DNA from: Clostridium sp.
GTDB taxonomy: Bacteria; Bacillota; Clostridia; Clostridiales; Clostridiaceae
DNA: 40,428 nucleotides
Reading direction: 5' to 3'
NCBI RefSeq assembly: GCF_030532265.1
Contig: NZ_JAUNLM010000017.1
Span: 1-40,428, forward strand
Part shown: positions 1 to 40,428 of the stretch, in pieces
Position numbering within the stretch: position 1 is the stretch's first letter
Layout of the letters: every line of letters starts with the position of its first letter
Notes under the pieces: generated by a model
Database searches by the model: none
Told to the model about the DNA's origin: nothing
Seen by the model: the letters and a program-made list of their open reading frames with translations, nothing else
Position numbers and translations under genes: made by a program

Positions 1-85
1 CTGGAATAGCTATTAAATCTCTCAAAAACTTTGTCATTTGAGGTTCGTATTCCTTTGATAATTTTTTAATTCTTTCGAAATCCAT
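1..85 (-). CDS. ygeY: YgeY-family M20 hydrolase, N-terminal fragment
   Basis: Only the first 28 codons are inside the window; the gene runs off the left edge. It starts at ATG 85-83 behind GGGGGAG (about 91-96) and reads MDFERIKKLSKEYEP, then QMTKFLRDLIAIP. The stretch MTKFLRDLIAIP closely matches the start of the selenium-metabolism-linked hydrolase YgeY, an M20-type zinc amidohydrolase that sits with ygeW and ygeX in E. coli and in many clostridia. Related M20 peptidases (ArgE/DapE-like) remain possible because no metal ligand is visible yet. The sigma-54 promoter at 141-158 fits this family, since the E. coli cluster carries a sigma-54 activator gene (ygeV). Confidence 0.7.
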   Translation of the reverse strand, partial: MDFERIKKLSKEYEPQMTKFLRDLIAIP

Positions 86-140
86 AATTTCTCCCCCTTA
101 TTCGTAAAAATCTTTATCTTTTTTTCTCACTTATTTATAT

Positions 141-158
141 CAGCAATATCTGTGCCAA
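141..158 (-). promoter_or_regulatory. sigma-54 (-24/-12) promoter of ygeY
   Basis: On the minus strand the sequence is TTGGCACA-GATA-TTGCTG. It has the GG (-24) and GC (-12) dinucleotides at the right spacing and matches the consensus TGGCACR-N4-TTGCW. Transcription would start near 131, about 45 nt upstream of the ygeY ATG. No good sigma-A promoter is seen between here and the gene. Confidence 0.85.
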
Positions 159-250
159 GTTTTTTATTATAAAAAAGATTATAGTATATGTTTTAACACA
201 AATTTTTACCTATTTTTTATTAAATTTATATATTTTATTTATAAAAAAAA

Positions 251-297
251 TGAAGATTATCAAATTGATAATCTCTTTCTCAATTTGATAATCTTCA
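251..297. repeat. Double palindrome, probable enhancer-binding sites (UAS)
   Basis: Two nested structures are seen. One is the perfect site ATTATCA-N3-TGATAAT at 256-272. The other is a near-copy TTTCTCA-N3-TGATAAT at 276-292, centred 20 bp away (about two helical turns). Together they form a 17-bp perfect inverted repeat, 251-267 with 281-297. The centres lie about 133 and 153 bp upstream of the predicted sigma-54 start, where activator sites usually lie. A run of T follows on the minus strand, so it could also act as a terminator, but no minus-strand transcript is known to enter it. Confidence 0.65.
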
Positions 298-339
298 AAA
301 ATCATTTTATAAGCCACTTTTATGGAAAAAATCACTTTT

Positions 340-354
340 TTATCATTTTGATAA
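340..354. promoter_or_regulatory. Third copy of the UAS-like palindrome
   Basis: TTATCA-TTT-TGATAA is a perfect 6+3+6 dyad with the same half-sites and spacing as the palindromes at 256-292. It is centred about 83 bp (eight turns) further upstream of the ygeY promoter. Confidence 0.5.
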
Positions 355-425
355 TTAAAATTTCTAGCATTTGCTTTAAATTTTTATGTTAAACCATTTA
401 AAAATAATATATTTTAAAATTTATA

Positions 426-454
426 TTCACTTTTTATTCTATTAGTGGTAAAAT
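426..454 (+). promoter_or_regulatory. Possible promoter of a short transcript
   Basis: TTCACT (426-431), 17 nt, TAAAAT (449-454). The start would be near 461. A weak Fur-like dyad TGATTCT-C-ATTATTT (468-482, 10 of 14 positions of the 7-1-7 consensus) lies just downstream. The -35 is only a 4/6 match. Confidence 0.35.
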
Positions 455-460
455 AAACCT

Positions 461-566
461 GTTGTTTGATTCTCATTATTTGAGGATTATTTTCATTTTT
501 ACATTCTTTTATTTTTGTTTTAGTTTTAAGGTAACCTAGAATATTCTTCTAGGTTACCTTTTAATT
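461..566 (+). ncRNA. Candidate small RNA of about 100 nt
   Basis: A short segment bounded by a possible promoter and a strong intrinsic terminator. It has no credible open reading frame, and a separate promoter for the next gene lies downstream. The predicted RNA is U-rich and unstructured at its 5' side, with one stable 3' hairpin, as many regulatory RNAs are. It could instead be an attenuated leader. No known riboswitch consensus was recognised. Confidence 0.3.
528..566 (+). terminator. Intrinsic terminator upstream of the antiporter gene
   Basis: A 14-bp perfect stem, AAGGTAACCTAGAA (528-541) with 547-560, 5-nt loop, followed on the plus strand by TTAATTTT. No plus-strand gene lies upstream within the window, which is why a small transcript is suspected. 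Confidence 0.75.
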
Positions 567-611
567 TTATTGAATATTTTTATATAATATTATTTTAATG
601 TACTACTCTCC

Positions 612-640
612 TTGATAAATTTATTTTTTATTATTAAAAT
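612..640 (+). promoter_or_regulatory. Sigma-A promoter of the CPA2 antiporter
   Basis: TTGATA (612-617), 17 nt, TAAAAT (635-640), giving a leader of about 38 nt before the ATG at 685. It lies downstream of the 528-566 terminator, so the gene has its own start. Confidence 0.6.
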
Positions 641-684
641 TAAACAAAACAATATTATAAAACTTAGGAAAAGAGGACATTAAA

Positions 685-2142
685 ATGGAAGAACATTTAA
701 TTAATTATGATTCTTTAATGATTCTAGCTATCGTAGCTTTCTTCACGCCATTTTTAGTGGCAAAATTAAAAAAACTAAAAGTTCCTTATCAAGTTGGCGA
801 AATATTTATAGGTATAATACTTGGTAAAAGTTTTTTAAACATAATACATCCAGATGTATGGATTATATTTTTATCTGATTTAGGTCTTGCTTATTTAATG
901 TTTTTAAGTGGACTTGAAATAAACTTTGATGACTTAAAATTGGTTGAAGGTGAAACTTTAAAAGATTCCAAAATTTTTGTAAGTATAAAAATGTTTGTAA
1001 TTTCAATTGTTATATCATTTATTTTATGTTTTATATTAAGATTTGTTGGAATATCTAACGGAAGATTATTTTTCACCTTCTTATTTACAGCAGCAGCTCC
1101 TGGGCTACTTGTTCCAATTTTAAAAAATAAACAAATTATAAGTAGTGAATTTGGTCAATCTTTATTGATTTTTGGTATTATAGCTGAATTTGTATGTTTA
1201 ATAGGAATTTCATTTATTTCTTCAGTTTCTATTTATGGATTATCTTTAAAAAGCTTTGAATTTTTAATAATATTTTTAGCAGCTATATTTATATATTTAC
1301 TTACTAAATTTATATTTAAAAAAAGAGATATTTCTTTAGTAGCATTTAAAAATTTACATTTAAGTGTTAGAGGTGCCTTTGTACTTGTTTTAGTACTTGT
1401 TGCAATATCTCAAAAAGCTGGTAGTGAAATAATACTTGGTTCATTTTTAGCTGGAATAATATTTTCTCTTTTAGCTGGAAAAGCAAAAGAAGAAATTTCT
1501 CACCAATTAGATGTTATTGGTTACGGATTTTTAATTCCAATATTTTTTATAATGGTTGGTGTAAATATAGATTTACGTTCTATAATTGAAAACCCAAGTT
1601 CTATAGCTAAAATACCTGTATTTTTAATAATATTATTTTTAGTAAAATTAATACCTTCCTTATTACTTAAGAAAAAGTATGGTATAAGAAATGCTATAGC
1701 ATCATCAATGATACTTACAGCACAACTTAGTTTAACTATAGTTGGATCTCAAATGGCTATGCAACTTGGTTATATTAATGAAGCAGATTATTCTGCATTT
1801 ATAGTTACTACTGTTATTTCATGTATTATATTCCCTATATTATTTGAGAAACTTTTAATTTTAGATAAAAATACAGCTAAAACATCTGAAAAATCAGATA
1901 AAATAATAATACGTGAACTTGTTTTAAGTAGTGAATACTTTATAGGTAAGTCACTTAAAGAATGTAAATTACCTATAGGATGTAGAATATTTTCTATTGT
2001 TAGAAATAACGAAGAAATTATGCCAAATGCAGATACTATTCTAAAAAAAGATGATATTATCATAATAGCTGGAATTAAAAATTCTGTTGAAGATACTTTA
2101 AATATGCTTACTGTTTGTGATCTTCATTTGCCTGAAAATTAA
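685..2142 (+). CDS. CPA2-family cation/proton antiporter with RCK_C domain
   Basis: A 485-aa membrane protein. Residues 1-400 are about 12 hydrophobic segments of the Na+/H+ or K+/H+ exchanger (Kef/CPA2) type, with the typical opening GEIFIGIILGKSF and FLSGLEINFDDLK. Residues about 408-478 form an RCK_C (TrkA-C) domain containing VLSSEYFIGKSLKE and DDIIIIAG. There is no NAD-binding TrkA-N domain between them. The start follows GAGG with 8-nt spacing. The family exchanges monovalent cations for protons. RCK_C domains in Firmicutes antiporters such as CpaA bind c-di-AMP, which is a possibility here rather than something shown. It is monocistronic, closed by the terminator at 2141-2174. Confidence 0.85.
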   Translation: MEEHLINYDSLMILAIVAFFTPFLVAKLKKLKVPYQVGEIFIGIILGKSFLNIIHPDVWIIFLSDLGLAYLMFLSGLEINFDDLKLVEGETLKDSKIFVSIKMFVISIVISFILCFILRFVGISNGRLFFTFLFTAAAPGLLVPILKNKQIISSEFGQSLLIFGIIAEFVCLIGISFISSVSIYGLSLKSFEFLIIFLAAIFIYLLTKFIFKKRDISLVAFKNLHLSVRGAFVLVLVLVAISQKAGSEIILGSFLAGIIFSLLAGKAKEEISHQLDVIGYGFLIPIFFIMVGVNIDLRSIIENPSSIAKIPVFLIILFLVKLIPSLLLKKKYGIRNAIASSMILTAQLSLTIVGSQMAMQLGYINEADYSAFIVTTVISCIIFPILFEKLLILDKNTAKTSEKSDKIIIRELVLSSEYFIGKSLKECKLPIGCRIFSIVRNNEEIMPNADTILKKDDIIIIAGIKNSVEDTLNMLTVCDLHLPEN

Positions 2143-2174
2143 AAGATAAGGAGTTTTTAAACTCCTTATCTTTT
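2141..2174. terminator. Bidirectional terminator between antiporter and dhaM
   Basis: AAAAGATAAGGAG pairs with CTCCTTATCTTTT around an 8-nt TTTTTAAA loop. T-runs flank it on both strands. It overlaps the antiporter stop codon and ends 1 nt before the dhaM stop, so it serves both convergent genes. Confidence 0.85.
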
Positions 2175-2175
2175 T

Positions 2176-2568
2176 TTATAAAATTTTATTTAAACTTAAA
2201 TCCTTTAAAGCATTTTTTATATTTTCAATATTTTCTTCTAAACTACTTTGTACAGCTGCTGTTATAGCACCTTCAACAAGAGCACAATCTGTAATTTGAA
2301 TTTTTTCTTTATCAAATTCTTCATCTAAAAAATCTATTGCCATTTCAGTATTCATATAAGCACTTCCTAAATCAAAAAGAATTAAAACACCATCTTCTGA
2401 ATATACTTTTTTAATTCCTTCTGATATCTTTTCCATATCAGTACCTATTCTTCCATCAGAAGTACCACCAGCATCTATAATAGGAACATTAGGTGCCATT
2501 TGAGCAGCCATTTCTACTACCCCTTTTGCAATATTTTCACTATGTGATATTATAACTAATCCTACCAT
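2176..2568 (-). CDS. dhaM: PTS-dependent dihydroxyacetone kinase, phosphotransfer subunit DhaM
   Basis: A 130-aa EIIA-Man-type domain opening MVGLVIISHS, in which His9 is the expected phosphorylation site, followed by DAGGTSDGRIGT and FDLGSAYMNTEMA. It passes phosphate from HPr to the ADP held by DhaL. Unlike E. coli DhaM it lacks the fused HPr and EI-like domains, so it must take phosphate from the general PTS proteins. It is the last gene of dhaK-dhaL-dhaM, 71 nt after dhaL, with GAGAGGAAG upstream at a rather long spacing. Confidence 0.92.
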   Translation of the reverse strand: MVGLVIISHSENIAKGVVEMAAQMAPNVPIIDAGGTSDGRIGTDMEKISEGIKKVYSEDGVLILFDLGSAYMNTEMAIDFLDEEFDKEKIQITDCALVEGAITAAVQSSLEENIENIKNALKDLSLNKIL

Positions 2569-2639
2569 ATATTATTAATCTTCCTCTCAAAACTTAATTT
2601 AAAATTTATAAAAAATTGTTTTGTAATTGTCTAATTCTC

Positions 2640-3260
2640 TTATATTTCTTCATATATAGTTTCTAATATATAATACATTGATGTTGCACCTGCATCTTGG
2701 TGTCCAATACTTCTATCGCCTAGATAACTTGCTCTTCCTTTTGTAGCTTTTATTTCCTTTGTAAATTCAACACCTTTTTTTGCAGCATTCTTACCTTTTT
2801 CTAAAACAATCTTTGGATTGTCAGAGTTTTTTAATTCTTCTTCCATAGCTTTTATTGCTGGTTCTAAAGCATCTATCATTGTTTTTTCGCCTTCTACTGC
2901 TTTACCTCTTTGTTTAATTCCATCAAGAGCTGCCTTAAGAACATTTATAAAATCATATATATCAATATTATCTTTATTATTAACCATCATGGAACCTTTC
3001 ATAAATGCAGTTCCATAAAGTGGTCCTGATGCCCCTCCTACATTAGATACTAATGCCATTCCTGTCTTTTTAAATATATTGCCTATATTACTTCCATCAT
3101 CATCTTTAAGTTTATCTACAACAGCATTAAATCCTTTACTCATATTTAATCCGTGATCACCATCTCCTATAGCTGCATCAAGTTCTGTAAGATATTCTTT
3201 TTTTAAATCTATTTTTTCGTTTATTTTTCCTATTACTTCTATAACCCTTTTACCATTCAT
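2640..3260 (-). CDS. dhaL: Dihydroxyacetone kinase ADP-binding subunit DhaL
   Basis: A 206-aa protein of normal DhaL length. The Mg2+/ADP-binding signature is ELDAAIGDGDHGLNM, with Asp28, Asp33 and Asp35 as metal ligands, followed by GGASGPLYGTAF and the closing GDRSIGHQDAGATSM. It holds ADP permanently as a cofactor, receives phosphate from DhaM and transfers it to dihydroxyacetone bound on DhaK in the cytoplasm. The start follows AGGAAT. It is 60 nt downstream of dhaK. Confidence 0.95.
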   Translation of the reverse strand: MNGKRVIEVIGKINEKIDLKKEYLTELDAAIGDGDHGLNMSKGFNAVVDKLKDDDGSNIGNIFKKTGMALVSNVGGASGPLYGTAFMKGSMMVNNKDNIDIYDFINVLKAALDGIKQRGKAVEGEKTMIDALEPAIKAMEEELKNSDNPKIVLEKGKNAAKKGVEFTKEIKATKGRASYLGDRSIGHQDAGATSMYYILETIYEEI

Positions 3261-3320
3261 TTTTATTCCTCCATAAAACCTTATATTATATATTTATCTT
3301 AAGTGTTTTTATAATATTTT

Positions 3321-4319
3321 TTAAAATACTTTAAATGCAGGTGTATCTGCTTTTGAATCTAAAAGTTCTTTTAATTCTTCATCAAGCTTTAATATTGATA
3401 CTGAACATCCAGCCATTTCCAAAGAAGTCATATATTCACCTACAAGAGTTTTATAAACCTTAATTCCTTTTTCATTAAGCATTTCTCTAACTTTTTTATT
3501 AATTATATATAATTCCATAAGTGGTGTTCCAGAAAGTCCATTTACCATAACTGCAACTTCTGAATTTTTTTCTATAGGCATATCAGATAATATCTTATTT
3601 ACTAACTGCTCAGCTATATTATCTGCTGATGAAATTTTTTCTCTATGTGTTCCTGGCTCACCATGAATACCCATTCCTATTTCAATTTCATCTTCTCCTA
3701 AAGTAAAATTTGCTTTTCCAGCAGCAGGAACTATACAAGATGTTAATGCCATTCCCATACTTCTTATATTTTTTATTACTTTCTCTGCAACATTTTTTAC
3801 TTCCTTAAGACTTGCTCCCTTTTCAGCTTTTGCTCCAGCAATTTTATGAACAAAAATAGTTCCAGCAATTCCCCTTCTTCCTGCTGTGTAAAGACTATCT
3901 TCAACAGCAACATCATCATTTACAACAACATAATCAACATTTATTCCTTCCATTTCAGCCATTTCTTTTGCCATATCAAAATTCATAACATCACCAGTAT
4001 AATTTTTTATTATAAGTAATGTTCCAGATCCATTATCTACAGCTTTTATAGCTTCATATACTTGATCTGGAGTTGGTGATGTAAATACAGCTCCACAAAC
4101 TGCTGCATCAAGCATTCCATAACCTACATATCCCCCATGTGCAGGTTCATGACCACTTCCTCCTCCACTTACTAAAGCTACTTTTCCCTTGTCTTTAGAA
4201 TTTTTTCTAACTAACACATCAAAACCATCTAATTTTTCTAAATAATCTTCATGCGCATAAACAATTCCTTGTAACATATCCTCTAAAACATTGCTTGGAT
4301 CATTTATTAACTTTTTCAT
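3321..4319 (-). CDS. dhaK: Dihydroxyacetone kinase substrate-binding subunit DhaK
   Basis: A 332-aa protein. VSGGGSGHEPAHGG (about 50-63) and KNYTGDVMNF (Asp110) form the active site. His219 in MGIHGEPGTHRE is the residue that binds dihydroxyacetone covalently as a hemiaminal. The product, dihydroxyacetone phosphate, enters glycolysis. The RBS is GGGGAG. No glycerol dehydrogenase, glycerol facilitator or DhaR/DhaS regulator is in the window, so the source of dihydroxyacetone and the control of the operon are not visible. A TATAAT hexamer precedes the gene without a clear -35, so it may be co-transcribed with the gene at 4414-5694. Confidence 0.95.
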   Translation of the reverse strand: MKKLINDPSNVLEDMLQGIVYAHEDYLEKLDGFDVLVRKNSKDKGKVALVSGGGSGHEPAHGGYVGYGMLDAAVCGAVFTSPTPDQVYEAIKAVDNGSGTLLIIKNYTGDVMNFDMAKEMAEMEGINVDYVVVNDDVAVEDSLYTAGRRGIAGTIFVHKIAGAKAEKGASLKEVKNVAEKVIKNIRSMGMALTSCIVPAAGKANFTLGEDEIEIGMGIHGEPGTHREKISSADNIAEQLVNKILSDMPIEKNSEVAVMVNGLSGTPLMELYIINKKVREMLNEKGIKVYKTLVGEYMTSLEMAGCSVSILKLDEELKELLDSKADTPAFKVF

Positions 4320-4413
4320 ATATATTCTCCCCTTTTTATATATTATAAATTTTAATATTTAACTTTAAAAAATATTTTTAAATATAAAAACTATAAAATT
4401 TTTATTTTATCTA

Positions 4414-5694
4414 TTAACCATTTTTCTTATTAAGCATTATATCTAATATTGTATTATCAACATTTTTAAGACCATTTTTTATTAACTTTTCTATACTCTC
4501 AATAGTTTTTTCTACATCTTGTGATACAATTCCATCATTTGATGTTGCAGTAATTCCATTCATAGCAAGATTTGCACATTGAATTGCTGCATTTGTACCA
4601 GTAGCTATTTTAAGAGCGCATGTTTGCTTAGCTCCATCACATATCATTCCTGAAACATCTGATAGCATATTATTTATACAATATTTTATATTTTGCAAGT
4701 TTCCTCCAAGTAAATATGTTATCCCACATGAAGCCCCTGTTGCACCTGCAATTCCTGCACCACAAAGTGGTGATAATCTTCCCATATGCTTTTTTATACG
4801 AATAGTTACTAAATTACTTAATACTAAAGCTCTTGCTAATTCTTCATCTGACTTTTTCAAAATATATGCCGTTTCTGCAACAGGCATAGAACAAGCTATT
4901 CCTTGATTTCCACTACCAGCTGTTGTCATAATAGGCATAGTACAACCATCCATTCTGGCATCTGATGCTGCTGCTGATGCTGCAATTATTTTATTTGATG
5001 CATCATTTGAAAATAAATTAAAATTTCCTTTTTCAATAATTTTATTTCCAACTTCTAACCCATATCCGCCTTTTAAACCTTCCGCTGAAACTTTACCATT
5101 CATCTTGGCACTTTCTAAAATAAATTTTATATCTTCAAAATTGCAATTTTTTGCAAAGTTATAAATTGACTCTATTTTAAATAAATTATAATCTTCATCT
5201 TCTTCATTATTTAAATTATCTATTTTCTTATCAAGTAATATTTCTTCATCTTTTTTTATTAAAGTTACATTTGTATGTATGTCCTCAATAACTACTACAC
5301 ACTTTGATTTTTCACCTATAACTTCTACTTCTATATAAAGACTTTTATCTGTATCTTTTTGTGTTATATTTATAATATTTTCTTTTACTATTTTATTAGC
5401 TTCTTCAAGCTCTTCTTTTTTAAAATTTGATAAAATAGTTAACTTTTTATAAGATTTTTTTATTACAACACCTAGTGCTGCTGCTATTTCTATACCAACT
5501 TGTCCAGTTCCAGGTATCCCAACTCCTAATGCATTTTTTATTACATTAGCACTTAATTTTATGTTTATAAATTTTATTTTTTCATCTAAATTTTCAGATG
5601 CTATAGAAGCTGCATAAGCTATAGCAATTGGTTCTGTACAACCTTCTGATGGTATAACTTCTCTCTTTAATGTTTTTATATATAGGTCTCTCAT
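4414..5694 (-). CDS. UPF0597 / L-cysteine desulfidase (YhaM/CyuA-type) family protein
   Basis: A 426-aa protein with the family's hallmarks: [15 protein letters not shown] near the N-terminus (Cys19), [35 protein letters not shown] and [10 protein letters not shown]. The conserved cysteines are the presumed ligands of a [4Fe-4S] cluster. Relatives break L-cysteine down to pyruvate, ammonia and sulfide; older databases call the family serine dehydratase alpha-like. The RBS CTGGAGGG is optimal. It lies 94 nt upstream of dhaK in the same direction with no strong hairpin between, but a metabolic link with dihydroxyacetone is not obvious. Confidence 0.82.
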
Positions 5695-5739
5695 AAAATG
5701 CCCTCCAGTTAAAATTAGAAATTGGTCTTTTATATTTTT

Positions 5740-5768
5740 ATTATATCATTATAATCTTAATTTTTGTA
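5740..5768 (-). promoter_or_regulatory. Probable promoter of the cysteine desulfidase-like gene
   Basis: TATAAT at 5745-5740 on the minus strand, preceded after 17-18 nt by a weak TTACAA/TACAAA. The leader to the ATG at 5694 would be about 40 nt. Confidence 0.4.
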
Positions 5769-5848
5769 ATCAATTACATTAATATTTTATTATAAACTTA
5801 TAATATAAATAAAGTTTTACACCAAATTTTTTTATATTTATAATTATT

Positions 5849-6013
5849 TTAATCATCACTGCAAACACACATAGAATTCATAATTTCAATTATTTCTTCC
5901 TTTGATAATGATTTATAATACTTATCATAATGGTCTTCTGAACAAAAACTTCCTATTTTATTTTCATATCCATTATCTTTAATCTCTTTTTTACAATATA
6001 AACATCTTTTCAT
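5849..6013 (-). CDS. Small cysteine-rich (zinc-ribbon-like) protein
   Basis: A 54-aa protein. It starts at ATG 6013-6011 behind AGGGAGGA at 6-nt spacing, with a good promoter at 6064-6092. It opens MKRCLYCKKEI (Cys4, Cys7), continues GSFCSEDHYDKYY (Cys24, His28) and ends MCVCSDD (Cys49, Cys51). The CxxC plus C/H pair suits a single zinc site, and the C-terminal CxC could be a second metal or redox site. No named family was recognised. A DNA, RNA or protein-binding adaptor is possible but unproven. It is a single-gene unit. Confidence 0.75.
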   Translation of the reverse strand: MKRCLYCKKEIKDNGYENKIGSFCSEDHYDKYYKSLSKEEIIEIMNSMCVCSDD

Positions 6014-6063
6014 ATTAAAGTCCTCCCTTTCATGATATTACTTTAACATTTTTTATTTTAATT

Positions 6064-6092
6064 AATATACTACTTTAAGATATTGTTTACAA
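6064..6092 (-). promoter_or_regulatory. Sigma-A promoter of the 54-aa protein gene
   Basis: On the minus strand TTGTAA (6092-6087), 17 nt, TATATT (6069-6064). The transcript would start near 6057, about 44 nt ahead of the ATG. Confidence 0.6.
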
Positions 6093-6181
6093 TCTTAATA
6101 AAAAAAATATTTTTATAACCTTTATAGAATTTTATTTTATTAAAAATATATTATTAAATAACCTTAATTATTTTTTATTAC

Positions 6182-6213
6182 AAAAACTCTACTAATTATC
6201 ATTAGTAGAGTTT
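6182..6213 (-). terminator. Terminator of the 190-aa protein gene
   Basis: A 13-bp perfect stem, AAACTCTACTAAT (6184-6196) with 6201-6213, 4-nt loop, followed on the minus strand by a T-run at the stem base and TTTTTG. Confidence 0.8.
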
Positions 6214-6231
6214 AATTTAATCATATAAAAA

Positions 6232-6804
6232 TTATTTAATTTTATCTAAAACATATTGTTTATATTCATTAAAAGTCATATTTTCTATAGTTGCACCTTT
6301 ATTAACTTTTCCACTTACAAAGTTATATTCTGCAGAACCATAATTAAAAGATGGACTTAAAACAGAAATACTTGATTCTGTTGTTCTATAAGTTACCTTA
6401 TAACTTAACACTTCTTCACAGAAATTAAGTATTTCTAAATAATTTTTTATATATCCTGCACTTATCATTTTAACAACAAAAGAAAATAAGTTATATCCTC
6501 CAAGTAATTGTTTCATATTTCCACCATGCATATTAAATACTTTATCTGTGCTATAAAAGTACTTCATATCTCCAAATGTAAGTGTTTTAAATTCATTATT
6601 TATTTCTAATCTATCATCTTTTATTTCTTCTAAATCTTTTTCTATAGTTTCCCAAGGAATTGATTTTAATATTGCATTATTATTTATTGTTTGTGTAAAA
6701 TTATCTATTGCATTATCTATATATTTATTTACGCTTATTACTTTTTCATCTATATATAAAGTGTATTTTCCATTTTCATATACTAAACTTATTTTATTAT
6801 CCAT
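6232..6804 (-). CDS. Hypothetical protein, 190 aa
   Basis: Not recognised. It is soluble, without signal peptide or membrane segment. The N-terminal third (KISLVYENGKYTLYIDEK) reads as beta strands, like a small sheet domain. The middle is acidic and helical. The C-terminal part (TYRTTESSISVLSP, then FNYGSAEYNF) is again strand-rich. There are no cysteine pairs and no obvious catalytic motif. It has its own promoter (6842-6870) and terminator, and a clear RBS (GAGGG). The reading frame and regulatory flanks make it a real gene; its function is unknown. Confidence 0.75.
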   Translation of the reverse strand: MDNKISLVYENGKYTLYIDEKVISVNKYIDNAIDNFTQTINNNAILKSIPWETIEKDLEEIKDDRLEINNEFKTLTFGDMKYFYSTDKVFNMHGGNMKQLLGGYNLFSFVVKMISAGYIKNYLEILNFCEEVLSYKVTYRTTESSISVLSPSFNYGSAEYNFVSGKVNKGATIENMTFNEYKQYVLDKIK

Positions 6805-6841
6805 ATATTACCCTCACTTCTTATGTTACTTAATAATAATT

Positions 6842-6870
6842 ATTATATAATATTAAACTATTTTAGTCCA
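6842..6870 (-). promoter_or_regulatory. Promoter of the 190-aa protein gene
   Basis: On the minus strand TGGACT (6870-6865), 17 nt, TATAAT (6847-6842). The -10 is perfect and the -35 matches 4 of 6. Confidence 0.55.
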
Positions 6871-6904
6871 TAATTTATTTTAATTAATACCTTACTAAAA
6901 TTTA

Positions 6905-8077
6905 TTATATTAACTTATCTTCTTTTAATAACTTATATAAAGTTGGATTTAAATTAAACTCTTTCATTAATTTTTCCACTTCATTTAATGACTTAAGCTT
7001 TTTATCTTTTGATATATTAGACTTTGATGCTCTAATTAAAATATTTTTTGGTGAATGTGCTATATCAATAAATTCTAAAAGCTGAGTTTTATAACCTAAA
7101 GTTTCTAAAAGATTTCCTCTTACTGCATCTGTCATAAGTGCAGCTACCCTCTCTTGTATTATTCCATACTTTGTTAATATTTTTAAATTATCTGTTTCTA
7201 TTTGACTATTAAACTCATGTTGGCAGCAAGGAACTGAAAATATCATTTTAGTATTCCACTTTATTGCATTATAAAGTGCATAATCTGTAGCTGTATCACA
7301 AGCATGTAATGTAATTACCATATCAACTTTATTATTATATTTAAATCCATTTATATCACCAAGTTCAAAGTGCAAATTAGTATAATTATATTTTTTAGCT
7401 ATATCATTACACTTTTTAATAACATCTTTTTTAAGGTCTAATCCTATCATTTTTACATTTATATTTTTAATTTTTACGAAATAATAATAAAGTACAAATG
7501 TTAAATATGATTTACCACAACCAAAATCTAATATTGTAAGATCCTTATATTCATTTTTCTTTATCTCATCATCAATTATTTCTATAAATCTATTTATTTG
7601 CTTATACTTATCATATTTTGATTTAACTACTTTTCCTTCTTTAGTGAATATACCTAAATCTATTAAAGGTTCTATTATCATTCCTTCTTTAAGAATATAA
7701 TTTTTTTCTTTATTATGTGATTTATTACATGATTCACATAACTTTTTATTATCAACTTTTTTCTTTCCTAAAAATACTTTCCCCTTTTTAGAAATCTTAA
7801 TATTTATATTACAATTTTCACTAAAAGCATCAACTTGCTTATAATTGTCTTCTATTATTTCTAAAAGCTTACCTTCAAACTTATCTTTCTCAATATTTTC
7901 ATGAAAAACTTGTTTATCTGTATATTTTTCTATTTGATAATATTCTTTATTGTTTTTTTCTTTTAATTCAATATTTATCTTTTTATATTCTATTTCTTTG
8001 TTCATCTTATTACTTATAACTATTTTAAAAGCTTTTTCATTTGTAATTTCTTTTATAGCTCTTTTTAATTCTTCCAT
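6905..8077 (-). CDS. SAM-dependent methyltransferase (Methyltransf_32-like), about 390 aa
   Basis: The start is placed at ATG 8077 with AAGG 8 nt upstream, rather than the GTG nine bases earlier, which would leave no room for the RBS. Residues 1-110 are a charged domain of unknown role. CESC at about 114-117, with a following CNKSHNKEKN, could bind a metal. TILDFGCGKSYLTFVLY (about 181-197) is SAM motif I. ITLHACDTATDYAL and FSVPCCQHEF (about 280-289) are typical of the Methyltransf_32 group that includes eukaryotic METTL25/RRNAD1. The substrate is unknown; rRNA, tRNA or protein are open. The next gene downstream has its own promoter. Confidence 0.82.
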   Translation of the reverse strand: MEELKRAIKEITNEKAFKIVISNKMNKEIEYKKINIELKEKNNKEYYQIEKYTDKQVFHENIEKDKFEGKLLEIIEDNYKQVDAFSENCNINIKISKKGKVFLGKKKVDNKKLCESCNKSHNKEKNYILKEGMIIEPLIDLGIFTKEGKVVKSKYDKYKQINRFIEIIDDEIKKNEYKDLTILDFGCGKSYLTFVLYYYFVKIKNINVKMIGLDLKKDVIKKCNDIAKKYNYTNLHFELGDINGFKYNNKVDMVITLHACDTATDYALYNAIKWNTKMIFSVPCCQHEFNSQIETDNLKILTKYGIIQERVAALMTDAVRGNLLETLGYKTQLLEFIDIAHSPKNILIRASKSNISKDKKLKSLNEVEKLMKEFNLNPTLYKLLKEDKLI

Positions 8078-8206
8078 TAAGTTCACACCTTACTTTTTGT
8101 TTTCTCTCTAAAATAAATTATGTCTATACATAATTAAATTTATTATATTAAAATAATACAACACTCTAAGAAAAAAATATATAAAAATAAAGTCTTATTA
8201 TAAAAC

Positions 8207-8239
8207 AAAAGATGCTGCAAAAAATTTATAGCATCTTTT
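8207..8239 (-). terminator. Terminator of the PAS-GGDEF-EAL gene
   Basis: AAAAGATGCT (8207-8216) pairs with AGCATCTTTT (8230-8239). On the minus strand the stem ends in TTTTGTTTTA. Confidence 0.75.
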
Positions 8240-8261
8240 TTAAAATTTATATCCAAAGCTT

Positions 8262-10013
8262 TTATTTCAATTTATGAATTAATTTTTTAGCATCTTTTTC
8301 GCATAAAGGTTTTGAAAATAAATATCCTTGTATATATTCAACATTCATTTCTTTTAATATGTGAAGTTGCTTATATGTTTCAACTCCTTCTGCAACAACT
8401 TGAATTTCTAATGACTGTCCTATATCTACAGCTAACTTTACTAATTTTTTGTAATCATCACTTTTACTCATATTTTGTATAAATTCTTTATCTATTTTTA
8501 TACCCGATATAGGTAATTTAATTAAATAATTTAATGATGAGTATCCTTTTCCAAAGTCATCTAAATAAACCTTAACTCCAAATTTTTTTAACTTTTTAAG
8601 TTTCTTTATATTAAACTTTATATTTTTAATTAAAGTGTTTTCTGTAATCTCTATACCTAAAAGATTTGGATTTATATTTATTTCTTTTAATAAATTTTCA
8701 ATTATATCTGTAAAATTTTCATACATTATTTGTATTTCCGAAATATTTGCAGATACAATTATAGGATCTTCTCTATTTTTATTTATTTCCTTTGAAAATA
8801 CTAATGCTTTTCTTAATATATATTTTCCAAATATATTTATCATATTAACTTGTTCTATATAACTGATTATTTTTTCAACAGGAACATTCTTAAATTTTTC
8901 ATTATTCCATCTTAGTAAAGCTTCAAATCCTATTATTTTTTTATTATAAGTATATTGTGGCTGATAATATAATTCTAATTCATTATTTTTTAAAGCTCTT
9001 TTAAGTTCTCTCTCTATTTCTAATTTAAATAATCTTTCTTTCTCAAATTCTTTAGTGTAAAAGGCATATTGATTTTTACCTCTAATTTTAGCTTTATATA
9101 AAGCAAAATCTGCTTTTTTTAATAAATCTTCAATTTTATTATCTTTAATTTTATCCGTTAAAATTCCAAAGCTTGCTGATATTGAATTTATTTTTTCTCT
9201 TTTTCTAAACTGATAATTTAAAGTCTTTATAATTTCTTTAACCTTTTTTATTAAAAACTTTTCGTTAGTTACATCTTTATAAATAATTATAAATTCATCT
9301 CCACTAATTCGTGCTACAAAAGCATCATTACAAACCCGTTTAAATATATTAGAAATCAATACTAAAACTTTATCTCCCCAATAATGCCCAAAGGTATCGT
9401 TTACCTTTTTGAAATCATCAATATCTATGGAAATTAATGAAGCATACTCTGTATCTTTCTTAATTTTTTTTAAATATGTATATATACTTCGTCTATTATT
9501 TAATCCCGTAAGTGAATCAGTAAATATTAACTTTCTTAATTCATCACTATAACCTTCAAAATTAACTATATCCATGTAAATAACAACTATTCCTATAACA
9601 TTATTTTTATTGTCCCAAACTGGAATTTTATGAACTTCTATTGTTCTCAATTCTCCATTTATTATTTTTTCTCTAATAAATTGAATATTATCCCTTTTAT
9701 TAATAACCATTTTATCTTCTAATATTATTTTCTCTATGAGTTCTTTTTTAAATTCATATCTCCAATTTTGCCCAATAATATCCTCTCTTTTAATATTATA
9801 ATAATTCAAAAAATTATCATTTACTTCAAGTATTGAACTATTATTATCTTTTAAGATAATAGCAAATGGTATATTTTTTATTATAATATTCAAATTATTT
9901 TTATCCTTTTTTACTTTATATAATTCTTGTAATATTTCAATATTTTCAATTCTCTCTAAATACTTTCTAGCCTCTTTAGAATTAATTATATTCTTTAGAC
10001 TTTTTTTACTCAT
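8262..10013 (-). CDS. PAS-GGDEF-EAL protein (c-di-GMP turnover)
   Basis: A 583-aa cytoplasmic protein. PAS sensor at about 41-150; GGDEF domain at about 160-320 with TGLNNRRS and RISGDEF (235-241), so Ser replaces the first Gly; EAL domain at about 335-580. No RxxD inhibitory site lies five residues before SGDEF. The EAL domain keeps the full catalytic set: GFEALLRW (Glu364), SANIS (Asn423), GIEITENTL (Glu455), YLDDFGKGYSS (Asp485/486), KIDKEF (Lys506), AEGVET (Glu542) and IQGY. Phosphodiesterase activity is therefore likely; cyclase activity is possible because SGDEF variants can be active. The ATG is the first in-frame start after two stops and sits an unusually long 15 nt from AAGGAG (10029-10034), hinting at weak translation. 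A c-di-GMP-I riboswitch lies upstream. Confidence 0.92.
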   Translation of the reverse strand: MSKKSLKNIINSKEARKYLERIENIEILQELYKVKKDKNNLNIIIKNIPFAIILKDNNSSILEVNDNFLNYYNIKREDIIGQNWRYEFKKELIEKIILEDKMVINKRDNIQFIREKIINGELRTIEVHKIPVWDNKNNVIGIVVIYMDIVNFEGYSDELRKLIFTDSLTGLNNRRSIYTYLKKIKKDTEYASLISIDIDDFKKVNDTFGHYWGDKVLVLISNIFKRVCNDAFVARISGDEFIIIYKDVTNEKFLIKKVKEIIKTLNYQFRKREKINSISASFGILTDKIKDNKIEDLLKKADFALYKAKIRGKNQYAFYTKEFEKERLFKLEIERELKRALKNNELELYYQPQYTYNKKIIGFEALLRWNNEKFKNVPVEKIISYIEQVNMINIFGKYILRKALVFSKEINKNREDPIIVSANISEIQIMYENFTDIIENLLKEININPNLLGIEITENTLIKNIKFNIKKLKKLKKFGVKVYLDDFGKGYSSLNYLIKLPISGIKIDKEFIQNMSKSDDYKKLVKLAVDIGQSLEIQVVAEGVETYKQLHILKEMNVEYIQGYLFSKPLCEKDAKKLIHKLK

Positions 10014-10028
10014 ATACTAAATTTACAT

Positions 10029-10034
10029 CTCCTT
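10029..10034 (-). promoter_or_regulatory. Distant ribosome-binding site of the PAS-GGDEF-EAL gene
   Basis: AAGGAG, 15 nt ahead of the only usable ATG. Two in-frame stop codons lie in between, so the start cannot be moved closer. Confidence 0.55.
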
Positions 10035-10155
10035 ATTATATTTAATTAAATAATATTTTTAATTAAATAATAAAATATACAAAAATTACTAATCTATTTT
10101 ATTTTCGTACTAATACATATATTAATCAAGTATATATTTTTAAATAATACATTAA

Positions 10156-10203
10156 TAATAAAAGCGATAAAAACTATTAATATTAGTTTTATCGCTTTTA
10201 TTA
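10156..10203. repeat. Long stem-loop in the leader of the PAS-GGDEF-EAL gene
   Basis: TAATAAAAGCGATAAAA (10156-10172) pairs with 10187-10203 and continues inward through ACTA/TAGT with one bulged A. Neither strand shows a proper U-tract, so it may be a second expression platform, an RNA stability element or a protein site rather than a plain terminator. Confidence 0.5.
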
Positions 10204-10248
10204 ATTATATATAAATATTTAAATTGTTGGGCATATCTAAAAAATTAT

Positions 10249-10278
10249 AAAAAAAAACCACTCAAAATAAGAGTAGCC
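10249..10278 (-). terminator. Riboswitch-controlled intrinsic terminator
   Basis: On the minus strand GGCTACTC, 7-nt loop, GAGTGG, then nine T (10257-10249). It lies about 77 nt downstream of the c-di-GMP-I aptamer and is the obvious expression platform. It may also be the only terminator of the purine operon. Confidence 0.75.
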
Positions 10279-10354
10279 AAAATCTAAACTAAAATAAATA
10301 TATTGTGTATTTACATATATTCTGAATTAAAAACAAAAAGTATGTTTACTTTTT

Positions 10355-10433
10355 GGCAACTGGCTAACATAGTTTTTAAAATAAAAACCTTAGTCCCTAT
10401 AGCTTTGCGTCCTTAAATTTCTCTAAGTTTGCC
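10355..10433 (-). promoter_or_regulatory. Cyclic-di-GMP-I (GEMM-I) riboswitch aptamer
   Basis: Read on the minus strand, the segment starts GGCAAACTTAGAG, has the invariant GGACGCAAAGC and AGGGACTAAGG, and ends ATGTTAGCCAGTTGCC. These are the conserved blocks of the GEMM-I aptamer in the right order: the GCAAA segment, the GACGCAAAGC tract, and the GTTAGCCAGTTGCC receptor strand. A short AT-rich hairpin (about 10333-10354) and then the terminator at 10249-10278 follow. The nearest gene downstream is the PAS-GGDEF-EAL gene at 10013. Whether c-di-GMP turns it on or off cannot be told by eye. Confidence 0.92.
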
Positions 10434-10443
10434 TATTTATTTT

Positions 10444-10481
10444 TACTATTAAATAGTACTATATTTTTATAAGCTTTTCAA
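10444..10481 (-). promoter_or_regulatory. Promoter of the c-di-GMP riboswitch with overlapping palindrome
   Basis: On the minus strand TTGAAA (10481-10476), 17 nt, TACTAT (10458-10453), placed only 20 nt after the purD stop. A 15-bp palindrome TACTATT-A-AATAGTA (10444-10458) covers the -10 and the expected start, so a repressor could bind here. Confidence 0.65.
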
Positions 10482-10500
10482 GTATTTATTTTAACTAACA

Positions 10501-11748
10501 TTATTTTATTATTCCTAAATCAGTTCTGAAATAAGCTCCTTTAAAAATTATATTTTCTACATTTTTGTAAGCTTTATATCTTGCTTCTTCAATATTATTT
10601 CCTATTCCTAAAACAGATAAAACTCTTCCACCACTTGTAACTAAGTTACCACTTTCAAGTTTAGCTCCTGCAATAAACACTTTATCATCAACATTTCCAA
10701 TACTTATATTATATCCAGTTTCGTATTCTAAAGGATATCCTTCTGACGCCATAACTACATTTATACAAGTTTCATCTGAAAATTCTATATTTAAACTTTC
10801 TAAATTTTCATTCATAGCTGAATATATTATATCTAAAAAATCACTTTTCATAAGAGCTAAAACTGATTGTGTTTCAGGATCTCCCATTCTTACATTATAT
10901 TCTAAAAGTTTTACACCATCATTAGTTATCATTACCCCAAAGAATATTATTCCTTTAAAATTAAATCCTTCTTCTTTTATTCCTTCTAGTGTTTTATCCA
11001 TAATATTTTCTTTAAAATCTCTTAATACCTCATCTGTAACATATGGATTAGGACAAATAACTCCCATTCCACCTGTATTTGGACCTCTATTTTCATCATA
11101 TATTTGTTTATGATCTTTAGCAGAGATAAATGGCACAATAGTATTACCATCAGTTATAGAAAGAATTGATGCTTCAATCCCTTCTAAAAATTCTTCTATT
11201 ACTACTTTTTTACCTGCTCCATTGAATACATCTAATACCATAAAATCTTCAATTGACTTTAAAGCTTCACATTTATTGTTACATATAACAACACCTTTTC
11301 CAGCTGCAACTCCATCTGCCTTAATTACTACTGGATATTTACAATTATTTAAATATTCTTTTGCCTTATACACATCATAAAATACATTATATTCTGCTGT
11401 TTTCACTCCATATTTTTTCATAAAGTCCTTTGAAAAAGCTTTACTCCCCTCAAGCATTGCAGCAGCCTTATTAGGTCCAAAAATTTTTAATCCTTCTTCT
11501 TCAAATCTATCTACTATTCCATTTATAAGAGGCTCTTCTGGTCCAACTATAGTTAAATCTATATTATTTTCTTTTGAAAACTTTATTAGATTTTCTATAT
11601 CAGTTATATTTACATTTTCACATTTATCCTCAATTGCAGTACCCCCATTACCTGGAGCTACATATATTTTATTTACCTTTTTATTTTTTGATATTTTCCA
11701 TGCTATTGCATGTTCTCTTCCACCTGAACCAACTAAAAGTATATTCAT
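10501..11748 (-). CDS. purD: Phosphoribosylamine-glycine ligase
   Basis: A 415-aa ATP-grasp enzyme, full length, opening MNILLVGSGGREHAIAWK. It has KADGVAAGKGVV, the GARS signature RGPNTGGMGV and the metal-binding ENVRMGDPET-like block (EYNVRMGDPETQ). It makes glycinamide ribonucleotide from phosphoribosylamine, glycine and ATP, step 2 of purine synthesis. It is the last gene of the purine operon. No hairpin stands between its stop and the riboswitch, so transcription may run into the riboswitch region. The RBS is AAAGGGG. Confidence 0.97.
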   Translation of the reverse strand: MNILLVGSGGREHAIAWKISKNKKVNKIYVAPGNGGTAIEDKCENVNITDIENLIKFSKENNIDLTIVGPEEPLINGIVDRFEEEGLKIFGPNKAAAMLEGSKAFSKDFMKKYGVKTAEYNVFYDVYKAKEYLNNCKYPVVIKADGVAAGKGVVICNNKCEALKSIEDFMVLDVFNGAGKKVVIEEFLEGIEASILSITDGNTIVPFISAKDHKQIYDENRGPNTGGMGVICPNPYVTDEVLRDFKENIMDKTLEGIKEEGFNFKGIIFFGVMITNDGVKLLEYNVRMGDPETQSVLALMKSDFLDIIYSAMNENLESLNIEFSDETCINVVMASEGYPLEYETGYNISIGNVDDKVFIAGAKLESGNLVTSGGRVLSVLGIGNNIEEARYKAYKNVENIIFKGAYFRTDLGIIK

Positions 11749-11787
11749 ATTTTAAAACCCCTTTTACTATATTCTAAAAAGCTTTAA

Positions 11788-13290
11788 TTAATGTTTAAAA
11801 TGCCTAATACCTGTAAACACCATTGATATACCATGTTCATTACATGCATCTATAGATTCTTGATCTCTTAAAGAACCTCCTGGTTGTATTATTGCTTTTA
11901 TTCCATACTTAGCTGCTTTATCTACAACATCTCTAAAAGGGAAAAATGCATCTGATGCCAAAATTGTTGCTCCCTTTCCTCTTCTTAGAGCATCTTCTGT
12001 TGGCCAAATTCTATTAACTTGTCCTCCCCCAATACCTAATGCAATTCCATCATGTGCTACTACAATAGCATTTGATTTAACATATTTTACAACCTTCATT
12101 CCAAATATTAAATCATTCATTTCTTCTGAAGTTGGTTTTACTTGTGTAACAACTTTTAATTCATTAAAAAGATTTTTATCTTCTTCTTGTACTAATATTC
12201 CTCCATCAACTGTAACCATATACTTATCATCTTTTGGAAGATTTTTAAATTCAAGAACTCTTAAATTTTTCTTTTGCTTTAATATTTCTAATGCATCATC
12301 ATCATATTCTGGTGCAGCAATAACTTCTAAGAAAATTTTAATCATCTCTTCAGCTGTTCTCTTATCAACTTTTTTATTAAAAGCTACTATTCCTCCAAAT
12401 ATTGATGTAGGATCAACTTCATAAGCTTTAATATAAGCTTCGTAAGTATCTTTTCCAACTGCCACTCCACATGGTGTATTATGCTTTAATGCACAACATG
12501 ATGGTTCATCAAATTCATTAGCACATTTCCAAGCTATATCTACATCTTTAAAATTGTTGTATGAGAGTTCTTTTCCGTTTAAAACATTAAATGTATTCAT
12601 AGCTCCATCTAGCATAGTTGATTCATAAAAAGCAGCACTTTGATGAGAATTTTCACCGTATCTTAATTGTTGTTTTTTTCTAAACGAAACTGAAAGATAT
12701 TCCGGATATTCTATATCATCTAATAAAAAGTTTGAAATTGCAGCATCATAAGCGCTCATTAAATTAAATACTCTTCCTGCTAGTTTTTTTCTAAGTTTAT
12801 AAGAAACATCATTATTTTTTTCCATTTCATCCATTACAATTTTATAATCATTTTTATCAGATATAACTACTACATCTTTAAAATTTTTAGCAGCAGCTCT
12901 AAGCATTGTTGGGCCACCAATATCAATAAATTCTACTTTTTCATCAAACTCTAAATTTTCACGAACTTTTTCAAAAAATGGATATAAATTTACAACAACA
13001 TAATCTATTGTACTTATTTCTTTTTTGTTTAGCGTATTCATATGTTCTTCATTTTCTCTTATTGCTAATATACCTGCATGTATATTAGGATGTAATGTTT
13101 TAACTCTTCCATCTAACATTTCTGGAAAATCAGTAATTTCATTAACTTCAATTACTGAAATTCCATTTTCCTTTAAATACTTATATGTTCCACCAGTTGA
13201 TATTATTTCAACATCTCTATTGATTAAAAACTTTGCAAATTCTAATATTCCCTCTTTATCAAACACGCTAATTAAAGCTCTCTTTTTCAT
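11788..13290 (-). CDS. purH: Bifunctional AICAR transformylase / IMP cyclohydrolase
   Basis: A 500-aa protein. The N-terminal MGS-like cyclohydrolase domain contains [23 protein letters not shown] and [14 protein letters not shown]. The C-terminal transformylase domain contains [13 protein letters not shown], where the Lys-His pair is catalytic, then IFGGIVAFN and [11 protein letters not shown]. It carries out the last two steps to IMP using 10-formyl-tetrahydrofolate. It lies 4 nt after purN and 39 nt before purD, in the operon. The RBS is GGAGAGG. Confidence 0.97.
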
Positions 13291-13294
13291 TAAA

Positions 13295-13918
13295 TTATTC
13301 CTCTCCTTTTAAAATATTTACTTTACCCTCTTTAATTTTCACTTTTCCTTCGCTTATATATTTAATAGCTAAAGGAAGTAATTTATGTTCTTTCTTCAAA
13401 ACTCTATTTTGAAGTATTTCTGGAGTATCATTAAAATAAACTTTAACAGCTTCTTGTAATATTATTTCTCCACCATCTATCTCATTATTTACAAAATGGA
13501 CTGTACATCCAGATATCTTTACTCCACTTTGTATAACTTTTTTATGAACATTTAATCCATACATTCTCTCACCACAAAATGAAGGAATTAATGATGGATG
13601 TATATTTATTATTTTGTCTTTATATTCTTCTAATAATTTTCCTTCCAATATAGAAAGATATCCTGCAAGAACTATTAAATCAATTTCTTTCTTTTTTACT
13701 AATTCTAATATTTTATAAGAAACTTTATCTCCAAATTCTTTTTTAGATACAATAAACGTATCTATATTATGTTTTTTAGCCCTTTCTATTGCATATATAC
13801 CTTCACGACTTCCTATAACCATCTCTATTTTACAATTCAAAAAACCATTTTCCACACTATCTATTATTGATTGAAGATTACTTCCACTTCCTGATGCCAG
13901 TATTGCTATTTTAAACAA
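13295..13918 (-). CDS. purN: Phosphoribosylglycinamide formyltransferase
   Basis: A 207-aa folate-dependent GAR transformylase starting at TTG (13918-13916) behind [28 protein letters not shown] is the phosphate loop. [12 protein letters not shown] carries the catalytic Asn and His, and [13 protein letters not shown] the catalytic Asp. The FCGERMYG insertion after the signature is a common clostridial version. It overlaps the end of purM by 13 nt, which suggests translational coupling and may explain the rare start codon. Confidence 0.96.
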
Positions 13919-14907
13919 ATCCCTTCACCTCCAGAAGTTATACTTCCTATTTCATAAGCAACTTCTCCCATCTCTAATAAATCTCTTAAAATATTTTCAG
14001 TATCCTCTTTATCAATACAAATTACAAAACCTATTCCCATATTAAAGGTATTGTACATATGACTTTTTTCTACTCCACGATTAATTATTTCCTCAAATAT
14101 TTTAGGTAATGGATAACTGTCAGTTTTTATAACAGCAGTTAATTCTCTTCCATTAAACATTCTAGGAATATTTTCTATAAAGCCACCACCAGTTATATGT
14201 GCCATACCTTTTATTTCATATTTTTCAAGAAGAGAAAGTATTGGTCTTACATATATTTTTGTTGGTTTAAGTAAAGTTTTCCATATAGACTGTCCATCAA
14301 AATTTTCATCTAAATCTTTAAATAATTTTCTAACTAATGAATATCCATTAGAGTGTATTCCTGATGATGCAATTCCTATAAGACTGTCACCAGCTTTTAT
14401 ATTTTTTCCACTTATTATTTTGTCTTTCTCTACAATCCCAACAGCAAATCCTGCTATATCATATTCTCCATCTCTATAAAACCCTGGCATCTCAGCAGTT
14501 TCACCACCTATTAAAGAAGTATCAGATAACATACATCCTTCTGCAACTCCTTTTACTAAGTCAGATGAAACTCTAGAATCTAATTTTCCACAAGCAATAT
14601 AATCTAAGAAAAATAATGGTTTTGCTCCATGACATAAAATATCATTTACACACATAGCTACACAGTCAATTCCAACAGTATCATATTTTTTAGTTTTAAA
14701 GGCTATATCAAGTTTAGTTCCAACTCCATCTGTTCCTGATACTAAAACAGGCTTTTTATATCCTTCAGGAAGTTCAAACATTCCAGCAAATGAACCTAAA
14801 CCATTTAAAACTAATTCCCCCATAGTTTTATTTGCATATTCTTTTATAAGCTTAACTGATTTGTATCCTTCTTCAATATTTACTCCACTTTCTTTGTAAG
14901 TTATCAT
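13906..14907 (-). CDS. purM: Phosphoribosylformylglycinamidine cyclo-ligase
   Basis: A 333-aa AIR synthetase. It contains LVSGTDGVGTKLDIAF, DCVAMCVNDILCHGAKPLFF, GGETAEMPGFY, GIASSGIHSNGYSLVRK and ITGGGFIENIPR, all standard for the PurM/PurL ATP-binding superfamily. It closes the imidazole ring in step 5. It overlaps purN by 13 nt and follows purF by 10 nt. Confidence 0.97.
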   Translation of the reverse strand: MITYKESGVNIEEGYKSVKLIKEYANKTMGELVLNGLGSFAGMFELPEGYKKPVLVSGTDGVGTKLDIAFKTKKYDTVGIDCVAMCVNDILCHGAKPLFFLDYIACGKLDSRVSSDLVKGVAEGCMLSDTSLIGGETAEMPGFYRDGEYDIAGFAVGIVEKDKIISGKNIKAGDSLIGIASSGIHSNGYSLVRKLFKDLDENFDGQSIWKTLLKPTKIYVRPILSLLEKYEIKGMAHITGGGFIENIPRMFNGRELTAVIKTDSYPLPKIFEEIINRGVEKSHMYNTFNMGIGFVICIDKEDTENILRDLLEMGEVAYEIGSITSGGEGICLK

Positions 14908-14917
14908 TGCTCAAACC

Positions 14918-16357
14918 CTACCTTTCAAGATTATCTTCTATATCTTCCATAGGTGCTGAAACTGGATAAATTCCATTAAAACATCCAACACAAAAATTTC
15001 TTCTTCCATTAAAACTATCATACATTCCTTCTAAACTTAAATATCCCAAATAATCACAACCAATATCATCTTTTATTTCTTCTAAAGATTTATTTGCGCC
15101 TATAAGTTCACTTCTATATGGAGTGTCTATTCCAAAATAACAAGGATATTTAACTACTGGTGAAGCAACTAAAAAATATACTTCCTTAGCTCCAGCCCTT
15201 CTTAATGATTCAATTAAATATTTTGATGTTGTTCCTCTAACTATAGAATCATCTATAAGAACAACTCTTTTTCCTTTAACATTTACTTTTAAAGGATTAA
15301 GTTTTACAGCAACAGCTCTTTCTCTCATTTCTTGTGAAGGAGTTATAAAAGTTCTTCCTATATATCTGTTTTTAACAAATCCAATATTATAAGGTATATT
15401 AGAAGCCTTTGCATACCCCATAGCTGCTGGTATTCCTGAATCAGGAACTGCAATAACAACATCAGCTTCTAATTGATGCTCCTTATAAAGTTTTTCTCCT
15501 TGCTTAACTCTACAACTATAAACATCAAGACCATCCATTGTAGAATCAGGTCTTGCAAAATATATATACTCAAATGAGCAAGTTTGACAAACAGTATTTT
15601 CTGAATATCTATAACTTTTAATTCCACTATTATCTATTATTATTATTTCACCTGGATTTACATCTCTTATAAATTCTGCCCCTACTGAATCTAATGCACA
15701 ACTTTCTGAAGATAATATATAATTCTCTTTATATTTACCAATACATAAAGGCCTTATTCCATTTGGATCTCTAACTCCTATAAGCTTATCTTTTGTCATA
15801 ATAACCATAGCGAAAGAACCTCTAACTGCTGATATAGCATTGATTACAGCTTTTTCTATACCTCTTTTTGCTCCTCTTGCTATAAGACTTGTAATAACTT
15901 CTGAATCTACTGAGGTATGAAAAACATGTCCACCATCTTCTAAAAGTTCTCTTATAACATTAGCATTTACTATATTTCCATTATGAGCTGTTGCTATTTG
16001 ACCTAATTTTGTACTACTTAAAAGAGGCTGTGAATTTTCAATTGTTTTAGCTCCTGCAGTTGAATATCTAACATGACCTATTGCTATATTTCCTTTTTTT
16101 TCTCTTAAAAATTCTATATCATCATTTTTAAAAGCATCCGTGATTATTCCAAGCCCCTTATGTGCAATAATTTCCTCTCCATTTGCTACTGCAATTCCTG
16201 TGCTCTCTTGCCCTCTATGTTGAAGTGCATAAAGACCATAATAAGTTAATTCTGAAACATCTATCCCATCTTTTGAATAAACCCCAAATACTCCACACTC
16301 ATCTTTAAATTTATCGTTTTGAGGATCTATAATATATTCTTCTCTAGAATTAATCAT
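14918..16357 (-). CDS. purF: Amidophosphoribosyltransferase
   Basis: A 479-aa enzyme of the Bacillus type, catalysing the committed step from PRPP and glutamine. A propeptide of about 20 residues precedes DECGVFGVYS, whose Cys becomes the N-terminal nucleophile. ALQHRGQESTGIA and HVRYSTAG complete the glutaminase. VVLIDDSIVRGTTSKYL is the PRPP loop. Cysteines in the CQTCSFEY and NFCVGCF blocks match the oxygen-sensitive [4Fe-4S] cluster of this class. The RBS is AGAGAGG. Confidence 0.97.
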   Translation of the reverse strand: MINSREEYIIDPQNDKFKDECGVFGVYSKDGIDVSELTYYGLYALQHRGQESTGIAVANGEEIIAHKGLGIITDAFKNDDIEFLREKKGNIAIGHVRYSTAGAKTIENSQPLLSSTKLGQIATAHNGNIVNANVIRELLEDGGHVFHTSVDSEVITSLIARGAKRGIEKAVINAISAVRGSFAMVIMTKDKLIGVRDPNGIRPLCIGKYKENYILSSESCALDSVGAEFIRDVNPGEIIIIDNSGIKSYRYSENTVCQTCSFEYIYFARPDSTMDGLDVYSCRVKQGEKLYKEHQLEADVVIAVPDSGIPAAMGYAKASNIPYNIGFVKNRYIGRTFITPSQEMRERAVAVKLNPLKVNVKGKRVVLIDDSIVRGTTSKYLIESLRRAGAKEVYFLVASPVVKYPCYFGIDTPYRSELIGANKSLEEIKDDIGCDYLGYLSLEGMYDSFNGRRNFCVGCFNGIYPVSAPMEDIEDNLER

Positions 16358-16383
16358 AAAATAATACCTCTCTTTTTTTAAAA

Positions 16384-17091
16384 TTACCCTTTAATTCTAT
16401 TTAATATTTCTTTGTATGCTTCCTCTACATTTCCTAAATCTCTTCTAAATCTATCTTTATCTAATTTTTCTCCTGTTGTTGCATCCCAAAATCTACATGT
16501 ATCTGGTGAAATTTCATCAGCAAGTAAAATTTCTCCTTTTTCATCTCTTCCAAATTCTATTTTAAAATCTATTAAATTTATATTTTGTTTCTTAAAAAAT
16601 TCTTTTAATAAGTCATTTATCTTATTTGTCATATCATAAATCTTATTAAGCTCTTCAAAAGTTGTAGCTCCAATTGCTACTGCATGATAATCATTTATAA
16701 GTGGATCTCCTAAAGAATCATCTTTATATGATAGTTCAAAAACTGTAGTTTTAAGATTAAATCCTTCTTCAATTCCTAATCTCTTTGCCATACTTCCAGC
16801 TGCCACATTTCTAACTATTACTTCAAGTGGAATTATAGAAACTTTTTTACAAAGCTGATCTCTATCATTTATTTTTTTTATAAAATGAGTCTTTATTCCA
16901 GATTCATTTAACATTTGAAAAATTGTTGATGTTATTGAATTATTTAAAATACCTTTGTTATTTATTTGAGATTTTTTTTCTCCATTAAAAGCTGTTGCAT
17001 CATCTTTGTAATGAACTATAACTTCATTTTCATTTTTGCTTTTAAATATTTGTTTTGCCTTTCCTTCATATAACATTTCTAATTTTTCCAT
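16384..17091 (-). CDS. purC: Phosphoribosylaminoimidazole-succinocarboxamide synthase
   Basis: A 235-aa SAICAR synthetase of usual length. It has [44 protein letters not shown] and [14 protein letters not shown]. It adds aspartate to CAIR. Its ATG shares one base with the purE stop (TAATG), a tight translational coupling. Confidence 0.97.
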
Positions 17092-17570
17092 TATAAATCA
17101 ACTCCTTTTGAATTTTCTTCTATAAACCTTTTTTTCATTCTTCTTCTAAAGTCAACTAAATCGTCTTTTATATTAGGATATTTAAGTGAAAGCATTTGTA
17201 CAGCAAGCATTCCTGCATTATAACTATTATTTATACCAACTGTTGCAACCGGTATTCCCTTTGGCATTTGAACGATTGATAGAAGTGCATCCATCCCCTC
17301 AAGTGCTGCCTTAACCGGAACTCCAATAACTGGAATTGTTGTATGACTTGCAATAACTCCAGGAAGATGTGCCGCTAGACCTGCTCCCGCAATAATTATT
17401 TCACACCCTTTATCTTCTATTTCTTTTAATGTTTCAATTAACTTTTCTGGTACTCTATGTGCTGATAAAATAAACGCTTCATATTCAACATTAAATTCTT
17501 TTAAAGCATTGGCAGCTCCTCTCATAATCTCTATATCTGATTTACTCCCAAAAAATATAGCTACTTTCAT
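17091..17570 (-). CDS. purE: N5-carboxyaminoimidazole ribonucleotide mutase
   Basis: A 159-aa class I PurE. It has [21 protein letters not shown] (the catalytic His region), [11 protein letters not shown] and [20 protein letters not shown]. No purK is present in the operon, so N5-CAIR must come from elsewhere in the genome or be bypassed. It starts 16 nt after purL, behind AGAGGTG. Confidence 0.96.
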
Positions 17571-17586
17571 TTATAAAACACCTCTT

Positions 17587-20500
17587 TTATTTAAAATAAT
17601 TTACTCCTGCTTTAAATATTTTTTGATCAAAGTTTCCTAATATATTTTTATAAAGATTTTCCCCAACTCTTTCTGAGTGCCCCATCTTACCAAAGATTCT
17701 TCCATCTTTACTTGTTATACCTTCAATTGCAAAAACTGAACCATTTGGATTAAATGGCATATCCATTGTAGGTTCTCCATTTAAATCAACATACTGAGTT
17801 GCAACTTGTCCATTATCTACAAGTTCTTTTATAAGATTTTCATTTGCTACAAATTTACCTTCACCATGAGATATTGGAATTTGATGAATATCTGAAACTT
17901 CTACTTCACTAAGCCAAGGAGACTTATTTGAAACTATTTTTGTATTTACTATAGTTGACACATGCCTATTTATATCGTTATAAGTTAATGTTGCTGAATC
18001 TTCATCTATATCTCTTATCTCCCCATAAGGAAGTAATCCTAATTTTATAAGTGCTTGAAAGCCGTTACAAATCCCTAAAATTAATCCATCTCTATTATTT
18101 AAAAAATTCATAACACTATTCTTTATTTTTTCATTTCTAAATATAGTTGCTATAAATTTAGCTGATCCATCTGGTTCATCTCCAGCTGAAAAACCTCCTG
18201 GTATCATTATTATTTGAGCTTTATCAATTTCTTCTTTCAATTTATCAATGGATTCTAATAACATCTCTTTATTTAAATTTCTTATAAGTACTTCAGTAAC
18301 AATTGCTCCTTCTTTTTCAAAAGCTTTTTTGCAATCATACTCGCAGTTTGTACCAGGAAATACTGGAATTACAACTTTAGGATTTTTAATTTTAACTTTT
18401 GATGATTTTATTTTAAAATTATTTTTTTCTTCTATTTTTATACCGCTTATATCGCTATTTTTACTATTTATTTTTGATTTAAATACATTTTCTAACTTTT
18501 CTTCATATACTTCTTGTAAATAATTCAAATTAAATTCTAAGTCATATTCGTTACATCTAATATAATTACTTTCTAATGTTTTACCTATTACTTTATAATT
18601 TGTTCCTTCAAAATCTTTCTCTATATTTATATCTTTTTTAACTTCTAAAATTAAACTTCCATAGTTAAAACCAAATAACTCATCTTTAGAAACATTACTA
18701 AATTCTACTCCAATTTTATTTCCTAATGCCATCTTTGTTATTCCTTCAGCCACTCCACCAAACTTAATTGAATATGCTGAAATTACTTTTTTATCACATA
18801 TTAATTCATGTAATTTATTAAAATTATTTTTTAATGTATTTATATTTAATGTTCCGTCTTCTAATTTTTTAGATTTTAACATTATAATTGTTGAGTTCTT
18901 CTCCTTAAACTCTGGTGAAATAATATTTTTAGCTTTCTCAACAGTTACTGCAAATGAAATAAGACTTGGTGGAACATCAATATTTTTAAAAGTTCCTGAC
19001 ATAGAATCTTTTCCACCTATTGCTGGAATTTCTAAATCTTTTTGTGCTTTAAATGCCCCAAGTAATGCACTAAATGGCTTTCCCCATCTTTCTTCATTAT
19101 TTCCTAACTTCTCAAAATATTCTTGAAGAGTTAACCTTATTTTTTTATAGTCTCCACCCATAGCTACAACCTTTGTAACTGATTCTATTACAGAATAATA
19201 TGCCATATGAAACGGACTCCAAGTTCCAAGATAAGGATTAAATCCATATGTCATAATTGATGCATCTTTACTTTCTCCATTTAACACTGGAATTTTTGCT
19301 GCCATTCCTTCTGCTGGAGTAATTTGATACTTCCCTCCAAGTGGCATAAGAACTGTATTTCCACCAATAGTTGAATCAAATCTTTCTATAAGCCCCTTTT
19401 TGCTACATACATTTAAACTTTTTAATACATTAATCCATTTTTCTTTTATATCTACATTTTCTACATCATATGGATATTCTTCTATTTTATTAATCTTTAT
19501 ATTAGTTTCTTGAGTTTTTCCATTTGTATCCAAAAAACTTCTTTTTATATCAACTATTGTTTTACCTCTCCAAGTCATTTTAAGTCTTTCATCATCTGTA
19601 ACTTCTGCAACAACTCTAGCTTCCAAATTTTCTTCTTCTGAAAGCTCTATAAACCTTTTAGCATTTTCCCTTTTTACTACAACAGCCATTCTTTCTTGTG
19701 ATTCTGATATAGCAATTTCAGTTCCATCTAATCCTTCATATTTTTTTGTTACTTTATCTAAATCTATATTAATACCTCTACAAAGCTCCCCTATTGCAAC
19801 CGATACTCCACCAGCTCCAAAATCATTACACCTTTTAATCATTTTAGAAACTTCTTTATTTCTAAATAATCTTTGTATTTTTCTTTCAATTACTGGATTT
19901 CCTTTTTGCACTTCAGCACCTGAAGTTTCTATTGAATCTTCTGTATGTTCCTTTGAAGAACCAGTCGCCCCACCAATTCCATCTCTTCCAGTTCTTCCAC
20001 CAACAAGTATTACTACATCAGAAGCATTTGGCGTTTCTCTAACAACATTTTCTTTTGGAGCCGCTGCAATTACTGCTCCAATTTCCATTCTCTTTGCCAC
20101 ATAATTTGGATGATATACCTCATCAACTTGACCTGTTGCAAGTCCTATTTGATTTCCATAAGAACTATATCCATTAGCTGCCCCTAGTGTTATAGTTCTT
20201 TGTGGAAGTTTACCTTTTAAAGTTTCTTGTATGCTAACTGTAGGATCAGAAGCTCCTGTAATTCTCATTGCTTGATATACATACGTTCTTCCAGATAAAG
20301 GATCCCTTATAGCTCCTCCAAGGCAAGTTGCTGCTCCTCCAAAAGGTTCTATTTCCGTTGGATGATTATGTGTTTCATTTTTAAACATTAAAAGATATTC
20401 TTCTATACCTTTATCAGTTTCAACATTTACTTTTATTGAGCAAGCATTTATTTCATCTGATAAATCTAAATCATCAAGTAATCCCTTAAGCTTAAGCTCC

Positions 20501-21345
20501 TTCATTGATAAAGTTGCTATATCCATAAGGCTTATTTTTCTATTTGTATTTTCACCATATACAAATTCTCTTGATTTTATGTAATTTTCATATGATTTTT
20601 TTATTGGGTTTGTATATTTACTTTCTTCTATTTGGATTTTTTTGATAGATGTTTCAAAGGTAGTATGTCTACAGTGATCAGACCAATAAGTATCTATTAC
20701 TTTAATTTCAGTAATACTAGGATTTCTATTTTCTTCTTTAAAATAATCTCTAATCATAATTAAATCTTCAAAACTCATTGCAAGTCCTTGAGTTTTATGA
20801 AAATTTTTCAATTCATTATCCTTTTTAGTTATAAAATCATTCAATATTTCAATATCTTTAGGAATAATTGTATTATTTACCAATTCATTTGAATATAAAG
20901 AAACTTCTCTAGAATCTACTGGATTTATATAATATTTTTTTATTTTTTCTATTTCATTCTTTGAAAGATTTCCTTTTAAAACAATAACTTTTGAAGATTT
21001 AACCTCTGAATTGTTATTAGATGTTAATAGCATTATACATTCTTTTGCAGAATCTGCACGTTGATCATATTGCCCTGGCAAATATTCAACACAAAAAGCA
21101 ATCTCATCTTCTTTTAACTTTATAATATCTTCATAAACATTATCAACTGGTGGTTCTCTAAAAATAGTGTTTAATGCCTCTTTATAATAAATTTCTTCTA
21201 AATTTCCTATTACATATTTATTTAACACTCTTACATTAATTAAATTATCTACTTTTAAATTTTCCTTAAAATCTTTTAAAAGTATATTTGCCTCTATATC
21301 AAAGCCATCTTTTTTTTCAACAAATATTATTTTATTATTAACCAT
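17587..21345 (-). CDS. purL: Phosphoribosylformylglycinamidine synthase (fused PurL with glutaminase)
   Basis: The true start is ATG 21345, behind GGTGGAGGG (21359-21351); the frame stays open about 30 codons upstream but with no ribosome site. The 1252-aa protein is the large single-chain clade found in clostridia. It has the linker and FGAM domains with SDHCRHTTFET, KNETHNHPTEIEPFGGAATC, GGRTGRDGIGGAT and GKDSMSGTF. The C-terminal glutaminase carries VFPGTNCEYD, IPGGFSAGDEPDGSA and the nucleophile Cys in LGICNGFQAL. It converts FGAR to FGAM, step 4. It is first in the operon. Confidence 0.95.
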   Translation of the reverse strand: MVNNKIIFVEKKDGFDIEANILLKDFKENLKVDNLINVRVLNKYVIGNLEEIYYKEALNTIFREPPVDNVYEDIIKLKEDEIAFCVEYLPGQYDQRADSAKECIMLLTSNNNSEVKSSKVIVLKGNLSKNEIEKIKKYYINPVDSREVSLYSNELVNNTIIPKDIEILNDFITKKDNELKNFHKTQGLAMSFEDLIMIRDYFKEENRNPSITEIKVIDTYWSDHCRHTTFETSIKKIQIEESKYTNPIKKSYENYIKSREFVYGENTNRKISLMDIATLSMKELKLKGLLDDLDLSDEINACSIKVNVETDKGIEEYLLMFKNETHNHPTEIEPFGGAATCLGGAIRDPLSGRTYVYQAMRITGASDPTVSIQETLKGKLPQRTITLGAANGYSSYGNQIGLATGQVDEVYHPNYVAKRMEIGAVIAAAPKENVVRETPNASDVVILVGGRTGRDGIGGATGSSKEHTEDSIETSGAEVQKGNPVIERKIQRLFRNKEVSKMIKRCNDFGAGGVSVAIGELCRGINIDLDKVTKKYEGLDGTEIAISESQERMAVVVKRENAKRFIELSEEENLEARVVAEVTDDERLKMTWRGKTIVDIKRSFLDTNGKTQETNIKINKIEEYPYDVENVDIKEKWINVLKSLNVCSKKGLIERFDSTIGGNTVLMPLGGKYQITPAEGMAAKIPVLNGESKDASIMTYGFNPYLGTWSPFHMAYYSVIESVTKVVAMGGDYKKIRLTLQEYFEKLGNNEERWGKPFSALLGAFKAQKDLEIPAIGGKDSMSGTFKNIDVPPSLISFAVTVEKAKNIISPEFKEKNSTIIMLKSKKLEDGTLNINTLKNNFNKLHELICDKKVISAYSIKFGGVAEGITKMALGNKIGVEFSNVSKDELFGFNYGSLILEVKKDINIEKDFEGTNYKVIGKTLESNYIRCNEYDLEFNLNYLQEVYEEKLENVFKSKINSKNSDISGIKIEEKNNFKIKSSKVKIKNPKVVIPVFPGTNCEYDCKKAFEKEGAIVTEVLIRNLNKEMLLESIDKLKEEIDKAQIIMIPGGFSAGDEPDGSAKFIATIFRNEKIKNSVMNFLNNRDGLILGICNGFQALIKLGLLPYGEIRDIDEDSATLTYNDINRHVSTIVNTKIVSNKSPWLSEVEVSDIHQIPISHGEGKFVANENLIKELVDNGQVATQYVDLNGEPTMDMPFNPNGSVFAIEGITSKDGRIFGKMGHSERVGENLYKNILGNFDQKIFKAGVNYFK

Positions 21346-21350
21346 CTTAT

Positions 21351-21359
21351 CCCTCCACC
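21351..21359 (-). promoter_or_regulatory. Ribosome-binding site that fixes the purL start
   Basis: GGTGGAGGG, 5 nt before ATG 21345. It lies inside the upstream-extended open frame and decides for the shorter protein. Confidence 0.8.
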
Positions 21360-21403
21360 ATATTTTTATTAATCCTTTTATAAATACCTCTTTTTGTAAA
21401 TTC

Positions 21404-21432
21404 AGAATATCACTCCGCAGCAAAAAAGTCAA
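21404..21432 (-). promoter_or_regulatory. Sigma-A promoter of the purine operon
   Basis: On the minus strand TTGACT (21432-21427), 17 nt, TATTCT (21409-21404). Transcription would begin near 21397, leaving a leader of about 50 nt with no purine riboswitch in it. Confidence 0.8.
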
Positions 21433-21453
21433 CATTATTCATTTTATTTATTT

Positions 21454-21512
21454 TAATATTCGTATTATAATCCGTATATTAATTTAATATATTCTTTTTA
21501 AAATACGTATTT
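21454..21512 (-). promoter_or_regulatory. PurBox-like sites upstream of purL
   Basis: On the minus strand AATACGAATATTA (about 21466-21454) and ATATACGGATTAT (about 21480-21468) resemble the CGAA-centred PurBox of Firmicutes PurR. A palindromic AAATACGTATTTA lies at 21501-21513. All sit 20-80 bp upstream of the -35, where PurR binds in Bacillus. The matches are loose in this AT-rich DNA. Confidence 0.4.
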
Positions 21513-21534
21513 AATACATTTTTTATTTTAAAAT

Positions 21535-21560
21535 AAAAAAAAGCTGGTGATATCACCAGC
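21535..21560 (-). terminator. Terminator downstream of the MMPL/LxxG operon
   Basis: GCTGGTGAT-ATCACCAGC is a perfect palindrome at 21543-21560, followed by eight T on the minus strand. It isolates the operon from the purL promoter. Confidence 0.9.
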
Positions 21561-21605
21561 AAGTTTCAACCTACGTAACCTCCTCTTTATGTAGAAGGTC
21601 ATTTT
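21543..21605 (-). ncRNA. Structured 3' element or candidate small RNA
   Basis: On the minus strand TGACCTTCT, loop ACATAAAG, AGGAGGTTA can form a 9-bp hairpin that buries a GGAGG sequence. A stretch ending in GTAGGTTGAAACTT and then a strong terminator follow. A TATAAT hexamer lies just upstream (about 21616-21611) but without a clear -35. It may be an independent RNA of about 65 nt or the 3' UTR of the LxxG gene. No Rfam class was recognised. Confidence 0.35.
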
Positions 21606-21647
21606 TATTATAAACAAATTTAAAATTATTTATGCTAATAAGATAAT

Positions 21648-24257
21648 TTAAAATATATTTTTAATTATCTTTTTAATCCATGCAATAAATCCTGTTTCTT
21701 CTTCTTGATTATTTTCTTTAACTTCCTTTGTTTCTGGGGCCTTTATTTCATTTGTTTTCATAATGAATTTTACACTACCATCCATTTTATTATTTTTTCC
21801 TGTAAAAGTATCATATTCAGTAGATAATTTTACAAGCTCATCTTTAACTTCAATTACATCTTCAACCTTTTCTGTTGCCTCTTCTCCTTTATTACTTAAA
21901 GTTTTTATTCCCTTTTCATTAAATTCCTTCATACCATTATTTAATTTTTGACTTCCATCAGCAAGTTGATTTACTCCATCCTCTAATTGTGGTAAACTCT
22001 TTATTAACTCTCTTGCTCTTTGTACATTTCCTTTTTCTAATGATGATCTAGTTATTCGAAGTATATCTTCACTATCTTTTAAATCCTGTTGCATTGAAAG
22101 TAATTTATTACCCAAATATTTTACTTCCTTAATATTTAATTCTCCATTTCCACTACTTAATACAGCCTTAATACTATCTATTGTTTTTTGTGAAGAATCT
22201 AAATCATTATAAAATTTATTTATACTTTCTATTAAATTTTTATTTTCTTTTATTCCATTAATCATTTTATTTATTGATTCTATATTATTTTTATTTAATT
22301 TTATATCTTCTGATAATAAATTTAAGTTATTCTTTAATCCTTCTATAGCTTTTATATCATTTTCATTTAAACTTAAAATACTATCTCCAATTCCTTTTAT
22401 TATTTTTTGATTATTATTGTCTTTATAGCTTGAATAAAATTTCGCTATATTAGCTCTTGAGCTTTCATTTGAAAGAACACTACTAGTTGAATTTAATATT
22501 GGATCTAATTCTTTTAAATCCTTTATACTTGCCATAATGCCTTTCATATTTTCTCCATATCCATTTATTTTTTTAGCATCTAATTGTATTTGATCTTTTG
22601 TAAAATCTTTTTCTGTTAGACTATTTATTACATTTTTTAATTGAGCCCCTTGACTTCCATAGACTCCATCAATATATTTATTCACCTTTGCTTTTGCTTC
22701 TGCTAATGGTATTTTATTTTGATTCATTTCACCAATAACCATTGATTTCATTATCAAATAACTTGATCCATAAACCTTCATATCTGATGCCATAGCATTC
22801 ATATTTTTTAGATTTTCATTACTCAACATTTTTTGAGTATTTTTTATTTTTGAATTTATATAACCTAAAAAATTATTAGCCTTTTTATCTAAGCTTCCAC
22901 CTGGTGTTGAATTTATAGCCCCATCTAATACTTTTTCCATTGGTTCAATTGAATTCTTTGCTTTCCTTGCTGAATTTATTAAATTTTGACCTCTTTTTAA
23001 GTTTTGTCCACTTACAATATTTGTCATATTATTTAATTTTTTTAAAGTTTCAGGATTTATATTTTCATATCCCTCTTTTAACTTCGTTATATCATTTAAA
23101 AGCTTATTAAAGTTGTCATCTTTTGAAAGCCCTCTAAAAGTATTAATTGAAGCTTCTAAAAGCTTTTGGTTTTGTAATATTCCTTCTCCATCTTTTATTA
23201 AAGTATTAACTTTATCAACATTATCCTCTGTAAATAAAGATAATACTTCTTTTGTTTTTTCTGTGTTTATATTTTTTGCAAAATAAGCATCATCTATTAA
23301 TTTATTTGCTTTTGATACCTGTTTATCTGAATTTATAATTCCAAGAGCTTCTTTTAGATTATTGTTATTTAATTGTCCCTTTCCTTTATCTAATTCTTTT
23401 TTAGCTTTAAGTAACCCTTCACTTAAGGCATTAGTTCCTTTAAGCAATTCATCTGATGCATCATTTAATTTATTTAAAGAATCTTTTATTTCATCTATTG
23501 AATCAGCAGCTTTTAATTTACTTAAATCAGGCAACTGTGTTGTTGCAGTTATCATTATAGGTCCAAGTTCAAAATTCTCTACATATCCTTCTATTACTAA
23601 CTTATCTTCAAGATTTATTTCTAAATCTTTATCATTTAAATTTAAACTTTCTTTAAGACCTGGAAATGCAGCAAAGGCTACAATATTATTATTTCCTTCT
23701 GATATAATTGTTCCTGAATTTACTTTTAAATCTTTAAATTTATCAATAGGAAGTTTAACTATAGTTGCTGTAGTTAATGGTGTATATATCTTTCTTGTTT
23801 TTCCATTAATATTTACATTTTTTGATGATTTATTTTTAAATTCTAATTCTATCCTTATTTTTCCTGACTTACCTGCAATCTCATTTTCCTTAACCTTTTC
23901 ATCATTAATAAAATAATTTATTTTTACATCAAGTGGAATTTCTTTATCAGTATTTCCGCTATAATAAAGATCACTTCCATTTACCTTCCACTTAAGCTTA
24001 TCTCCATCTTTAATTGGCTTGTCATCGCCTTTTATATTTTCTATATTTTTAAGACTTGTCTCATCTTCTATATCTAAATTTCCTGAATCTGTGTGTATCC
24101 AGTTAGTAACTGTTGTTTTCTCTACCTTACCATCAGAACTTAGATTTACATATACACTTTCATCTTTGTTTATTTCACTAGCTCCCGCAATTGTACTTGT
24201 AGCCATAGAACCTATTATTGCTAATGCTATTACTTTTTTAGACATTGATTTATACAT
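21648..24257 (-). CDS. Exported LxxG heptad-repeat coiled-coil protein
   Basis: The start is set at ATG 24257 behind CAGGGGGAGA, giving 869 aa; 13 more codons are open upstream but lack an RBS. The N-terminus MYKSMSKKVIALAIIGSMA ending near TIAGASE is a Sec signal peptide. A beta-rich region follows (about 30-260). About 500 residues of helical coiled coil come next, with LxxG heptads near both ends (SEGLLKAKKELDKGKG and ADGSQKLNNG) as in YhgE/Pip-like proteins. Unlike YhgE there are no flanking transmembrane domains; the tail TGFIAWIKKIIKNIF is short and amphipathic. It lies 26 nt after the MMPL permease gene, so it is probably its extracytoplasmic partner. The function is unknown. Confidence 0.82.
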   Translation of the reverse strand: MYKSMSKKVIALAIIGSMATSTIAGASEINKDESVYVNLSSDGKVEKTTVTNWIHTDSGNLDIEDETSLKNIENIKGDDKPIKDGDKLKWKVNGSDLYYSGNTDKEIPLDVKINYFINDEKVKENEIAGKSGKIRIELEFKNKSSKNVNINGKTRKIYTPLTTATIVKLPIDKFKDLKVNSGTIISEGNNNIVAFAAFPGLKESLNLNDKDLEINLEDKLVIEGYVENFELGPIMITATTQLPDLSKLKAADSIDEIKDSLNKLNDASDELLKGTNALSEGLLKAKKELDKGKGQLNNNNLKEALGIINSDKQVSKANKLIDDAYFAKNINTEKTKEVLSLFTEDNVDKVNTLIKDGEGILQNQKLLEASINTFRGLSKDDNFNKLLNDITKLKEGYENINPETLKKLNNMTNIVSGQNLKRGQNLINSARKAKNSIEPMEKVLDGAINSTPGGSLDKKANNFLGYINSKIKNTQKMLSNENLKNMNAMASDMKVYGSSYLIMKSMVIGEMNQNKIPLAEAKAKVNKYIDGVYGSQGAQLKNVINSLTEKDFTKDQIQLDAKKINGYGENMKGIMASIKDLKELDPILNSTSSVLSNESSRANIAKFYSSYKDNNNQKIIKGIGDSILSLNENDIKAIEGLKNNLNLLSEDIKLNKNNIESINKMINGIKENKNLIESINKFYNDLDSSQKTIDSIKAVLSSGNGELNIKEVKYLGNKLLSMQQDLKDSEDILRITRSSLEKGNVQRARELIKSLPQLEDGVNQLADGSQKLNNGMKEFNEKGIKTLSNKGEEATEKVEDVIEVKDELVKLSTEYDTFTGKNNKMDGSVKFIMKTNEIKAPETKEVKENNQEEETGFIAWIKKIIKNIF

Positions 24258-24283
24258 AAATATCTCCCCCTGACTTATAAATT

Positions 24284-26344
24284 TTAACCACGCCATTTTA
24301 ATGATGTTTTGTTTATTATTCCTTCTGAAACTAATAATAAAGATGGTAATATTAAAAGAATTACTGCCATACTAATTAAAGCTCCTCTAGAAATTAAAAA
24401 ACAAAGACTTCTAATTAATGACATATCTGATACCATTGCTACAGCTCCTGTTGCTCCAAAAAAAGTAAGTCCAGATGTAACAATAGATTTTGCTGATCCT
24501 TTTACCGCTATAAGTATAGCTTCATGTTTTTCATATCCCTTTCTAAGTTCTTCTCTAAACCTAGATGTCATTAAAATTGCGTAATCAACTGTTGCTCCAA
24601 GTTGTATTGTTCCAATTACTATACTAGCTACAAAAGGAATTTCATTTCCAGTATAATAAGGAATACCCATATTTATAAAAATAGCAAATTCTATAGCAGA
24701 AACTAAAAGTATTGGTACTGATATTGATTTAAATACTATTAGTATTATCAAGAATATTGCTATTATTGAATATACTGATACCATTTTAAAATCTCTATCT
24801 GAAGTTGTTATTAAATCCTTTGTAAGAGGTCCCTCACCAGCAACTAAAGCGCCTTTATCATAACTTTTAACGATATCTATAATTTCATCAATTTGTTTAT
24901 TTTCTTCATCTTTTGCTGCCTTATATTCTGAATTTGCAAGTATAAGATTATATCCACCACTTTTAAATATCTCCCTTATATTTTTAGGAATAAATTCTTC
25001 TGGAACTGCTGGACCTATTAATTTGTCATAAGATATTACTGATGTTATTCCTTTAACATCCTCTATTTTCTTTGTTATTTCTTTAACCTTATATGGTTTT
25101 ACATTTTCATTAACTAAAATAAAATGTGTTGTCATCATATTAAACTTATCTTTTAATTTATTTGTTGCTACTATAGATGGCATATCCTTTGGCAAAGTTT
25201 CATCTAAATTATAATAAACCTTTGCATTATTTGAACCATATATAGCTGGAACTAAAAGTATAAAAAATATTGCTATAAAAACTTTATAGTGAGTTGTTAC
25301 AACTTTTGATAAATTATCAAAATTAGGAATTATAGTTTTATGTTTATATTTGTGAATTAATTTATCAAAAGTAAGGATTAATGCAGGTAATACTGTTACT
25401 GAACATATAACTCCAATTACAACACCCTTAGCCATAACTAAACCAATATCTCTTCCAAGAGTTAAGTCCATAGCACATAAAGCTAAGAAACCAGCTATTG
25501 TAGTTAATGATGATCCTGATATTGAAAGCATTGTTGTTTGAATTGCTTCTGCCATAGCTTGCTTTCTATTCTCAAACCTTGTAAGTTCTTCTTCATACCT
25601 ATGCATTAAAAATATTGAGTAATCCATAGTAACTCCAAGTTGAAGTACAGCCGCCAAAGCTTTAGTTATATAGGAAATTTCACCAAATATTATATTAGTA
25701 CCAAGATTAAATAGTATTCCAATTCCTATTGATACTAAAAATATTATAGGTACAAATGTAGATTCCATAGAAATTAATAAAACTACTAAAGAAATTATTA
25801 CTGCCAATATTACATAAAACGGTGTTTCTTTATCAGCCAAATCTTTTGTATCTTTAAGAATCGCTGACATACCACTTAAAAAGCACTGGTTATTTGTTAC
25901 TGATTTTATTTTTTCAATTGCATTTAATGTATTTTCTGATGCAACTGAATCATTATATTTTATAATGACCATAGTTGAATCACCATTAAACATTTGTTTT
26001 TTAACATCATCTGGTAACATATCTTTAGGAACTGATATGTCTAGTGCATCATCTATCCAAATAGCATTTTCCACACCTTCAATATTTTTAATTTTTTCCT
26101 TAAGTTTTACTACATCCTTATTTGGCATGCCTTCAATTATAAGCATTGAAGTTGCAGCATCTGAATAAACATCATCAAGTACTTTTTGACCTTTTGTAGA
26201 ATCTAAATTCTGTGGTAAGTAACTTAAAATATCATAATTTATTTTCGTATTTATAAAACCAAAAATAGCTGGAATTATTAATACTGCAGTTACTATTAAA
26301 ACTGTTTTTGTGTGATTAGAAATCCACTTCCCAAAATTCTTCAA
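24284..26344 (-). CDS. MMPL/RND-family transporter
   Basis: A 686-aa membrane protein starting at TTG (26344-26342) behind AAGGGGGG. It has two repeats, each with one N-terminal helix (about 13-33 and 355-375), a large extracytoplasmic loop (about 35-175 and 378-510) and five more helices. Signatures include LQLGVTMDYSIFLMHRY and the duplicate IQLGATVDYAILMTSRF, the latter pair carrying the proton-relay Asp. The family exports lipids or hydrophobic compounds or works with surface lipids. The operon with the LxxG protein and a palindromic operator suggests inducible export; the substrate cannot be deduced. Confidence 0.9.
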   Translation of the reverse strand: MKNFGKWISNHTKTVLIVTAVLIIPAIFGFINTKINYDILSYLPQNLDSTKGQKVLDDVYSDAATSMLIIEGMPNKDVVKLKEKIKNIEGVENAIWIDDALDISVPKDMLPDDVKKQMFNGDSTMVIIKYNDSVASENTLNAIEKIKSVTNNQCFLSGMSAILKDTKDLADKETPFYVILAVIISLVVLLISMESTFVPIIFLVSIGIGILFNLGTNIIFGEISYITKALAAVLQLGVTMDYSIFLMHRYEEELTRFENRKQAMAEAIQTTMLSISGSSLTTIAGFLALCAMDLTLGRDIGLVMAKGVVIGVICSVTVLPALILTFDKLIHKYKHKTIIPNFDNLSKVVTTHYKVFIAIFFILLVPAIYGSNNAKVYYNLDETLPKDMPSIVATNKLKDKFNMMTTHFILVNENVKPYKVKEITKKIEDVKGITSVISYDKLIGPAVPEEFIPKNIREIFKSGGYNLILANSEYKAAKDEENKQIDEIIDIVKSYDKGALVAGEGPLTKDLITTSDRDFKMVSVYSIIAIFLIILIVFKSISVPILLVSAIEFAIFINMGIPYYTGNEIPFVASIVIGTIQLGATVDYAILMTSRFREELRKGYEKHEAILIAVKGSAKSIVTSGLTFFGATGAVAMVSDMSLIRSLCFLISRGALISMAVILLILPSLLLVSEGIINKTSLKWRG

Positions 26345-26360
26345 TATTATCCCCCCTTAT

Positions 26361-26375
26361 ATGACTATTAGTCAT
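26361..26375. promoter_or_regulatory. TetR-like operator of the MMPL operon
   Basis: ATGACTA-T-TAGTCAT, a perfect 7+1+7 palindrome placed at about +3 to +17 of the predicted transcript. Repressors of the TetR family often control MMPL genes, but none is encoded in the window. Confidence 0.6.
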
Positions 26376-26383
26376 TTATTTTT

Positions 26384-26412
26384 ATTATACCATTATATGT
26401 ATTAACATCCAA
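26384..26412 (-). promoter_or_regulatory. Sigma-A promoter of the MMPL operon
   Basis: On the minus strand TTGGAT (26412-26407), 17 nt, TATAAT (26389-26384). The palindrome at 26361-26375 immediately follows. Confidence 0.75.
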
Positions 26413-26492
26413 ATATTTTGATTAAAATTTTATAAAGTTTTAAATAAACTTAAAATTTCAATTTAAATTTTCTGTGAATTATAAATACTGTT

Positions 26493-26553
26493 TTAAATAT
26501 TAAACTTATTGTATAATAACTTTATAATATTAAATTTTAAGTTTAATATTTAA
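26493..26553. repeat. 15-bp inverted repeat upstream of the DUF5685 operon
   Basis: TTAAATATTAAACTT (26493-26507) and its exact reverse complement (26539-26553) flank two TATAAT-like hexamers. It may be an operator pair for the plus-strand operon. The arms are AT-rich, so chance cannot be excluded. Confidence 0.4.
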
Positions 26554-26628
26554 CTTGAAGTATCTATATTAGCTATATTGCTTTATAAAATTTATAAATT
26601 AATAATAGTAAATATAATAAATATTTTT

Positions 26629-26635
26629 AAAGGAG
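26629..26635 (+). promoter_or_regulatory. Ribosome-binding site that fixes the DUF5685 start
   Basis: AAAGGAG, 8 nt before TTG 26644. It selects this TTG over the upstream TTG at 26578, which has no ribosome site. Confidence 0.75.
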
Positions 26636-26643
26636 CGTTTTTA

Positions 26644-27543
26644 TTGTTTGGTTATGTAACTCCTCTAAAACCAGAATTAAAAATTAGAGAATATAATCAA
26701 TTTAAAAGTTATTATTGCGGAGTTTGTTTAAGCATTAAAAATCTTTATGGAAACATTCCTAGAGTATCTTTAAATTATGATATGACTTTCTTGGCACTAC
26801 TTTTAGATGGATTAATGAATGAAAAATTAGATTTAAAATTAAAAAGATGTATGGCTCATCCTACAAAAAAAAAGCCAATTTTATTAAATAATACTGCGTT
26901 AAACTATGCAGCTACTATGAATGTAGCTTTAGTTTATTATAAATTATTAGATGATGTTTATGATGATAATTCATTAAAGAGTAAATTTTTCCTTAATATT
27001 ATGAAACCTTATCATAAAAAATTTACATCTTCTATAAAAAAAATAAACTTATCTATTGAGGAAAATTTAAAATACCTCACAAAACTTGAAAATGATAGAA
27101 ACTTTGTTTCTATAGATGAAATATGTGACCCTTTCAGTAAAATTGTAGGTATTATTCTTAAAGAATTTCCTTATAAGTTTAAAGAAGATTCATTAACTTT
27201 AAGGGAAAATCTTTATACTTTTGGCTATTCTTTGGGTAAGTGGATATATTTAATAGATGCTTTAGATGATTTAGAAAAAGATATGAAAGATAAAAAATTT
27301 AATCCAATAAATTTTTTATACAACAAAACTAACTTAACTTATGATGAATTACTAAAAGAAATAAAAAAAAGAATTGAATTTAGTATTTTTAATTCAGCAT
27401 ATACTTGTAGAGAAATTTTATCTAAACTTCCTCTTAATAAAAATAGAGAGATTTTAGAAAATATAATTGACCTAGGTATGATGGATAAATACATTAATAT
27501 AACAAATAAATGTAAGTGTAAAAAGAAAGGTAGTGAAATTTAA
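26644..27543 (+). CDS. DUF5685-family protein
   Basis: A 299-aa protein; the TTG start gives MFGYVTPLKPELKIREY, the family's typical opening. It has the conserved YYCGVC (Cys25, Cys28) and KRCMAHP (Cys69, His72), which together could hold a metal. It also has LLDDVYDDN (Asp103-108) and LIDALDDLEKD (Asp205-213) on predicted helices, and a CKCKKKGS tail. The paired Asp-rich motifs recall all-alpha isoprenoid synthases, an inference from pattern only. The J-domain gene begins at the base after its stop, so the two are translationally linked. The function is unknown. Confidence 0.8.
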   Translation: MFGYVTPLKPELKIREYNQFKSYYCGVCLSIKNLYGNIPRVSLNYDMTFLALLLDGLMNEKLDLKLKRCMAHPTKKKPILLNNTALNYAATMNVALVYYKLLDDVYDDNSLKSKFFLNIMKPYHKKFTSSIKKINLSIEENLKYLTKLENDRNFVSIDEICDPFSKIVGIILKEFPYKFKEDSLTLRENLYTFGYSLGKWIYLIDALDDLEKDMKDKKFNPINFLYNKTNLTYDELLKEIKKRIEFSIFNSAYTCREILSKLPLNKNREILENIIDLGMMDKYINITNKCKCKKKGSEI

Positions 27544-28158
27544 ATGAATCCTTATGAAGTACTTGGCTTAAAAGAAGGAGCATCACAAGAGGAAATTAAA
27601 AGTGCATATAGAAAGCTTGTAAAACAATATCATCCAGATCAATATGGTGATAATCCCCTAAAAGATTTAGCACAAGAAAAGCTTACAGAAATAAATGCAG
27701 CTTATGATATGTTAACAAAAGGAAATAATAATTCAAGCTATAATACAAATAGTAATTATAGCAATTCATCTTATAATAATCAAAGTAACAATGATATATA
27801 TACTTTTCAAGAAATTAGAAGACTTATACAAAGTAGAAACATACCTTTAGCTGAAAATAAATTAAATTCAATATCTAACAGAAATGCTGAATGGAACTTC
27901 TTAATGGGAGTGTGTCATCTTCAAAAAGGATGGTATGATTCAGCTGTTAATTATCTACAAACAGCTGTAAATATGGATCCTAATAACTTTGAATACAGGC
28001 AAGTATTAAATCAAATAAACATGAGAGCTAGTAATTATGGAAATCCATACAGAACATCTGGTGCAGGTAATGCAGATGCTTGCAATTGTTGTTTAAACCT
28101 TTGGTGTTTAGATAGTCTTTGTGAATGTTTTGGTGGCGATCTTATAGGTTGCTGTTAA
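27544..28158 (+). CDS. J-domain protein with cysteine-rich tail
   Basis: A 204-aa protein. Residues 1-65 are a J domain: NPYEVLGLKEGASQEEIKSAYR, then the HPD motif in KQYHPDQYGDNP. An Asn/Ser/Tyr-rich linker (about 60-85) follows. A TPR-like pair of helices is at about 95-150 (FLMGVCHLQKGWYDSAVNYL). The last 30 residues contain eight cysteines (ACNCCLNLWCLDSLCECFGG, then GCC). It should stimulate DnaK while the tail binds a metal or a membrane. It lacks the zinc-finger and C-terminal domains of DnaJ, so it is a specialised co-chaperone. Its operon partners are DUF5685 and a membrane protein. Confidence 0.88.
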   Translation: MNPYEVLGLKEGASQEEIKSAYRKLVKQYHPDQYGDNPLKDLAQEKLTEINAAYDMLTKGNNNSSYNTNSNYSNSSYNNQSNNDIYTFQEIRRLIQSRNIPLAENKLNSISNRNAEWNFLMGVCHLQKGWYDSAVNYLQTAVNMDPNNFEYRQVLNQINMRASNYGNPYRTSGAGNADACNCCLNLWCLDSLCECFGGDLIGCC

Positions 28159-28180
28159 TAAGTTTTGGAGGCTTATTATT

Positions 28181-28681
28181 ATGAAAAATTTAAAAGCTAA
28201 AGATTTAGCATTAGGTGGTATACTAACTTCATTAACTGTAATTGTATTATTTATTAATATTCTTATACCAATAAATACTTTTGCTATTCTTACAATTTCA
28301 TCTTGTTTTGTTCCTATAGCAATTATTAGAAGTAATGTACGGGTTGGAATCTTTGTTTATATAGCTTCATCTATAATAGGGTTCTTTTTAGTTCCATTAG
28401 ATATAATGATTCCTTTTATACTTTACTTTGGAATTTATGGTTTAGTTAAGTTTTATATTGAAAAGCTAAGAAATATGCCATTAGAAATATTATTAAAATT
28501 ATCATTTTCAAATATAATGCTAATTTTAGGCTATATTTTATTCACAAAATTTATAGCACCTATAAATTTAAATATTCCTATATGGATTCTTATTATATTA
28601 GCTCAAATTGCATTTCTTATATTTGATTATGCCTTAACATTAATAATAACGTTTTATATTTCTAAATTTCATAATAAGTAA
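28181..28681 (+). CDS. Small integral membrane protein (S-component-like)
   Basis: A 166-aa, very hydrophobic protein with about five transmembrane segments. It starts KNLKAKDLALGGILTSLTVI, a cytoplasmic basic stretch before the first helix like that of ECF S components and related proteins. No vitamin-binding signature could be named, so the assignment to the ECF group is tentative. The ATG has GGAGG upstream and lies 22 nt after the J-protein stop, making it the third gene of the operon, which ends at the terminator at 28689-28715. Confidence 0.7.
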   Translation: MKNLKAKDLALGGILTSLTVIVLFINILIPINTFAILTISSCFVPIAIIRSNVRVGIFVYIASSIIGFFLVPLDIMIPFILYFGIYGLVKFYIEKLRNMPLEILLKLSFSNIMLILGYILFTKFIAPINLNIPIWILIILAQIAFLIFDYALTLIITFYISKFHNK

Positions 28682-28688
28682 AAAAACA

Positions 28689-28715
28689 AAGCACTATTAT
28701 TTTATAATAGTGCTT
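28689..28715 (+). terminator. Terminator of the DUF5685 operon
   Basis: A 12-bp perfect stem AAGCACTATTAT (28689-28700) with 28704-28715 and a 3-nt loop. The following U-tract is weak (TTAATGTTATT on the other flank), so it may be leaky. Confidence 0.7.
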
Positions 28716-28759
28716 AATGTTATTCAAAAAATTTATATTTAATCATGTAAACTTCATTT

Positions 28760-29140
28760 TTAATTAATTGAATTTAATATTTTTTTAAGTATAATATCAA
28801 TTACCTCTCCTAAAATTATTATTACAAATAATCTTGTATATACAAATAAAATATATGTTAAAATAACTAAACCGATTCCTGCATATCCAATTAATAAAAT
28901 TGTGACTTTATTTAAAGAAATAGTACTATCCCTATTTAACTGATTTGATAAATTATCTATACTATCTATACATCCTTGAAATTTACCTTCAAAAAGAAAT
29001 GCAATTACTCTATCAATAATAAATATACTCCAAAAAATAACGCTTAATTTATTTCTAAAAGCAAAAATATATATAAGTAACATAATTATACCTAATGTAG
29101 GTAATATATAATCCGCAACTATTTTTCTCAATTCTTCCAT
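28760..29140 (-). CDS. Small membrane protein, 126 aa
   Basis: The start is placed at ATG 29140 behind CAGGAGAA; the longer open frame to 29278 has no ribosome site and crosses the terminator of the gene upstream. There are three hydrophobic segments (about 15-32, 75-98 and 100-115) and a polar loop QGCIDSIDNLSNQLNRD. It was not recognised. It appears monocistronic. Confidence 0.6.
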   Translation of the reverse strand: MEELRKIVADYILPTLGIIMLLIYIFAFRNKLSVIFWSIFIIDRVIAFLFEGKFQGCIDSIDNLSNQLNRDSTISLNKVTILLIGYAGIGLVILTYILFVYTRLFVIIILGEVIDIILKKILNSIN

Positions 29141-29234
29141 AATTAAATTCTCCTGTAACTTTAAATATTTTCGCTTATAATTATGATACCAATTATTTTG
29201 TATATATTGCAATAATTTAATCAAATATATAAAA

Positions 29235-29267
29235 AAAGATATACAATTTTGATTATTGTATATCTTT
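29235..29267 (-). terminator. Terminator of the pyridoxamine-type kinase gene
   Basis: AAAGATATACAAT (29235-29247) pairs perfectly with 29255-29267, followed on the minus strand by seven T. Confidence 0.85.
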
Positions 29268-29274
29268 ATAAAAA

Positions 29275-30099
29275 TCATAATAACTTATAAAGCTGTTTTT
29301 CTAACAAAACACCTTCTTTAGCTTCATAGTCATATTTAATACTATATTCTATACACCCTTTTACAAAATCTGCTGAATTTTTAACTCCATCTTCTAATGT
29401 GTTTTTCTTTAGTAATTCAGTACATAAAGTTGCTGTAAATATGTCACCTGTTCCTGGATAAGATTTTTCTAATCTTTCATGCTTTATAATGCTTAAATTT
29501 TCTCCTTCTAAAATAGCAATTCCTATTTTATCATTGCAAGGAACCGAAGTTATAACTATATTTTTAGCTCCAATTTTTCTTAAATCTTTTAAAATATCCT
29601 TTATATCTTCTTCTTGAAAATTTAAAAAATCTTTTTCTTTTCTTCCCGTCAAATATAGTGCTTCTGTAAAATTTGGTGTAATTAAATCACTATATTTTAA
29701 AATCCTCTTTAGCTTTTCTACATAATCATTGTTAAACCCATTATAAAGAGTATTATTATCTCCAAATATAGTATCTAATATAACTAATCCATCCTTTTTT
29801 TCTTTTAAAAATAATTCTACTTGTTCTATTTTTTCTTTATTACCTAAATAACCTATTAAAGTTAAATCAAAATTTATTTTATTTTTATTCATGCTCTCTA
29901 GTGATTGCTTAATAAAATTTTTACTATCGATTTTTGCTATACTTTTAAAACCACCTGTATGGCTTGATAATACTACAGTCGGAATAGGACAAACCTCTAT
30001 TCCCCTAATACTCATTATAGGTAATATGTTTGTAATAGATGCTTTGCCAATAGAACATAGGCTGTGTATTACTAAAGCTCTATTTATAGGTTTCTTCAA
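29275..30099 (-). CDS. Pyridoxamine/pyridoxal kinase-like protein (PfkB/ribokinase fold)
   Basis: A 274-aa protein starting at TTG (30099-30097) behind GGAGAG. LVIHSLCSIGKASI and VLSSHTGGF belong to the substrate pocket of PdxY/PdxK-type kinases. DLITPNFTEALYLTG (about 138-152) is the family signature. SYPGTGDIFTATL (214-226) carries the catalytic Asp219. It would phosphorylate a vitamin B6 form with ATP. The ECF S component 20 nt upstream suggests a salvage operon of uptake plus trapping by phosphorylation. Confidence 0.88.
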   Translation of the reverse strand: MKKPINRALVIHSLCSIGKASITNILPIMSIRGIEVCPIPTVVLSSHTGGFKSIAKIDSKNFIKQSLESMNKNKINFDLTLIGYLGNKEKIEQVELFLKEKKDGLVILDTIFGDNNTLYNGFNNDYVEKLKRILKYSDLITPNFTEALYLTGRKEKDFLNFQEEDIKDILKDLRKIGAKNIVITSVPCNDKIGIAILEGENLSIIKHERLEKSYPGTGDIFTATLCTELLKKNTLEDGVKNSADFVKGCIEYSIKYDYEAKEGVLLEKQLYKLL

Positions 30100-30119
30100 A
30101 ATTTATCTCTCCGTTCCGA

Positions 30120-30647
30120 TTAATTCATTTGCTTTATAAATATTTTACTAGCTGATTTTATAGCTATTGATAAAGGTATTGCAATAGCTACTCCTATGGT
30201 AGTTGTTGTTATTGATGTTAGAAGTGATGTTACAGCTCCTTGCCATCCCTTAAATATTATCCAATTAAAAATAAAATATCCAACTAATGATACTATACCT
30301 CCAGATATAAAACCAATCATATTTTGTACTATATTTTTCCCCTCTTTACCATTCATAAAACAAATCTTACCTGCAACATATCCTGTTAACCCTTTAATTA
30401 TAAACGTAGGAATTGTCCAAAGTACAAATGCAGGATTTAATGCATCCATAAGTGCACTACCTATAGCTGCAGGAATAAAAGCTTTTTCTCCAATTAATAC
30501 TGCAACTATAAATATAACTGTTGTTCCTAGATGTATCATTGACATCCCAGCACCTATTGGAATTTCAATATGAATATAAGTTCCTAAAAATACTAAAGCT
30601 GAAAACATTGATAACATAACAAGCTTTTTAGTGCTCATTTTTTTCAT
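30120..30647 (-). CDS. ECF transporter S component, probably for vitamin B6
   Basis: A 175-aa protein with six predicted transmembrane helices. It has the typical N-terminal basic stretch (KKMSTKKLVMLSMFSALVFLG), a conserved GAGMSMIHLGTTVIFI segment in helix 2-3 and GSALMDALNP. S components bind one vitamin or metal each and use shared EcfA/EcfT proteins encoded elsewhere. Pairing with a pyridoxamine-type kinase makes pyridoxine/pyridoxamine the best guess. The RBS GGGGGGAAG serves either Met1 or Met4. Confidence 0.82.
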   Translation of the reverse strand: MKKMSTKKLVMLSMFSALVFLGTYIHIEIPIGAGMSMIHLGTTVIFIVAVLIGEKAFIPAAIGSALMDALNPAFVLWTIPTFIIKGLTGYVAGKICFMNGKEGKNIVQNMIGFISGGIVSLVGYFIFNWIIFKGWQGAVTSLLTSITTTTIGVAIAIPLSIAIKSASKIFIKQMN

Positions 30648-30683
30648 TTTAACTTCCCCCCATTTATTTTTTAATCTTCTTTT

Positions 30684-30728
30684 ATGTTATGCTTTTAAAG
30701 TATCAACTGTCAAATGTACCGATACATT
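30684..30728 (-). promoter_or_regulatory. Promoter and operator-like repeat of the S-component/kinase operon
   Basis: TTGACA (30713-30708), 18 nt, TAACAT (30689-30684) on the minus strand. An inverted repeat AATGTA-CCGA-TACATT (30713-30728) overlaps the upstream edge of the -35, so a regulator might bind there. Confidence 0.5.
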
Positions 30729-30772
30729 ATAATAAATAAATATTATAATTACCTATAAACTTATTTATTTCA

Positions 30773-30799
30773 AAAAAAATAGGGCTGTAAAACAGCCCT
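30773..30799 (-). terminator. Terminator of the peptide transporter gene
   Basis: AGGGCTGT-AAA-ACAGCCCT (30781-30799), followed on the minus strand by a long T-run. Confidence 0.9.
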
Positions 30800-30811
30800 T
30801 ATATTTTAATA

Positions 30812-32182
30812 TTATTTCATTAATTTTGTAATCTTCTTGCTAAGTAATAATAATACTATTCCAAGTACTATACATACTCCTGATATTGAACCAAATATTT
30901 CTAAAGGTCCTAATGTTTCTAATCTTGATGCTATAACACCAGCTAATAAATTTGCTACTCCTGTTGCAGCAAGCCATAATCCCATTAATAATGAAGCATA
31001 CTTAATTGGTGCAAGTTTTGATACCATTGATAAACCAATTGGTGATAAACATAACTCTCCAACAGTATTACAGAAATATGTTAATACAACCCACCACATA
31101 CTTGCTTTGGCTACTGGATTTTCAGCGCCTCCAATTGACATAACTGCTCCTACCATAAATAAGAAACCAATTCCTAATATTATCATACCCATTCCCATTT
31201 TAACTGGTATTGATAAATCACCTTTATCTCTATTTGCTAATCTAATCCATAACTTAGCTAATATTGGTGAAAGTATTAAAACAAAGATTGGGTTACATGA
31301 TTGGAACCATGAAACTGGTATTGTCATTCCAAAAAGTTCTCTATTAGTTAATTTTTGAGTAAACATTGTTAATGAACTTCCTGCTTGCTCAAAGCCTGTC
31401 CAGAAGAAAATAACAAATGCTGCTAATATTATTATAGATAATACTCTTCTTTTTTCTTGCTTAGTTAAAGGCTCATTACTTGCCTTTTTATTTTCATTTT
31501 TAGCTTCTTCCTTATTAATTCCCCCAACATGAGATAAATATTTTGGTGAAAATACCATAAATATAATCGCACCTAGAACCATACCAATAGCAGCTGCTAA
31601 AAATCCATATTTAAATCCATAATGCATAACACCATTTGAAGTTGTTGCGAAGATATTTTCTGCTAATAATCCACATATTAAAGGTGCTATTAATGAACCT
31701 AAGTTTATTCCCATATAAAATATTGTAAATGCTGAATCCTTACGCTTATCACCTTTATCATAAAGTTGACCAACAACAGTTGATATATTAGGTTTAAAGA
31801 ATCCATTACCAGCAATTAATAACGCTAATCCTATGTAAAGCCCTACTCTACTTCCATTAACAAATAATGAGAAGTTACCTATGGCCATAATAATTGCTCC
31901 AATTAATATAGCTTTCTTTTGTCCTAAGAAATTATCTGCAAGCCATCCTCCTATAATTGGAGTAAAATATGTGCATCCAGTATAAATAGCATATATAAAA
32001 GCCCCTGAACTTACACTATAACCTAAACCACCTTGTACAAGACTTACTGTTAAGTAAAGCATTAAAAGTGATCTTAATCCGTAATAACTAAATCTTTCCC
32101 ACATTTCAGTTAGGAATAATAAGTAAAGACCTGCTGGATGTTTTAATCTACTTTTTGTAGCAGGTACATCTAATGTTGTCAT
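30812..32182 (-). CDS. POT/PTR-family proton-coupled di-/tripeptide transporter
   Basis: The start is ATG 32182 behind AGGGGAA, giving 456 aa; an ATG six codons upstream overlaps that ribosome site. The ExxER proton motif is in LFLTEMWERFSYYGLRS. Other POT signatures are GGWLADNFLGQKKAI, NGFFKPNISTVVGQLY, FYMGINLGSLIAPLICG and SPIGLSMVSKLAP. About 14 transmembrane helices are expected. It imports small peptides with protons. It has its own promoter (32260-32288) and terminator. Confidence 0.95.
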   Translation of the reverse strand: MTTLDVPATKSRLKHPAGLYLLFLTEMWERFSYYGLRSLLMLYLTVSLVQGGLGYSVSSGAFIYAIYTGCTYFTPIIGGWLADNFLGQKKAILIGAIIMAIGNFSLFVNGSRVGLYIGLALLIAGNGFFKPNISTVVGQLYDKGDKRKDSAFTIFYMGINLGSLIAPLICGLLAENIFATTSNGVMHYGFKYGFLAAAIGMVLGAIIFMVFSPKYLSHVGGINKEEAKNENKKASNEPLTKQEKRRVLSIIILAAFVIFFWTGFEQAGSSLTMFTQKLTNRELFGMTIPVSWFQSCNPIFVLILSPILAKLWIRLANRDKGDLSIPVKMGMGMIILGIGFLFMVGAVMSIGGAENPVAKASMWWVVLTYFCNTVGELCLSPIGLSMVSKLAPIKYASLLMGLWLAATGVANLLAGVIASRLETLGPLEIFGSISGVCIVLGIVLLLLSKKITKLMK

Positions 32183-32259
32183 AAAAATTCCCCTTTTCAT
32201 TTATCTTTTGCTTCAATTTTGCAATTTGTTTTTGAAAACTTTCTTTAATCGATGATAAA

Positions 32260-32288
32260 ATTATAGCATTTACAGAAAAATAATTCAA
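32260..32288 (-). promoter_or_regulatory. Sigma-A promoter of the peptide transporter
   Basis: On the minus strand TTGAAT (32288-32283), 17 nt, TATAAT (32265-32260). The leader is about 70 nt. Confidence 0.75.
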
Positions 32289-32690
32289 GTTATTTCTTCA
32301 TTTTATTTAATTCAATTAACTTTTTTATAAAATTTATATATTTTATAAGGGTATTTTTTATTAATTTAATAATAAAATATCATTTTTTTAATTTTTCTTT
32401 ATTAATCCTTTAATTTTTTTATTGTATTTCCATACAGTACATTTGATTTTTTATGTAATACACTTGCAAGTTATAATAATATAAGATTCATTTTAGAGTT
32501 GATAATTGACACTTTATTAATAATAAATAAAAATTCAAACATAAATTTAATTTAAATTCTTCTGTTATACCTGAAATTTTCTTAAAATAATAAAAATAAT
32601 TATTTTAGAATATTTACAAAAGAATATATAATTTTGTATTAATAAATTTAATTGTCTTTTTAATAAAATATAAATTTATTTCAAATAAAA
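32289..32690. other. Gene-free AT-rich spacer
   Basis: About 400 bp of almost pure A/T between the peptide transporter promoter and the terminator of the NERD-like gene. No open frame with a ribosome site, no stable hairpin and no repeat were found. One CodY-like string (AATTTTCTTAAAATA, about 32576-32590) is within chance for such DNA. Confidence 0.6.
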
Positions 32691-32731
32691 AATTACAAGT
32701 ATAAACTATAAATTAGAATATACTTGTAATT
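32681..32731 (-). terminator. Terminator of the NERD-like gene
   Basis: AATTACAAGTATA (32691-32703) pairs with its exact complement at 32719-32731 around a 15-nt loop, followed on the minus strand by TTTTATTTG. Confidence 0.7.
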
Positions 32732-32745
32732 TAATATTCGTAAAA

Positions 32746-33519
32746 TCATTTTATTTTTGATACTATTCTTAAAATATCACTCAAACTTATTTTATGTTTT
32801 GAATTTGTCTTTTCTATATATTTTGTTAATTCTCCATCTGTATTTTTATTAAAGATTTTTATATCCTCATTATTTAATTTTATATTTAACTTTGTATCCT
32901 CAAAATAATAAATTATCCCCCTTATCTTAATATTATATCCTATTTCTTTTATGTACTCATTAATATTATTCATTTGCTTTTTTAATATAAATATAGGATT
33001 ATTTATTTTTTTGAAACCAAATTTATTTTCTAGTTCCCACTTATTATCAAAATCATTTCCTCTTATAATTCCATTATCACTCCTACTATATATTATAAAA
33101 ATCCCTTTATCATTTATACATAATGTATCAATATAATTTATTCCACTTTTTAAAGATATTTTTACATTATTTAATATATAATTCTTATTATCTAATCGCC
33201 TTAAAACAGCAGGTTCTATTTTAATATCTTTATTTTTCCGTTTATTTAAATCAATAAACCCATTTTTAAACTGTTGTTTTTTTAAATATTTATTTTTGGA
33301 ATAACTATATGTTAATACTAAAGATATTAGTATTATAGTAAAATCATAATATTCATCTAAAATTTTATAAACATAAAAAAAGCTATCTATTACTTCAAAT
33401 AATAATTTAACTATAAATATAAATATTATAAAAGTAATTATAATTGAAAATTTATTAAGTTCTACTTTTCTAACTAATTTTTCTTCTTTAATATTAGTAA
33501 CATCTATTAGTATAGCCAT
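32746..33519 (-). CDS. Membrane-anchored NERD-like protein
   Basis: A 257-aa protein. There are two transmembrane segments (about 24-48 and 57-73), then a soluble domain. Residues about 112-200 follow the NERD pattern: YILNNVKISLKSGINYIDTLCINDKGIFIIYSRSD with GNDFDNKWEL and NNPIFILKKQMNNI. NERD is a nuclease-related fold. The usual active-site E-x-K after the GIF-I strand is replaced by YSRS here, so nuclease activity is doubtful. It is monocistronic, with RBS GAGGTG. The role is unknown. Confidence 0.7.
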   Translation of the reverse strand: MAILIDVTNIKEEKLVRKVELNKFSIIITFIIFIFIVKLLFEVIDSFFYVYKILDEYYDFTIILISLVLTYSYSKNKYLKKQQFKNGFIDLNKRKNKDIKIEPAVLRRLDNKNYILNNVKISLKSGINYIDTLCINDKGIFIIYSRSDNGIIRGNDFDNKWELENKFGFKKINNPIFILKKQMNNINEYIKEIGYNIKIRGIIYYFEDTKLNIKLNNEDIKIFNKNTDGELTKYIEKTNSKHKISLSDILRIVSKIK

Positions 33520-33546
33520 TTATTTCACCTCATTACATAAATTAAA

Positions 33547-33567
33547 GGCTAGAAATTATTTCTAGCC
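33547..33567 (-). terminator. Terminator of the ClC gene
   Basis: GGCTAGAAA-TTA-TTTCTAGCC, a 9-bp perfect stem lying between the ClC stop and the NERD-like start. The T-run on the minus strand is short (TTTAATTT). Confidence 0.65.
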
Positions 33568-33620
33568 CTTATTATTATGTACCAATATTAAAATTATTAT
33601 ATAAAATTATACTATTTTAA

Positions 33621-35210
33621 TTATTCAACATGAGATGCTAAATCTTGAAGTTTTTCCAGTGCTAATGCTGCTCTTTCATCATCATCTACAAGAACAACTA
33701 AAAAATCTCCAGAAAGAATTTTTGTATTTCCTTTTGGTATAATTTCTTTTCCACCTCTCTTTATAGCAACTAAAAGACATCTATTTGGCCATTCTATATC
33801 TTTTATAAATTTACCTTCAACTTTACTTCCCATAAATACTGAAACCTCTAATAATGTTTTATTAACATAAGCCTTACATTCTTCACTATCACAATCTAAG
33901 TTACCACATTTTTTAAGTCGTCTTTCTAAAAGACTTTCATATATAGGTTCTGATTTTAATATATCAGAAGTAACATATGAAGCAATTACAACTACAGTAA
34001 GTGCTAATAAATGTTCAAATGATCCTGACATTTCAGTAATCAAAACAATTCCTGTTATAGGAGCTTTAACTATTGATGCAAAGTGTCCTGCCATAGCAAG
34101 TATTATAAAATTAATTATATATATTACCGGTATATTAGCTGCCTTACAAACAACTATTCCAAATATATTTCCAACTATTGCTCCTAATACTAACAATGGA
34201 AAGAATATTCCTCCAGGAGAATTAGAACCGAAACTTATAAATGTAAATAAGTATTTAACAATTAAAAATAAAAGTAACATCCAAATAGTGAATCCTCCAT
34301 TTACAAGACTCATAATAAGAATATGTCCCCCACCTAAAAGAAGTGGTGCTGTAAGTCCAATTATTCCTGCACATATGAAAGGAATCATTACTTTTATTTG
34401 AACTGGAACATTTTTAAACTTACCATATATATCTTGTGTTTTAAGTATTCCTTTGCTAAAAATCGCACCAGTAATTCCTAATATAATTCCTAATAATATT
34501 AACGCCCAATAATATTTTAATGGAAATACTTTTACATCTGAAAAACCTAGAGCAGGTTCAATTCCTAAAAAATTTTTACACATAAAATCTGCTGCTATAG
34601 AGGCTGACATAGCTGAAAGTAAAACCAACGGAGAAAAATTTTTATGTACCTCTTCTAATGCAAATATAACTCCTGATAAAGGAGCATTAAAAGCTCCAGC
34701 AAGACCTGCACTTGCACCACTTGTTATTAAAAACTTATCTTCAATATTTATTCTTTTACATACCTTTGAGAAACCTTGCCCTATTGATGCCCCCATTTGA
34801 ACTGATGGACCTTCACGACCTACTGATAATCCAGCAACTAATGCCATAGTTCCACCAACAAATTTAAAAACTAAAACTCTTAACCAATTAGCCTCAAGCC
34901 TTTTCATAAGTATGCCTTCTACCTGCGGTATACCACTACCTGATATCATAGGATCCTTTTTAACTAAACATCCAACTATAAATCCCATAATTCCTAAAAC
35001 TACAAAAACTAAAATTATGTCTAATGGATTTCCTTTTGCATAAACGTAAAATTTAATTAGTAGAGGAGATAACTTTTCAACTAGCACTCTATTTGCAACA
35101 ATTACTAATCCTGCAATTAATCCAATAAGTGCAGATTCCCATATTAATCTAATTTTCAAATTATTTCTATGGGGAAAAATTTCTTCTACTCCATCTTTAT
35201 TTTTTTTCAT
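33621..35210 (-). CDS. ClC-family H+/Cl- antiporter with C-terminal RCK_C domain
   Basis: A 529-aa protein. The chloride-filter motifs are GSGIP (91-95), GREGP (131-135) with gating Glu133, and GSNSPGGIFFPLL. AGAFNAPLSGVIFALEEV supplies the internal proton glutamate (Glu186/187), so it should be an exchanger rather than a channel. Residues about 450-525 form an RCK_C (TrkA-C) domain (KFIKDIEWPNRCLLVAIKRG, then GDFLVVLVDD) preceded by a small CGNLDCDSEEC segment. It would be regulated by a ligand of that domain, perhaps c-di-AMP. The RBS is AAGGGGG. Confidence 0.94.
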   Translation of the reverse strand: MKKNKDGVEEIFPHRNNLKIRLIWESALIGLIAGLVIVANRVLVEKLSPLLIKFYVYAKGNPLDIILVFVVLGIMGFIVGCLVKKDPMISGSGIPQVEGILMKRLEANWLRVLVFKFVGGTMALVAGLSVGREGPSVQMGASIGQGFSKVCKRINIEDKFLITSGASAGLAGAFNAPLSGVIFALEEVHKNFSPLVLLSAMSASIAADFMCKNFLGIEPALGFSDVKVFPLKYYWALILLGIILGITGAIFSKGILKTQDIYGKFKNVPVQIKVMIPFICAGIIGLTAPLLLGGGHILIMSLVNGGFTIWMLLLFLIVKYLFTFISFGSNSPGGIFFPLLVLGAIVGNIFGIVVCKAANIPVIYIINFIILAMAGHFASIVKAPITGIVLITEMSGSFEHLLALTVVVIASYVTSDILKSEPIYESLLERRLKKCGNLDCDSEECKAYVNKTLLEVSVFMGSKVEGKFIKDIEWPNRCLLVAIKRGGKEIIPKGNTKILSGDFLVVLVDDDERAALALEKLQDLASHVE

Positions 35211-35422
35211 TAATAATTCCCCCTTAAATACAGTCTATTTTTAATTATATATTTTATTTATAATAATAGAAAATTATATTAATCTCTTAAATTGCTACTT
35301 GGTATCATTTTATTTGATTTAATTTAATTAAATCTAAATTAACATATATTTCTTTAAATATCTCTTAATATCTATTATTATCCTCTAATTTCTAATATAT
35401 ATAATTTAATTTTTTGTAAACT

Positions 35423-35463
35423 AAAATATAAAGAGAGAGTATTTACCTCTCTCTTTATATTTT
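35423..35463 (-). terminator. Terminator of the flavodoxin/DUF3793 operon
   Basis: A 17-bp perfect stem, AAAATATAAAGAGAGAG (35423-35439) with 35447-35463 and a 7-nt loop. Confidence 0.85.
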
Positions 35464-35481
35464 ATAACCATTTTTTAAAAT

Positions 35482-36117
35482 TTATATGGCTATTTCTTCT
35501 TTACTTTTAAGAATTTCTATTATCTTATTTGATTTCATTTCTAATATTCCACAATTCAAAACAATTTCTTTTGATTTATTATAATTATTAAAAATTTCTA
35601 CTGCATTATCAAAATCATTAAAAACCTTCCAATAACCACATATTAAACATTTCTTTTTATTACATTCCATAAAATCAATAACATCATCTAATGGTATCCC
35701 TAAAAATATTCCAAGTTCATGAGGACAATGAATCTTTTCATATCTATAAACTAAAACATTTAATATATCTTTGATATTAAAATTTAAATTAATTGTATAT
35801 CCTAATTTAATTAAAAACATTTTTATCTTTTTTGAACTTATAACTTTTTTTAATTTTTCCTCTGAATATATAAGTAATATAATAGCGTTTTCATCTTCTC
35901 TTAATACAATATAATCTAAGTCTATCTTATTCATAAAAGTTTTTTTATAATTTCTCCAAATTAAATATTCTTTACTTTTCTTTTTTAAAGTTATAGTTGA
36001 AGATGGCTTAAAGCCACTTACTACTGGTGCTAATAAAAATAACATATATTTATCAAAGTATTCAATATCACTAACATAATTTAATTTATCCATAAATAAT
36101 TTAACTTTATTCTCCAT
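35482..36117 (-). CDS. DUF3793-family protein
   Basis: The start is ATG 36117 with AGGAGAG at 6-nt spacing; the TTG two codons earlier directly abuts that site and cannot use it. The 211-aa protein has the DUF3793 features: LLAPVVSGFKPSS near the N-terminus, and CPHELGIFLGIPLDDVIDF followed by CLICGYWKVFNDFDNAVEIF. Cysteines in the CNKKKCLICGYW segment may bind a metal. It lies 18 nt after a flavodoxin gene, a frequent pairing in clostridia, so it probably acts in iron-starvation electron transfer. The biochemical role is unknown. Confidence 0.85.
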   Translation of the reverse strand: MENKVKLFMDKLNYVSDIEYFDKYMLFLLAPVVSGFKPSSTITLKKKSKEYLIWRNYKKTFMNKIDLDYIVLREDENAIILLIYSEEKLKKVISSKKIKMFLIKLGYTINLNFNIKDILNVLVYRYEKIHCPHELGIFLGIPLDDVIDFMECNKKKCLICGYWKVFNDFDNAVEIFNNYNKSKEIVLNCGILEMKSNKIIEILKSKEEIAI

Positions 36118-36135
36118 CTTCAACTCTCCTTTTAC

Positions 36136-36561
36136 TTACATTTTACCTATTCTTTTTCCAATTTCTATTAATTTATCCCTGTCGTCACCTTCTGGAAATT
36201 CTTTAACTATTACTTCTCTTTCTAATAACTCAGCTCCTGAACCTTCCATTCTTTCTTCCCAATTTGTCATAAACTCTCCATTTCCCCATCCGTATGAACC
36301 AAAAAGAACCATCTTCTTTCCTGATACTTCGCCTTCTATTGATTCTACAAATGGTTCCATTTCGCATTCTTCTATAACTTCAACTCCCATTGATGGTGAA
36401 CCTAAAATTAAAACATCACAATTTTTAACATCATCTATTGATGCATTATCAACAGTTTTTAACTCTACACTTGCTCCTGAATCATTTAATCCTTCTGCAA
36501 TTAATTTTGCCATTTCTTCTGTATTTCCTGTTCCTGACCAATAAATTATATTTGCTTTCAT
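36136..36561 (-). CDS. Flavodoxin (second copy)
   Basis: A 141-aa short-chain flavodoxin with the FMN phosphate loop SGTGNTEEMAK, LGSPSMGVEVIEE and LFGSYGWGNGEFM. It carries low-potential electrons in place of ferredoxin when iron is scarce. It resembles the neighbouring copy closely along its whole length, so a tandem duplication is likely. It has its own Fur-boxed promoter (36607-36635, box 36580-36599) and is co-transcribed with the DUF3793 gene. Confidence 0.95.
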   Translation of the reverse strand: MKANIIYWSGTGNTEEMAKLIAEGLNDSGASVELKTVDNASIDDVKNCDVLILGSPSMGVEVIEECEMEPFVESIEGEVSGKKMVLFGSYGWGNGEFMTNWEERMEGSGAELLEREVIVKEFPEGDDRDKLIEIGKRIGKM

Positions 36562-36579
36562 ATAATTCTACCTCCTAAT

Positions 36580-36599
36580 TGATATTGATTATCATTATT
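36580..36599. promoter_or_regulatory. Fur box of the second flavodoxin
   Basis: TGATATT-G-ATTATCA (36580-36594) matches the 7-1-7 Fur consensus at 13 of 14 positions. On the minus strand the 19-mer at 36599-36581 differs from GATAATGATAATCATTATC at two positions. It lies on the expected transcription start. Confidence 0.85.
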
Positions 36600-36606
36600 T
36601 AATGAT

Positions 36607-36635
36607 ATTTTATTCTATCCTTTATATATTGTCAA
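36607..36635 (-). promoter_or_regulatory. Promoter of the second flavodoxin
   Basis: On the minus strand TTGACA (36635-36630), 17 nt, TAAAAT (36612-36607). Confidence 0.8.
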
Positions 36636-36657
36636 TAGTTTAATTTTAAAAATAAAA

Positions 36658-36687
36658 AATCACTTCCATAAACATGAAAGTGATTTT
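36658..36687 (-). terminator. Terminator of the first flavodoxin
   Basis: AAATCACTT-C-CAT pairs with ATG-A-AAGTGATTT around AAAC with one mismatch; T-runs lie on both sides. Confidence 0.75.
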
Positions 36688-36707
36688 TATATAAGTAATA
36701 ATATTTA

Positions 36708-37130
36708 TTATTTTGATATTCTTCTTCCTAACTCAACTAGCTTGTCTGAATCTTCTCCTTCTGGTTCTCCCTTTACAACTACACTTTTTTCTAAAAGTTC
36801 CGCTCCATTATCTTCCATTCTTTGTTCCCATTCATCCATGAAGGCTCCGCCTCCCCATCCATATGAACCAAAAAGAATCATTTTCTTTCCTGATACTTCT
36901 CCTTCTATTGATTCGATAAATGGTTCAACTTCTGTTTCTTCTAAATTTTCAGCTCCCATAGCTGGTGAGCCTAAAAGAACTATATCGCAATCTTTAATTT
37001 CATTTTCTGATGCAGAATCCATAGTAAATAAATTTACTTCTGCCCCATTTTCTTTTGCTCCACTAGCTATTAATTCAGCCATTTTCTTAGTGTTTCCTGT
37101 TGATGAATAATATATAACATTAATTTTCAT
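36708..37130 (-). CDS. Flavodoxin (first copy)
   Basis: A 140-aa short-chain flavodoxin with SSTGNTKKMAEL, LGSPAMGAENLEE and FGSYGWGGGAFM. It is very similar to the copy at 36136-36561. The acidic surface typical of electron-transfer partners is clear. It is monocistronic: own promoter with a Fur-like box, own terminator. The RBS is AGAGG. Confidence 0.95.
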   Translation of the reverse strand: MKINVIYYSSTGNTKKMAELIASGAKENGAEVNLFTMDSASENEIKDCDIVLLGSPAMGAENLEETEVEPFIESIEGEVSGKKMILFGSYGWGGGAFMDEWEQRMEDNGAELLEKSVVVKGEPEGEDSDKLVELGRRISK

Positions 37131-37150
37131 AATATCTACCTCTTTCTAAT

Positions 37151-37165
37151 TAATAATAATTATCT
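37151..37165. promoter_or_regulatory. Fur box of the first flavodoxin
   Basis: TAATAAT-A-ATTATCT matches the 7-1-7 Fur consensus at 12 of 14 positions and covers the expected start. Confidence 0.65.
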
Positions 37166-37171
37166 ACTAAT

Positions 37172-37200
37172 AATATACATTAATTATCTATTTCAGTCAA
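37172..37200 (-). promoter_or_regulatory. Promoter of the first flavodoxin
   Basis: On the minus strand TTGACT (37200-37195), 17 nt, TATATT (37177-37172). Confidence 0.8.
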
Positions 37201-37236
37201 TAGATTTTGGAAAATTTCTTATCATTTTACTCTGAT

Positions 37237-37899
37237 TTATTTTAACTTACCATTTTCCATAATTAAAATCCTATCTGCAACGTTGTTTGCAAAATCAATA
37301 TCATGTGTAATTATCATTATTGATATTCCATCTTCATTTAATTTTTTTATTATCTTAGATACTTCTATTGTTGTTTCAGGATCTAATGCAGATGTTGGCT
37401 CATCAAAGCATAATATTTTAGGGCTCATAGCTAATGCTCTTGCAATAGCAACTCTTTGTTTTTGTCCTCCTGAAAGTTCATTTGGATAACTATTTTCTTT
37501 TCCATTCATTGATAAATTATCAAGAAGTTTTAAAGCCATTGCTTTAGCTTTATCTTTGTCCATTTTTAAAACTTTAATAGGAGCTTCAATTATATTTTCA
37601 ATAACAGTCATATGTGGAAATAGATTAAAATTTTGAAACACAACTCCTATGTCCTTTCTTATTTCTTTCAATAATTTACCTTCTGAATATTTTCCATCAG
37701 CAAAGAAAGTTTTATCATTTATAATAATTTTTCCATTATCACACTTTTCAAGACCTGTTACACATCTTAATAATGTTGTTTTTCCTTCTCCTGATTTTCC
37801 AACTACAACAACTGTTTCACCTTTTTTTATATGTAAGTCTAAATTTTCAAAAATATTATTATTTCCAAAGCTCTTTTTTATTCTTTCAACCTTTAACAT
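37237..37899 (-). CDS. Polar amino-acid ABC transporter, ATPase (GlnQ-type)
   Basis: A 220-aa ATPase. Walker A GKSGEGKT (34-41), Q-loop VVFQNFNLFPHMTV, signature LSGGQKQR (142-149), Walker B ILCFDEP (162-168) and the H-loop IITHD are all present. It powers the importer formed with the two genes upstream. Third and last gene of the operon, 12 nt after the permease. Confidence 0.95.
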   Translation of the reverse strand: MLKVERIKKSFGNNNIFENLDLHIKKGETVVVVGKSGEGKTTLLRCVTGLEKCDNGKIIINDKTFFADGKYSEGKLLKEIRKDIGVVFQNFNLFPHMTVIENIIEAPIKVLKMDKDKAKAMALKLLDNLSMNGKENSYPNELSGGQKQRVAIARALAMSPKILCFDEPTSALDPETTIEVSKIIKKLNEDGISIMIITHDIDFANNVADRILIMENGKLK

Positions 37900-37911
37900 A
37901 AAATCTTCTCC

Positions 37912-38550
37912 TTACTTATAATAATTGTACTTTTTTTCTAAAACTTTAAATATGTTAGTTAAGATTAAAACTAATAAAATATATACTATTCCTACAAGCA
38001 ACAATGGTAATAATGATGCATATCTATTTGTAGCAATTTTTCCTACCATTAATATATCTTGAAGCCCTACTATATAAACTAATGATGTATCTTTTATAAG
38101 GGTTATAATTTCATTTCCTATGGCTGGAATAACCCTTTTAAATGCCTGTGGTAAAATTATTCTTTTATATATATTAAATTCTGAAAGTCCTAACATACTT
38201 GAAGCTTCAATTTGTCCTTCATCTATTGATTCAATTCCAGCTCTAAATATTTCTGCAAAATATGCTGCATAATTTAAAATAAAAGCAACTACTGCTGCAT
38301 CAAATCTATTAAATTTTATTCCTATTAAAGGTAGTCCAAAAAATACAAATATAATCTGTAAAAGAAGTGGTGTTCCTCTCATAAGTAATATATAAGTATC
38401 TATAATACATCTACTAACTTTTGTTGCTTTCTCTCTAAAAATTGATATTAAAATACCAAAAGGAATCGAAATTAAAGCCGTTAAAATAAATATACTTAAT
38501 GTAATTTTCAATCCATTTAATAACTGTGGTAATAATACTTCTATATTCAT
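37912..38550 (-). CDS. Polar amino-acid ABC transporter, permease (GlnP/HisM-type)
   Basis: A 212-aa permease with five transmembrane helices. It opens QLLNGLKITLSIFILTA and has the RGTPLLLQIIFVFFGLP segment. The EAA loop ASSMLGLSEFNIYKRIILPQAF-type block docks with the ATPase. It starts 1 nt after the binding-protein gene stop. As a single permease it probably acts as a homodimer. Confidence 0.95.
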   Translation of the reverse strand: MNIEVLLPQLLNGLKITLSIFILTALISIPFGILISIFREKATKVSRCIIDTYILLMRGTPLLLQIIFVFFGLPLIGIKFNRFDAAVVAFILNYAAYFAEIFRAGIESIDEGQIEASSMLGLSEFNIYKRIILPQAFKRVIPAIGNEIITLIKDTSLVYIVGLQDILMVGKIATNRYASLLPLLLVGIVYILLVLILTNIFKVLEKKYNYYK

Positions 38551-38551
38551 C

Positions 38552-39361
38552 TTAAAATTCTCCCTTTAATATAATATCTTTTCCAAACCATTTTTTTGAT
38601 ATTGTACTTGCTGTTCCATCTTTAATAACTTCTTTTAAACCTTTGTTTATTTCTTCTTTTAATTTTTCATCATTTTTCCTAATTCCAACAGCAAAATATT
38701 CTTCACCAAAATTTTCATTTAATACTCTATATTTATTTGCTCCTCTAGCATTAATATAATACCTAGCCAGAACCTCATCAGCAACTACAGCATCAATTCT
38801 CTTTGCATCTAAATCCATAAGCACATCATTATTAGATTGATATGCTATATAATTTTTTCTATTTAAACTATTTAAAAATTTCTTATCTTTTGATATTGCG
38901 TCTGCTGCACTTGAAGCTGATTGAACCCCAACATTTTTATCTTTTAAATCCTTTTTGTCTTCTATATTACTATTTTTTCTAACTATTATTACTTGTTTAT
39001 CTGATATATAAGGAATGGAAAAATCAACTTGCTTTTCTCTTTCTTTAGTTATTGAATACCCACTCCATATTAAATCTATATCTTTATTTCTAAGTTCTGT
39101 TTCCTTAGTAGTCCAATCTATAGGTTGAAAGATTATTTGTTTATTTATTTTTTCTCCTACAGCTTTTGCAAGATCTATATCAAAACCAACAACTTTTCCA
39201 CTATCATCTTTAAATCCCATTGGTACAAAAGTATCATCATATCCAATTATAATTTTGTTATTATATTCTGTTTTATCCTCTTTATTTAATAAGTTAACTA
39301 TAAAAATTATACTTATAATTACTAATATCCAAATAAATATTTCTATAAAAAATTTCCTCAT
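38552..39361 (-). CDS. Amino-acid ABC transporter substrate-binding protein, membrane-anchored
   Basis: A 269-aa SBP_bac_3 protein: IIGYDDTFVPMGFKDD, GKVVGFDIDLAKAVGE, IDLIWSGYSITKEREKQVDFS and the hinge VGVQSASSAADAI. GFDIDLAKA and the Arg in the ITKERE region bind the amino-acid backbone in the family. The N-terminal helix (about 6-24) has no lipobox cysteine and no signal-peptidase site, so it is likely an uncleaved anchor. The RBS is AGGAGGAG. It is first in the operon, with a good promoter. Confidence 0.93.
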   Translation of the reverse strand: MRKFFIEIFIWILVIISIIFIVNLLNKEDKTEYNNKIIIGYDDTFVPMGFKDDSGKVVGFDIDLAKAVGEKINKQIIFQPIDWTTKETELRNKDIDLIWSGYSITKEREKQVDFSIPYISDKQVIIVRKNSNIEDKKDLKDKNVGVQSASSAADAISKDKKFLNSLNRKNYIAYQSNNDVLMDLDAKRIDAVVADEVLARYYINARGANKYRVLNENFGEEYFAVGIRKNDEKLKEEINKGLKEVIKDGTASTISKKWFGKDIILKGEF

Positions 39362-39391
39362 AAACTCCTCCTAAAACTTTTATTATTTAAT

Positions 39392-39420
39392 ACTTTATCA
39401 CGCTAAATTATTAAAGTCAA
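39392..39420 (-). promoter_or_regulatory. Sigma-A promoter of the amino-acid ABC operon
   Basis: On the minus strand TTGACT (39420-39415), 17 nt, TAAAGT (39397-39392). No T-box or riboswitch is seen in the short leader. Confidence 0.75.
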
Positions 39421-39427
39421 TATATAA

Positions 39428-39464
39428 AAATAAACTCCTAGAGTTATTTTTCTAGAAGTTTATT
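39428..39464 (-). terminator. Terminator of the lipoprotein gene
   Basis: An imperfect long stem built from TAAACTCCTAGA (39431-39442) and TCTAGAAGTTTA (39451-39462). It overlaps the stop codon of the lipoprotein gene. Confidence 0.7.
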
Positions 39465-39792
39465 TATTAAGTAATTCTTTTAAAGTGCCACTAACTTGTT
39501 CCGTATGCCCAACAACTGTATCATTAACTTTTCTTTCTATATCTTTTGTATCTTTCTCTAATTCTTCTTTTATATCTTTATATTGAGTTGATACCTTTTT
39601 AGATTCATCTATTTTACTTTTAATTTCTAATGTTTCTGGTAATTCTAATTTTAAAGATATGTCTTTGCCTATTTCTTCTACGTTAATTTCTTCATTTTGA
39701 GCTACATCTGTTTTTATTTTATTATCTCCAGCACACCCTGCTAACATAAAAACAGATAATGTTAAGACCATAACTATTATAAATTTTTTCAT
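39460..39792 (-). CDS. Small lipoprotein, 110 aa
   Basis: MKKFIIVMVLTLSVFMLAGC is a lipoprotein signal with lipobox LAGC (Cys20). The mature part is a highly charged single helix or coiled coil (EIGKDISLKLELPETLEI, then KVSTQYKDIKEELEKDT) ending at KELLNK. No family was recognised. It would sit on the outer face of the membrane. A possible promoter is TTGAAA-N18-TAAAAT (about 39841-39870). The RBS is GAGGAGG. Confidence 0.75.
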   Translation of the reverse strand: MKKFIIVMVLTLSVFMLAGCAGDNKIKTDVAQNEEINVEEIGKDISLKLELPETLEIKSKIDESKKVSTQYKDIKEELEKDTKDIERKVNDTVVGHTEQVSGTLKELLNK

Positions 39793-39899
39793 TGTGTCCT
39801 CCTCGCTTAAGATGTTCTTAATTTGAGATATTTTAATTTTATGATTATATTTAATAAGTTTTCAATAACATTTAATTAAGTTTTACACAATGTTAATAT

Positions 39900-39933
39900 A
39901 AAATCCCTAGAAATTCATATTTCTAGGGATTTT
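39900..39933 (-). terminator. Terminator of the SPFH-protein gene
   Basis: A 15-bp perfect stem AAAATCCCTAGAAAT (39900-39914) with 39919-39933, loop TCAT; the minus-strand T-run begins in the stem. Confidence 0.88.
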
Positions 39934-39936
39934 ATT

Positions 39937-40428
39937 CTAATTATTACTATCTTTTAACATTTCTCCTATTGCAGCTATACTTCCAAGTGATGATAAAGTT
40001 TCATTTGGTAAAATAAGTTTATTAGCTGGATTATTAGCCATCTCTTTAAGAGCTTCAACTTGTTTTAAAGCAATTACTCTTTCATCAGTTCCTGACTCTA
40101 TAATAGCAGAGTTTATTTTTCTAACAGCTTCTGATTCTGCCTTTGCTATTTCTTCTATTGCTTTTGCTTTACCTTCAGCTTCTAATAATTGAGATTCTTT
40201 TAAACCTTCTGCTCTTCTTATTTGAGCTTCCTTTTCAGCTTCAGCTTGTAATATTTTAGCTTGCTTTTCTCCTTCAGCCTTAGCAATCTGTGATTGTCTT
40301 AACCCTTCAGCTTGAAGTATCATAGCTCTCTTATCTCTTTCAGCCTTCATTTGTTTTTCCATAGCATTTTGAATTTCTGATGGTGGAATTATATTTTTTA
40401 TTTCTACTGATAATATTTTAATACCATA
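39937..40428 (-). CDS. SPFH/band-7 (stomatin-like) protein, C-terminal part
   Basis: The frame is open to the window edge, giving 163 residues; the N-terminal half is missing. The visible part starts YGIKILSVEIKNIIPPSEIQ, the end of the band-7 domain. The alanine/glutamate-rich coiled coil follows (KAERDKRAMILQAEG, with repeated AEGEKQAKILQAEAEKE-like units), then LILPNETLSSLGSIAAIGEML. Such proteins oligomerise in membrane microdomains, usually next to an NfeD protein and sometimes with a protease. Met at 40362 is internal, not a start. Confidence 0.93.
   Translation of the reverse strand, partial: YGIKILSVEIKNIIPPSEIQNAMEKQMKAERDKRAMILQAEGLRQSQIAKAEGEKQAKILQAEAEKEAQIRRAEGLKESQLLEAEGKAKAIEEIAKAESEAVRKINSAIIESGTDERVIALKQVEALKEMANNPANKLILPNETLSSLGSIAAIGEMLKDSNN

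Follow-up and report, generated by a model that had tools for sequence, protein, structure and literature searches.

A probable DioR-type sigma-54 promoter with three palindromic upstream sites precedes ygeY in a Clostridium genome

Gut bacteria break down uric acid anaerobically, and ygeY is a gene of the bacterial anaerobic route of this breakdown. In a 2.48-Mb draft genome of Clostridium sp., the beginning of a ygeY gene is found at one end of contig C71, which is analysed here in its full length of 40,428 nucleotides and is referred to as the window. The original prediction, made from the sequence alone, had recognized a sigma-54 promoter and three palindromes upstream of this gene, and had proposed them as the target of a YgeV-like activator. 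The locus raises the question of whether this arrangement is a control region and, if so, which protein reads the palindromes. Our preferred reading, to which we assign a probability of about 0.86, is a sigma-54 promoter for ygeY, with the three palindromes as UAS for a DioR/YgeV-type protein encoded on another contig of the same genome, C37.

Features of the locus are collected in Table 1. The -24/-12 element, read on the minus strand from 158 down to 142 as TTGGCACAGATATTGCT, had been described as near-perfect and is an exact match with correct spacing; transcription of ygeY would start near 131. Palindromes are centred where they had been placed, two of them exact and the middle one with a single mismatch, and their position upstream of an exact -24/-12 element supports the enhancer-type sigma-54 layout. 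Promoter and sites indeed lie upstream of ygeY, while the start of the gene had to be corrected to 85. As the contig starts within the gene, the window takes in no more than 28 codons, and the rest of this ygeY was not found anywhere in the assembly. The encoded 28 residues share 19 with the YgeY start of a relative, whose protein scores above the NCBIfam YgeY cut-off. Spacings between neighbouring sites, 20 and 83 bp, correspond to 1.9 and 7.9 turns (10.5 bp per turn), and therefore the three sites are only roughly on the same face of the helix. Elsewhere in the window, the dihydroxyacetone kinase genes dhaM, dhaL and dhaK are consecutive on the minus strand (2176-4319). A terminator-like hairpin of 14 pairs with a T tail was noted on the plus strand (528-560), ahead of a gene at 685 that resembles cation:proton antiporters; a transcript ending there is accounted for by neither a gene nor an Rfam family.

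Table 1. Positions of ygeY and of its predicted control features in the window
Feature	Position	Strand	Description
ygeY, first 28 codons	1..85	minus	translation MDFERIKKLSKEYEPQMTKFLRDLIAIP; start codon at 85
likely ribosome-binding site GGGGGAG	91..97	minus	read from sequence; identical string before second ygeY copy
sigma-54 promoter	143..158	minus	-24 GG at 155-156, -12 GC at 143-144; exact match
larger inverted repeat around proximal and middle sites	251..297	minus	17-base perfect arms, 251-267 / 281-297
proximal predicted enhancer site	257..271	.	TTATCAAATTGATAA; exact palindrome, centre 264; array kept in relatives
middle predicted enhancer site	277..291	.	TTCTCAATTTGATAA; one mismatch, centre 284
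distal predicted enhancer site	340..354	.	TTATCATTTTGATAA; exact palindrome, centre 347

At up to one mismatch, the window contains three palindromes in 40 kb (0.92 expected; 4 of 100 shuffles reach three) and one promoter-like match (1.39 expected). Counts in the window are near the level of shuffles, and the case therefore rests on arrangement and conservation. These weakly elevated counts would agree with palindromes and a promoter look-alike generated by chance in AT-rich sequence, an explanation of practically negligible probability: it is already refuted by conservation, and scrambled-motif controls and the test in E. coli, both described below, speak against it as well. What goes beyond chance is the arrangement of sites and not their counts. 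The exact palindrome occurs at seven places in the genome, and five of them fall into three short stretches, on C37, in the window and on C73, each upstream of a sigma-54-like promoter. Exact matches to the -24/-12 pattern number nine genome-wide, two of which, the window's and that of dpaL, are accompanied by sites. Within 350 bp of the other seven, no palindrome was detected at up to two mismatches, and some of these seven may be chance matches. The promoter on C73 deviates from the search pattern at one position and came to light via its palindromes; among 110 one-mismatch places in the genome, it is the one examined individually.

This third array is located at the end of contig C73, before the start of a second ygeY, which differs from that in the window in 1 of 28 residues. 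Comparison of the two segments (L030, G000:C73, 5363-5722, and window 1-354) disclosed near-identical ygeY copies and the same layout of sites, together with diverged promoters. In the closest relative, having an activator 93% identical, two contigs (L132 and L133) likewise break off where ygeY starts, and each carries an array of its own. Because contigs stop at this position in both genomes, the assembly break is probably due, in both, to two near-identical ygeY copies.

Sigma-54 polymerase requires an enhancer-bound AAA+ activator. The gene for sigma-54 itself, rpoN, on which the original prediction depended, is present in the genome (E 4e-56), and the sigma-54 activator domain was detected at 10 places, five of them strong. 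One strong activator is encoded on C37, directly upstream of the dpaL site array, in the gene order yqeC-ygfJ-yqeB-xdhC-dioR-dpaL-ygeY2-amidohydrolase-ssnA-DHOdh-xdh. This cluster is composed of genes for the selenium-dependent molybdenum cofactor and for uric-acid breakdown. YqeC, YqeB, DpaL, SsnA and a YgeY-family protein score over NCBIfam cut-offs, matches of YgfJ and XdhC are below them, and the amidohydrolase, dihydroorotate-dehydrogenase-like and xanthine-dehydrogenase-like genes were named from Pfam domains. Three palindromes and an exact -24/-12 element are situated between the activator gene and dpaL. The activator contains the sigma-54 interaction domain (PF00158), including a GAFTGA-type loop in the form GAFSGA, and the Fis-type helix-turn-helix (PF02954).

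Judging by gene content, the C37 activator appears to fit the published DioR group, and the genes behind array-bearing promoters (dpaL, ygeY, ssnA, xdh) are as expected of a DioR/YgeV regulon. In the sensor domain (activator at L029:9403-11199, minus strand, residues 84-93), the motif CxxCx5C is invariant over 18 aligned clostridial activators, and it also occurs in YgeV of E. coli and Photobacterium. Invariance of the three cysteines suggests a metal or redox element. A DioR/YgeV protein is the likely reader of the palindromes. The proposal of a YgeV-like reader is thus favoured by the homologue in the genome and by the motif in the E. coli YgeV region (see below), while its gene resides outside the window, on C37; this separation of the activator gene from the promoter in the window counts against the preferred reading, as does the truncation of ygeY.

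Conservation was assessed in 147 genomes, of which 36, the studied one included, carry the activator at E 1e-120 or better; 37 activator loci were taken from relatives. An array was defined as a -24/-12 element (up to one mismatch) accompanied, 40-330 bp upstream, by two or more sites, of which one had no more than a single mismatch. Such arrays are present at 31 of the 37 loci, all 31 also having a close pair of sites. With five reversed or scrambled versions of the palindrome, the counts were 0, 0, 1, 1 and 1 of 37 under the array rule, and 0 of 37 under the pair rule. The palindromes are thus kept in relatives, as anticipated, including beside ygeY, and in several of them the array precedes an operon ygeY-ygeW-carbamate kinase-permease-dpaL-ssnA.

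The array goes together with the DioR gene and with the recognition helix that this gene encodes. The helix in the 31 array loci has the form LGIG[I/L/V/R]ATLYR[K/R], 26 of the loci having LGIGIATLYRK and the other 5 a near variant. Helices of the six array-less loci are LGIGRATLFRK (in two), LGISLATLYRK, LGISLTTFYRR, LGVSLSTLYRK and LGISRATIYRK, and the pairing of site and activator is in this respect specific. Four more strong sigma-54 activator domains in the genome leave room for a regulator other than DioR/YgeV binding the palindromes; we hold this to be highly unlikely, as arrays track the DioR gene and helix. In addition, the activators on C18, C48 and C1 resemble LevR/PRD types by reading of their sequences, and the one on C128 has a different helix and adjoins an alcohol-dehydrogenase-like gene whose promoter is devoid of such a site. 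Two loci with more distant activators, L098 (helix LGIGRATLYRK) and L162, carry variant sites whose half-sites read GTATCA, which suggests a joint change of helix and half-site.

Across 56 related elements, the two sites of the pair are 17-23 bp apart, usually 18-21 bp, and the distal site is mostly about 55-80 bp farther up. These variable spacings rule out strict helical phasing as a conserved feature, and the sites, claimed originally to be phased on one face, are so only roughly in the window. A covariance model of the pair, trained on activator-bearing genomes, has matches in 34 of these 36 genomes versus 15 of 111 others; at least one of the 15 has a more distant activator beside the match. 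The promoter string of C. difficile dpaL2 gave one match in 391 genomes of the class, in a member of the window's own family. A general AAA-domain pattern scan of contigs for named relatives returned mostly unrelated activators among the matches listed.

Likeness to E. coli YgeV (IsrR) extends over the full length of the C37 activator, with 36% identity. For the sensor part alone, the E-value is 5e-27, compared with 5e-6 for another activator of the genome, and NorR gave no hit. YgeV and the C37 activator share the helix LGIGIATLYRK as well as the motif CxxCx5C at residue 84. When 34 kb of E. coli were scanned with a matrix built on 63 distinct clostridial sites, four of the six top hits fell upstream of ygfK, ygfT, ygeW and xdhA, and two fell within genes, yqeC and ygeX, which speaks against the preferred reading. 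Sites at the four promoters score 25.0, 19.1, 19.1 and 11.7, and these promoters are the sigma-54 promoters listed in that stretch in Table 1 of a ChIP-seq study (Bonocora 2015, PMC4591121); their genes belong to the YgeV iModulon (PMC12132413). Their summed score was reached by none of 200,000 random window sets and none of 3,000 composition shuffles, and control E. coli sigma-54 promoters scored 0.6 (norV), -9.5 (hydN), 1.8 (hycA) and 3.5 (hypA). A score as high as that of the xdhA site is attained by 3.9% of random windows, and two hits in a 30-kb control stretch exceed it (15.6 and 12.6); this site is therefore not convincing alone. The similar palindromes are located 125-210 bp upstream of the four ChIP-mapped promoters and differ from the clostridial arrays in being mostly single and degenerate. 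In Photobacterium pectinilyticum, the gene of a homologue is oriented away from genes taken to be ygeW and ygeX, and the site before ygeW (score 22.4) is 181 bp from a promoter-like TTGGCACAGTTATTGAT picked by eye.

Together, the two sites of the pair form an inverted repeat, which in the window is embedded in a larger one (Table 1). Eight T follow this repeat in the promoter direction, its predicted fold has -22.4 kcal/mol (z -5.0), and it could form an RNA hairpin. The stem is AT-rich, a terminator scan made no call there, and T tracts are mixed in relatives. An Rfam search of window positions 1-2400 gave nothing at the site and one sub-threshold match. When 39 elements were aligned, 85.2% of cells in the full hairpin were paired versus 72.0% in shuffles, and 129 cells were changed on both sides versus 57.9. 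The covariation score was 0.351 versus 0.144, with 0 of 500 shuffles as high; kinship among the 39 elements, drawn from the first 49 only, inflates these covariation figures. In slid structures, paired cells fall to 56% or less.

Altogether 71 pair elements were found (49 + 22), from which 15 were dropped, leaving the 56 that were counted. Dropped rows were eight near-duplicates (> 90% identical) and seven overlapping, opposite-strand, re-fetched or variant-motif rows; arm extension was 0-1 in two near-duplicates and two L094 rows and 3-11 in others, both kinds thus being dropped. Outer arms of at least 4 bp characterize 22 of the 56 non-redundant elements versus 1.0% expected from arms paired between elements. 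Arm extension is also observed at distal single sites (12 of 33, 4.4% expected), and covariation was accordingly rejected as a property special to the pair. In L067, L068, L069, L134 and L137, the distal palindrome tops a hairpin with at least 12 more paired bases per side; these hairpins are often flanked by A and T runs and are terminator-like by eye.

According to one explanation of these structures, the proximal pair would serve chiefly as an intrinsic terminator or RNA hairpin, stopping incoming transcripts and insulating the promoter, with protein binding secondary or absent. Covarying hairpin arms, the abundance of long outer arms, the T run in the window and the long distal hairpins of five relatives fit such a role. 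So does the composition of the 22 long-arm elements, where T is richer downstream than A on the mirror side (p 0.014; p 0.65 for arms below 4 bp). We nevertheless judge it very unlikely, since the half-site sequence is kept and its outer halves are nearly invariant, which a terminator does not need. In addition, a clean T tract is absent from most elements, no co-directional gene is upstream in the window, the E. coli sites are single palindromes, and both ygeY loci have the outer arm partly or wholly lost in the sister genome. Sorted by upstream gene, arms of at least 4 bp occur in 14 of 30 elements with a co-directional gene within 150 bp, 5 of 18 with one farther away, 3 of 7 with a divergent gene and 0 of 1 with no gene. 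Long arms show no clear excess immediately behind a co-directional gene, and no clear link to gene orientation or distance emerged for the hairpin as a terminator of the gene before it. G-U pairs show no enrichment relative to shuffles (45 vs 52.8), and with A-C pairs at 19 vs 30.0, this comparison was uninformative as a test of the RNA strand.

Another explanation relates solely to the hairpin and does not conflict with the preferred reading of the sites. The palindromes may have been extended and held in register by mutational template switching, which perfects imperfect inverted repeats, and the covariation of the hairpin would then have no role beyond that of the protein sites; we consider the odds of this explanation to be not far short of even. 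It accords with extension at both the pair and the distal site, in all gene orientations, and with its gain or loss between sister genomes. The T-side asymmetry and the A-/T-flanked 12-base arms at five distal sites look, on the other hand, selected for termination. In the dioR-dpaL hairpin of the sister genome, a seventh pair is kept through a G-C to A-T change. We regard the palindromes as enhancer sites that in some cases became part of terminators, or that template switching has lengthened. In the accessible portion of a study on a butanol-responsive sigma-54 promoter with a hairpin near the enhancer, deletion of the hairpin is reported to have had little effect (PMC8899819).

A DioR regulon was predicted by comparative genomics by Nie et al. 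2019 (PMC6615313); in the accessible portion of that paper, DioR is said to have a distinct motif, and its targets include dpaL and ygeW-ygfK-ssnA-ygeY. The original prediction knew of no described specificity of this kind; a regulon with a motif of its own had been predicted there. Loci studied here have in common with that DioR group the targets (dpaL, ygeY, ssnA, yqeB, yqeC-ygfJ-yqeB-xdhC and pbuX), the activator beside dpaL and several UAS 100-250 bp upstream of a sigma-54 promoter. Going by gene content, our sites would be identical with the published DioR motif. The same portion gives DioR function as unknown, and relative to it the reductive uric-acid pathway, the tie to E. coli YgeV by helix and site, and the embedding in hairpins are added here. 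DioR1/DioR2 of C. difficile (Soutourina et al. 2020, PMC7438776) share, as far as the accessible text goes, the activator group, the pathway and the assigned sigma-54 promoters of pbuX, dpaL1, dpaL2 and tdcF; the DioR assignment for C. difficile is repeated in PMC7438776 and in corresponding parts of PMC11448449. According to excerpts of PMC9426417, which name no binding site, work on YgeV has centred on its role as an indole-responsive regulator. In the searched literature, which was available in part and had subscription journals outside it, neither a YgeV binding motif nor a DioR-YgeV link was found. Regulation of uric-acid genes is called poorly understood in the accessible text of a 2025 pathway study (PMC12507026).

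Taken with the preferred reading, the following course of activation may be proposed. The DioR/YgeV-type protein would be a one-component activator, with its conserved cysteine motif in the N-terminal sensor, and its dimers would occupy the proximal pair and the distal site. A signal, possibly a purine-degradation intermediate or the redox or selenium state, would induce hexamer assembly. DNA looping would then bring the activator to sigma-54 polymerase at -24/-12, and ATP hydrolysis would lead to promoter melting. In this way ygeY, the genes dpaL-ygeY2-uacY-ssnA-uacX-xdhD and the second ygeY would be switched on jointly.

The ygeY promoter is probably a DioR-type sigma-54 promoter, and the covarying hairpins around enhancer sites stand as a separate observation. 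More broadly, one code, TTATCA-N3-TGATAA, read by DioR/YgeV, may control anaerobic uric-acid breakdown in Clostridia, Vibrionaceae and E. coli, with clostridial palindromes doubling as terminator stems; we advance this combined proposal tentatively, rating it clearly below even odds. If true, a single sequence would both recruit the activator and block incoming transcription. New here are the cross-phylum DNA code for DioR/YgeV and its placement in the pathway, and the evidence points, in two phyla, to a likely activator together with the DNA and the genes that it would target.
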